This document shows, one piece after another, positions 1 through 64,000 of a DNA stretch of 64,000 nt. Where the stretch lies: positions 3,119,375-3,183,374 of the forward strand of contig NC_087072.1 in NCBI RefSeq assembly GCF_026151205.1. The letters are read 5' to 3'. The DNA comes from Bolinopsis microptera. Lineage: Eukaryota > Ctenophora > Tentaculata > Lobata > Bolinopsidae. Both the position numbers and the translations under genes were made by a program. Within the stretch, counting starts at the first letter, position 1. Each line of letters starts with the position of its first letter. The notes beneath the pieces were generated by a model. It was not told where the DNA came from. It worked only from the letters and a program-made list of their open reading frames with translations, and did not search any database.

Positions 1-579
1 AGGGATGAGGTTGTAAGAGACTTCTATGACAAAGGTGTCCCATATTTGTTGTCCATTCTTTTGCCTCTCATGTAACCTTGAACCTCAAAAAACGCGCACA
101 TCTGGTGCGGTGTAACAATGTTTGTGGATCAATTCAATGGATAAAAATTAATTATTTATCCAACTGCTTGTACTATATTTAAAATTATTTCCAGGCCGTA
201 GCTCTTATCTGCTGCGATTTTGTTAACGGTGATACTTGTAAAAATATATTTTCCAAATACTCCGGAAGACCGTCGATGGTTTACCTGAGGACCCCAGGCT
301 ATTATGTTCATTAACATAATAAAGAATAAAAGATATAATAAAGATTTGGCGGAATGACAGGCTGAGCGCGGCCCAGTAATCAATGGTCAAAGAATCCAAC
401 TTAGCGCGCTTTTTGATTTGTCCATTATTGATCATTAATGAGCTAGCCCGGCGCGCGCTACTTCGTAACACTTGCCTCGACACTCGAGAAGAAAGCGGCG
501 CGCGTTACTTCGAAGATATATTAGACGAGTAACATCTGTCTACGATCCAAACAAAAATGTTTAAACTTATAGTAATATT
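1..579. other. Non-coding repeat-associated flank
   Basis: I see no convincing gene here. The part at 455-540, with CTCGAGAAGAAAGC, TTCGAAGA and TTAGACGAGTAACAT in order, matches the reverse complement of about 63270-63345. The two ends of the window therefore carry related repeat material in opposite orientation. A small hairpin with stem CTCGA/TCGAG and a three-base loop lies near 476-488. Short open frames at 156-483 overlap on the minus strand and look random. Confidence 0.5.
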
Positions 580-676
580 TGTAGGTTTATAACCTAGCAG
601 AACGCGCGCCGAGTTGGACTCGCCGACGGAACAAATATTGGACGAGTACAACTATTTTACGAGTATCACCCGTTAA
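580..676 (-). repeat. Dispersed R-family repeat, copy 1 (reverse)
   Basis: This is a copy of a dispersed repeat. Read on the minus strand, its landmarks are TTAACGGGTGATACTCGTAAAATA, a GTCG(A/G)CGAGT block, CAACTCGGCGCGCG, and AGGTTATAAACCTACA at the far end. It contains a partial internal duplication, because an extra GGACGAGTACAAC separates the two ends. Copy 2 lies 85 bp away in inverted orientation, so 580-852 can fold back on itself. Confidence 0.6.
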
Positions 677-761
677 AGTTATATTGATTACACGCGTTAC
701 AGCATACATATTCCAAGCTTCGGGTTATGGCCATTCACGTAATACAATTCAGCCAATTTAA

Positions 762-852
762 TTAACGGGTGTGGGGTGGTACTCGTAAAATATTTGTTTC
801 ACCGTCGATGAGTTCAACTCGGCGTGAGTCTTGGTATAGGTTATTAACCTAG
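762..852 (+). repeat. Dispersed R-family repeat, copy 2
   Basis: This is the same repeat family in forward orientation: TTAACGGGTG, then ACTCGTAAAATATTTGTT, ACCGTCGATGAGTTC, AACTCGGCGTGAGTC and TATAGGTTATTAACCTA. It forms an inverted pair with the copy at 580-676. This resembles the two arms of a small foldback or MITE-like element. No coding potential is visible. Confidence 0.6.
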
Positions 853-1590
853 TAGTAAAACAAATTTAGTAAAACAAATTTAAATTTTGGTATTTATTAA
901 TAACAATCAAAACATATCATATCATAAAAATAAAGCCGCGCGTTGGTTGACTGCCTCAGTATGGTGAATAATTTAAGCTTGAAGGTGCCCTGCGCATTTA
1001 CAGAACATTATGCGGCGATCACATGATCACGAGGACCTGTGAGCGCCAAATTTAATTTAAACTTTCTAGAAATCGTACATCACTACGAGTTACTCATGCT
1101 TTTGAATTATAGGAGTGCGGATTGTCAGGTATTTCATTCATTCATACTTAATCGGTTTAAAGCTGTATATTTAGAGCTCACTATTGTTTGAACTATGAAA
1201 GCAGAACGTAAATAATGGACAATATACCGACGACAATACCAAAGACCCGAGTGCCGCATTGACTTTTCCGGATCCGTTTTTACCGAAGGCTTATCCACCA
1301 GTTACTCATGCTGCATGTATAGTCTGATAATATTTTGTTTTATCTCTAGCAAGCATTCTGTAAGTTGGAGTGTCGTATTTATTATAAAAGAGCCAGCCAA
1401 CCTCCGCATTACAATCTTTTGTATGCCAGGTTCGTTTATAAAATCTAATCATATAATAAGATTGATCCAATAGTCTAAGATGAACGGTATATCTTAGCTC
1501 ATCGTTATTAAAATCCTAATGGATGAATTAATCAAGTAATGTTCCCTTCCAACACAACTAAACAACAAACAAATGCTTGCTCACCAGTGG
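853..1590. other. Gene-free stretch
   Basis: No open frame, splice-bounded exon or clear repeat was recognised. The sequence is AT-rich intergenic DNA between the R-family foldback and the hairpin-rich region. Confidence 0.4.
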
Positions 1591-1599
1591 TGACGCAAT

Positions 1600-2190
1600 C
1601 GTAGGGGCATGCAGTTGGTTCAGATAACTCTCACCCCGACGACAGCGTCGAGAAATTATCAAATTATGCATTTGCGCCATACTGGACACATTTTATATTT
1701 AATATTTTGTGGTTTGTAGAAATTAGTGTCATCTAAAGTATAGCTTAATTGGCGAGCAAGCATCGTCCCACTCGGTGGGGACGAAAAACCAATCTAAATG
1801 CTAAAAATAAAAGTGCGAACTTTTATGCGGTCCAAAATAATTATTTTGAGATAACTGAAAATAAAATAAAATAAAATTTACAATTCACAATTTTAATTTC
1901 AGTTTTTATCAAGTTATTTTGTATACAAATTAACAAAAACTAGGATTATGAATTAAACTAGAATTATAAATTAAATAATAAGGACAGCCCCAGGGCGACC
2001 CAATTTAATATTTTAAAGTTAATAGTTAAGCACTACTTGTCATACGTTGTATGACCCGCCGCGCACGAAGTGCGCGGCTCCCCCTGTATCGTCAGGACGA
2101 TAAAGTGAAACGACCGTGGGGGTCGCAACGTGATACAAAGCACTACTAGGCCGCTGTGAGCGATGAATGATTGACATCGTCAGTCAACCT
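1600..2190. repeat. Hairpin-array element
   Basis: A non-coding stretch carries a series of short hairpins with very small loops. At 2039-2055 there is a 7-bp stem GTCATAC with loop GTT. At 2058-2078 there is a 9-bp stem GCCGCGCAC with loop GAA. At 2087-2102 there is a 7-bp stem TATCGTC with loop AG. At 2112-2127 there is CGACC...GGTCG, and near 2168-2184 GATTGAC with loop ATC and one mismatch. Weaker ones lie near 1637 (CGACG/CGTCG) and 1765 (GTCCCAC/GTGGGGAC). AGTGAAACGAC plus the following GGGGGTC and CGTGATACAA recur at 62587-62620. The ATC-loop hairpin recurs perfectly at 63941-63957. This looks like a non-autonomous, structure-rich repeat of unknown class. Confidence 0.5.
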
Positions 2191-2442
2191 AGTTGTAGGT
2201 TTATAATTTATTGACGTGTGCTCGATCCAAAGCTTGTATTGGAGTCCTAGCTGCTTTGCATGTTGCAACTTATATGATAGCATCGAATAGTCTTGATATA
2301 AATAATATGGACAATATTTCATATGAGGACATGTTCATTGAAAGTTCGACAAATCAAATCAAATCGACATTATTATTATAGCGTGTTCGACATAATTAGT
2401 ACGTACGTTTTGGTACGTTTTGGTGAGTTTGGCAGGGCGTGC

Positions 2443-2720
2443 TCAGGACAACTGCATCGAGTGCGTCCTCCTCCAGCTCAGCATTGAGTTATCGTTTGTC
2501 GGAGTGTAGCCCGGAACCGGTGGTGTGTCTGGGTACTGTTCCATAAATCTGCTTAGACCAACTTTGAAACTGTCTAGCAATGTGATACTCCGGAGCTCCG
2601 ATGGGAGCACGTTGAAGAGCTGAGCTGCTCTAACTCTAAATCTGTTGTCGTAATCTGTTCTTACCGACAACTGTGCGCTTTTGTTCATGGCTGGGATCTC
2701 TGCCTTAATACCATGCCTTT
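2443..2720 (-). pseudogene. LINE ORF2, C-terminal tail
   Basis: This is the C-terminal piece of the outer LINE, separated from its RT core by the nested insertion. It contains GIKAEIPAMNK, DNRFRVRAAQLFNVLP and SELRSITLLDSFK, the conserved end of CR1/L2/Jockey ORF2 proteins, and stops at 2443-2445. It extends upstream of the first ATG (2688) to the target-site copy at 2721. This shows the ATG is not a true start. Confidence 0.8.
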
Positions 2721-2730
2721 GATGAGACTT
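2721..2730. repeat. Left target-site duplication of nested LINE
   Basis: GATGAGACTT here matches 4584-4593 exactly. Removing the insert plus one copy restores a continuous outer LINE frame. This supports a true target-site duplication and not a chance match. Confidence 0.8.
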
Positions 2731-4056
2731 TCTCTCAACCCAGATATAGGGGTTTACAAGTTTGCAGATGATGGAACATTAAGAGTCAGAGGTGAAACCA
2801 CACACCAGTGTCTTCTGAACCTACAAATGACATGCGATGCTATCTATAAATGGAGTATAACGTGGAGAATGATAATAAACTGTGATCCTGGAAAGACTGA
2901 ACTAATTGGATTTGGTACCGCAGAAAACGATGCAAAGCTTCTTCCAGTGTCATTTCATCTTGGCAGCAACAAGATCCTGTTTGTCGAAAAGACCAAAGTA
3001 TTAGGCTTGATAATGGATAGGAAGCTCACTTACATTGATCATGCAAAGGATATTAACAGAAAGATACTTGGCCGGTGGGCTACAATATGCAAATATACAA
3101 ACCGCAACTGGGGATTCAGACAACATGTCATCGTCAGGCTAATTGAAGTTCTCATATATTCACGAATTCATTACGCTGGAACTGTCTGGATCAATAATCG
3201 AAGTATCAAAGAAGTCGAAAGTGCTTGGTATAGGACTATTAAGGCAGCTTTGGGTGCAGTGTTCAATGTAAGAATGTCCACAGCTGAAATGATATTAGGT
3301 GTGTTGCCACTAACCATATCAAACAAAGTGAACTCGGTGAAGCACCTCCTAAAACTAAATATATTTCCTGATATAGAGGATCCACTGAAAAAACTCATCG
3401 ATGCCCAAACCCAATCAGGCAGTTATAGCCCACTCACTGGAAAGATAAAAGATGTATTTCAGTTTCTATTGTGGAAATCTTCGATACACCCTGAACACTT
3501 CACCAAGGAGGATCAAAACATCATAAACAACCATGACCTTGAGAAATTCTCCAGTTTATCAACAAAAGGATGCAGCTACAGTAAATTGGTTATGAAACAT
3601 TACAGTGAACAGCTTTGGCAATCTTCCGTAAACAGCCAGTATCAGTTGGAAGGTTATACAGAGGCACCTACAGTGAGCACCACAAAGCTTAAGTTTCCGC
3701 CCAAAACAACAAGGCAACTTGAAACCCTATTCCTAAGTCTGTTCTACCCCAACAACATCATGAATGAATTTCTTCACCGGTTCAACAGCAGCAAATTTGA
3801 TTCTCCACTGTGTGAATGTGGACGAGGGGAGCAAAACTCACTTCACCTGCTTATCTTCTGTCATGATATAAAACTAAATAAAAGGAACAGCATGAGTGAG
3901 CTTCTCAAAAGACACCCATTCCACAACATCTTTAACCAGGGCTATGGTGGAAATTCAATGTTAATATCATGGAGCAGACTTCGTGAGTTCTTTGATTTAG
4001 CGGTTGAAATAACAAGGGATGCAGAAGAATTCCTTCGAACAGAGATAAAACTGTAA
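2731..4056 (+). pseudogene. Partial LINE reverse transcriptase (C-terminal half)
   Basis: An open frame of about 440 codons starts within RT. The FADDG motif C lies about 10 residues in, followed by KTKVLGLIMDRKLTY, the usual region after the catalytic aspartates. A C-terminal cysteine-rich motif CECGRGEQNSLHLLIFC (near 3811-3861) matches the zinc-knuckle-like CxC...H...C found after RT in several non-LTR clades. Motifs A and B are missing, so the product cannot be active. The ATG at 2713 belongs to the outer element and is not a real start. The clade is uncertain (Jockey/I group possible). The long undisturbed frame suggests a fairly recent insertion. Confidence 0.8.
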
Positions 4057-4583
4057 ACAGTGTGTCATATTCCAACTACTACACCATCCCTATGATTAGT
4101 GAGCCGGGTTCAATGTTAGACCGGACGAAGCATATGTATCGTGAACCGGGTTAATCAAGACCGGACGAAAAAATGGTTACATCTCAACAACGGATAATAC
4201 TACAGAGGTGCCATTACAGTTAAATTCTGTTACCTGAACTCTAATAAACAGTTTTGATATTATAGCATATACTATAATATTATGAAAGATATTTTACGAC
4301 AAATAGAGGTTGTTTACTCATTTATACACCAAAGGTTGGTGTTATTTTAACTAATTTATTATTGTTAATAAAGTTTATATATTGAGAATTTTATACAGTA
4401 GTCTATAGACCAATTAAATTATTTTACTGGTCACGTGTATGGTTAAGAGTTTTATGACATTGAATGAATCTATTTATTACGAGTATTAAGGACTGCTAGT
4501 ATATTTTATTTATTTGTTTTCACTTCTGCACGTTTAGGCAGTTGCTCTTGTGGCCAGAGTTTTAGAGTTATATATATATATAT
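2731..4583 (+). mobile_element. Nested plus-strand LINE, 5'-truncated
   Basis: A second, different LINE is inserted into the minus-strand one. Its left boundary follows GATGAGACTT at 2721-2730. Its right end is a (TA)n run at about 4569-4583, directly followed by the second GATGAGACTT at 4584-4593. It is 5'-truncated inside the RT domain, keeping the C-terminal half and a 3' UTR of about 530 bp. The 3' UTR holds two similar blocks, GTGAGCCGGGTTCA...GACCGGACGAAG and GTGAACCGGGTTAA...GACCGGACGAAA, near 4099-4170. Truncation, tail and target duplication are what target-primed reverse transcription leaves. Confidence 0.8.
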
Positions 4584-4593
4584 GATGAGACTT
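4584..4593. repeat. Right target-site duplication of nested LINE
   Basis: This is the second copy of GATGAGACTT, directly after the (TA)n tail of the nested LINE. Confidence 0.8.
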
Positions 4594-5622
4594 GAACTCG
4601 AAGCCCGTATCGTTCGGAGCATGTTCATTAAGAATTTTCCATACATGAATAATAGAATAACGCTCTCTCCGCCTCTGGAGGGACATCAACTTAAGCTTCT
4701 TCAGCCTGTCCCAGTACTGGAGATCACGGCAGCCAGATATCTTTCTAGTAAAGGATCTCTGTACAGTCTCCAGCTTTTGTATCTCTGTGACTTTTGTAGG
4801 GTTCCAGACTGGACAGCAGTACTCTAGCTTGGAGCGAACCATGCTTTTGTATAAAGTCAGCATGACTACTTGTGACCGGTCTCTAAAGGCACTCAATGTC
4901 CAAGCCGCCATTTTTCTAGCTCCTTGAACTGTCTTCTCAATGTGAGGACCCCATGACCTACTGCTGCTAACATACACTCCAAGGTCTCTGACAGTTTCCT
5001 GTGATGATATTGCGTGTCCTTTTGGTGTAGTATACTCAACAGTCTCTGGGTAGAACGGGAGCTCTCTTAGAGCGTTTGATCCATTCAGGGGGTAGTTTAC
5101 AACCTCAAACTTCTGTTCGTGTAGCTCCATGTTGTTAACACGTGACCACTCGATGACTATGTTGAGATCATCTTGCAGTAACTCCACACTACTCATTCCT
5201 CGGATAGCCCCAATCAGCTTTGTGTCGTCTGCAAAGCTGAATCCGTTACTATAGCTAATGCTGTTCAACAGATCGTTGATGTACAGGATAAATAGGATCG
5301 GTCCTAGGACTGTCCCTTGTGGCACCCCACTTGCCACTGGCTGGAAGGATGATTTGCGACCTTCAACAACGACTGTTTGTTTTCTGTTTAGCAAAAACTC
5401 TTTGATCCACCTTAAAACCTGACCACCAATTCCGTATCGACCAAGCTTGGCTAGCAGCACTGCATGGTCGACCTTGTCAAAAGCTTTGGCAAAGTCGAGG
5501 TAAATCACATCAACTTCTTCATCATTGTTGAGTGATTTGTAGATCTGTTCGATGTGACTGAGAAGCTGCGTCATGCAACTCCTCTTTTTTCTGAACCCAT
5601 GCTGGTTCGTATTGATCATCAT
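4594..5622 (-). pseudogene. LINE ORF2, reverse transcriptase core
   Basis: This continues the minus-strand LINE frame. The reverse transcriptase catalytic motifs are intact: YLDFAKAFDKVDH (first aspartate, motif A), SGVPQGTVLGPILF (motif B) and FADDTKL (motif C, the FADD variant of YADD). The thumb-like region follows, with LEYCCPVWNP and LKLMSLQRRRERYS, typical of CR1/L2/Jockey elements. The frame is broken at FKSH by the insertion whose (TA)n tail ends at 4583. The open frame reads on into insert sequence down to 4534, which is artefactual. Confidence 0.9.
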
Positions 5623-5628
5623 GTTCTC

Positions 5629-6426
5629 TTACAAATGACGAACCAGGTTTTTTCTGATTACACGCTCAAATGTCTTTATGATGTGCGAGGTTAAAGACAC
5701 TGGTCTATAGTTTGCTGGGTCCGTTCTGTCCCCCTTCTTATAGATAGGGGTGATATATTGGGTCTTTAATTCCGCTGGTATATACCCACTGCTGAACGAT
5801 TCCTGCCAGAGGAGTGTAAGGGGGTCTGCAAGTTGTTCTTTGCAGGCTGTGAGTATCCTAGCAGGAATCTCTCCGTCAGGTGCGGCCGAATAGGGATCCA
5901 GTTCTCCTAATGCTTCAATGATATCTTTTCTTGTGAAGCTTAGCTCGTTGAATCCGGAATCCAGTCCCTGAGGTAATCCTTGACTCTTCATACATTCATC
6001 AATATCGGCACTCATAGGGTTACTAAATACCTTCTGGTACTGCTTCTGAAGTAACTCTGCCTTGATACTGGGGTCGTCCACTAATACCCCAGTCTCATCT
6101 CTCAACACCGGGATCGTAGATCTGGTCTTCTGGAGACGCTTGGCATACGAAAAGAAGTATTTGGGGTTCTTCTTTATTGCATCGACTGCCCGGAGTTCTT
6201 CTTTGTTCAGTTTCTCAAGGGTCCCTTCCTGTATGAAGTAACACAGCAGTGAAACCTCCGTTTTCAGTTTAGGGATTAAACTCGAGCTAGGATTCATTTC
6301 CTGTAATGCACGTATCCTAGCATTCATCTTCCTTCGTCTTCTTTTCATGACATAAACGAGCTTATTCCCTCTTCTCTTTCTTGAGGTAATCTCCGCTGCA
6401 CTTTCTTTCTTTGGGGAGAACTCCAA
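5629..6426 (-). pseudogene. LINE ORF2, pre-RT and RT N-terminal part
   Basis: This is an open minus-strand stretch of 265 codons, with no proper ATG at its upstream end. A basic segment (KRRRRK near residue 30) is followed by the region leading into reverse transcriptase, including APDGEIPARIL and the RT entry motif YKKGDRTDPANYRPVSLTS. It ends at a TAA (5629-5631). The same reading frame resumes immediately with the next piece at 5622, so this is a nonsense mutation and not a frameshift. There is no endonuclease domain upstream. Elements of this kind copy their RNA at a nicked target, but this copy cannot make a full protein. Confidence 0.85.
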
Positions 6427-6569
6427 GGTTATCTAGAGCACTGTTAGCTTGAACACTTCCAGAAAAGCGTAGTTTCATTTTGACATATTAACCTTTGTCT
6501 TTGTTACTACAGCTGCCAAATTAGTATCCCTTGGTCTAAAATGTTGTAGATTATGTCAACATTTTCAAA

Positions 6570-7612
6570 TTTCAGCTTTCCACGATAAAAAATTCACTGT
6601 TTTTACTGGATTTTTCTTGAATGACCACCTAGCAAGGTCAATGTATGGCACAAGACACGATTGATACTGAAAGTTCTATTCCCAAAGAAAGCTCTGATAA
6701 ACGAAAAATCATCAGAATAAAAGAAGAGATTTTGCAAGACTTTAGAAGAGAAGCTTTTCTGCTGTCTCCTTGACCGAAATTTTACAATTTTGACTGAATT
6801 TGTGACCAGTGACCAATCAGCGAGGTCGGTGAGAGTGACACAAGTCTTCATCAAGGTACTGGAACCTGTATAACCTGTAAAAACTTTGATGGAATGTAAA
6901 TTTTGAAAATGTCCTACCGGTGGGACATTTTAATATTTCAGCTTTTCACGACCCAAATTTCACTGTTCTGACCGAATTTTTCTTGTATGACCACCTAGCA
7001 AGGTAAGTGAGGATGGCACAAGGCACAATTGAGGTACTGAAAGTTCTATTTCCAATGAAAGCTTTTAAAAACGGAAAATCATCAGAATATAAGAAGAGAT
7101 TTTGCAAGACTTTTGAAGAGATGCTTTTCTGCCATCTCCTTGACCGAAATTTGACTGAATTTTTGACCATGGACCAATCAGTGAGGTCGGTGAGAGTGAC
7201 AGAAGTCGCCATCAACGTACTGGAACCTGTATATCTGGTAAAAACTTTGATGGAATGAAAATTCTGAAAATGTCCTACCGGTAGGATATTTTCAGATATC
7301 AGCTTTGCTCGACCACAATTTCACTGTTTGACTGAATTGTTCTTCAATAACCAATTTGTGAGTTTACTCTGGATGGTACAAGACACGAATGAGGTACTGA
7401 AAGCTAGATTATGAAAGAGAACTTTGATAATCAGAAAATCGACAGAAATCAGAAGGAGATTTTTTAACAGAAGCTTTTCCGCTGTTTGTTAGCCAGAAAT
7501 TTCACACTTTTGGCAGAACTTTTGACCACTGACCAATCAGTGAGGTCAGTTTGAGTGACGCAAGTCACAATTGAGGTGATGGGAGCAGTGTGATTCCGTC
7601 AAAAAAATGAAA
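6570..7612. repeat. ~360-bp satellite, three copies, dimeric unit
   Basis: Three diverged tandem units begin near 6571, 6937 and 7298 (spacing 366 and 361 bp). Each starts with a TTCAGCTTT-like block and contains GACCACCTAGCAAGGT, ATCATCAGAAT and GAAGAGATTTTGCAAGAC. Each unit also appears to be an old dimer. The half beginning CTGGATTTTTCTTG...GACCACCTAGCAAGGT is related to the half beginning CTGAATTTGTGACC...GACCAATCAGCGAGGT. The junctions between units carry a short palindrome, TGTCCTACCGGTGGGACA or a variant. Open frames inside it are by-products. Confidence 0.75.
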
Positions 7613-7699
7613 TTTTGGTTCAGGAAAGTTTATATTTACATACATTTTGGTTATTTCCCATTTAAAAAAGCTTTTTCTGGAACTTGAACTTTTAATTGA

Positions 7700-10600
7700 A
7701 TGGTTGATCCTTTAAGGATGCCAAGATTTCAGCAAGTAAGTGAAGGTCACGTGAGCACAGCTACTGAAATTCTCTGGAATGTTGGTCAGGACGTGTATGC
7801 CCCAATAAAGCCAGTTCCCTTGTGTCCTGTTTGCTCAGGTCTTGCTTCTGTAATCAAAACGTAAGTGACTGCAGTTTAAAGATTATCCTTTGTCCAATCT
7901 CTGATTTAACTTGTTAGTGCTTGATATAAAAATGTAGTATACTGTGACTTAATTTAGATTAAAGAAGCGGGAGCTGAGCGATGTGGAAGAAATAATGGAT
8001 GCTAGAGAAGCTGCTGGTACTTGCTTAGTAATGAGGTAAGATATCTAGTTACAATAACAGAGGTAACCGTTAACCTGGTAACAGTTACCTTAGTAACGGT
8101 TAACACCTAAGACAGCGAAATAAGGGTGGATACAGATCACTAATTCCTTTCAAGGACATTACCGATTGCTATGATCTGGGGGTGGTTAAACCTTGATTCC
8201 TGTATTAATGACGAAAGTTACTTTTGGGTTCAATGTGCATACTGCATAATAGGGCTCAGAGTGTTAGACGAGTGCATCAAGGTTTCTAAATATTCAGATT
8301 GGTCAAAAATGTTGGGTTTATTTTTATTTCATGGCTTTTAGTGAAATGTGATCACTTTATTTGAATATGATCGCAATGTCGAATGTCGATATAAAGAAAG
8401 TATGCGAAAGTTGCGAACCTTACTGTATTATTATTATATATAACTTTATAACTATTAAATTTTTAAATTGTGTAAATGGTGTGTTGCCTTGGTAACAGTA
8501 ACTCAAAAGTGACTCGACCGCTAGAAAGTTAAATTTGATACTGCCAAATCTTTTGTTAAAGCCGTGCGAGAGTTCTATGACATATTTTCCTCACCCTCTT
8601 AGTCGAGTTTATTCGCGAGAATACAGATTATAAAATACACGTTTTTAAAACTTTAGAGGTTCTTCAAGACTTTGACTTTTAAATAAAACTAATGAAAACA
8701 CACAAAGTATTCCTAATATGTATTATCGGGGGATATTTGTTGCTACAGTCAACAAAAACATTTATCCGCAGTGAGATTCTAAAGCAGCTGATAGACATGA
8801 TGGCAAACGTAGAGGAGATTATCGAGCGTGAGAATAGGACTAAGCTTTTTGAGGTTTGTCTTCTACTCTATGCATTATGCACTAAACAGTTTTCTTATTG
8901 TTTTGTTTTCGTTATCTTAAAATAAAGTCAGTAGAAGATAACTGAATAAAACTGTTTGTCCAGTCCGTCTATTTCAAGACAGTGAGTATAGTTTCTCAAG
9001 GAGACTGAATTCTAAAAACCGGCCTCGCTCTTTTCATAATTTAATTACTTATATTACTTATATTAATTCATTACTTAAATTACTCGATGTCTGAAATTTA
9101 GACAGATTGCTAGAATACTGGGAGCTATTGATCAATTTCATATGTTTTATTTATTACGCTTCTCTTTTGTCTTTAGTGCACTAACTTTGTATAATTTGTA
9201 TACTATTACATTTGAAATTAACTGTAGTTACTAGTAAACTACCGAGCTCTGTCTTCGGTAGATCTCCTCGATATTTAGCGGCGAAACTGCCGTTAGATAG
9301 GTAGGTAGTTTACATTTTTATCGTTATTTCATGCTCTTAGTTTTAGTCTCATCGAGCACTTTGCAGAAAACTAATCAATAATTAGTACATAATTAGTAAT
9401 ATTAATCAGTACATTACTAATGATAAAGTACATTAGTACTAATAATATTTCAAATAAAATACATTCTTTACCCCAGATTGACTTGTGTATTGGGTCACTA
9501 CAAAGTCTAGCTACAGCATCTCAAAAGAAGATGGAAACATTAGTTGAACGACTTGAGCTCTTTTCTCCTGATCACTCCCAGCTGAAGGTTAAAACTCGTT
9601 ATTTTGTGGTATATCATGTCAAAATATTAAGATGCAGAGTTTGAGTAAGGTCTATGGAAGTCTGGGTAATATCCAAGATGCCCGAACAGTTAGGCTAGAC
9701 AACGTTTTAGGTAATGTTCAGGAGTACAGTAAGGTTAAAGGTTAAAGACTACCTAAAGTCTACCCCAACTTTAACCCTTACTCTAACCCTAACAAGTTGT
9801 CGACCCTTAGTGCCAGGCTTCATAGATACTACCGACCTCTGTTACACAGCACACACTGTTACACAGCACACACTGTTACACAGCACACACTGTTACACAG
9901 CACACACTGTTACACAGCACACACTGTTACACAGCACACACTGTTACACAGCACACACTGTTACACAGCACACACTGTCTTGTTTGCTCTTGTACCAGTT
10001 TACTCTTCCAGGAGTTATACACAGCAAAGTAATCACCGTATTGCATGACAACCTTCGCCTGTTCTTATTTACATTTAATAAAGACAGTTCGTTGTGTATT
10101 GTGTGACACGCCATATTTTGTGACATGTAGTATTTTGCACCTGCACCCTCACACCGTTGACTCGACTCCATCACCAATTCAATTATACCTTTTTCGTTAC
10201 CATGGTTATGTAGAAAATTTAAGCCCGCATGCTCCCTTTATTCGCGAATTTCATTATGATCGGTGGCAAATAGGGTGTCGCTGATGACGACTGGTCACCT
10301 GATATCCATTTACCGCTCATATTGAAATGCTTTACCTCAGATGACACACTTGTAAAGTTCGGAGATTTTTTATTAGCAGTAAGGCAGTTTTATATCATAA
10401 ATATCATGCTGCAATTGTGTTACCGCGGTTGCACATGGTGCAATTAATACATAAGCTGGCCCAACATGTCACTTTTTGCAGCGCATACAAAATAGTTTGG
10501 AGGGCGCGCAAACATAATATATTAAAAAGGTAGATATCGTGAAAGTAATTAAATGCGCGTTGCGCGTCTTATCACTGAAAAGTCTTTATTTCTGAATTCG

Positions 10601-11304
10601 CTGACAACGTGCTAGAGTTCTTATTTACTATTTAGTGTTGATTTAACTTCACACTTTTTATTCGTTTAGAGTAATTGGGGAGAGTTCACAACTTGGCTGT
10701 GTGGTATACTTCTATCTCTCTACTGCATTCAGCGACCAAAGATATGGAACAAGCTGGCAAAATCAGATACTTCTTTCAACATCAAAAGTAAGTTTAAATC
10801 ATTACTTTTAAAAATCTCCTCCTCCCATTTGCCTCTCTTGGAGGGAAGTTTAATTTTTATCATATTTTAAGTCGAGCCACGTAGATTTTCAAAGATGTTA
10901 GCAGCAATTTGACCTTCAATTTCTTCCCACAAGGTTTGATGATGAGCCCGAACAAATCGGAAAGGGTTGGATTGGACAAGAGTGTTAGTTTTGTAGAAGA
11001 CACCAAAGAGGCCCAGAAGAGTGCATTCAAACTAGTCAGTGCAATTTTTAACTTAGCCATGTTGACTTATCTTATTATACAACATTTAGTCAAAATAGTC
11101 AAAATTCTATCCTGTCGAACATTTTTAGATAAATAATATTCACTAAAAGATAAATGTATCCTATTTCAGGTGACAACGACACTGGTAGAAGAAATGTTGA
11201 CATTCTCGGAGCACTTGAACAAAGTCCAGAAACAACTGAACACGATCTCAGCTCTTCTGAAACAGTGTGGAGTCACACATTTCCCAAAGCCTCTCCCTTA
11301 TTAG
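7700..11304 (+). CDS. Seven-exon gene, unrecognised 261-aa protein
   Basis: I assembled this gene from splice sites and phase. The exons are 7700-7860, 7958-8035, 8772-8853, 9477-9587, 10670-10787, 10934-11034 and 11170-11304. Lengths sum to 786 nt, giving 261 residues and a TAG stop, and every junction keeps frame. Introns start GTAAGT, GTAAGA, GTTTGT, GTTAAA, GTAAGT and GTCAGT; the last few donors are weak. The start could be the ATG at 7700 or 7718 (better -3 base), with an in-frame TGA just upstream at 7697. The protein has a CPVC pair at residues 42-45 and charged, probably helical segments (ELSDVEEIMDAREAAG, EILKQLIDMMANVEEIIE, QKKMETLVERLEL). Its C-terminal segment is leucine-rich and coiled-coil-like (LVEEMLTFSEHLNKVQKQL). 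There is no signal peptide. I do not recognise the family. A scaffold or coiled-coil protein is a guess only. Confidence 0.7.
8050..8110. repeat. GGTAAC-rich intronic cluster
   Basis: A short run of GGTAAC-type words in both orientations (GGTAACCGTTAACC, TGGTAACAGTTACC, AGTAACGGTTAAC) lies in an intron of the seven-exon gene. A related GGTAACTG array occurs at 43945-44001. Function is unknown. Confidence 0.4.
9839..9977. repeat. 17-bp minisatellite, 8 copies
   Basis: About eight near-perfect copies of TTACACAGCACACACTG lie in an intron of the seven-exon gene. A 17-bp unit is not a multiple of three, so the overlapping open frames here cycle through the phases and are not genes. Confidence 0.9.
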
Positions 11305-14300
11305 AACCAGCCACTATTTCAACGTTATCCGTTTGAATAGGTAATGAAACTTTGCAGGCTTGACAAGCAACAGAGTTGCAATAATGCAGATAGTGGGTGC
11401 TGTTTTATAGCCACTACTGAGTAACCAGCTGCCTTCGGCTGAAGACAAATAATTTTGCAGATTGACGTACTTTGCAACTCGAAATACCCTTTATTTTTTA
11501 AACATTTTTAGCGAACTGATTTTAAACAGATATATTTGAGAACATTTGAGAATTTAATGTTAAAGATAGCCGTTCCACACTGATAAAGAAGCTTCTGAAA
11601 TAATTTAGTTGTCTATATTTCTGAATTATAATTCATATTAATTAATACTTGTATTTATTGAAGAAAAATGGGGTGTTATTTGTTAGTCTATGTTCGATCA
11701 GATAATACAGGGTGGCTCAGAATTAACTGCTATCACGGAACTATCGAATGGCTCACGTTATCCTAATCAGAATTGTAGAAAGAGAAGTCAGATAATCGAG
11801 ATATGGGTCCCAGAAAGTCGAATCAATCTCAATTACGTGGGTCACCTTGTAGTACTATTATAGTGATCCAATATCTCATTGTAACAAACGGCCCTGCGAA
11901 TAAGAAATGATCCCCTGTCTAACTGGCTGTCACCTCTTATCCCCTGAGTATTAAAACAAAAAAGCTGCTGAATTTCAACTTCTAATTTTGTATACTGGTC
12001 TGGGTTCGGCAGATTGTGCCAAAGGAATCGGATTAAAAACGTGCCTGATCCCGAATTTACAGTCGGCAACTAATTCTTCCAACCTATGGCAACGTGACAA
12101 TATTGATTGTTGAATTAATCCATCTTCATTGTGTAAAGATCTTCCGCTAGAAATTGGTATGAAGTTTGGCGATTTGACTAATAAAGAAATGCGTTATCAC
12201 AAAAATGGGTTTATCACAAAGGATGGCTCCCGTCGCTTCTGAGTGTCCATTGCAATTGTGATAAATATTAAGTATTCACAATCAGTGTTGATGAACGCGG
12301 AAAAAAGTTCATAAATTTGTGATACCCTTTTATTTTCTAGCCCAACTAGCCCCAAGGCCCCATATAAGTTGGCCTTTAAATTTGCTGGCGCCATGGGCAC
12401 TGTATAATTTGTCCCTCTATTTTAGCTGCTCGTTGAAAATTTAGTCACCAAAACTTACGTTACGATATTAGGCTTACGTTTTACTTTTGAGATGAATTCC
12501 AATAAAGTTGAAGTGGTTAATTTTGCCAACTTAACAAATTCAAAGCCCAGTAAGAACTAGTGAGATGTTGGAAGTGAACCGTGACGGAGTACTAGAAGTG
12601 CAAGTGTAAGTGTGTATAAGAAAATGGAAACTTGAAAAGACAGCGCCCTCCTCCAGCTGATCAAGCACACAAATTAGATGTTCTTTGTAAAAAGTGATAT
12701 CTCCGGAGCTCAGTGGCACGACCTGTAAACTGGGAGACATCAAACGCGGGGCCCGCTCGCGAGGGGTAGCACTTCCTGACTGATTGCAGTGTAACTAGTA
12801 TGATTTGTGTGATCGTACTGCCCCAATGTTTCCTGATGGCCCCCACATTTGTTCCCAGTTCCGATATTTACACTTGTTGATTAAAAAGGGCCTGAATACT
12901 AGTTACAGGTGTGTTCAAGACAGGAACTTCAGCCACACTGCCTGACCCACTTAGAGTTACAAACAAAGATAAGGGGGGTCCAATGGGAAACTCGCACCGC
13001 CTGTCACGAAACAGCACATGACTTGTTTCCCACAACCTCCTATTTGAAATCATACCCAGTGCCTGTATTGCTAATTCGGGAACTTAACTAGAATTTTTAC
13101 TGTAGCTTGTCACCGAGGGGTACGGGTCGTTCGAAATATATGATATTTAATGGAGCTATTTGTACAAGCGGTTACAGACCTCTACTGTAAGTATCAATCA
13201 GCTTGCTATTTGAATTACTAGACCTAAAATTAGGGTATTTAGTTTAATCTCCTCGTCCTCGTGCGTGATCGGGTTGATGATTTTCACAGCTATATTCGCG
13301 ATTAGGTGGTGTCCTGTAGCCCTGGAATCAAGCATGAATTTCGAAATTTCATCACTTAATCTTAGTTTTTGTGGTCTTGATGAAGACTCTAAATATTTTA
13401 GTCATAACTTCAATACCTTTGACTAGTGACTACCCAGCTCTGAATAGACTGAGCAGGTTAACTTTATTTCATACAAATTTAATATTAAGGCACTAGGCAG
13501 ACGCTATATCTCCGTAAACAATTGCATTCAATTGTAAGAGTACGAAATTGTTACCTGAAAGACGAACATGCTAGTCGCTAGATTCTACACAAAGTCAGCG
13601 TACCTTAAAGTTGAACGGGGAATCTTTGAAAATCCTTTTCGAAACGAAAGGCAATAATGATTTTTGATTTTGCTATTCATTTCGAAAAGTAATCCAATTG
13701 CTTTACATATCCGCTTATAGTTATTCGAAACTTAAACAAGATTATATGAAGTCTGAAACTGAAAGAAGTTTTTATAATGCACGCGACTTGGAGATTTCCT
13801 TTTTATCGTGAATGTACTTACTTACACGATTTTAACACCATTTACTTGATAGACAAGTGACATGAAATTTGATTTTATTTCCACAAAATGCAGTCCAATT
13901 AAACTATGGCAACCCTGAATTTGTATTCAGTTTCTTAAGTCCGCTTGATAGAAATCCTGCAAAATCCTGCACACCAATACCATATATGACAGCTTTGTTA
14001 AACTTATTTAGCTTTGTTAAACTTATTTAGCTAAAGAGCGGTTTTGCGAGAACGGAAAGAATTAAGAACAAAAATTAAAATATGATACTAAGTCCCGCAT
14101 ACAAAGTATGCGACAAATTTTATTATTCCAAAAAAGTAAAATTTGTCTTACCCTTGGAAATTTTTTCAAATCCATTGATTTTAGATCACACAATACTACG
14201 ATCCCAGTCAGGATTAAGCAAGAAGTCTAGATTAGGCGATTTTATGTAAAAACATTACAGGCGAGTATTTTAAAGTAGATTATTAGGTAGAAGATTAGTT

Positions 14301-14400
14301 TAGTCGATCTTCTTCAGGTACATATCCGATTTGTTAATACGAAATTATACTATCATCCTTTCATCGACTTAAAGAAGTTTGTTAACCTATGATTGTACCT
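11305..14400. other. Long gene-free stretch
   Basis: No convincing exon was found. Around 11740-11815 there is a block (CTCACGTTAT, TCAGAATT, GAGATATGGGTC) that recurs in diverged form near 51455-51515, so a dispersed repeat is likely. The open frames at 11842-12069 and 12909-13091 lack splice context and show no recognisable motif. Confidence 0.35.
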
Positions 14401-14452
14401 GCAAACAGGATGATGTTTATCAGAACCAATGGTAAGAGTCATCTTCGAACCA

Positions 14453-14797
14453 AATGCCTGATGAGGATGAGGATTTTTTCCGACAACAGCGACAAATTTT
14501 TGAATTATTGAAAATTGTAAAACCGAGGTTTAGGACAATCTTTCTAACAGCCCAGACTTCCTAGCTGCTATTTGTCAGGACAGTCTTAGCTTAAGAAATG
14601 AATTGTTTCTACTTAAACAAATTGATATGCAACTGAATCTACAATTATGGTGTGGCAGTCTGGCGCATTTTCAGGCTGAGACAGGGTTAAATACCCAAGG
14701 TGATCACAGATTGTGTTTGTGTTGGTGTACAAAGCTGCCGAGAGTGAATAAGAGGGCTGAGGACTCGCCGCCTTTACCCCACCGCTCCCACTTCTGA
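14453..14797 (+). pseudogene. Coding-like stretch with one frame break
   Basis: An ATG at 14453 opens a hydrophilic frame (MPDEDEDFFRQQRQIFELLK) for about 25 codons. The protein-like reading then continues in another frame from about 14535 (SPDFLAAICQDSLSLRNEL, then LFLLKQIDMQLNLQLW). The two parts read as one helical protein if 17 or 23 bases between them are removed. Both gaps can be drawn as GT...AG, but they are far shorter than animal introns normally are, so a frameshifted pseudogene is equally likely. It may belong with the terminal-exon-like piece at 16593-16789. Family not recognised. Confidence 0.3.
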
Positions 14798-14799
14798 AC

Positions 14800-16592
14800 A
14801 AATTAAAATCGTTTTACTCCCTCTGGAGTGTTGTTGCTCCGCTTATTATCTTCCCTCAGGTGTTCAAATATCATCTTTTCCTCTTGTCATTACATTATAT
14901 TTTTCTCAGTTGTTCAAATTCTGGAGAAACATATTATTGTAGCTGCAATTTGATTGCTGAAAAACTAAATATGTGTAATTTTTGTAGTTGTTACTGAATG
15001 GCGCCAGCCGCTCTCTCCACCAAATCTTTTAACAACAATTAGCCTGAAGTCATCAAGTAAATTTGTTGCAGATGTTCAATATCTACCACTGTTCAGTTCT
15101 TGTTCTATCGAAATTTGCATTCCTTAAAGTAAATTTCTCCCTTCAACAGTTTCGATTTTCCTAAAGCAAAGGGTCTCGGGCCATTAAATCAGCCTTATGG
15201 ATGTCGCTTTTGATTATTTCCGATTGTAGTAGACTAAAAATTAGCTCATCTCTTACGAATAAGTACTTTTTATTGACTTCATTCTATAATATCGTTTATC
15301 TGGGCTGACCCTTCTAGTGAACGCTTAATATAACAGATTCTAAGCAAAATGATCGAATAATGCAGATTAATCGGATTCTTGATTACTTGTAAATCTTTTG
15401 AATTTTCTTACGGTCGAATCACGTCTTTTAATCTTTTCACCTGTCACACTGTCAATAACAAATACGATTTTATATATTATTGCGAATAAAAATTAGAAAT
15501 CAGGACTAAACTCAATTTATGTGCCGTGATGAAAGATGAATTAATTGTTGGTTCATAATCCTAGAATGGCTAGACGTGTTTCGTTCGTACACTGTCAGAA
15601 ACAATCAGGAACCATTCAATTGAAAAGTGTATCTTTAACTGAAGCTAATCATCAAGGCAGGAATACATCAGTTAAACATGTAAAATTTGGCGGAATCGTC
15701 ATTTGTTAATGACTCCGCCCAGTCACTTTAAAACTAAAAGCCTTAGCGGAGTTTTTAAAGTGATCCAGAATAAACGAGAATTGCTTGTAAGTTTCTAATT
15801 ATGTGAAAAAATATTCGACAATGTTTCTACGTCTTACAGTTAACATATATTCACCTCCTCGGCCCAATTGATCTGAGCGCATCATACTTTAATCTTACTG
15901 TAAAATGAACAAAAAATAATCGTTAAAACATTCATCAAAGATATACCACATTTAGTCTTCCTATTGAAGATTTGCTTCCGACACAATTTGCTGACGTGCA
16001 AGCAAGGTCTCACGCAAGAAAAGCAAAGTGCAGACACGTGCAGGGGGCGGCAAAAAGAGGGGCAATTTTTCGGCAACTTATTCGAGACCCCACTCTGACG
16101 CCAAGTGACGCTTCCTCTTGCTTATCGAAGATTTTTTTTCTCGATGTTGCCCTTATTTGTTATTTTGTCGGACGATGAAAAGGACATTAAGCAATCAAAT
16201 TGTCAGGCACATCGTGTTACAAATAAAACTCAATATTTAATTTATAGGGCAAAATATTTCAGATTTTGCAAATCATCATCTGCATGCTCACATTTTTTAT
16301 TGTTAAGTTAAATTTTTCCCGTTTCGAAAGTAGACTAGACTGAAGATTTCGGATTACCTTTTTTAAACAAAAAAATCTGAACTACAAAATTGTCCATGTT
16401 ATATATATATGGGTAAACTCGACATTGTCCATGTTATAATTCCACACTGCAGCCAAACTGATGTTTTTCATCGACCATTACTTTTATATTTACCGTTTAT
16501 GTTTAGTCGGTCACCTAAGTATAAGTTCATAAATATTAGACGGTTGTCAGTGATGTAATAAATAGCTGATTTTTCAACCGCTTACTTTACAG
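14800..16592. other. Gene-free stretch with a foldback
   Basis: Apart from the paired hairpins at 15689-15763 and one CACGTG (16035-16040), I see nothing that supports a gene. It could be an intron if the flanking coding-like pieces form one gene. Confidence 0.3.
15689..15763. repeat. Double foldback with shared GCGGAGT word
   Basis: GGCGGA-ATC-GTCATT at 15689-15703 pairs with AATGACTCCGCC at 15708-15719 (12 bp with a 3-base bulge, 4-base loop). The next segment, TCACTTTAAAACT, pairs with AGTTTTTAAAGTGA at the far end. The loop of the second hairpin holds GCGGAGT, which could alternatively pair with ACTCCGC of the first. Two mutually exclusive folds are therefore possible. It may be a MITE remnant or a structured RNA. 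Confidence 0.5.
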
Positions 16593-16789
16593 ACTTACCA
16601 ATTGCAATGAACAGTAAAATTTGTCCACATACTATTGTTGATCGCATCAGCTATCTTAAAAATGCAATTCAGACATTACAATTGATCGAAAAATCCCTCC
16701 CACAACGTTCAACTTTGTCACAAATGACAAAACCTGAATCCACCCTTTCCATAAGAAACAAGCCATACTTCCAAGGTCTCATGAGATAA
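16593..16789 (+). CDS. Possible terminal coding exon, unknown protein
   Basis: A polypyrimidine-AG acceptor (TTACTTTACAG) precedes an open stretch ending in TAA at 16787-16789. It would enter with two bases completing a codon and encode 64 residues. These include ICPHTIVDRISYLKNAIQTL and a lysine/serine-rich tail. The composition looks protein-like and the frame ends just before the minisatellite. No upstream partner exon is proven, and the family is not recognised. Confidence 0.3.
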
Positions 16790-16805
16790 AATATAGGACC
16801 ATCAA

Positions 16806-17862
16806 CAGTGAGTACTGGACACACAGCGAGTACTGGACACACAGCGAGTACTGGACACACAGCGAGTACTGGACACACAGCGAGTACTGGACACACAGTG
16901 ATTACTGGACACACAGTGAGTACTGGACACACAGTTAGTACTGGACACACAGCGAGTACTGGACACACAGCGAGTACTGGACACACAGTGAGTACTGGAC
17001 ACACAGCGAGTACTGGACACACAGCGAGTACTGGACACACAGCGAGTACTGGACACACAGCGAGTACTGGACACACAGTGATTACTGGACACACAGTGAG
17101 TACTGGACACACAGCGAGTACTGGACACACAGTGAGTACTGGACACACAGCGAGTACTGGACACACAGTGAGTACTGGACACTCAGCGAGTACTGGACAC
17201 ACAGCGAGTACTGGACACACAGCGAGTACTGGACACACAGCGAGTACTGGACACACAGCGAGTACTTCAGTACTGGACACACAGCGAGTACTGGACACAC
17301 AGCGAGTACTGGACACACAGCGAGTACTGGACACACAGCGAGTACTGGACACACAGCGAGTACTGGACACACAGCGAGTACTGGACACACAGCGAGTACT
17401 GGACACACAGCGAGTACTGGACACACAGTGAGTACTGGACACACAGCGAGTACTGGACACACAGCGAGTACTGGACACAGTGAGTACTGGACACACAGCG
17501 AGTACTGGACACACAGCGAGTACTGGAAACACAGTGAGCACTGGACTCACAGCGAGTACTGGAAACACAGCGAGTACTGGACACACAGCGAGTACTGGAC
17601 ACACAGCGAGTACTGGACACACAGCGAGTACTAGACACACAGCGAGTACTGGAAACACAGTGAGTACTGGACACACAGCGAGTACTGGACACTCAGCGAG
17701 TACTGGACACACAGCGAGTACTGGACACACAGCGAGTACTGGACACACAGCGAGTACTGGACACACAGCGAGTACTGGACACACAGCGAGTACTGGACAC
17801 TCAGCGAGTACTGGACACACAGCGAGTACTGGACACACAGCGTGAGCGAGTACTGGACACAG
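16806..17862. repeat. 18-bp minisatellite, ~58 copies
   Basis: The tandem unit is AGTACTGGACACACAGCG, with variants AGTG, ATTACTGG, GGACTC and GGAAAC. Because 18 is divisible by three, several frames stay open on both strands (hexapeptide periods such as CPVLAV or STGHTA). A higher-order period of 180 bp (10 units) is visible: bases 16861-16920 and 17041-17100 are identical, including the rare ATTACTGG variant. One unit is disrupted near 17263-17275 (AGTACTTCAGTACTGG). Nothing suggests translation. Confidence 0.95.
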
Positions 17863-17864
17863 GG

Positions 17865-19190
17865 TCTAATCTATTTGTGGGTTGACCTCTGCGACCAAAT
17901 ATAGGGCACCCCATGAAGATTAGATAAAATGTAATGTTGAAGACTGAAGAGTATGACTATGAGTGGCAACGATCCTAGTGGTGGACATTCATTTTTAGTC
18001 TCATTTCGACTATCATTTTTAATCACTAATGTGAATTTTGATCACTGATTTTCATCGAAAAGTCCAGTCTTCGTTTATTACATTTCAGCCGTAATCCGTG
18101 CTTTCGAATTTTTGGGCAAACCCATTAAATTGTAATTTTATGTTGAAAGAACTTAGTAAATGTTTCCAATTGTGTCGGAGGATGTGTCAAGCTGATAACC
18201 ATTAACACTCAGCAGACTAAGTAGAGCTAGTTAATATTCCCTCTTCATATGGCCCTTCTGACTCTATTAACCGCCCTTCTGTTAACAGTGTTGACTTCTG
18301 TTTTCCGGGAAGTTGCCGTCAATTCACGTAGTTAGAACGTGTTTTTTATTGCTACAAACAGATATTTCAATAACACAATGGAAGAGGTCTAGGGAGCAAT
18401 TAAAGGTTGTTACAGCTCTATGTTCTTTATTCGACTTATTTATTCACTGTTAATTTGTATCTTTCTTTGTCCTTTTCTTAGCCGACAACCTAGCCGACAA
18501 CCTCGAGACTATCAGCTGGGGAAGTTTTCACTTTTTTGGCTGCTTTTTTCCCAGCACAGTTCTAAGACATGAGTTCGCTAATTCATATTTTGTAGCGATT
18601 TCTTCCTTCGTAGGAAACGGGCGCACAATTGTTTTTCAAATTTTCGTTTTAAAATTATGATCGAACGTTTAAATTTAAGTAATTTATTTAACTATGTGAA
18701 TCGAATAAATTTTGAGTACGGGGTTTTTCCATACGACTGTTCAGTAATCAGTACGTATAAAATTACAAAGTTATAGGATCAGATCCTGTCTGCGGTTGAA
18801 ATAGTCTACCTCGCATTCTTAATGAATATGTAATTAATCTCACTCTTGAGATCATACGCTCCCAATATAATTTCAGAAACTATTCGATCACGGTAGTAAC
18901 TCAGGGTATGGATATCTTTAATGAAATTTAATTGTGTCTAAGGCCTAAGCTGATATAATTATATCAAGTGGAAGGGCGGCAATCTTTTATCCCACCCATA
19001 TCAAGTCGTTGAGCTTTAGCTCTTCAGTCTAAGGGGGTCAGGTATGAAAATCATGCAGTCCATTGTGATTGAAAACGTGAAAGATACAGTTTTTCTTTTT
19101 TATTACTGTATCCTCCTCCCCACCGGGTTTAAACCTAAAACGTAAAATCATAAAAACTTGGAAATTGGCATCGTCACGTTTCAGTTTGTT
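17865..19190. other. Gene-free stretch
   Basis: No exon, promoter or repeat was recognised in this AT-rich segment. Confidence 0.35.
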
Positions 19191-19192
19191 GA

Positions 19193-19371
19193 ATGATGGA
19201 CGTGTTACCCGCGATCTATATTGTAGCAATATGTATCACTCCACTAACATCAGCTAACGATGGTAATCACATTATTTTCAAAAGGTTTCTGTGGAAAATC
19301 TTTATCGTATCAATCCCATGTTCTTGTGCCCGCTTATACAGTAGTTGACATAGTTACCATAGTCTGCGAGT
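19193..19371 (+). CDS. Possible tiny secreted-peptide ORF (two exons)
   Basis: ATGATG at 19193 starts a hydrophobic, signal-peptide-like stretch (MMDVLPAIYIVAICITPLTS) ending at a GTAATC donor (after 19262). A good acceptor (CCGCTTATACAG) follows 79 bp later. The next stop would end a product of only about 33 residues. It may instead be the first exon of something longer. No TATA box or poly(A) signal is evident, so this is weak. Confidence 0.2.
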
Positions 19372-19573
19372 AACCGCGGGAACCGAGTTTACCTTTTATC
19401 TTCTTCGAATAAACATTGCACTAATGATTACTACTACTAGGGTGATTATTATGATTGTTATGACTACAAATAATATGAATAAATTAAGATATTTATTATA
19501 TAAAAATAATGACAGGCTGGGCCGAAACTACTTAACGAAGAACTTTTGGGTGTTCTGAAACAGTAGCCAAATA

Positions 19574-19672
19574 TTTAACGGGTGATACTCGTAAAATAGT
19601 TGTTCCAATTATTATTAGGACCGTCGACGAGTCCAACTCGGCGCGCGTCCTGGTAGGTTGTAAACCTACAAC
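19574..19672 (+). repeat. Dispersed R-family repeat, copy 3
   Basis: This is the best-preserved forward copy: TTTAACGGGTGATACTCG, TAAAATAGTTGTTCC, GACCGTCGACGAGTCC, AACTCGGCGCGCGTCCTGG and TAGGTTGTAAACCTACA. The last block is itself a short palindrome. It is followed by two imperfect direct repeats (about 19670-19830) containing ACCAAATATGGT and TTCGAGAAAA. Confidence 0.65.
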
Positions 19673-20061
19673 CAAATATGGTTGCATAAGATAACACGTC
19701 CAATACCTGGAATATCATGGGGGATTCGAGAAGTATATAATTGGTTCGAGAAAAACTGGGTCGAAGCTTATATGACCATATTTGGAAATTGTCTCAAACA
19801 GTCACCAAATATGGTCACAAGATAATATACGTCAATTAATTGTTCGAGAAAACTTGAGTAGAAGCTTTTGAACACAATTCGTTAACATTTCATTAATTGG
19901 TTAAGATTTAATCGTCTTCAGAAATATTATATTTTTGCCTCTTTCATTAGAAAGCTAGATCTAAAATTGTACCAACTACGTTTTAAACGGACGCAATTAA
20001 TAATTGGAAGAAAATTAAAACAGTTTGGTCCGTCATGCACGATAACATTTTTAATATACAG

Positions 20062-20096
20062 TCAAACCTCTCTAGTCTCTAGACTGAGAGGTTTGA
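20062..20096. repeat. Short pogo/Tigger-like foldback
   Basis: TCAAACCTCTC (20062-20072) pairs perfectly with GAGAGGTTTGA (20086-20096). AGTCT/AGACT extends the stem inside. The outer sequence TACAGTCAAACCTCTC resembles terminal inverted repeats of pogo/Tigger-type Tc1-mariner relatives. It is probably a solo end-to-end MITE remnant with only a few bases between the termini. Confidence 0.5.
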
Positions 20097-20099
20097 TTA

Positions 20100-20880
20100 T
20101 ATTTGTGATTCACGTACCCTAGATTAAATACTTAGTGCAGTACGAGGATTTGATGATCCCAACTGCGACAACAGAACTACCGTGCGTGTCGAACTAGTAC
20201 GTGTACCTAGGTTTGTAATCAGTAAATTATGACGCTGTGAAACTATCGGACTACGATACCATGGTGCCACCCTGCCCATGGCAACATTAAAATATATTGA
20301 CTCTGTTACATCGTTTCCTCAATAAATGTATTTAATTGTAGTAGTGAAAATAGTTTGATTTCATTTAACCCCTATTTCCTGATAGTTATACTTATAGAGA
20401 AATTTAAAGAATTTTTGATAAGATTTACAAATCCCCAGACAACCACAAGACTGCTTAACCTAGTCATCAAGCCGGTCATTAGATTGCCACGGAGCATCAT
20501 ACTACCACCTCTTGTGAGCCGCCCCGGAGTGCAGGCAATCACCGCTCAACTTCCTGCACCTAGCTCAGGTTCAGTCTCCCAACAAAGTCATGACACCACA
20601 ATTTTTCGTCGCTATACAATTCAAGCTAAAAGCACGTCTTACCTAATTACACGATTTGTGGAGATTTTTATTAAATCTGATTTTAAAGATTTTACCTAAC
20701 TTTCGACCAATCTTTATCTACCAATGAGTACGCCGTCTGAACTACTAATGGTCAAAGTTATTCAAGCAATTTATACTGGATAAAATAAAACAGTTAATAA
20801 TGAAATGACAATTTCTGATGTTAAAGGAATTGGAAATCTCTTAGTACGTACTTTTTTACCATGCAGCTCAAATGTCATGG
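20100..20880. other. Gene-free stretch with one weak ORF
   Basis: An open frame at 20355-20699 (114 codons) contains a proline-rich segment after a possible acceptor near 20437. There is no recognisable domain and no supported splice partner, so I do not call a gene. Bases 20319-20357 share 38 of 39 positions with 60221-60259. Confidence 0.3.
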
Positions 20881-20884
20881 AAAG

Positions 20885-23075
20885 TGGTCAGATCTTGGGG
20901 AGAAACAAAATATCGAAAATGCCCTGAGCTGAGTTCTGTCCAAGGAATTTCTCAGTAAAAAATAAATTTTATAAATTGTTTATAGTGTCTAGTTAAGTGT
21001 CTACTTTGCAAAATTTAGAATTTAGAAGTGGAGCAAATTCAACTTAGGTACTCAATGCTCTCACAGTTATGCAAGATATTTGGACACCCGTGTCCCGTTA
21101 CGGTTACGCTTCTTGCACGTTCTTTAAAGTATGGGACCCTGTGCCAATCGCAGCCTGGTATTATGGTCAGATGTTGGGGAGAAATCCGTCGTACTAAGGT
21201 ATGGAACGTCCTCCGAGAGTCGCTCGGGGCATGGATATTTGGAGCGTAAGGCAGTAATTCCTTAGATTAAGACCATTATACCACCCACTAACCGGTTATG
21301 TCGATGAAAAAGATTTTTATAATTCAGTAATAGTTGGTCAAGTCGGCTTCATTAATCCTTCAGAAGTAGAAGGAGGTATGGCAATCTGCCAGCATCAAAA
21401 GTAACTTTTCGGAGATTATTAGACTTTGAAGTTGTCCTTATATTCTTCCTTTTTTCTTGTCGAGAGCTGATCTGTGAATCGATATGATTTGATCTCCATT
21501 CTTTATCTATATTCTATTGATCGCCTTTTCGTTTGAATTTTCTCAGGCGAAATCAAAGGTTCTTTTTACAATAAATTAATGCTCATCATCACGTACTTGT
21601 CACGTACGTGCGAAAGTAAAACATCAACCATCGCTAATAGAATATAAGCTGCATTATCTGCTAGAGTAAGTTAAAATTGAAATTCTTTAACGTGAGGACT
21701 AATTGCATTTTTAGAACAACCCCGATTTGGCACAATCACCATATCGTATGATAAGTATTAAAAATTCCCGTGCTTCATTTTTATAAAAATCACGTTCCTA
21801 AGTTCACGAACATTTATTAATATTTCCACTCTCGATAAAGCTTCCTGGAGAAGTTGCTTTCGTTGCCAAGTAGAGGTGAATTAGTACTCATAATCTAGAC
21901 AGAAAATTGCAAGGCACTTTAAGGGTAGTTTTATCCGTTGGAGATTGCGTCTCTGGATTTATTGCTCTACATCGCGATTCGCGTGTCATCTGACTAAGTT
22001 CTAATCGTCATACAGAATACCCTAATCGTTTTATTAATACACTAACCCTAACACTATAACCTTTAGCTGATCCAACTTAATCCCTAACATCATCCAGATT
22101 CCAGATCACTTATAAATCATTTCTCTTTTAAAAAGACCTTTCCTACAGAAGTCCCACGTGTAACGCGGTTTCTTTGGATGAAGAAAATTATCATTATTAT
22201 GCTGAAAAACCGCTTCGTACAAGAGTTTTGGTTATCCAGACTCCATTCAGTGCCCTCAAACGCTTACTTCTTCGCCGACAACAATGCAAACAAGCTTTTT
22301 AGGCCATAATTGTCCTAACTCATATACGAATGTGCCAGTTGCGGACATTTTACACCTATCAAGACGTCTCCCCACAGAGAGACCCAATAGAAGGAATGGA
22401 GTACTCTAGTGAAAAAATCGTTCCGTAAGAAATTTTTACGTACTTATCAAATTATCTCTAGCTAAATTTACAAATAAACGGTTGGGGATTAGGAAACGGG
22501 CTTCAAACCAGCGTTGGCAGATTAAACACGTCTTACATAAATAACTTTACCTCTTTAACGTACTAACGTCAGTAAATGTAATTGTAATACGTTGTATTTT
22601 TTTGTTTGTTGCGAAAATAGTTTAATAGATGACACGTTAAATCCCTGAAGTGTCTTATTCTAGTTCCAAAAATTAGTGACCACCACATCACCATCACCAT
22701 TCATCAACTAACTATAACTATGTCTCGATCATGACCGGCATTTTCTTTGGAGAAAAAATAACATTCTTGTACCAGGTCATTGCACGTGTATTTTGAGCTT
22801 GAGTTTTTGCCCAACTTATTTGAGATTGTCATCTTGACAGTTATAACTTATAACACGTACGATTATTACGTCACATCACCTGTTACTGATTTGAATTGAG
22901 CCGTTCACTCCTATTTTCTTTGGACGTAGGCCGTAGATGCTTAGTGCTTACATCATGTTTGCGTGCATCAGTCCAAATAAGGAAATAAGGTCTGGGACCC
23001 TGTACCAATCACTAAGGATAAACTGGACAGATCTTGGGAAGAAATTCAACGTACTAACGTATGGATTTCGACTCC
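20885..23075. repeat. Dispersed repeat family with GGTCAGATCTTGGGGAGAAA core
   Basis: Three related blocks occur at about 20893-20925, 21128-21212 and 22985-23070. Shared landmarks, in order, are TGGGACCCTGT(A/G)CCAATC, a GG(T/A)CAGAT(C/G)TTGGG(G/A)AGAAA core, CGTACTAA and GTATGGA. A further trace (GCATCAAAAGTAA) appears near 21389. These look like decayed copies of one transposable element. The short open frames over them (21028-21249, 22937-23140) are probably relics. Confidence 0.5.
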
Positions 23076-24720
23076 CAGAATCTTCCAGTATCAAAAGTAA
23101 ATCGTGTTCTTTACGATTCTCTTACGGAATTCCTTCTTGAGATTTTGTTCGCTGATCAATGAAATTTGTTAAGTTTAACTTTACCTTCCCCATTGGGAAA
23201 TGTAGTCTTATTTAAATTGTGCTTGCTAACTGCTTGTTATCTTATGTTTGGCTCAAATACCTGATTGTCATGGCTTTCTTGTGCGAATGATTTCTTCAAG
23301 TTCAAGGAACTAAAAATGCGCTTATTTTTGAGAATTGCATAACTCTATATATTGGGGACAATTTATCGTCTTTTCCTTTCTACTTTGCCAGAAGAATTGA
23401 AACAATATTTTGTATAAATTCATTACTCATTCTGTCTTAATTAGTTTAATTTTTAGCAAATTATGGATATGGTGTGGTAGGGTGCATAAAGCAAATCAAT
23501 GCCTCTGTTAAGACCTAAATAATGGTTACCTTATCTCCTATGATTAAGGTTTAACTGATTTAGACAGGGTAAATGTTGTTGTGAACAGGGAATTAGGAGC
23601 ACCTATGGCCTCCCAGAACCTAGGTAACACGTTACTTGAGCTATAGCTGTGAAATAAAATTGTATCGATGATAAAATATGAGCAATTCGATCATTTCATT
23701 ATGTACTAGAGAGAATAAGTGGTCTGACAGGTTGTTCGGTAAAAAAGCTTTTAATTAACATGTGCCAATCGTCTTCAGCTTCATTTTATTGCTATCAATT
23801 ATTAATCAATGATATGATAATAATCGAATGATGATTCCCTCCCTTAAAAGCTCGAATGGCGACAGGAGGAGGGTGGAGCTAACAGCCCACAATCTAAATT
23901 ATTGCAGGGCTGTGGGCAGGTCTTTACATTTCCAACCACTGATCACTAGCTCCTGAAGTTGTGAGACGACGATTAACGACAACTAAAACATTTTATTTAA
24001 TTTCTAAACTTATAGAGCACATTGTGGCAAAGGCGGTCTCAATGTGCCATGTGGTAATTATCAACAAATCTAGTTTGTTTGAAGCTTGCCGAAAGTAGCT
24101 TTCTCCAATCTCGTCCGGTTCCAACTTCCACATCTGTTTTATTTCAAGTGTTAAATTCAGCACGACATATAAAGCACAGTCTACTTCTCATGCAGTCTCA
24201 CGAAACTTCTTTTTAACAAACACAGTTTCAAACTGGAGATATCAATCCTTTTTCTAGTTCGTTCATTGCAACCGTACGTACCACTGTGTTTCCGTCATGA
24301 TAATGTTATCAATATCTCAAGATCCTTGGTTTGTCTTTTTGTTTTTAATTTTCTTTTGGACGAAGTCTCCTTATAACTCTCCTTTATAGCCTTCTTTTCG
24401 CATGTTTATAACATTTATACTAGTATAAATAGTATACACTACTTTATAATATTCGTTTAATTTAAACATCTAAAAAAGGAAGGCAGCCAGTTCGATAGGT
24501 CGTTAAGTTTTACAATCGTGTAATATAAATCATACCAGACTGTGCCAATATATCTCAAGACTTGTGAGGATTGCCAACTTATTGAGTATTGACTCATCGT
24601 ATTAACACGTACCCCTACCTTTCCATTTATTAATTAATAATTTAAGCAAATCATTAATCCAAAATTGAACTGAATCATTGATAAGTGTAAACAAACATAG
24701 GAAACGCGTGCCCATTCCAG
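23076..24720. other. Gene-free stretch
   Basis: No supported gene or structured repeat was found in this AT-rich interval. Confidence 0.35.
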
Positions 24721-24740
24721 CTGACCTGAGGAAAAGAAAA

Positions 24741-24796
24741 CACGTGAAACACGTGAATCGTGCTTACCCCGCACGGTGCATTGGTACATACACGTG
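24741..24796. promoter_or_regulatory. CACGTG cluster (3 sites)
   Basis: The palindrome CACGTG occurs at 24741, 24750 and 24791. This hexamer is the classic E-box/G-box bound by bHLH factors such as Max, USF or Arnt homodimers. Whether these sites act in regulation is inference from clustering only. Confidence 0.35.
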
Positions 24797-24799
24797 TAG

Positions 24800-27700
24800 G
24801 GTGGTACAAGCACGTTCAGAAAAGAGAGATTTGTCGTAAAACATCACGAATTTCGAGCATCACAAATTTTAATGATAGCAGATGAGCGGAGGATGGATCA
24901 GAAGGTAACAAGGTAGGTATAAAATAAGCTGAGAATCTCAAATGTTTCTCTAAAAAGAAAACGAAGTTGCTGATTACTGAAAAGATTAAAAAGTAGACTG
25001 TCGATAACATGTTGATAATCAGGAAGGACTAAGGAGGAGGGAAGTTTTTAAAATAGAGCAGAGATAAGAAGTGGTAGAGAAAGAACAGAGGAAACATTAA
25101 AACAATTAAAGGTCTATTTAAATGTAAGGCATTTGTACAGATCGCAGAGAAATTGTAAAGAGTTCAGAAATTTAGTGATTGATTATAGTATGAAAATTTT
25201 TAAATCGTTTTCACTTGTATCGTTACTAGTACTTTATGGAGCAGTCCGACCACTGAGGGTAGACATTAAGAAGAGTCGATAAACTAATTCTCAAGACAGG
25301 GTACAGTATGTACAAAATAATGTCTGAATCTCTTCAACCTCCTATTCCTCGTTAACAATAATGACCTATAACTGAAGTTGAATTTGATCAATTTCTGTCC
25401 CGTCAATATAATGACATTCTAGAATGCCCTTTTGTTTTGTCAAATATTGCCCATGTTATTGGTAACCTTGCAAATTTTTGACAATCCAAATTATATCGGC
25501 TTACAAAACCAAGTGCAATAGCGTATTCCAAAATGAATCTTTTAAATGCTCTTTTGAAACACTTTAAGTTGCACTATTATAATACCTGACCGAAGTTCTC
25601 GAATTTTGAAAAATTCCGCTGTTTCAAGGTCTAGCCAAAAATCAGCCTCATTGTATTTTCCGAAAATAATTTTGTCCGATTTATAGGGTCTAGGAATCTC
25701 CGGTTAGTGAAAGACTTGGTATACCCAGTGCATGGAGGCTGCGATCACTATGCTGTCCTGCTGCAGAATTAAAGCCATAGACGGCTTGATTTATTAAAAC
25801 ATGTTTCTAGAAACAAGTTTCTCACAAATTCTAAATATAATGCCCAATTTACTTGTTTTTCATCAAATTTCGGCACGTAGTAACTTATATTTAAACGACA
25901 GACGACTAGCTGGATCATTCATGGCTGGGCTTAAAAGTTTAATAAATTTTGGGACAAAATTCGTTAGATTTCCCACTTTTCCACTATTTCTCGGTCCAAC
26001 CAAAAATAAGATCACCATGCATATAGGGGATATAATGTTATCATAATAATGAACGTTTTATTTAAGGTAGGTTTAATTTTGAAGATTCTCTACCCTGAGT
26101 CCGTCTATGCACACTGCACAGTTACCTAAGTTAAATCTAAATCTTATATTCAGCAGCTTAAGCGACTCACGCGCGCTATCCGCGTGATGTTTTTGGTCAG
26201 GTGACCAAATGCACGTGACCTCGGACTGTCAACTGCACGTGAGCCTGAGCCGCGCATCCGTCTCATACACATGTTACACTCATTAGTTGTAACAACTTGA
26301 ACTCTGCTGACATACGGTATCGTTAATTGTTTTGTATCAAGGACTTGCTTTCAGTGCGCCTTTCGCAGATCGGGACAGCTTAAAAGCGCAGACTCTGAGC
26401 CTAAAAGGAATGCTTTTTACCTTTGATATATTACCTTTATCAAATATCAATCCCAGCCACCTAAAAGTTTTCCACCAAATTACGCGGGCGTTTGAAACGT
26501 GTTTGTATGATGAAATGACATTCATTTTCCTAGACTCACTCCTTTCGGGATGTTTGAAGTTCATGCGGCCGAATTACTTCGAATTTTCACCTTCTATCAG
26601 AAATGCCCTATAACCAGTGGATTTTATTTGAAGAGCCTATACCATGTGGATCGTATAATGGATCACGTTTGGTGGCTTTACTGTGCAGTGTTCGTTGTAC
26701 AGAGTTGGTTGCGATCTAATTTATTGTGTCTGTTACGCCTTATTCTGTCGACACTCCGTAAGATCAGGACATTTAAACCAATGACATGGCCCTTCTTTAG
26801 ACACAGACAGAGCCCATTTTCTCTCTAAGCTGGCCCCGTAGTTAGCTTACGTTGTAATTGTACATTCCATCTCATGTAACCCGCTACCCGCTTCTTTTCG
26901 AAGCCATTATCCGAGCTGTCATAATGGCTGACATTTTTCAAGACAGCCAAATCTTACAACGGCCCTTCGGTCAATTTTTGGCTTTAGTAAATTCTTATTT
27001 CCGGAAAATTGCTCAGCTCTGCACAATCGACAAACTGTGTCTGTTGGAAAACAGCGGTGGAAAAAGGCGTGTTAAGTGAGACTGAAGAGTTGGGTAATAT
27101 TCTGAGATACTCTAATTAAAGAAGCCAGGTAATGGGTTCTGCACAATGAGTGATCACCCCAACTTCCGTCTCTGAAAGCGTTAGCACCTATTATCTGGTT
27201 TTCACACATTTCTTATCAGCTCAATATCTGCTGACTTCACTTTTTATAAGTACCTTGCTTTAAATCAACATTTTTACTCTTTTTAACTTTTTATCTCATC
27301 TTATTCGCTTATTTTAAAACCAGTATTTTCCCTTTGATATACGAGATACAGCATGAGCAGGACCAAGATTGAGTTTAGATAACTTTCCAGGTGATTCCGT
27401 ACGTGCTTTATCCACTGTTACTGTTTTAAATTGTTCCTTTACAAAAAGGAATCCCCAAATGGCAGAGACAGACCTCGCTATTTCCCAAATTAACTGTGAA
27501 GTCCATAAATTCCCAGAATAGTATTAGCAGTTAGAAACTTATGTCAGCACGTGCTAGTAATGTCAAGTAGCTAGATAGAGTCGGAGGGTAGCTTGGTAAC
27601 ATGTCAGGAGTAGTTAGGTAGAATTGCAGGGTTGCCGGGGTTACATAGGTAGGGTTGCCAGGGGTTACATAGGTAGGGTGCCAGGTGAGAGGGGGTTGAC

Positions 27701-28015
27701 AGAGTTGGACTTCCTTCAGGGGACAGGACCGAGGTGGACAGGAGTGAACAGGCGGTCGAGGGAGCCGGCTGACCGGTTTAAAAACGTGCTCTGTTCCCGT
27801 ACACAGTGCCAAGCCCTGCAAGGTTAGTCACCGGCTCTGGGGTAGTAAGAGAGTGAGGCAGGCTGGACTGGTCGGTCTCTTTTGGTTTGAAGTTTGAAGC
27901 CACCTCTCACAAAGTAGACATCATCTTTAGTCCGGTGTGCAGGTTTTAACAGGTCTCTAGGTCTTCAATCAATTCTTGCTATTATCCGTAACAGTCACTA
28001 AGGATTGCTCATTAT
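24800..28015. other. Gene-free stretch
   Basis: Several mid-size open frames (25801-26046, 26332-26613, 26550-26828) overlap without splice context and may be transposon relics. CACGTG occurs at 26212, 26236 and 27548. No gene is supported. Confidence 0.3.
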
Positions 28016-28021
28016 TTAAAC

Positions 28022-28216
28022 CCCCCTCCTCCTCCTCCTGCTCCTCCTCAGTCCTCCTCATGCTCATTCTCCTCCTCATTCTCCTCCCCATATCATCCTC
28101 CTCCTCCGTTTCTCCTCTTCTCCTCCTCATGCTCCTCATCCTCCTCATCTCATCCTCTTCCTCCTCCTCCTCCTCTTCTCCTTCTCCGCCACCTCCTCCT
28201 CCTCCTTCGATGAGAA
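28022..28216. repeat. CTC/TCC-rich microsatellite
   Basis: This is an imperfect (CTC)n tract on the plus strand. The serine/leucine/proline runs of the open frame over it come from the repeat. Confidence 0.85.
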
Positions 28217-29122
28217 GGGAGGAGATACACGTCTTTATATCAGGAATTGATAAACAAAGATTAAGATAAAAAGTTTTGCAAGGACGTTTGTCTAAACCGT
28301 TTTGATATACGCTCTCTGTATATTAATATTATGCACTTATTTTAAGCCAATATATCTTGATTGCATTACATCCACTATGCACTTAAAATGTAATCGCTTG
28401 CGATGGAGATCATATATTGCTCGATTATAGTACTCATAAATTCCCAATTTTCACCAAAAACGCTCTCAAAGTCAAAGCCGTTTTGACGCGAAATGAGCTG
28501 AAACAAATCGTACTTGAAGTTGATACTCCCTTCACTGAGGAATGAACTGTCTTCTCACACGCCAGCATACAGAGCTTAAGCCTGGCACTCGGAGAATTCT
28601 ATTGTCTATTCATCTACCTTAAGTTACAATATTATGACGACATATTTTCAATAGACTTATTTTTGGTTGAACCGAGAAATGGTAAAAACCTTAATATCTG
28701 CCGGATTTGGTCCACCGAATTAAGTACTATAGCTGCTACTCTGTAGACAAGTGTAAATAAATTGTAGCAATCTCCAGCTTTAATTCTAGTTCACAGTATG
28801 AATATCAACTTACAGCCTCTATGTACGGGGTAGACTAAGCTGTACTTTACTAACAAGATTGTACCCGGATTTTCTTAAAATCCGCCAAATTTGGTCCGGT
28901 ATAAAACTGTAACTTAGTGGGTACTCCATGATCCTTACTGTGCCAATTAGTATTGGAAGTCAAGACTACAATTCATCACCTCGGGACCACTTGGACCTTA
29001 GAGCACTGTGTGAGAACTCAGAACACGGACCGAGCACACTGAACAAAATCAACAGTCAACCATTCGTGTTTTCTCCATTGTCAACCTGAAGCCCAAACAA
29101 AAACGAACACTCCGAATCTAAA

Positions 29123-29215
29123 ATGAATACTAACGATCGCAAATTAAGTCTGGCAGCTAGCGCTCAAGTTCCATTTTCCGAGGAAGATTGGATGACACTT
29201 GCAACAGGGGTGAAG
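29123..29215 (+). CDS. Possible first coding exon, unknown protein
   Basis: ATG at 29123 with AAA at -3 to -1 opens 31 codons (MNTNDRKLSLAASAQVPFSE, then EDWMTLATGVK), ending at AAG|GTAGCA. The composition is protein-like and codon choice is not repeat-driven. If unspliced it stops after eight more codons. No downstream exon was identified. Confidence 0.25.
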
Positions 29216-29384
29216 GTAGCAACTAGCAGGCGAATGAGCTAAAAACGGAGAGCAAAGGTAAAAGAGGAGATGGCTGCAGAGTAGTAACGTTACAACATTA
29301 TAAAGAACAAGTGTAAAGGTTTGCTAGGTGATGATAGGATTACCGCTTGTAATGGGCAGCTCTGTCATAGTGTGATATAGAGAT

Positions 29385-29480
29385 GGTGTGTGTGTGTGTG
29401 TGGGTGTGTGTGTGTACTGTGTGGGGGAGTGCTTTTGCCTGTGTGTCCATGTGTGTCCGTATGTCCGTGTGTCCGTGAGT
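29385..29480. repeat. (GT)n-rich microsatellite
   Basis: This is an imperfect TGTG/TGTCCGTG tract. No coding role is apparent. Confidence 0.8.
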
Positions 29481-29712
29481 TTATGTACATGTGGTTAGAG
29501 ACACTGAGACAGCACAGCTGAGTGTACACAGTTGTATCCCACTACAGCAGTGTTGTGGGAAGGGGATACCCCATCATCACGTGTGGAAGCCTGATCCGGA
29601 TAATAGGATTAACACGGTATTACCACTCTACTGGAGTAATGAAAACAATGGCAAGACGGCCGTGCGGAAGATACGATGCTGGACACCTGAAGTAACGTGG
29701 TAACACGGCTGT

Positions 29713-29758
29713 CACGTGAGCGGGCGTCACGTGACGACGGCTAGTGAGGCTGCACGTG
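29713..29758. promoter_or_regulatory. CACGTG cluster (3 sites in 46 bp)
   Basis: CACGTG occurs at 29713, 29728 and 29753, the first two within TCACGTGA. TCACGTGA is the preferred context of MITF/TFE and USF-type bHLH-zip factors in animals. Regulatory use here is inferred. Confidence 0.4.
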
Positions 29759-29764
29759 ACTCCT

Positions 29765-30955
29765 TTACTCCTGACCATCTGAATCCTGCCTCTACTGTCC
29801 CCTCCCCCATTACTTTTCTCTCGTGTGTGTGTCTTGTTTCCCGTCTAGTTAAGGCTTGCCCGTTACCATGAAATATCGAAACTCCTCTGAATTTAACATT
29901 ATCTACAATCTAAAGTTGCAACTCTCCATTCCAATTGCTTTCCGAGTCTCTGGTAGGATGTCTCTGGAAGCAGGTTGCCTCTAGTAAGTTGTCTCTAGTA
30001 GGATGTCTGTGTGTCGACCTGTTGAATTATTTCTTGTATTTTACGTTGGATACGTCCCCGTATACTCATCCTAAGTCCTGTAATATTTCTTAGTCCTTTG
30101 ATAGTGTATCTTACAGTTTTATACTCTCATAAATTGTTACCAAATCTGGTTAATGGTCTACTTCCGGACACTATCACTTACCAATTACTATTTCCTCTTG
30201 CTTGGTATTCATGTTTTAACAGCTTTAGATTATGAAGTTAGTTGGAGTCGGGCCAAACTTTCGCTTAATTAGGTGACTTATTTGTACAATAATATTGGGG
30301 ACCAAAATGGCACGGGGTGGGGCGTCATTTAATCCGAGTGGTGATTAAAAGACACCAACTGTGACCCAATTTCAACCAGAACTGCGGAGGACGCACATAT
30401 TACTGATATGTTAGATCTTTAGTGAGTCTGGTATCCGTTACAATTATAAAACTAATGACCTGCTTTATTTTTCTCTGTCTGCAGTAGATTTAAAGATTTA
30501 AGATTACTACTAGTTTCTGGATTAAGAGTTCCACCGAAATTCTATCTGTTGAAAATGGATCATGGATCAAACAAAATGTCACCTTCTCCCCGGTTTTAAG
30601 ATCTATTTTAAATCATATTTGTGTTCCTCCGTACTCGGCCCCCATTTCAGGGGCGCTACTTAAACTGAGAATAGTTACAGTGACTATAATCTGCTGTCTG
30701 CAGACGAAGGCTCTACATCTTACCAAGAACTCTATTCAAACTTGCTATGTACATATTTCTCATCCTCCTGGCAGATCGCATTCACCTGGACAGTAACTAA
30801 CAGCTGTCTGCACCTCTCACAATCTGTTAAGTACTCGAGTTGTGTAGCCTGTATGCAGTAGTGAACTGGCCAATTTAATGAAATACAGGGTCACATGGAG
30901 CCCAGGCCTCAGGAGCGTGCTGAACTCCGCTTCTAAATCTCAACACTTCACGTGA
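29765..30955. other. Gene-free stretch
   Basis: No exon, promoter or strong repeat was seen. One CACGTG lies at about 30949, just before the 12-bp minisatellite. Confidence 0.35.
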
Positions 30956-30956
30956 T

Positions 30957-31668
30957 ATTATCCCTCACCTTATCCCTCACCTTATCCCTCACCTTATCCC
31001 TCACCTTATCACTCACCTTATCCTTCACCTTATCCCTTACCTTATCCCTCACTTTATCCCTCACCTTATCCCTCACCTTATCCCTCACCTTATCCCTCAC
31101 CTTATCCCTCACCTTATCCCTCACCTTATCCCTCACCTTATCCCTCACCTTATCCTTCACCTTATCCCTTACCTTATCCCTCACCTTATCCCTCACCTTA
31201 TCCCTCACCTTATCCCTCACTTTATCCCTCACTTTATCCCTCACCTTATCCCTCACTTTATCCCTCACTTTATCCCTCACCTTATCCCTCACTTTATCCC
31301 TCACTTTATCCCTCACCTTATCCCTCACTTTATCCCTCACTTTATCCCTCACTTTATCCCTCACCTTATCCCTCACTTTATCCCTCACCTTATCCCTCAC
31401 TTTATCCCTCACTTTATTCCCTCACCTTATCCCTCACTTTATCCCTCACTTTATCCCTCACCTTATCCCTCACCTTATCCCTCACCTTATCCCTCACCTT
31501 ATCCCTCACCTTATCCCTCACTTTATCCCTCACCTTATCCCTCACTTTATCCCTCACCTTATCCCTCACCTTATCCCTCACCTTATCCCTCACCTTATCC
31601 TTCACCTTATCCCTCACCTTATCCCTCACCTTATCCCTCACCTTATCCTTTAGCTTATCCCTCACATG
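30957..31668. repeat. 12-bp minisatellite, ~59 copies
   Basis: The tandem unit is TATCCCTCACCT with a common C/T variant (CACCTT versus CACTTT) and rare TCCTTCAC or CCCTTACC units. A single extra base near 31412 (TTTATTCCCTC) shifts the frame. Because 12 is divisible by three, both strands show long repetitive open frames, such as LSLT and VRDK periods. These are by-products. Confidence 0.95.
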
Positions 31669-31669
31669 G

Positions 31670-32400
31670 GATCTGTCTTGCAACGCGTTTTGAAATCCGT
31701 GTTATCTGTTTTGTAATCCGTCTTGAAATCCGTTCTGTTACCTCTTTTTCAATCTGTTCTGTTTTGTTATTAAATCCGTTTCTGTAATATGTTCTTTTAT
31801 CTGTTGACAGTTTTAAAATTACGTTTTTAATGAAATCTGCAGATTACTTTTTGGAAACATATGTATTCCTCCGTTTTACGAGACTTGTTAAACATACAAG
31901 TGACTTGTTAAATTAATTACAATCTACAATACTTTAGTCACTCCCAAATTATTTGTTAATGATAGTGTTGAAAGTGATACAATTTTCTATTGTAATTATT
32001 CATCGTAATATCACGAGGTTGTGAGAGTTTCTAACAAAACTTCGGTAATTAATGTTTAAATCTCAATAATTCAAAAGAGGACCCGACAAACTTTATGCTG
32101 CAGTCACGTTTTAAAACGGCTTAATTATTTAATTGATCAAAGTGAGCAGATTGCAGAAGATAGAGATAATTCATTTCGAGATTAATAATTCATTGTGAAA
32201 CAAAACATATTGGACGGAATGCACTACAAGTGTTAGATATATCATTGACCCGGCTGAGAAAGTGGGGTCAACAATCGAGGTGAACTGTTCAGGAACATAA
32301 AGTAGGATTGTTGGGTTTGAGTGACCTACTAAGATCGTGCCTCCTAACTCCTCCCTTCTGAGTCCTGATACTCTGACCCTAACTCCTGACCCTTCAATCC
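31670..32400. other. Gene-free stretch
   Basis: The first 120 bp holds GTTATCTGTTTTG/AATCCGTCTTG-like imperfect direct repeats. The last 30 bp (CCTAACTCCTGACCCTTCAATCC) is an inverted version of words in the adjacent 49-bp unit. No gene is seen. Confidence 0.4.
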
Positions 32401-32401
32401 T

Positions 32402-32926
32402 AGGATGGGCAGGTAGGATGGGAGGGTTAGGACTCAGGAGGTAGGATTGAAGGCTGGGCAGGTAGGATGGGAGGGTTAGGACTCAGGAGGTAGGATTGAA
32501 GGCTGGGCAGGTAGGATGGGAGGGTTAGGACTCAGGAGGTAGAATTGAAGGCTGGGCAGGTAGGATGGGAGGGTTAGGACTCAGGAGGTAGGATTGAAGG
32601 CTGGGCAGGTAGGATGGGAGGGTTAGGACTCAGGAGGTAGGATTGAAGGCTGGGCAGGTAGGATGGGAGGGTTAGGATTCAGGAGGTAGGATTGCAGGCT
32701 GGGCAGGTAGGATGGGAGGGTTAGGATTCAGGAGGTAGGATTGAAGGCTGGGCAGGTAGGATGGGAGGGTTAGGATTCAGGAGGTAGGATTGAAGGCTGG
32801 GCAGGTAGGATGGGAGGGTTAGGATTCAGGAGGTAGGATTGAAGGCTGGGCAGGTAGGATGGGAGGGTTAGGACTCAGGAGGTAGGATTGAAGGCTGGGC
32901 AGGTAGGATGGGAGGGTCAGGAGGCA
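32402..32926. repeat. 49-bp minisatellite, ~10.7 copies
   Basis: The tandem unit begins CTGGGCAGGTAGGATGGGAG, followed by GGTTAGGA(C/T)TCAGGAGG and TAGGATTGAAGG. Spacing of CTGGGCAG is exactly 49 bp (32453, 32502 and so on). Middle units carry GGATTCAGG in place of GGACTCAGG as a contiguous block, which points to spread by local duplication. The flank at 32375-32400 is partly inverted relative to the unit. Confidence 0.9.
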
Positions 32927-32929
32927 GGT

Positions 32930-35590
32930 TGTTGGCAGCACGTGCTCCTAACACAGCACTGTGGTAGGTGCGATGGGATGAAGACACGGAGTGGACACCT
33001 GACTCTTCAATAGGAGCTGTCAAAAACACGCTCTACAGACACTGCCTGCTCATAAAAGAAGGCTTTAAAAGCGCCCAACAAGTACCGCTCCAGTCATCTT
33101 GCTAGGCAGTTGTACGACTTGGACTGTCTGTCTTGACTTTATTTACCTTCTTCTACTATTAACATGTCTTGCCTGCCGCAACCGCCCGCATTAAACGCCT
33201 CACTTCGTCATATCACTTTATTTTACAGATTATTTTTTCACTCCTAATGCTTTATTTAGAGTTGTGTCATGAAATGTTAGTCTTTTAGTTATCGAGTGGC
33301 GGCCTTTTTTAAGGAAGTTGGGCCATTTTTAGACAGTTTGCAGCTTCCTATTCTGACACATAAAAACATCTTGTCGGGTTTCTTCTGTTGGACAGACCCA
33401 GTTTGTCATCACACACACTATCCCGCCAGTTTTCACTGACTTATTCCCCAGACCCCACTACACCCCGTTAACATTTATGCTTTTTGGGTACTCTGACCAT
33501 AATTTGAATAGTACTTAATCCGCTCCCAAGTGATCAGGGAACAGCAGTCGAAGAATGTTTTGCATACAGTATATATAAATATGTTCGGATATATCGAGGA
33601 TGCATAGTTGGGCAAAAATTCGAAGAACGCGTGATACAATAAATACTTCAGATACCGGAAATTGGCTGGTTTCGCAAGTGCGGAGACTCTCTCCCGAGTT
33701 CTTGTCAACTTGAGACTCGAACTGGGAATTAGTACAGCATTTCAGCATTTCAGCTGGGATGTAGGCGGGAATACTGTACTAGAGGACACCGACCTTCGTT
33801 CGGGGTGGAGCGGCTATGTAGCTTAACTTCACAAAGGCAACCTTCCGTCCAATGGGGAACTTCTAATTTGTCGCGCTTATCTATGTCACGGTCCATCGAC
33901 TTCAATTAGGCCGACTGATTCGGTCTCTAAGTTGTAGAACGTGTTGACAAGGACGGTATTTGGAACTGCATATATTAGTTATTATGTATAACACGTATAA
34001 CTTCTGTTCCTACTAAATGGTTCACTGGCCTGCTGACAGCTTGGCGGCAGTTAAAATCTCCCCGTAAATTCAGCCCAGAATTGAACTGTCAGGGAAAACA
34101 AATATAGTTTTGTTAAAAAGATTCCCTCATAATGTAGACTAAAATAATTTCTACATAATTCGTGAGGTTGGAAATGTTGTCCCGATATTGGACTGGCACT
34201 AGAAATGTTGTCCCGACATTGGACTGACTTTTCCTGCTCAGTGCTCACATACCATCTAAAATATTAATTTACCAAAAAAATACAGCAACTCCCTAGCCTG
34301 GTAAAATGTATAATATGCACTTTTGGGTACGTGCCCCCTTTAAAACAACCTTTACCAGGTTGTACGAGCTCTTCTCATGCCTGGTCCCGCTAATGGGTTC
34401 TTGAGTGGAATTTTCGCCCCAAATTCTCCAAATACTAAGCTCCTCACCATTATCTCTACCGCTAAACTATAAAAGCTAGCATTTAGTTCTAATGAACACT
34501 AATAATGAGTCCATCTGGGGTGATATCTCAATTTGGAGGCTACTACTGGTCTACACTTTATAGCAAATGTCTTTGTATCTTCATTAACATGATACAGTCT
34601 ACAGACCACTCAGTAAGTTGAGCGGGACTGTTGCCCTAGCAACAGGCTTTGTCATTTTATCCTGCAAACTTTTTAAAGTCTGCCGGGACTGTTTCCCGGA
34701 TTACATAATTTTCTTAATTATGTTCTCAAATTTGAAAGTTTTTAGGAGACGTTCTTAGATCATGGTGTTTATTATGGAGACTATTTAACAGGGTATGTTA
34801 CCAAATATTTCCAAAATAATGAATTGATTCAATAAAAATGACGGGCCAGTGAGGAATCTCGATTCTAATTCTTGCAGATTAGCCGGAAAATAGTAATATT
34901 AGTATGTCAACTCATTCATGGTAAAGACTGGCCTCGAATCTAGGAGAATTAATGCTGCTCAAGTCTGCACATAGTCTACCGACTACTGCTAGGGGCATGA
35001 TAGTCTACATGACACAGTCTAGTTAAGCACTCTTAACCTTTTTTTGGGGTTAATTAATAATTTTACTTGTGCACCTGTGCAGTGCATGCAGTACACTAAT
35101 CTCTCATTCTCCTTCGCTTCCTCCCTTCACATATCAGTATCATGACACAGGACAGACTTGATGCCAGTTTTTTGGTAAACATGGTGATGCTGCCAGAAAT
35201 TCCGACAATACTTTGCGTCATCATCAATAGCGAGGGATGACCTAACCTCGCATTGAATGGTGTTATTATCCAAACTACCCAGTAGAATGCAGACTACTTA
35301 ACGGTACAATCCAACGTTTTTCACTTAATATAAACGAAATTGTGTCTGTTTGTGTCATAGCATGCGAGAATTACATCATTGCTTACAACGATTAACAGAG
35401 CTTCTTCTCATCAAGCAATCAGTTAAGAGCAGCAGCTGATTGCTTGAACAGCTCGATAAATGGTGTCCGCAATACTGCTGCATGCTCACCAGCACTCACC
35501 AGCACTCACCTCACAGTCTCGTTATCCACAGCTCCCAGCACACCAACAGCACTCTCCTACACCAGTAACCAGTAACCACCGGTAACACTG
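32930..35590. other. Mostly gene-free stretch
   Basis: A possible core promoter (CTTTAAAAGC near 33063 with CCAGTCATC about 30 bp on) precedes a 27-codon frame at 33164, but nothing confirms it. A minus-strand tRNA-like stretch near 34915-34990 has GATTCGAGGCC (B-box-like) but poor stems. No other features are supported. Confidence 0.3.
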
Positions 35591-35696
35591 GCCACAGTGT
35601 CCAGTAATAACTAACATTAAGCCTCCTCCCCCTCCCACCGGCCTGTTAAAGTTAGTAAACCAATATCAGTGTGCAGTGTGATAGCCCGCAGAGAGT

Positions 35697-35762
35697 GGTG
35701 AGGTGGTATGTGAGGGTGGTATGTGTGGTGAGGTGGTATGTGAGGGTGGTATGTGTGGAGAT
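35697..35762. repeat. Short GAGGTGGTATGTG tandem repeat
   Basis: About two and a half copies of a 29-bp unit containing GAGGTGGTATGTGAGGGTGG. The HTYHPHIPP-like reverse frame is caused by it. Confidence 0.8.
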
Positions 35763-35909
35763 AGTGGTGGAGATTAGCTCCGCGATAGAACGGGACGTCT
35801 AGAAATAAGCAGTGAAATGAGGACGGATCACACAGAGAGCAATATAAGCTATGCTTCTTATGAGCGATGTGTAACCAATGGCACCCCTCTCCCGCCCACC
35901 CAGCCACAC

Positions 35910-38900
35910 TCGCCTCCTGGCAAATTTAATTAAATTCTGCCTGCTTTCCACAGCGACACGTGCATTTCAACGCGACTCACGTTTTATCTTCTAGTGGCAA
36001 TCTGCTGAGCTGACGCTTGTTTAAAGCTAATTGGATAGCTTTTTGTAACCCATTCTATTGTGTTGTTTAATTAATTACCTTGGAAATCGAATATCGAGTA
36101 GTTACAGACGAAAAGCTGACCATTAAACTTCGAATTCCTCTTTGTGACACACACTTTTGAGAAGGGATAGTAAAGTATAGCCTTTGCTTTCTTGATCATA
36201 TAATAACAAATCGGAAAATTAGTACAGATATGAAATGCCAATATATTTTATTGCCAAATGGCAGGTTGCTTTCTTGATCATATCACAAACCGGAAAGAAA
36301 ATGGTCACATTTTTATTGCCAAATCTCAGGTTAATGAATTTAATAAAGGGGCCTGATAATATAGGGACAGTTCTTTTTTGTACGGGTTTGAAATTAATGA
36401 GAGATATCAGAGATTGTATCATCGGACATCTAACATTTCGATTTATTGGTCATTTTTATTGAAAGAAACATCGTCAACTCGAGGGCTGGGAAAGGTTCAG
36501 ACATTTACCTTCGGCTCTTTGGGCGAATCATAAAATAAGAATTTTAAAATGCACGTGTTCGAGAAATTTCGAATTATTATTTCTAAGAGAAGGTACCACT
36601 TCCTGGGGGACAAAATGCTTTTTCGGCAAAAATCAAAGAAAAACTTAATATCCTTTTGTTTAATATCATAACTCATAACCACCGTTAAATATGGTTATAT
36701 TTCAAGTTCTAGATTATGGCCCTAACCAAATCATGTATGTGACATTAAAAATTTGCAATCCTTTTGTCGATTTTGCCGATTCCACAGATAAGATATGTTT
36801 ATCAGATTTCTGGCTGCTTTGATATTATTTTGTTGGCGGTACCTGCTGCCAACTTGTCTATCTTTATAATCTTGATAGATTTTCAATAAATGTGGCTACA
36901 TAATCTTTAATCCCGGATCAACTCCAATACCGTCATCAGCATTTCAAGCCAACTCGTCAGTATTCCCAACCTCACCCGTCATTCAAACTAGACGGCGTTT
37001 AAACCTGTTTTAATATTGTGCGGAGAGAGTTCACCGTAAAGTACAGAGCCAGTCTTGAAATCTGACAGAGCCAGTCCTGGAATGGGTGTGAGTGCTAATT
37101 AATGGTGCCAAGTATCCCAGTAAGATGGGACTGGTTGCTGAGTCAGGGTGCCAGTCATCTCCAAACTTGACTGGCTTCGCACATATCTCAGGTTCATTAT
37201 CCTTGCTGGCGGCCATACTGCTAAAAGCATTCAATAAAACACATCTCAAAATACCTAGCATTCTTTAGATTCGGCGGTGAACAACAAGTCTTTCCTCTTT
37301 TTAATTCATTAATTGGAAACTCTTCCGGCTCGAAGTGAGTGGCTGAGATATTTGGGGATGAGAGCATCCACTGAAATTGGAGCTAATTATCGGGGGTTCC
37401 ATCATCTGATTGAACACGATAATAAAATTGGCAACCTTCTTCCAAATATAAACAAGTTTCAGGAGTGGCTAGTCTCACAAACTTCGTGGAGTGTTTTTCA
37501 GGAGTGGCGTGTTTGTTAGGTCGTACGATAGGACATTGGACATCTTCATTTTAAAGGTTTCTCTTTGATAAAGCGCATGTTGATCTTAGAGTAAAAGTCG
37601 AGCAAGTTATTTACAACAACATTGCACACATCCCCACCAAGATACAGCAAGCCTGCATGAAACATGTGTTATTATTTGCGACTCAGCCAGCCGTGACCAC
37701 TTGTTTACTTTATTGATCTCTCTCTCTCTTTCTCTCTCTTTCTCTCCCCCGGCATTTTTTCAAGTGTAAACTTTTGCTAAAGTCGTTTGTCCGCGCTGGA
37801 GGTGTTCATTCCCATTCATTTTCAAGTCTCTAATGTGTTATTTTATTGTGTCGTTAGTGTCTTCACACATGCAAAAGCTAAATATAAACGTGCCAATGAC
37901 CAATATCTCGGATCTACTAGTCTATTCTAGCTGCATTCAAGTTTTGGTTAGGTTTGATGACCAGTCATAGCCCTCCAGTCGTAGCCTTCTTGTTAATTAG
38001 CAGAATATCTTATTTCAGATTATTTGTTAAATTTTTCTACTGTTATAAAATTTGATAGGAAAGCCGCTCTGACATCGGCAAATTAGTATTTCCCTTGATT
38101 TCTTTTGTCAATGTGAACGGGATATAAGATATAAACTGTTCTCTTTCATTTCACCTGTAAAACAAGATAATTGGAGGTACCGCTGTACCTGAGGTGGAGA
38201 GTTCGAAACACAAATCCCTGTCATCAAGGTCTTTGGCCTCCTACTACTATGTCATCCGGTAGCAGCTTTCGCCAGGATTTTTGATGCCCACATAATTATA
38301 ATGCCAGAAATTTCATGATTAGAATATTTGGGAGGTCTCCTAATAGAATGTTGATAAGTTACAAGTATCTGCCAATGAGTTGGAAAAAGGCCAGGTGTTA
38401 CTTCCAACTGGGCAGTGTCTTGGAGCTGCAGTATAGCCCGGCCACCTGCACTCTACTCTTTCTTTGTACTACTACAAACTATACTGATGATGTCATTTTC
38501 AACCCTCACCTGTCCCCTGCACAACACAGCTAACTGTCTCCTCCGCATAACTTGGCTGGGACCCTAAAATTCCGGATCTATGGATCTGGTGCTATAGTGG
38601 TCAATATACTGCCTCTTATTTACTTTCACGCAACTTTCTTCTTTCTACACGATTTTTGTACTTGCTATCCGGAGTCTCTCTCTCTTTCTCTGACGTACAT
38701 TCGCAATGTTTCTTTATCGTTACGACGATGTTTCGTTCAAATTGGTTTTAATTAATCGCTTACCGCATTCCTGGGCACGTAATCAGCCTGGTACCTAAAC
38801 ACATTTGTGTCATGTCTTGATACAATTTAGGGTCGTTACCCGATATCTTGCAATCTAATTAGAGACAATTTGAAACATTTTAAAACTAATTTCCCCTGTA

Positions 38901-39740
38901 TAACATGCCATTTGTGGGTTTTTACTAAAACAAGCTGACAAACTGACAGACAAACTGACAGACAGGCGAGCAGGCGGTGCGGCAGACAGGCAGACACGCG
39001 ATGTACGGTGTATCTCGTGTGAGTTAAAGAGCAGAGTATTGGGTATCTTGTGTTGCAAGCCAGTGTGTATCTGTCACGTGATGAGGTCGTATCCTGTATT
39101 GTCATGTGTTGCACAACACGTGCAACTTGATACACGTGGCCGCTGCCCTACTCTTATCTAATTTGTGTTGTCGCTTCACTCGCACTGCACTCACACTCCC
39201 CAGTACTTACCTCGGCCGCCATTTCAATCTTTTCCCTTTCTCCTTATCTGATAACTTTGTCAATTTGTGACGAAGGATAGGAAGTGCCATCGTCGTGGCA
39301 TCGCGGCCGTTACACCTCAGTGGATATAAATGCATTTTTGTTTCATTATGGTGCATATGTCTTGCTTTCGTTTTGAAGCGCACCAAAGCTTATCAGAGCG
39401 ATACGGGTGCAGTTATTGAATTACTTTGTGGCAAATATTGCTGCGTGCTGGTCACGCTTAAGAGATTTGTTTGCGTCATTTTGATAATTGGGTACAAGTC
39501 TAGTACGTAAACAGTTAGGCTGGGTCGTTAGGCTCCAATTTGCCATTTAACAAGCCCTAACAGCACACGCCCTACGGTTAAATCGTACATCTTTTTTAAC
39601 GAGCTGTAATTGACAAGCCCTTCCTACAAAAACCGCAGATTTAAATTCGGTGACGATAAACTTGTCTCGTTCACCTTTGAGTGGTTTTATTTGTGATCAT
39701 AGATCTTGAATGGCCGAGTGTGAGTTTTAATTTTTACCAT
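35910..39740. other. Gene-free stretch
   Basis: It includes a (TC)n tract (37718-37748), a GACAGACAAACT mini-repeat (38936-38965) and CACGTG sites at about 35956, 36552, 39075, 39117 and 39133. Open frames near 36235, 37313 and 38315 lack splice or motif support. Confidence 0.3.
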
Positions 39741-39758
39741 TGCAGTGTTTAGTAGGGA

Positions 39759-39955
39759 GCATCAAGGCTGATCTCGACAGACAAAGTGAAACAAGGCAAA
39801 TAACTGGTGACAACCAAATGAAAATAATCGACGTTTCGGCATTCGTCGCAATCTTAGTAAAAGGCCAATTTCTGCCGAAACGTCGATTATTTTCATTTGG
39901 TTTTCATCGGTTATTTGCCTTGTTTCACTTTGTCTGTCGAGATCAGCCGTGATGC
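39759..39955. repeat. 83-bp foldback, Penelope/hammerhead-like ends
   Basis: The arm at 39759-39841 is the inverted copy of the arm at 39873-39955, with only about four mismatches in 83 bp around a 31-bp spacer. Both arms end at the centre in ATCGACGTTTCGGCA, whose reverse (GCCGAAACGTCGAT) matches the GAAAC-GTC part of hammerhead ribozymes found in Penelope-like elements and related retrotransposons. The upstream CUGAUGA core is degenerate (CTTAGTAA on plus, GCGACGA on minus). Activity is therefore doubtful. The two mirror-image open frames over the arms are artefacts of the inversion. Confidence 0.7.
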
Positions 39956-39959
39956 CGCC

Positions 39960-42860
39960 TGCAAACAATGTTATTTGTGATCACAAATCTCTCTCTCTCT
40001 CTCTCTCCTCGTTTTCTCACACTCGGCTCAGACCCCCCTCGCTTTTATCAGATTAGTGTTATCTTGTGTTTACCAACACGGTAAACACCAATTATCCTCG
40101 TATCATGTTATACTGCCATGTTCCGTGTTCACCGAGAGCACTTATTCGAGGAATTTGTGCGTGATGTTGAATAGAGATGGTGATCGCTGTAATTTTAAAT
40201 GTTTTAGTCATAGAATCAGCTCTGCATGCTGATCATGAATATTTGCTCTATTTTTAGCTTTTTAGGTCCTACTTCTAAATTTAGGGTTAACTTCAATCCC
40301 AAATATAGAATCTACTTTTGGTAGATCATATTGCGTAGTAGTAGGTTTTTAACTTGATAAGTATCGGACTTATATTTATATATTTATAATTGGGAAGTTT
40401 GAATTCCAGTGGGGAAGTTTAAATTCCGCTGGTGGAAGTGTTGAAAGTGAGAAGGTGCTAGTGGTATATTTAGCAGTGGGGTTAACGGGAGATTTAGCCG
40501 CCGAGAACAGTGTTGATGTGTGAACCACGTGACGAGGGAGATGAGCCGTGTGCATTCTGTTGTCTGTACAAAGCTCCGCAGCCTTGTCAGTTGGTAGCGC
40601 TTTGCTTTAAAATATCCCGCATTTAAAAGACTAAGAGCCACGTACTTGCCGCAACGACTCTCACTACAGAGCTGAAGTGCTTACTTCAGTAGAATTCACA
40701 TTACACCGGCCCGAAGTGAAAAGAGAACCAACGTGCCGATTTGTGTTCGCTCTTTGAGCTTGCCGCTGTTCTGATACAAGTTTATAATTAACGAGAAAAT
40801 GATTTTCACGTGGCAGTGAGCTGAGCTGATGTTAATAACGGTTGAAGAGAGAGAGATGTGGCTGTGGAAGGTCCCTCTTAGTGGCGGGTGGAATTACGGC
40901 TGTTCATTATCTACCATTACTGAGATTGGGAGAATAGCCTGCCGCAAGGTGTCTTGTACTAGCGGGTCCCTATCAAGCCTATCTCGTGCAGCTGCCTAAT
41001 ACAATGACACGTGAACTGTGCTTGTAAACCCGCTGAACACTCTAATATTCCATCTACTTCTGGCATTCATTAGTTTTCCTTTCCCTAAATTTTCATCGCT
41101 TATTTCTCGTTAAAGGACCCACTGGAAAGTTATAAAGTCGCGGAATCTTCTTAGATCTCTCAGTGCAACATTGAATTTCTCAAGTTTGTTTCGTTTCAAA
41201 CACCCAGCTACCCTGGCTCACTAAATATAACAAGGATTCAAATAGGACCCGTAATTTTTATTGTTAGGAATAATATACCCTGCGGATGCCTTATTTGATT
41301 GGCCTTAAGAGTTCCTATTGGCGGAGGTGGTACTAAGTCAAGGAGAGAGCTCAGAGCTCTGATCTTTTAAAATAGTGAGGTAGTTAGTGTGCGCTTCTCT
41401 CAGTTACTAATCGTCCCTAACTCATGCTTTTTAAAAGTCGCACCTGTTTTTACAGGCGTGGGAGAGTCAGTTTGAGGTCAAACCCCCTTTCTTTAAAGTC
41501 CGGTGACTACTGTTGGGCTCAGTGCTGACTTCTGTTGGAGCCGGTGTTTAGGTGTGTGCTGTGGCAAGGGTTGTACTTCAAATCCTAACTCACGTGGTGT
41601 GCTGTGATCAAGTCACGTAACCCTCTTCACCAATCACCTGGTCACTGTCTGCCTTACTTTTCTGTTCGCTCCCGGAGGTGTGATCCTGTGACCTGGTCTT
41701 GCTCTATTTCTAGTCCTCACACCTGATCATGTGCTACCATAAGCCGGACCTCAAAGGGACCAACTCTTGATAACAAACCTCTTTCTCTACTTAGAACTTG
41801 TATTCTAAGACAGCTGCGGGAACTAATAGATGGATGAATGAGCTACTATATAGTGCTCAAACATAAGTCAAAGATACAAATATGGTGCCACTTGGGATGG
41901 TGCCACTTGGGATGGTGCCGCTTGTGTTAGAGAGCCGCTTCTTGTCTACAATTGCACCGTGCATTAACATCTAGCCCCGGTCTATCTTGATATGTGAGGT
42001 GTATCCTTTACCTTTATAGTTAATTGTACTGGCCCGGAAACAGCACAAGACAGCCTCTCGTCTGATTGGACCACCGTGGTTTTGTTGGCATTTTTCAACA
42101 CTCAAATGTATATTTAGTACATAGTTCTTTTGGCACGATATCTAGGTACTTCTTTCTCTCTCTCAGCTCGGAACATTGAGGGTCAGCGGTCACTTGGTCA
42201 CTTGTGCAGTACTGCCCGAAACGGCTTGAGACTCAAATTGTTGCAGATAAAACAGTACGGCGTTGTTTTATTGAATTGTTTGTTTCAAGCTTTTCCTCAT
42301 TGATGTACTCCTGCACAATCGATATGCATATCGAATATCGACTTTGTTTAATAACTCCATACTGATACAATGAATGTTGCTAAAACAAAAGTACGTAAAA
42401 GTGTTACGTTCGTTAAGGTCCTCTGAGCGTTAGGGTCCACCCTTAAAAACCGCAGGAGATACACGAGACTGAGTACAGTGCCCTCAAAGGAGATACTGGC
42501 TCAGCATTGTGCCATGTTATATCTCTTTTGAATCTCTCATTACCCAATTAACTTTTCAGAGATTTGATATCGAGTTTCGTCCTTCTTAACCTTTCAGACG
42601 GCAGATGTTGCCTGTGCAGACCTGTTACAAATCCATGTTTACGTTTAAACACAATACAGCCTAGCTTCCTTTTTAAATGCCCTGTTTTTCTTACATGTTT
42701 TGCTGAGTGAGTCGGACTTGTTAGCCATGTGCCGCCACGGCAGTGCTCCGACTTTTATGTTATTTTACTTACATGGCTGGACACGTGTAGTGAGCCGTCA
42801 AAGGGAGATTGTATGCATAACGAGATCCTGTCCGTTCCAGCCTCCTACTTTTACTATTTT
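39960..42860. other. Gene-free stretch
   Basis: It holds a (CT)n tract (39989-40007), a 17-bp triplicate TGGTGCCACTTGGGA at about 41884-41930, and CACGTG at about 40527, 40807, 41009, 41591 and 42782. No gene is supported. Confidence 0.3.
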
Positions 42861-42867
42861 CTCTCCG

Positions 42868-42960
42868 GGCGTATAAAAGCAAGCCCGTCTCGGGCCCCCT
42901 TATTTCGCTACAGTCGCTATTTCAAGTCGTCCAACTGAGCTCTGTTTACGTCAGTGGTGG
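42868..42960 (+). promoter_or_regulatory. Candidate TATA core promoter
   Basis: GGGCGTATAAAAGCAAG gives a consensus TATA box at about 42871-42878. A possible initiator (CTACAGTCGC) lies about 35-40 bp downstream. A possible donor TGGTG|GTAACC follows near 42960. No ATG-bearing exon is adjacent, so it may serve a non-coding first exon spliced to the P450 gene 2.4 kb downstream. Confidence 0.35.
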
Positions 42961-43944
42961 TAACCCCTTTGTCTGAAATTGTTCCGAGGGAATTGGGCAA
43001 ACATTTGGGGTGAGAGGAGTTGGAGTTCCCAAGGGATTTGAAACTTGTGTTGAGTTATAAACATTCATGATTCAACCTTGTTGCTATGTAGCGTTAGAAC
43101 TCCGAGAGACCTAGTTTAGAGGTACATGAGGTTTGTAACTAGCAAATATCCAATTTTTTACAGCGCAGGTTTAATCAACTTAGGTTGTTTAGTAATGGTG
43201 ATCCACCCTGTTTTTGTGGGTGTTCCTACATTTACTTAGACTTGTTATTCACATCTAAACAATGTCTGACCTCACATTAGAATTTCCCTGTTCGTTGTAA
43301 AGTTGTCCTGAACCAGTCCGAGTTATAAATCTGATCATCGCTGCCATGAAATCCACTTTTGACTTTTTGGTAATTGTGTTAGAAAACGTGACACTACAAG
43401 GACATTGCCAGATGAGTTGTTATTTTGTGTTCTAGATGTCGGAGCCTGCCTAGCTAGAGCTAATATCCGCTCTCATTTGTCAATCCTCGGATCCACATGT
43501 CAAATCCACATGTCACAATGTTTGTCCACATTTGTCACATTTTTACCCAATCTAATATCTAGTGATCGCTAATCGTCCTTTTGCTGTCGAGCACAGACTA
43601 GCTCTTGAGCTGGTGTGATACAAGCCTCCGGCCTCCACTCCCCACTTTATGTGTCATGTTTCTTTGGGTTGCTTTTTTGAAATTACCCCGTGCTAATGGA
43701 GTTTAAAGTATGGGAAATTCCTTGAAACCCCTCCTCATGACGTCCATTAAATTTCATTTCATGTTTTGTAATTATGAGGGTCAGTGCGAGATTGTTCCCA
43801 AGAACTACTGCCGCATTATTTTCGAAATGTGCAGTGCCCGTTCCTTTCTAGAACCTACTTCGCTTTTCCTGTTGCAATTTTGACTAATGAACTTTCTTTA
43901 ACTGATACCATTTTAATCATTATCTCTGAAGAACGGATGGTCAT

Positions 43945-44001
43945 TGGTAACTGTTCCTTGGTAACTGTTTCCTTGGTAACTGTTCATTGGTAACTGTCCC
44001 T
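43945..44001. repeat. GGTAACTG tandem repeat
   Basis: Four imperfect 14-17-bp copies of TTGGTAACTGTTCC. Function is unknown. Confidence 0.7.
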
Positions 44002-44102
44002 TTAACCTGTTCGTGACTTGAATTGCGAAACTAACACTTCTCATTATTTGCCAACTGTCAGTACAATCTGTACGGTTATTTCGGGGAGGCACAGGTCAGT
44101 AA

Positions 44103-44445
44103 CACGTGTAGTAAGAAAGGCTGACTTAGTAAAGATAGTGTTTAACTCGCGGGCTGGAGAACACGTGTAGACAGTCTTTACTAGTAAACTTAATAGTAAA
44201 GATAATGTTTAACTTAAACCTAACGAGGCAGGACGGGTTTGAATTGATAACACGTGTAGTTGTAATAGTGTTTATGCTCCGTGAGTCACAGACACGTGGG
44301 CGAGGTTCGGAAATCGCAGCTCTCCTACTCACATGTGAAATATAATTTATTAAGGTAATAGGATTACTCAAGTAGTTGTAAAGGTATTTATTTTCCTAAC
44401 GACGTTAAATAATTGTTTTTAGAAGATAGGCACGTGAGGCACGTG
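44103..44445. promoter_or_regulatory. CACGTG cluster upstream of P450 (6 sites)
   Basis: CACGTG occurs at 44103, 44162, 44251, 44293, 44431 and 44440. Three sites share the longer context AACACGTGTAG. The cluster ends about 170 bp before the CCAAT/TATA promoter candidate at 44588-44650. It is therefore placed to act as an upstream regulatory element for the P450 gene, through bHLH-type factors. Placement and density are seen; function is inferred. Confidence 0.45.
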
Positions 44446-44587
44446 GCCGTTGAAGAACTTGAAACATGTCAAAAGAACTGAACCACTAATTACAGTTCAT
44501 TCCAATCCATCTGCCGACCCCAAATGAACCCTCTTTAAAAATTGCCATCATGTGTCAAGCGGGGAGGAAGGCTGCGCTCTCCACCTG

Positions 44588-44652
44588 AGCCAATGTGTCA
44601 TTAAAACTACTACTAGTATAAAGGTAACCTCCACTAGCCCTAGACTCAGTGT
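44588..44652 (+). promoter_or_regulatory. P450 promoter candidate (CCAAT, TATA, initiator)
   Basis: GCCAATG lies at about 44589-44595, TATAAAGG starts at 44617, and an initiator-like CTCAGTG lies at about 44645-44651, roughly 30 bp after the TATA box. This spacing is canonical. The P450 ATG at 45374 sits 13 bp after an acceptor (TTTCCTCAG ending at 45360), so a 5' UTR intron is likely. A possible donor near 44677 (GGGG|GTACCG) would give a short non-coding first exon. Confidence 0.5.
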
Positions 44653-45373
44653 TCGTTGCATGGTTCCTGATACGGGGGTACCGGTCTGTGATATAGCGCA
44701 CTCAGCCCCCCGCACTTGCTGATATTAGCTTATTGATTTAACGCTCCTGCTGCAGTGCATATGTTATGGCTAAGGATATATCAGGGCAACCCGTTAATCA
44801 TTTTATTTAATGTATTTTAGCTGTATAGACACTGTTAACATTGTCGCCGCATTGCCTGCCCTCTCTGTCCAAACCCGGCACTCTTCAGTCATCCGCTGTT
44901 TTATACTTGAAATGTCGGTTTTACTTGAAATGTCGGCTCTCGTGTCTGTCTCTCAAATCTTAGTAATGGGATTTGAGGAATTTGAGACCAGATATTAGGT
45001 GATGGTGAGAGTGAAATTGTTTAGTTTGACTTTTGCGATATCGGTTATACCTTCTAACTCCTCCCTGCTACTATTTATACAGTGTTTAAGTGACGCTAGT
45101 GTTGTGAGAGGGTGGCGAATATTTGTGTTGGAAGAACTGAAATAACGCTTAAAATAAGCTTTGTACAGCATATGTTGCTTCATAAGACTTATATAAATCT
45201 GGCCACTGCAAACATTTTGCACCCCCGTCTCCAGTCCTCCTACATCGATATTTTAAAGAAAATATGCGTCACTTCCCCTTTGGCTACCGCCATCTATTTT
45301 TGCTGCTGCTTTTTTACAGCCCAGTATTACTGTCCAGCACTAACGTCTTACTTTCCTCAGTTTAGGATAAGAT

Positions 45374-48300
45374 ATGGTTATAGAGAAATTGTTAAGCACG
45401 CTTCCTGTATCCCCCTTTTTCCTCATAGCCCTGGTTATTGCTTACGGCTTGCTGTCATTCAGAATCAATCAGAAGAAATACCATCACATACCAGGACCAC
45501 AGCCATGGTGAGTAATTACCGTTAAACAGCAGATTTCCTTTTACAATTACCTGCTCTCTCGTATTGCAACAATATTTAGTCACGAGTTGGCCAGGGTATA
45601 TTGTCACTCTTCTCATTTCCTTTTACCTGCTCTCTCGTTTTGCAACAATATTTAGTCACGAGTTGGCCAGGGTGTATTGTCTGTGTCACTCTTCTCATCT
45701 CTTTTACCTCATATCTCATATTTAACTTTCCTGTCTGTACTTAGTCTTCCGCCCCGATGGACTTTGCTCTGAACAAATCTGTATTTTCAGGCCCATCATT
45801 GGAAACTTTTTAGATATAAAGCCCTACCTAACTGGAGCTCTGACAGTACAGGATTGCTTTTTAAAATGGTGAGTACCGTTATGATTAAGTTAACTAGAAT
45901 TAAGATTGTCGGTAGGGAGCAAGATTGGAAAGAAACCAATATTTAGTTGTGGGAGGCGAGTCCGGGAGCTAATGTACTGTAGCTGGGAGCAGTGTAACCT
46001 TACCCTCGTCGCGGGTCCGGTGCAGGTGGCGGCAACCCAACATACACCTTCCTTTCCAACAACTTTCTCCCACTTTCCACCTTCCACTCTACTGACCTGA
46101 TTCCAACTAGCAACCTCCAGTTTACCCAAATATCAGGGCGACTGGTCCTTCAAGTAGACTGGCACGTTGTCCACTTTTAAAAACTGTTCTACTTTACTTC
46201 ACCTCTGTTCAAAGGCACCGACTTAATAACCTGTAAAAGTATTTCACTGCAATATGTATCGTTGATAGTATTTGAAATATTTGCCCGTCCAGGTCGATTC
46301 AGTTTGGGTCGCTGTATAAGCTTTGGATCGGCAACAAACCCTGGATACTGGTATCCGAGCCGGAGTACGTGAAGGAGATACTGTGCGGCAAAAACTTCCC
46401 TAAAGATCCTACTTACTACAGCCCTATTGGGACACTCTATGGTCAGAGGTAATTATTCGAAGATTATTCTGATAAAATTCCCCGTAGACAGTGTTTAAAA
46501 GGCAGACGTATGCCTGATCCCGGGCTTCAAATCGCATCGGAAAAGGGCGATATCCTGATAAATATTGTCTAGTTTTAAAGGGTGGGTTCCCATGGTGCAC
46601 TGGTCGCATGACTGTGCGTCCCCTTACCACGTTGTCGGCTGATTGATGTTTTCCTTTGTTCAGGTTTGCTGGTGGTGGCAGTGCAATACAAACCAACCCG
46701 GTAAAGTATGATCAACAGAAGAAGATAACCAACATGGCTTATCACAAGAAATATCTTCCCAAGCACTGTCGGGCTACCTTATCGGTAAGCTACTACATTT
46801 TCTGCCGGAAACATGGCCTGACCTTTACCGCGGATACATCTGATCTGATATCACTTTATTAATCTAACGTATTAATAAATAACTTAATCTGATAAACGGT
46901 ACCTGATTCTGCGACACCAGCCTATTTCTACCCCGTCGTACTAGCTAAGAATAACAGTATTTACGGTGACTTGGTGTTATATTATACGACTAAAATGTAG
47001 GGCCAGTATTAACGAGGAACTGTACAGGTAGCAGGAAGATGGATGACAGCATTAGAAGACGAATCCGAGTGGTTCCCAATCTGTGATAAACTCGACAGTC
47101 TCTCTACCACCGCTCTCTGTAAGATTGCTTTTGACATGGACGTTCCTTTTGACTACAATGGTGACGAGGCAGCAGTTTACCAGATGGTCAATACTTGTTT
47201 TGATGGGATAAAAGACAAACTCTTCAACCCTTTAGGCTGCACGGTTGGTTACTTTGAAATTCTGTTAGGGTTTGTAACCTTGTTATTCTGTTAGGCTCGA
47301 CATTGGGAGGAGGCACGCCCTTGTAAATATAGGCACGTGGGAGTAACATCTGGTAGGGCTACCAGATTGAAACAATTTGAACAGACACCCGCGTTCGGGT
47401 CTATTCTAACTATGGGTTAATTGATAAGATTAATAATGTTCGTGGGTGATTATATTAACTTATTTCAGCTGCACTTTAAGAAAGTAGAGAGAGTTAGAAA
47501 AGCTGCCAAAGCTTTGAGAGAAGTCGGAGAAAACTTTATCAGAGGAACTTACGATAAGATCCGGAACGGAGACAAATTGCCTGATGCCATGTTCAGCTAC
47601 GTTCTCCAGGAAATTCACGAAGCCGGTAAATTTGCTTTTTTAAAAGAGTATTTCGTGAGAATTACGTTTCATTCTTTGCGGATTATTCAATTTTTCCAGA
47701 GGCTCGCCGAACTGAATTTCTTTAGAACTGAATTATAAACATTCTTCTTTTACGTAATATGGTTTAAAAGGGTTTTAAACATTTATCAATTAAATCATAT
47801 ATGATTATCCGGGTTTTAAAAAGAGCACTTTAATAAAGTAAACGTCAGGTTAAAAGAATTCCTAGTCTTAAAAACTTCATATTTTCACCTGTAACCGCTA
47901 GATTTGTATTCATTCGGCTTTTAGGAATTACAGAACATATAGTTCACAATGAAACTGTTTTTCAGGCGGCTCCTTTTCGCTGGAGGAGATAATTGACGAA
48001 TTCGTCGTCCAATTCATAGCAGGTAAATTCCCAAGACAATTTTCTTTTAACCTTCATTAGAAACAGCTTGTTACTTTTTCATTTCAGTTAAACATCAAAG
48101 TTTTTACTAGTTAGTGTCTGTATTACTTTGAACTCACATCAAAGGCCTTCTTTGTATAAAATGAGTGAGCTGAGGTAGTTTGTGCCTGTCTTTCTAATTA
48201 ATAAAGATAGATAATAAAGCTCATCTTTGAACTCAATATCAATCGTCTGCGAGCCAGAGAGTTCAACCCTAAAAGAGTGCCGTGTCAGGCTCTGCAAATA

Positions 48301-49934
48301 CATCCAATCTGACGAAGTCTGATCTGATGAATTTTGTTTCAGGCTCGGAAACTACCTCCAATTTAATGAAGTTTCTGTTAATGGAAGTGACAAAGAATCC
48401 TCATATTTACGAGAGGTGAGATCGAGTTGTTATTGACTTTTGTTATATAATTTCAAATGATTATGTACTTGATAACTGGTCAATCAAATACAACTTTATA
48501 TTTGGTGCCGCTAATGAATGTAGCCAAATTGAATCAAAAGTTTCAACACACCATGTATCGGGTTTAGACCTCCAGAAACCTTAAGTAGTACCTGCCCCAG
48601 CCACGCTGCTCAATTAGACCGAGATTTATGGTTTCTCGTAATGAATTGCTGACCTCGCATTATCACAGTAGAAGAAGTAATTACTTAATACCATTTTCGT
48701 TAATTGAGTTACCCCGGTGATTACTTAATGCTATGTTTTTTAATCGAGTTACCACGGCATCGCAGGTTGCAAGAGGAGATCGATAGTGTCATGTCCAGGA
48801 CAACAGCTGAAACCTTCTACACAGATCTCAGCGAAATGACATATCTGGAGCAGATCATGCAGGAAAGTCTCAGAATGTACCCTGTTGCTGCGGCGACCAC
48901 CCGAACTAATCACGTAGATACCATGCTCGGCAAGACTCTCATACCTGCTGGATCAACTATCATGGTGAGTTAAAGTGTGAATATCGGCTGGATCAGCTGA
49001 ACTTTATTTAACGTTAACGGTTTCTCGTACATTGGGCTTAGCGAACCTAGGGACCCAACTATGTCCTTTTTGCAATGGAAACCACCTCGTGGCTGGATAG
49101 AACAGAGATTTGAACCCATAATATTTCGCTTAAAAGAGGGAATCACTGAGCTACTCTGCCCCGCGGACGGTTAATATATTAATATTGATCACTGAACACC
49201 AGCTATTTTAATCATAGTATGGCGCAACTTGACCTATGCAACCTTTTAAACAAAATGTTTTAAATGTGTGTAGCTGTATATAAGCTAACGAGAATCCATG
49301 GAAACTGTATTGACCTGTGCCAAGTTACTTCTTGCGGTAACACACTTCCGAGCCAAAGCTTGTTGTCCCACGTGGCAGCTGGCTATTTCCACGTGGCACA
49401 AGGTTGCTGCCACGTGATTGGCTACTTTAGTCACGTTTCCTAAAACATGTGAACCTATCCTCAGGTGTGCTTTCACGTTCTACACAGACATCCCAGCCAC
49501 TTCGACAGACCAAACACCTTCGATCCGGACAGATGGGCTAAAGGGCAGCCAGCGTAAGTCTCCTTCAATTTCTACTAATCCTCTTGGCAAAATGTTGACA
49601 TTAAACAATCAGACTGTAGGCAATATCAAGGAATATACTACGATATCTCCAAATATTTAGACATGCCTACTGGCTAACTGTTCAGTCACTCCAAATTAAT
49701 TTCAGACCGATGCCGTTCACTTTCCTCCCGTTCTCTAGCGGACAGCGCGGTTGCACAGGCAAGCACCTGGCTAGACTAGAATGTAAGATCATGGTTGCAA
49801 GCCTCCTTTACCACTACAACTTAGAATGTCATCCTGACCAGAACTATGAGGTGACTACCACCCTCTCATCCCGGCCCAAATACAAAGTCTACATGAAGAT
49901 GACCAGTCGACGAAAACCTAGGTATGTTTTTTAG
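45374..49934 (+). CDS. Cytochrome P450, CYP46-like (11 exons, 502 aa)
   Basis: Haem-thiolate monooxygenase, probably anchored in the endoplasmic reticulum membrane. The exons are 45374-45507, 45791-45868, 46293-46448, 46664-46784, 47028-47243, 47469-47625, 47966-48022, 48343-48415, 48766-48964, 49465-49553 and 49706-49934. They sum to 1509 nt with all phases consistent. An N-terminal membrane segment (about 12-30) leads into the proline hinge IPGPQPWPIIGN (39-50). The I-helix AGSETT is at 306-311, ExxR (ESLR) at 364-367, FDPDRW at 416-421, and the haem motif FSSGQRGCTG at 436-445 with ligand Cys443. The helix-C WxxxR is altered to YDQQK (138-142). Length and motif order, and the local wording around helix I and the meander, resemble animal CYP46 (cholesterol 24-hydroxylase) most closely. 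The substrate is not known. The exon 5 donor (ACG|GTTGGT) is weak. Confidence 0.9.
45535..45699. repeat. 82-bp tandem duplication in P450 intron 1
   Basis: Two adjacent copies share TCCTTTTAC, CCTGCTCTCTCGT, TTGCAACAATATTTAGTCAC and GAGTTGGCCAGGGT. The second has a small TCTGTG insertion. It is a recent local duplication. Confidence 0.85.
49060..49175 (-). repeat. tRNA-derived SINE-like fragment in P450 intron
   Basis: Read on the minus strand, GGGGCAGAGTAGCTCAGTGATT (A-box-like) is followed about 30 bases later by GGGTTCAAATC (B-box-like) and then a non-tRNA tail. The internal promoter boxes are good, but the acceptor, T and anticodon stems do not pair properly. This favours a SINE or tRNA pseudogene over a functional tRNA. 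Confidence 0.4.
49369..49416. promoter_or_regulatory. CCACGTG cluster in P450 intron (3 sites)
   Basis: CACGTG at 49369, 49390 and 49411 is spaced exactly 21 bp apart, each preceded by C (CCACGTG). The 21-bp period places the sites on one face of the DNA helix (two turns). It lies 50 bp upstream of exon 10. A regulatory role is inferred. Confidence 0.4.
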
Positions 49935-52079
49935 CGAGAACCCAGAAATATCATAACCCCTAATTTCGTATACTCTGCTGTTATTCGATCAGGAGGTAAA
50001 ACAACGATAATGTCAGGGGTTTATCAGATTTTCACGGGTTCACGCTCCGCTGTGGTCACACATCCCTGCTCGAGAGAAGCGCCGTGACCTGGATGCGGAT
50101 CGTGAGCCGGGTGGAGGGAGGTCTTGAACCGCATGTAGTGAGGGCAGCAGCTGACACGCTCAGTTGCTACTCAACCCCTCGCCTGACCCGGGCATTGCAC
50201 GTGTGCTGGAGGGGATATAGCTACCCGCACACGGATACCAGCCGCTACAGAAATGTGCACTGCACTGCCGTCTACCTTATTCAGACCAATTCAATTACCT
50301 GCTCCTCGCAGGCTCCGTATAGAATTATCAAATTTTAAACTGTTCAAAAGTTTAAAATTACACTCTGGGTCGGATAAAGCGTGCCTTGCCAGGGCCCCGC
50401 TGGTCGAGTGAACCGTTTTAAGTCTGGTTTATCGGAAACTTTCCTAGGATCAAACGGTTATACCGCCCGAGCTTCCTCTGCCCGCTGGCCGACACATAAT
50501 TGGCTCTTTTTGGTTCGCAAATTCAATAAGGGTTTCATGTTTAAAATTGTATTACCAAGACAATAGCGAGGAATGTGTACAGATCGTGTCGATCCGCAGG
50601 TAACACTTCCAGTCAGCTTCCTACTTGTAGTACCCGCAGAGCATCAGCTCTACTCAGCCTTATCTCATCTAGTGCCCGCCTCACTCCATACCAGCTGTGT
50701 CTCCGTCATAGATCCTTCCCTGCTCCTTCTAAACACCTTCCTACCCATAATAACATGAGAACATAACCGCTGCGTGGGCCTCCATTTTTACCGGAGGTTG
50801 TGGTCACCGGTTGGTGACCCGGCTATTACGGTAGTTAACAAAAGCTGATTTTATACCGATGTTTTCCTTAAATTGTGGGACGTTTATAAACGTCCCACAT
50901 TCTAAGGGAGACATTGTGGAATTTTCTCAACATTCTGACTATGACCAGCAAAATCGTCTAATATAATCCGGTCAGAATACCAAATGGATAGGAGGGGGGC
51001 CGGGGTGGTTGTAAAATAGGACAAGATTTTTCACATTTTTAGAAATTGCAGTAGTTTTATCAAGTGATAGGACACGTTCAATTGATGGAATATATTTTTA
51101 GTAAATGAGAAGATATAGCGGGTTATTGTAGCCTACATATTTGTTTAGTAGACTACTGAGTCGAGATATGACTGATTTAAGTGCCCGTAATCCGACTGTC
51201 AATGCAACTCATGCCGTACTGTCACGCACTTTACACTGGGTACTGGCTAGTCGTTAGATCTTTATATATCAGGCATCCGGCTAAATTAATACACTTACAT
51301 CTGCAAAACTCTCATTACGTTATGACTCTAATGTTTTACATAATGTAACTTTAAGTTACTAAAAATACATTTGTTAGTTACCAGACGGTTACCAAAAGAT
51401 AATAGAGGATACATGGTGGGCTAGAGTTCACTACCACATGCAATCCTTGAATAACTCACGTTATTCTCGTCAGAATTACACGAAATTTTCAGGGGTGAGA
51501 GATATGGGTCAAATTCAGATTTACTAAAAGTTTTGTAAAATATTTTTGATCACATCGGGCGTGACCAATCATACTCGTGACTTTCTTTCGCTATTGTCGT
51601 AAAAAATGAAGGACGAAGGTGCTTCGGGCTCGATACTAAATATTGTCTGGTTGTCTTCAATTAAGGTATGTTGAACCTGAGCCAAAATTCCGATTGAATT
51701 GAGGAATTGTGCTTAATCCGAGCAAGCTATGACCATTATAAGATCTGGTGCGATTATGATCTCATTACTCATCCAAGCGGTCCTGACTGGATAACGTCAT
51801 TTCATGGGATCTTCTTCTTCGTAAGGGGCTGTGGTCAGCCTTGTGCTTCAAGGGATCATAACTCCGTTGGGTTAAGCACATCAAGTTCTTATCTCAAGTT
51901 TAAGAGCTACTAATATGATTCGTCCACTAATAGTGGACTCCACTTATAGTAACAAATAGTATATTTATACTGACTAGAAAGAGTTATTATGATATTTGCA
52001 GTAACTTAAACGTTAATAAGAGATATTTGTTAAAAGTTACTAAAATATACAATAAAATTTAATAAGATTTGTGTTTCAG
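49935..52079. other. P450 downstream region
   Basis: No clear AATAAA was found directly after the stop. A perfect 26-bp palindrome lies at 50874-50899. A diverged block shared with 11740-11815 lies near 51455-51515. The open frames at 50084-50338 and 51707-51913 have no recognisable motif. The segment may be the last P450 intron (see 52080-52125). Confidence 0.35.
50874..50899. repeat. Perfect 26-bp palindrome
   Basis: TGTGGGACGTTTA followed directly by its own reverse complement, with no spacer. It could be a hairpin, a short MITE join or a dimeric binding site. Confidence 0.85.
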
Positions 52080-52125
52080 GACTCTGTTCGAGCAGTTAGA
52101 CGACTTTGCCCCGACGACAAGGTGA
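52080..52125 (+). CDS. Possible alternative last exon of the P450 gene
   Basis: The P450 final exon contains a good donor (CCTAG|GTATGT, after 49921) seven bases into its last codons. The acceptor TTTGTGTTTCAG before 52080 joins it in frame. It replaces the short YVF end with TLFEQLDDFAPTTR and a TGA at 52123-52125. The exon itself is followed by a donor-like AAG|GTGAGC, so further exons are also possible. The 2.2-kb intron would be longer than the others in the gene. RNA evidence is needed to choose. Confidence 0.3.
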
Positions 52126-54965
52126 GCAGACCACGGGAGACACAGCAATTCAGATCATACACTGCTCGACTAAAAGTTGCAGAAGAACCCTCTAGCAGAA
52201 CCTGCTCGAGATTAGAACAACATATCAGCTCGCGGGTCTAGAACAATCTAGCCTTAAAACAACCCTGCTCTAGAACAACCTTTTAAAGCCTAGAACAATG
52301 TAGTGCCTCTTAAATGGCCTGGCCGCTTCTTGATATCTTTGGAACAGCCTACTTGAGCCCGACTGTACATAAAACCGTTTCGATTGTTTGATAATTTGAT
52401 ATTTAAGTGTTAAATAAGCTAACATTTTCTGAATGTTTGTGTTTTGAGAATATGTGGTGTTAGGAGGACTGAAGAAAGAAAAGTAGTTTGTAGTCTCTGA
52501 CGTATCATAGTGTAACATCTCAGTGTAACAGTGTTACGGTGTTACAGTGTTACATTGTCACGGTGTTACATTGTCACGGTGTTACATTGTCACAGAATCA
52601 TGAACAATGGAATTAGAATCAGGCAGCACCCCATATGATTATCAACAGCTGAATGAAAATATAAAGACTTCATTTATAAAGAGCTGTCTTCTAACAGACT
52701 GAATTAGGAGCTGATTTTGCTGTTTTTTGTATTTGTGGAAGTGTTTAAGTCATTAGGGACTATAAGATAAAATATTTGAATCAATAGGTCGAGACGTCCC
52801 TCCCCTAAACGCCTGAAAACTCCAGATTTGTATAGACTTTTTATAGACTTTTGTAAGGTCATAATCTTAGTTTTGTCTAACTTGAGAGGACAATGAAATA
52901 TTTGTATATTAGTGGCACAGTGAAACACCCAGATTTGATGGATTCGATAACATTTCAACTCCTCAATCTGTATGAATATGATGGTACATCATAACCACAA
53001 ATTAGGCTTTGACCACTTAGCTTTTTATAGCCTGAATTTATATTCTAGGTTTAAAAACGCTGCTGAAAAGGGATATTGTTATATCACCGTGTTACGCTCT
53101 TGTAGAAAAAATTGTAAGCTGGTATCAGCTAAAGAATAGTGCCATCTGCTTTCATCTCTTGAAGTGAACCCCAAGTTTCAATAGGAGGAAAGGTTTAAAA
53201 GATATTCGATAATGTACTGAGGTACGATGAGGTAGTTTGAGAGATGTTTAAATCGGATGGCTCTGTTTGAAAACCTTGTTACTTTGTATTCTGCCGGAAC
53301 GTTGTAAATGTTTTGGTGAAAGCACCATCCACTCTGCGATGAACAAATCAAAATTAGAAATAGACCACTCCGGCGACTCAGACATGCTGTAAACGATGAT
53401 TCTTTAACTTCACTATATTCACAATAAATAACTAAATTGGAAGTTCATCTGAGCAGGTCTGGGTTGCCTAGATGCACTGAATTGAATCAAGTTGTATTTT
53501 GTGTACAGGATTTATTGCAATGATTTTCAAAATTTTACTCCTGTTCAAAATTATCTAGTTTTATTTTTGTAAAGCTCCCACAGTTTTTGGTCAATGACAT
53601 TTTTAGGCATGTATATTTGGAATATAGGTGGCCAACAAAAAGGGCCTGGCACTGGCAGGTGACCCCGTCAAAATAACAGTCACGAGTTCTAGTCAACTTC
53701 TATCTCGAAATCAAGTTTCACATATATTTGAAGCTAAAAATATTGAAGTTCACATTAGGAAATACCCAGTCTTTCATCACCATTCCGAATTTCGATGTGG
53801 CATCGCTCTGTCACCGCAGTGGCACTACATTGCCGGGACAGTGACAGCAAGATAGTGAATAGTGATGAAATACCATTACCAAACTTTCAACTCCATCGGA
53901 CGCTTGATCACGCAAACCTGTGTATTTAGAGCCCAATATTATTATTTCTTGTCCCTCTGTGCAGGACCCACTAGACTTCAACTCATTTTAAACATTTAAA
54001 AACATGGTTTGGTAGGGTCGAAGATTATACCTTAGTTGTAAGCTACTCATTTGGCTCATTATTTTGTTACAAATATTTAGTTTTTATTTAAGATTGCATT
54101 TTTTACATGCAACGAAAAGGTTGAAAATTGATAATATAAGTCTATTTTTAAAGCAACTCATAAAAAATCAAATATAATCTGAATCGAGCAAGAATCTGAA
54201 ACCTCTGGGTCACGTACGTCAACGTGTATATCTCCTTCTTTGTAGCCATTACAGTTACATTCGTCAAATACCACACATTTACTTATGTTAATACGTCTCT
54301 GGGGGTTAAACTCTAAACATAGCCGTGATTAACACTTAACAGTCACTATAGATTGAGGGTAAAACTCATGTGACATGGACAATACGTTTAAATGACATAT
54401 GGGGTTAATGGAAAATAAATTTTTTCTGAATAGATTTGTGTTTGAGATGATTTAGTTGTTTGTTGCTGGATATTTTCACCTCACCCTTTAGAACCGCTCT
54501 GACATGGTTAGTACCTGACACTTGTGTCAGTTGCTAATCATATGGGCAGTATACAAGCACATTATTTCATTTCATTTTCATTTCATTTCGTTTCAAAGGC
54601 ACCAATGCGTTGATCAACTTGATCAAGAGGATTATCAAGTAATTTGATTGGCTACATCAGTACTTAATGAGAAACTTTGGGATTGGCTAGAAACTGCTTG
54701 TTACTCTTTGAACGGCTTCAGGCTTCACTCCGCCAGTTCACCACATCTGCAGATGGCCTTGAAATAAATATATCATCTACTAGATGAGATGGGAGCTTCA
54801 CTTATATTAAAGGATCAGCAGATTATAATTAATCTTCGGATCAAGTTGTTATAACTATATAAAACCACGACAAGGAGCGTTTCATTAAAGGATGCTGTAA
54901 AACTACAAAATGAAATTAAATCAGTTCAGAGGACAGTTCATAGCAAGAATAAGAGCTGATCCTCA
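52126..54965. other. Gene-free stretch
   Basis: It contains short GTGTTACA-type repeats (52515-52590) and an ATTTC microsatellite (54562-54596). It also holds a TATA-like ATATAAAACCAC near 54857, whose flank (AATTAATCTTCG) resembles the upstream region of the peptide gene at 57090. Open frames at 52270-52958 (minus) and 53628 are unsupported. Confidence 0.3.
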
Positions 54966-54969
54966 GCTC

Positions 54970-55150
54970 TGACGGTAACATTCTCAGCTGTTCTTGCTCC
55001 AAAAGAGACTAAAGCTGCTGTCAAGTCTGTCACTGACAGAAAGGATCTCTAGATGTCTGAATTGTTGTCTAATAAAATGGGTGACATTCTCGACAAGATC
55101 GACGAGAAGCCAGCTGTTACCTTGTTATACAGACTACTGGAATCAAAGCG
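54970..55150 (+). pseudogene. Decayed coding-like fragment
   Basis: One plus-strand frame reads protein-like (AVLAPKETKAAVKSVTDRKD) up to an in-frame TAG at 55050-55052. It then continues MSELLSNKMGDILDKIDEKP without a shift. The lysine-rich, helical composition suggests a broken gene or transposon ORF. No family is recognised. Confidence 0.25.
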
Positions 55151-55291
55151 GACAATATACATTAGACCACGTCGTCACTAGTGTTGAAGAGAAATAGACT
55201 GCTAAAATGTAAATTGTAAAAAGGACTATTTATGTTTGCCTGAAAACCATAAGGTGAGGAAAACTTACAAAAAATGTTTTAAAGGACACAA

Positions 55292-56376
55292 ATATCAGAG
55301 CCTGCTAAGGTTCATTATATCAGAGCCTGCTAAGGTTCATTATATCAGAGCCTGCTAAGGTTCATTATATCAGAGCCTGCTAAGGTTCGTTATATCAGAG
55401 CCTGCTAAGGTTCGTTATATCAGAGCCTGCTAAGGTTCATTATATCAGAGCCTGCTAAGGTTCATTATATCAGAGCCTGCTAAGGTTCATTATATCAGAG
55501 CCTGCTAAGGTTCATTATATCAGAGCCTGCTAAGGTTCATTATATCAGAGCCTGCTAAGGTTCATTATATCAGAGCCTGCTAAGGTTCATTATATCAGAG
55601 CCAGCTAAGGTTCATTATGTCAGAGCCTGCTAAGGTTCATTATATCAGAGCCTGCAAAGGTTCATTATATCAGAGCCTGCTAAGGTTCATTATATCAGAG
55701 CCTGCTAAGGTTCATTATATCAGAGCCTGCTAAGGTTCATTATATCAGAGCCTGCAAAGGTTCATTATATCAGAGCCTGCTAAGGTTCATTATATCAGAG
55801 CCTGCTAAGGTTCATTATATCAGAGCCTGCTAAGGTTCATTATATCAGAGCCTGCTAAGGTTCATTATATCAGAGCCTGCTAAGGTTCATTATATCAGAG
55901 CCAGCTAAGGTTCATTATGTCAGAGCCTGCTAAGGTTCATTATATCAGAGCCTGCTAAGGTTCATTATATCAGAGCCTGCTAAGGTTCATTATATCAGAG
56001 CCTGCTAAGGTTCATTATATCAGAGCCTGCTAAGGTTCATTATATCAGAGCCTGCTAAGGTTCATTATATCAGAGCCTGCTAAGGTTCATTATATCAGAG
56101 CCTGCTAAGGTTCATTATATCAGAGCCTGCTAAGGTTCATTATATCAGAGCCTGCAAAGGTTCATTATATCAGAGCCTGCTAAGGTTCATTATATCAGAG
56201 CCTGCTAAGGTTCATTATATCAGAGCCTGCTAAGGTTCATTATATCAGAGCCTGCTAAGGTTCATTATATCAGAGCCTGCTAAGGTTCATTATATCAGAG
56301 CCTGCTAAGGTTCATTATATCAGAGCCTGCTAAGGTTCATTATATTTATATCAGAGCCTGCTAAGGTTCATTATAT
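55292..56376. repeat. 25-bp minisatellite, ~43 copies
   Basis: The tandem unit is CAGAGCCTGCTAAGGTTCAT plus TATAT, with exact 25-bp spacing. Rare variants (CCAGCTAAGG with ATGT, CCTGCAAAGG) recur. Bases 55561-55620 are identical to 55861-55920, giving a 300-bp (12-unit) higher-order repeat. A short TATATT insertion occurs near 56343. There are no variable spacers. Confidence 0.95.
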
Positions 56377-56379
56377 TCG

Positions 56380-57115
56380 AAAAAATAGAGTTATAAGTAT
56401 GTTGTAATGATTCTGGGGCAAAATTCGTAGTGTTCTCGTTTATTGCGACAAGGAAAAGGGTCTTATCAGAATGATCAAACTACGAGTATTTACATCAAAT
56501 AATCTAACTAGATAACATAGAGTATAAATTATGTAAGCTGAGTTGCATGAATAAACAACAAACTTTGAAAATCACCATTTAATTTTCACTCTATTTCATA
56601 TTTAAACCCCAAATGTCTGGTTTGCCTTATTTCACAATTTTCTCTCCAGTTGATTTACTTTTTACGGGCGAGGCCTGATCAATTGCAAACGTATTTTTAT
56701 TGACTATATTTTTCTTACTAGGGTAAGTTGGTGAGTTACTTCAGGGTGGTTTAACTCGAGTAATATAGTGTCAGGTATTGAGTGAAGGTTAAGCTCCGCC
56801 TCCAACTCAAAGTGAGTGGTTTTTGTTTTAAATGGTCACCTCTCTTTTACTTAATAAAGTCGGAGAGCACTGAGCAGATGTTTTCTGTAATAAAAAACAC
56901 GCGCACATGAGAAGATATTTGATTGTCTCCAGCTCATGCAGATATCTATTCATATGATTGGGTGGACTGAGCTTAATAGGATTAATAATGGTGAGGTTGA
57001 AAGAGAAAAACAAAATGTTTCGGGTGGTGGTTGTTGTTTGATTAATGAAGTGTGGTAACAGGTTATTGTAGGAGAGATCCTCGCGAACAGCAATTAATCT
57101 TCGAGCGAACCTGTT
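56380..57115. other. Gene-free stretch upstream of the peptide gene
   Basis: No supported exon. The last 30 bp (AATTAATCTTCGAGCGAACC) belongs to the promoter region of the gene at 57208. Confidence 0.35.
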
Positions 57116-57119
57116 GGGG

Positions 57120-57157
57120 GTATAAAACCACTGCGCTAACCGAGGTAGAGTCAGATT
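57120..57157 (+). promoter_or_regulatory. TATA/initiator promoter of the peptide gene
   Basis: GTATAAAACC places a TATA box at 57121-57127. An initiator-like GTCAGATTT (A at about 57153) lies about 31 bp downstream. This leaves a 5' UTR of roughly 55 nt before the ATG at 57208. A related word combination (AATTAATCTTCG, then TATAAAACCAC) occurs at 54830-54870. Confidence 0.65.
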
Positions 57158-57207
57158 TTAACTGCTCATTTAGCTCACTTTAGTCGAAAGAAACAACTGT
57201 ATTCGAT

Positions 57208-57955
57208 ATGTTCCTGTTAGCTGTTACGGTGATGGCCGTCTTGGCGTGGTCAACTCAGTCTGCCGCGGTGGTGGAGAACTCAATTCTTAACGGAGAGACT
57301 GCTGATACTGAGGGTTCCTTCTTTGGTCTTCGGGGTAGGTAGCCTTAGCTGTTCTGATACACTACGAGTGAAAGGGTCGTTAGACTAAGACATAGTCATG
57401 CCGCCAATTTAGTATTGAGACCATTTTCATTAAGGCCATTTTCATTGATAAAACGCCAGTTGATTTCATGGAGCAATTGAAACTGAGGGGTGTCGATTAT
57501 CAATAAAACGGTTATGTTACCATAGGATCCATATTCGCTTTTCTCATTATAGATATGGATTTGGGGTTCATCGACCAACTGTTCATTAAACTGCCTATGC
57601 CCTATAATGGATAGAGATAGCACTATAAGTATAGGAACTATTAGCGCCCTTCAGTGGTGATATGGAACCACTATTGGCTCCATTTGTTACCAATTAATGG
57701 TTTCAGTGGATCCACATTAACTTATTCAACCACCTGTATTTTTATTCTAAATGGTGCAGTTTTGCTGTCTGTTATATTTTAATTTAATGATACACTTTCT
57801 TCCCGCCCTGAGGATATCAGTTATCTGTTTAACATGTACTTAGTTAGTTGACTCCAGAATTAACAGTACGGAATATTTCAGATTCAGAAGAGGAACTAAA
57901 GGACGAGATAGTAATGATGGACCGAGAAGACGGGAGCTACTTTGGGATGAAGTAA
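57208..57955 (+). CDS. Small secreted peptide-precursor-like protein (66 aa)
   Basis: Two exons, 57208-57334 and 57882-57955 (201 nt), with donor GG|GTAGGT and acceptor ATTTCAG. Residues 1-20 form a signal peptide (MFLLAVTVMAVLAWSTQSAA). The rest is acidic and contains the same motif twice: EGSFFGLR (35-42) at the end of exon 1 and DGSYFGMK (59-66) at the very C-terminus, each followed by a boundary. A monobasic Arg57 precedes the second copy. If the intron is retained, the first copy reads FFGLR-G-R-stop, a usable amidation signal. The FxGxR form resembles tachykinin-related peptides of invertebrates, but typical dibasic sites are missing in the spliced form. A neuropeptide or other secreted signal is inferred. 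It has a strong TATA promoter and compact gene structure. Confidence 0.65.
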
Positions 57956-60460
57956 AGAGGATTCACTGGAAACCCTTTGGTCCTAAAGATCCCTGGTTCT
58001 GCAGACTGATGATATTGATATCTGGGACTGTAGAATTGTAGGAGCCCCACATGAAGTCTCGCCAAACAGAGGGAGTGGTTTCAATCGGACTTTGCTCCAA
58101 GTTTCCTATTTAGTCCGCTTGTTCTTGATAAGTTCATTGATATTTTAAAGTTAAACACCTTGAAGTTGACTAAAACGTTTTGTTTGAATTTTCCTTTATG
58201 AAATTATTGCGAGTAAATTATTATATAAAGTATCTCACGTAACAAAATTAAAATGAAATATGCAAAATTGAATCCCAAATCTGATGGATAAGAATTAAAA
58301 ACTAATCAATCGTTGACAATGAAAAATATAACGTAGTGAGTGCAAACTAATTCGTGTACGTTAATAATGTACAAAGTTAGTACTTCTTTGATCTTTCAGT
58401 TTCTATTCGCTGATTTAACAATAACATTACTGGGCAGTGAGCCGGTGGGCAGCGCTCAGCCTGTCACTCCGCCATCTCTTCATTGTGTTTATAAACACTA
58501 ACTCTAAGCCTGGGTCCCAGGTTAACACGAACAATAATTTTGCCTGTGTAATGTATTTGTAATTGAACTATATAAATATTACAAGCACTTTCGTCATTCA
58601 AGCCCTATACGCTACAAGTACAACCACATGGAAACTAAAGCTAATGTATAGAGCCATTGTTAATGTTTACTGTGATCCATGATCGAAGAATCATATTGTG
58701 GCGCTACTTAATCGTTCTGCCTGCTTCCAATTTTGCATCGATCTCTATATCAAAAAACTGTTCAATCCTTTTGTCATTTAGCGACTAAACTAAAACATGA
58801 TTTGACCGCCATTGATCGATTTTAATTTCCAAAACAAATGAATGATGTGCGATTATTACTCAAAATTCAAATGAAAGTGAGTTATTAATAATTACTCCAA
58901 CTTCCAAGATTACCGAATACACGAGTAATGGTTATTTCTGATACATCACCCTGACCCTTACGAGTGCCAGTATTTCCCCGATTTAATGACACAATAATAT
59001 TATTTATACAGTCTGATTTGTTCCATCGACTTTTACTATTTGTTGCTCGCCAGTACCCATTTGCTATTTGTAGCATTTACCAAACCCGAAAGAGCACTTG
59101 TTTCGTTTCATCGTTATCAAATAAAACTTCTAAATATAGTAAAAACAACGCCCAAGTCTTATCTTCCTCTAAAAAATTAATGTAAATCTACCAATATCTC
59201 TTTTCATAAGCAGCTTAAATGACAAAAGTGCTTATTGAACCATCAACGAATAAATTTAGTTTACATAAAATTAAATCACAATCAGTGAAAGTAAATTGCT
59301 TTGGGATCTTCTTCTTCTTTTCATTGTTGAGCTCAGTCTATTGATGTTTCTACAAAATCGCTTATAGAATGAAGGGAAGAAAAAAATTACTTCACTATTT
59401 CCGATTAAGTTCCGCGGTGTAATTCAATCAACCTTTTAGTCCTGCATCCGGTTTGGGTTTGCATCGGGACCAGATTAGTACTGCTAATAGGATTCTAGTC
59501 AGGATCAGATTATAACGTTATGGTTTGACCTCGGGATTTGGGATTGTATTTTAGGGTTCATACGACGTGAGATATAATATCGAAGGGCAATTCAACTTGG
59601 TGCACCTCTAAAACCGCAATTTGGTATGATTTTATTAGTTCAAGCTAGAACTCTATATTATGATAGTCCTGTGCCTCATGACTACATGACAATCATGTTA
59701 AAGCAAGTCATTAATTAATTCTCGTGGGCTACACATTTGACATCGCTAGAGGAGAAATGATCGTGACTTTATCTTAAATCTAATGTGGTGTTTTGAAACT
59801 ACACAGATCATTCATAAATTATTTGTACGTGGTTACTATCATTAATTTTCAGTTTCAGTGTTTTATTTGACTAGTATTACGTTCGTGAAAGCACCACTCT
59901 CTGACTCTCAACTAAACTCTTTTATGATCCATTTACTTCGCTTGATGTAAGTTCGTTTGTTCTTCGCCAGTTGCCTTTTGAGTCATATTATGAACAACAA
60001 GTAGTATATTTAATGAACGCCCGTTGATAAGAACAAAATAGATAATAACCACTTCAATTATATTTATTTAACAATATTTATTTAACAATATAGTTATAAA
60101 GCAATGAAAGGCATTAGTTTGGTCAAATCAAACGGAACATATGCTATCAGACTTTCAACTGACTATGGCAGGGTTAAAACAGTTTTAACGCTAGCAACGA
60201 TCCCCTTTTACATAGTTCCACTCAATAAATGTATTTAATTGTAGTTGTGAAAATAGTTTAAAACTATATATAATAACTATATTGTTTAGGGTGTCTAACC
60301 TAAAACCTTATAGCTGGACAATGCAGACCATTGCTGAAATTATCTGTTTATATTGTTTGACTATTCTTTATCTTCGACACCACATTTCCACTTCTAAGAT
60401 ATTCATAACCACGTTTCTACGAAGCATTACTAAACTGGTTCGTTTCAAGGTTTGCAGGAA
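57956..60460. other. Gene-free stretch
   Basis: A weak ATTAAA at about 58247 could end the peptide gene. Open frames at 58885-59185 on both strands are unsupported. Bases 60221-60259 match 20319-20357 at 38 of 39 positions. Confidence 0.35.
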
Positions 60461-60467
60461 TCTGACG

Positions 60468-61702
60468 ATGGCTTGTTGTGAATCATGTGGTAGCCAAACT
60501 GCCCAAAAGTGTGGTAACTGCAAAAAAGTTTGGTATTGTAGCAGAAATTGTCAGAAGGAGGATTGGAAGGGTCACAAAAATTATTGTGGGCCTTTTGAAG
60601 TGAAAGAATGTCCAGGAAAAGGATTGGGACTGTTCGCGACCCGTGATCTGGCAATTGGGGACCTGATTATCAGGGAGGATCCCATTTTGTATATTGAAGG
60701 GGGTACAGATCAAATTTTACAGAATCCTGATGTATTTAAAGCTGCCTTTGAAAAGTTGGACAAATCCGATAAGGAACGAATTCTGGCACTTAGTGGGGCT
60801 CATTCGAATAATCTCGTTAAGATTTTTGGAGTGCCGCTGTCGAACGGAGGAGAATGGTAAATTTTATTCCATTTTTGGAACATAATTAAAATATTTATGA
60901 TATTTACTGATAAAACTGGCTTATGATTAAAGCCTAAAGGATTTGTAAAATTACTTGGTGAACATTATAACGGTACTCAGTACAGCTGAGAATTTACAAG
61001 AATGGGCTATAAATAATTTGTTAACCATGGCCATTTTATTTCAGGGAAACTGCACACAGAATATTTACTAATAATTGTATAGTAGCTAACAGATATCAAG
61101 ACGCAGCGTTATTCTACACAATAAGTAGAATAAATCACAGTTGTTCACCGAACGTAGAGTGGAGCTACGTAGAGAACAATTCTCAAGCGAAGGAAATTAG
61201 GGCTCTAAGAAAAATCCAGAAAGACGAGGAAATTTTAGCAGACTATATCGCAGAGTCCGGTAAATTTGCGGTGACCAGGAAAAGAAAGGCACTACTTCAG
61301 ATAAAGTTCGGTTTCGCTTGCATGTGTTCTCTCTGTTCGTCGGATCACTTTCTAAATGACATATTGAGAGTGAGATTGCAGAAACTTTCTCATCATATCC
61401 GGGCTTCTGAAAACCTAAACAACACTGCTAGAGCTGCTCTTGAAAAGTGCCAAATACTGGCATTGGAAAATTGCAACGATCTCCGTCACGAGCTGCCAAT
61501 GGCTTATCTTGATCTGTACGAGATTCTCCGCGATATCAAAATGTCTGGCCTCAAACTAAGACCTCTTGACGGCATGGTGCCAAACCATGAATTTTACAAA
61601 CAGAAATCATTGGAAATAATTGAACAAACTAAACTAGCGCATAGTAAAGCAGCATTTACGGGAAGAATGAGAGATCTTGCACTGCGCCATCTTCAAGTAT
61701 GA
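60468..61702 (+). CDS. MYND-SET protein methyltransferase-like (348 aa)
   Basis: Two exons, 60468-60856 and 61045-61702 (1047 nt), with GTAAAT donor and TTTCAG acceptor. Start chosen at MACCESC (GACGATGG context). The 62 in-frame residues upstream are not protein-like, and an acceptor-like TTTGCAG precedes the ATG. An N-terminal MYND zinc finger has ligands C4, C7, C15, C18, C24, C28, H36 and C40. The SET domain follows: GKGLGLFAT (50-58, cofactor loop), RINHSCSPNV (158-167), ADYI with the catalytic-type Tyr197, then post-SET cysteines C222, C224 and C227. Unlike SMYD1-5, where MYND is inserted inside SET, here it comes first and SET is continuous. The C-terminal 120 residues look helical. 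The substrate, a histone or other protein lysine, is unknown. AATAAA at 62139-62144 may be the poly(A) signal. Confidence 0.85.
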
Positions 61703-62138
61703 CTAACTGGATCATGAAGAATTTGGAACTGCCATGACTGTCACTGATACACAATTCTGAAGTTTAAGAATTGTTTAGAGATAAAGGTTCAGATGCAATC
61801 ACTTCGTTCAGATTGATAGTTAGATCATAGAACATTTATAACTATAAAGTTATGATATGTCCGGTTTTATGCCACGAGGTAAGATTTTTATTATTGGGTA
61901 TTTAACTAGGTTTTAGTCTCACTCATAACTATAACATATCATTTCATTTTGAACAACCAAATTTATAAATTTTCCATCATATCATGGTTTTCTCCCAAAT
62001 CATGTCGTTTGTAAATATTATTAGTTATGAACGATGTAGTGGACCGAGGTTAAACTTAATGTTTCCGTTTTTGCCACTTGTTGCATGTCTGGCCACGAAA
62101 AGAGAAATGCAACTTATAGTTATATAATTGTGTCTGCA

Positions 62139-62144
62139 AATAAA
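62139..62144 (+). terminator. Candidate poly(A) signal of the MYND-SET gene
   Basis: AATAAA lies 437 bp after the stop codon, the first canonical hexamer noticed downstream, followed within about 30 bp by T-rich sequence (TTGCTTGTTTTTTCC). Confidence 0.5.
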
Positions 62145-62860
62145 TGAAATGAGTCGCTACTTGCTTGTTTTTTCCATATTCATACTTCCTTTGCTTCATT
62201 AAAATTGAAATAATCATGTTAGCATGATTATATGCTGTTACGTGTTACGTCATTTGGCTACTGATTAATCTACTGATCATGTGACTAACTAAACAATAGT
62301 AAATATGTTCTCTATGCGGCTCTTACGTTCACTTTCAGACAATCCGAAATCCTAAGGCTCTTTACTCTGACCCCGACCCACGTACTCTAGACGTTCATGT
62401 CACGTACCTAGTTCGACAACTATTACTAAAGTACGCCAGATATCGCCCGGCCCTGTCGAAATACGGTACGTGTCGATCACTAGAGTTCAGGTAGTATACT
62501 CTAATTCAACAGAGTCGCACTTTAGGGTTTGTCGAACTACAGACAGTACATTTGACATTTTTCACACGTTGCCGACCTGCCACTTAGTGAAACGACAATG
62601 GGGGTCACGACGTGATACAACAGTACATTAAGTGTCGAACTAATATATTTATAAGGGTACGCTTCAAACTAAAGAACATGTATATAGTATCCAACTTTAA
62701 GTTTAACCAGGACCCTTAGTCATTCCCTACTAATAGTAATACTATACCCAAGAGATGATGATAAATCACTCTACACTGGATCTGGACGATCCGGATCACA
62801 AAACTTAAATTAACACGTTTTCTACATTCTAGCCTACCCAGGAAACCCTACCGCATACCG
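62145..62860. other. Intergenic, hairpin-element trace
   Basis: The block at 62587-62620 (AGTGAAACGAC, GGGGGTC, CGTGATACAA) matches 2104-2140, so a piece of the hairpin-array element lies here. No gene is seen. Confidence 0.45.
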
Positions 62861-62946
62861 TTAACGGGTTCAGGGTTATACTCGTAAAATATTTGTTCCA
62901 ACTATTGACCGTTGACGAGTTAAACTTGGCACGCGTTTTGGTATAC
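62861..62946 (+). repeat. Dispersed R-family repeat, copy 4
   Basis: TTAACGGGTT, ATACTCGTAAAATATTTGTT, GACCGTTGACGAGTTAAACT and GGCACGCGTTTTGGTATA. More diverged than copies 3 and 6, with CpG sites partly lost. Confidence 0.6.
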
Positions 62947-63555
62947 CGTACGAGACATATTTATGTTCGGCATAATTCCGGTGACCTAATTAAAAGATTT
63001 GGGAACGAAAATATGAGGATTTTTTTTCCAAAAACGCCAAATTTCGTACCCAAAATTAAATCATGGCATTTGAGGATTTTTTTCATTTTCTTATTTTACA
63101 AAAAATAACCCCAATATTTGAGAAAATTATATACAAAGATTTTCCCTGATTAGCTGTTTCATCTTCATCTTGTAAACAGTTTTTCCGGCCGATCCTTTGA
63201 AAGTTAGCCTTAACTTAACTCAAGATCGCTGCTTTGTTAATTCGCAACGATCTGAGCTTGCTTACTTTTAATTGACGGAATATGTTACTCGTCTAAATTT
63301 CTTCGAAGCAGCGCGCCCGCTTTTTCATTTCTTCTCGAAATACTAGCACACATTCATAATCGAATACTATTACTATAAATGTTCATTAATTGTATGTATT
63401 GTTTCATGTTTGATCAAGCATATTTATAACTTGCTACTATATAATTATATAATATTGATAGTGAATCGATAAAGTCATAATAAAAGTGAAAAGGAAATAC
63501 GTAAAATACGGTGACCTAATTTTTGTATTTTATCTTATTTATTTTGGTAATCACC

Positions 63556-63655
63556 TTAACGTTTGATACTCGTATAACATATTTGTTCCAAAACAAGACC
63601 GTCGACGAGTCCAGCTCGGCGGGCGTCTGCATTTTGAAAGGTTATAAATCTACAT
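63556..63655 (+). repeat. Dispersed R-family repeat, copy 5
   Basis: TTAACGTTTGATACTCGTA, ATATTTGTTCC, GACCGTCGACGAGTCCAGCT, CGGCGGGCGTCTG and GGTTATAAATCTACA. It is immediately followed by an inverted partial copy of the hairpin module (63656-63743). Confidence 0.6.
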
Positions 63656-63680
63656 TTGATTGACAATTTCAACCCTTCCA

Positions 63681-63743
63681 GATCGTCGATGCGAAGCAAG
63701 AATGCTAGTTTGCGCGGCGCGTCGAAGCGGCGAAGTCCTCCAA
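63681..63743 (-). repeat. Perfect 63-bp inverted repeat, left arm
   Basis: This segment is the exact reverse complement of 63845-63907, 101 bp away. It begins GATCGTCGATGCGAAGCAAG and ends GCGGCGAAGTCCTCCAA. It is GC- and CpG-rich compared with its surroundings. Confidence 0.9.
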
Positions 63744-63792
63744 ATATACATTAATCACCAAAAATTGTGTATTTTTATTTTTGAAAAAACAT

Positions 63793-64000
63793 TGTAGGTT
63801 TATAACCTACCAGGACGCGCGCCGAGTTGGACTCGTCGACGGTCTTGGAGGACTTCGCCGCTTCGACGCGCCGCGCAAACTAGCATTCTTGCTTCGCATC
63901 GACGATCGTTGCTCTGCTTCGCAGAGCAACGATCTCGACGGATTGACATCGTCAATCAACGACGGTCCTGATATATGGAACAAATATTTTACGAGTATCA
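63793..64000 (-). repeat. R-family repeat, copy 6, split by an insertion
   Basis: This is a reverse copy whose two halves, 63793-63844 and 63960-64000, are separated by a 115-bp insert (63845-63959). The insert is flanked by the 8-bp direct repeat CGACGGTC (63837-63844 and 63960-63967), consistent with a target-site duplication. The copy runs to the window edge. Confidence 0.7.
63845..63959 (+). mobile_element. 115-bp hairpin module inserted in R repeat
   Basis: The first 63 bp form a perfect inverted repeat with 63681-63743. A 14-bp perfect stem follows (GATCGTTGCTCTGC, loop TTC, 63904-63934), then a 7-bp stem GATTGAC with loop ATC (63941-63957). The module is bounded by CGACGGTC on both sides. 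It has no coding capacity and no ordinary terminal inverted repeats (TTGGAGG... to ...CAATCAA). It may be a non-autonomous foldback of unknown class. Confidence 0.5.

Follow-up and report, generated by a model that had tools for sequence, protein, structure and literature searches.

The window analyzed here is a 64,000-nucleotide stretch of contig NC_087072.1 from the ctenophore Bolinopsis microptera, whose assembly holds 97.23% of its bases in 13 chromosome-scale scaffolds (PMC10232365). The window contains a LINE-like element with reverse-transcriptase frames recognized by eye (4534-6432, reverse strand) and a P450 gene, CYP46-like by eye, whose last ten exons are stop-free (45791-49934). 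A tandem array of 43 copies of a 25-nt unit (97% matches) occupies 55292-56376 and ends about 0.8 kb 5' of the start codon of a small two-exon gene, hereafter the twin-motif gene; 3' of this gene lie MYND/SET frames, SMYD-like by eye (60216-61702, forward strand). An Rfam scan of the whole window matched nothing. Genome searches were run on 264.65 Mb in 232 contigs. An Antp-type homeodomain query, with 50 candidates scored and part of the genome covered, gave 19 matches, none above 55% identity and thus none of Hox grade, which leaves absence unproven. The lack of a Hox-grade homeodomain is expected of a ctenophore.

The twin-motif gene lies on the forward strand. Coding exon 1 (57208-57334) encodes a signal-like start, an acidic stretch and the motif EGSFFGLR (57310-57333) at its C-terminal end, and terminates in phase 1 with CTT CGG G. 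The predicted intron (57335-57881, 547 nt) begins with the donor GTAGGT (CGGG|GTAGGTAG, GT at 57335-57336) and ends at 57881 with the acceptor ATTTCAG, which is pyrimidine-poor with 6 of 13 pyrimidines, compared with 4 to 11 in the ten P450 acceptors examined. Coding exon 2 (57882-57955) encodes an acidic spacer and the motif DGSYFGMK (57929-57952) immediately 5' of the stop codon TAA (57953-57955). The spliced frame of 201 nt corresponds to 66 amino acids plus the stop, with the predicted product MFLLAVTVMAVLAWSTQSAAVVENSILNGETADTEGSFFGLRDSEEELKDEIVMMDREDGSYFGMK. A TATA-like box, TATAAA, is located at 57121-57126, 87 nt 5' of the ATG, where it may serve as a promoter element. The predicted signal peptide MFLLAVTVMAVLAWSTQSAA (57208-57267) was recognized by hydropathy, with cleavage after SAA judged by eye; its best 11-residue stretch, FLLAVTVMAVL, has a mean hydropathy of 2.87. 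The remaining mature part of 46 residues is strongly acidic (13 D/E versus 4 K/R), and the protein has neither a cysteine nor a dibasic site. Each motif copy has D or E just before it and R or K at its end.

These observations confirm the two-exon frame of the first-pass annotation, made from the sequence alone: the coordinates and frame of its 66 codons and both motifs are exact, and a signal-like start and a TATAAA are present where it had reported a signal peptide and a TATA/initiator promoter. Overall, its description of a putative two-exon gene for a small secreted protein with a duplicated GS(F/Y)FG(L/M)(R/K) motif stands; its link to tachykinins and its use of a Gly-Arg in the intron as evidence do not. 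The twin-motif frame is probably a coding sequence. In a genome search that passes over very common words, 57120-58160 matched nothing but its own locus.

The likeness of the two motif copies exceeds chance. EGSFFGLR and DGSYFGMK form the best 8-mer pair in the mature part, with a BLOSUM62 score of 31 that was reached in none of 4000 8-mer shuffles of the mature part; in the 7-mer version, three of 4000 shuffles equaled the observed score. In the unmasked window, 69 of 550 stop-free 46-residue pieces reach 31. Because the window is rich in tandem arrays, the control was repeated with 52 arrays masked, and none of the 399 remaining stop-free pieces reached this score. A six-frame scan of the window finds just two 8-mers scoring at least 26 against EGSFFGLR, namely the copies themselves. 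Outside the window four more were found, all in loci picked for carrying the motif: EGSYFGVR in locus L015 scores 36, above the second copy, in a frame with stops, and the other three score 30, 28 and 27. The two copies are identical at 4 of 8 residues as protein, with all eight pairs positive, and at 14 of 24 bases as DNA, including a change of serine codon family. Random substitution gives an equal protein likeness in 22 of 400,000 trials, a neutral-substitution test biased in the pair's favor because the pair was picked for its protein similarity. A filter requiring a hydrophobic start and acidic residues is passed by the twin-motif protein and by none of the 158 ATG-started window ORFs of 40-140 amino acids.

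Elsewhere in the genome, the codon pattern for GS(F/Y)FG(L/M)(R/K), which spans most codons and admits some other residues too, has 12 matches versus 7 in a reversed control, and two of the 12 are this gene. The one examined of the ten others, GSYFGLK at C9:6018038, was rejected as a paralog since a stop shortly before the motif breaks its frame. The wider pattern (D/E)GS(F/Y)FG has 85 matches versus 29 in the reversed control, of which 21 and 18 belong, by our count, to two recurrent sequences; the only matches less than 2 kb apart are the two copies of this gene. Among the other 83 matches, eight were inspected with their flanking stretch, and none has a signal-peptide frame 5' of the motif there. 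The recurrent sequences, GATGGGAGTTACTTTGG (21 occurrences by our own count) and GACGGTAGGTATTTTGG (18 occurrences), are scattered over the chromosomes and are apparently two dispersed repeats, with DGSYFG and DGRYFG as their translations in one frame. At the DNA level, copy 2 matches GATGGGAGTTACTTTGG at 15 of 17 bases and differs at two; blastn of the gene against locus L016, the one copy of GATGGGAGTTACTTTGG compared of the 21, gave no match. A genome search for a paralog of the twin-motif gene scored three candidates, namely its own two exons and a chance-level match (E 1.05), and so found none.

Family searches yielded several candidates that were rejected. In Pfam, the whole protein weakly matched an IFT80 propeller at E 0.0092 with 15.2 bits, against a cut-off of 27, and this reading was set aside because the mature part alone has no Pfam match. 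NCBIfam gave one match far under its cut-off (E 0.078), and the PDB gave WTAP at E 1.1 and 2. A full-text literature search with the motif and segments of it, covering article text, returned only an unrelated plant study; the motif may be listed in supplementary files.

Ctenophore peptide precursors of similar design are present in the same genome. C2 carries four tandem FGLamide-like precursor genes (C2:20009432-20024019, forward strand; loci L026, L027, L025/L019 and L028), located at 20009432, 20010600, 20012729 and 20023831; the encoded peptide pairs are QAFGLG/QGFGFG, QTIGWG/QSLGLG, QTFGLG/QHFGVG and QTIGWG/QHLGLG. All four proteins have 68-75 residues, a signal-like start, acidic residues and an unbroken frame. 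Their common layout is Q-x-(F/I)-G-(L/W)-G, an acidic spacer, D/E, and Q-x-(F/L)-G-(L/F/V)-G; all eight copies start with Gln and end with a Gly amide donor, and D or E stands directly before six of them and G before two. The antibody against Bolinopsis mikado FGLamide was based on the C-terminus QAFGLG, and published FGLamide precursors include Bolinopsis mikado FGLa and Mnemiopsis ML030511a (PMC9525235). We tentatively assigned the C2 genes to the FGLamide family because one of them holds QAFGLG. QAFGLG has four genome matches, one within a precursor; the single genome match of QAFGLGK was discarded, its frame not being precursor-like. With one C2 member as the query, tblastn at E up to 10 scored four candidates, the query itself and its three cluster mates. 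In the 36 kb around the cluster, the hydrophobic-start-plus-acidic filter (or two motifs) lists five ORFs, four of which are the cluster genes. Pfam searches with the four proteins gave nothing beyond chance (E 0.11 and 0.21).

The twin-motif gene and the C2 genes share a size below 80 amino acids, a signal-like start, and two short FG peptides separated by an acidic spacer, with an acidic residue before both copies in the former and before 6 of 8 in the latter. They differ in that the twin-motif copies start with GS and end with R or K, whereas the C2 copies run from Gln to the amide-donor Gly, and in that a phase-1 intron divides the twin-motif gene, whereas the C2 frames are unbroken. In an hhalign comparison of the twin-motif protein with a profile of the four C2 sequences, homology was not detectable (probability 0.3%, E 0.22), so that this is a likeness of design and not shown kinship.

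Taken together, these features suggest that the twin-motif gene is probably a small signaling-peptide precursor peculiar to comb jellies. It displays the general marks of short-peptide precursors, namely a signal-like start and a short motif that recurs at possible points of cleavage. In Bolinopsis mikado precursors, D/E are described as major cleavage sites besides basic residues (PMC9525235), which makes the boundaries E|GSFFGLR and D|GSYFGMK plausible. We thus propose that the predicted 66-residue precursor would enter the secretory pathway and be cleaved behind the acidic residue that precedes each motif, its other boundary being the basic residue or stop that follows. This would release GSFFGL(R) and GSYFGM(K), neither of them amidated, both of which may act as extracellular signals, probably via a receptor of their own, and splicing would merely take out the phase-1 intron between the copies. 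To this specific form of the proposal, a ctenophore-lineage secreted precursor releasing two non-amidated signaling peptides, we give about an even chance on the strength of the sequence features.

The first-pass annotation had favored another use of the intron, in which splicing would choose between an amidated, tachykinin-like FFGLR peptide from the retained intron and a two-motif precursor from the spliced form. Its observation holds: read through the intron, the exon 1 frame ends FFGLR-G-R-stop at 57342, and FFGLR fits the FxGxR of protostome tachykinin-related peptides. In addition, were this the sole intron, a transcript that keeps it would carry no exon junction further downstream. When the exon-final G is in phase 1, the read-through codon is always GGT, hence Gly, and the next codon is set by donor positions +3 to +5. 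Among nine P450 donors examined, eight follow G and three would read Gly-Lys in phase 1. With the Gly arising by necessity and Gly-Lys in three of nine donors, the Gly-Arg at the retained intron is unremarkable and cannot serve as evidence of amidation, although the intron itself may be retained. In the spliced form, the copies end in FGLR-D and FGMK-stop, so copy 2 lacks a Gly, and Gly-Arg occurs only in the unspliced reading. None of 21 alternative acceptors at 57.4-60.2 kb, for which at least 8 of 13 pyrimidines were required (a cut-off that would exclude the proposed acceptor too, with 6 of 13), supplied a Gly-basic or a second motif. The tachykinin link fares no better: tachykinins are described throughout bilaterians, with FxGxR-amide in protostomes (PMC6880623), and the host is a ctenophore. 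Compared with tachykinin-related peptides, copy 2 ends in Lys, and the gene has neither GKR-spaced copies nor a Gly and basic residue after its spliced copies. The exact FxGxR-Gly-Lys-Arg pattern has 44 genome matches versus 33 in the reversed control; copies of the FxGxRGKR type do not occur in the twin-motif gene, and their only cluster genome-wide is an FQGRRGKR array of different make. We consider a splice switch of this kind very unlikely, and just as unlikely its fuller version, in which the amidated FFGLR would converge on bilaterian tachykinins and the spliced form would give two non-amidated relatives; if true, splicing and not the coding frame would supply the amidation signal. A-type allatostatins, a bilaterian family with the signature Y/FxFGL-amide, share the FGL core, but the twin-motif copies lack a Gly after the Leu and have the wrong residue at the Y/F position.

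A tandem array was noted on C10 at about 12021.7-12023.2 kb (locus L004, 1200-2700), where a 42-nt unit reads SADLQSFQGRRGKR, with about 33 RRGKR units by eye and 26 exact pattern matches. It resembles a precursor with many copies of an amidated peptide (TFQamide of Bolinopsis mikado is a name to compare; PMC9525235). The array may instead be a minisatellite because one unit of 41 nt throws the reading out of frame, more than one frame stays open and a signal exon was not seen.

Three further explanations bear on the twin-motif gene. The product could be a small secreted protein without a signaling role (in mucus, epithelium, adhesive or digestive cells), its motif being structural or binding and never cut. 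This would fit the sequence facts equally, given the missing amide-donor Gly, the missing dibasic site and a mature part that Pfam does not match; against it, a short, acidic, cysteine-free protein with a D/E-preceded motif pair has the layout of the FGLamide-like precursors, and we regard it as unlikely, though deserving serious weight. A closer tie to those precursors, in which the gene is a divergent FGLamide-like relative with its amide-donor Gly swapped for R/K, would account for the similar size (66 versus 68-75 amino acids), the signal-like start, the two copies with an xFG(L/M/F) core, the acidic spacer and the D/E before the copies; the weak hhalign alignment also matches the first copies to each other. 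The hhalign statistics, the restriction of the tblastn matches to the cluster and the intron absent from all four C2 frames speak against such descent, which appears quite improbable. It is likewise improbable, if a little less so, that there is no gene at all and that a chance signal-like ORF lies upstream of a chance or repeat-derived motif. The pyrimidine-poor acceptor, the missing paralog and the resemblance of copy 2 to the dispersed 17-base sequence would favor this, but the shuffle, repeat-masked and six-frame controls, together with a stretch that matches nothing but itself in the genome, argue against it.

The two-peptide precursor, which we prefer among these readings, touches a wider question. 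It is debated whether ctenophore neurons and the neurons of other animals have a common origin, and the repertoire of peptides enters into that argument. A single origin has been argued for in a study whose mass-spectrometry survey placed special focus on amidated peptides (PMC9525235). A non-amidated two-copy precursor, as the twin-motif gene may be, is of the kind that an amidation-focused survey can miss, and the four-gene FGLamide-like cluster offers a concrete yardstick in the search for more precursors.
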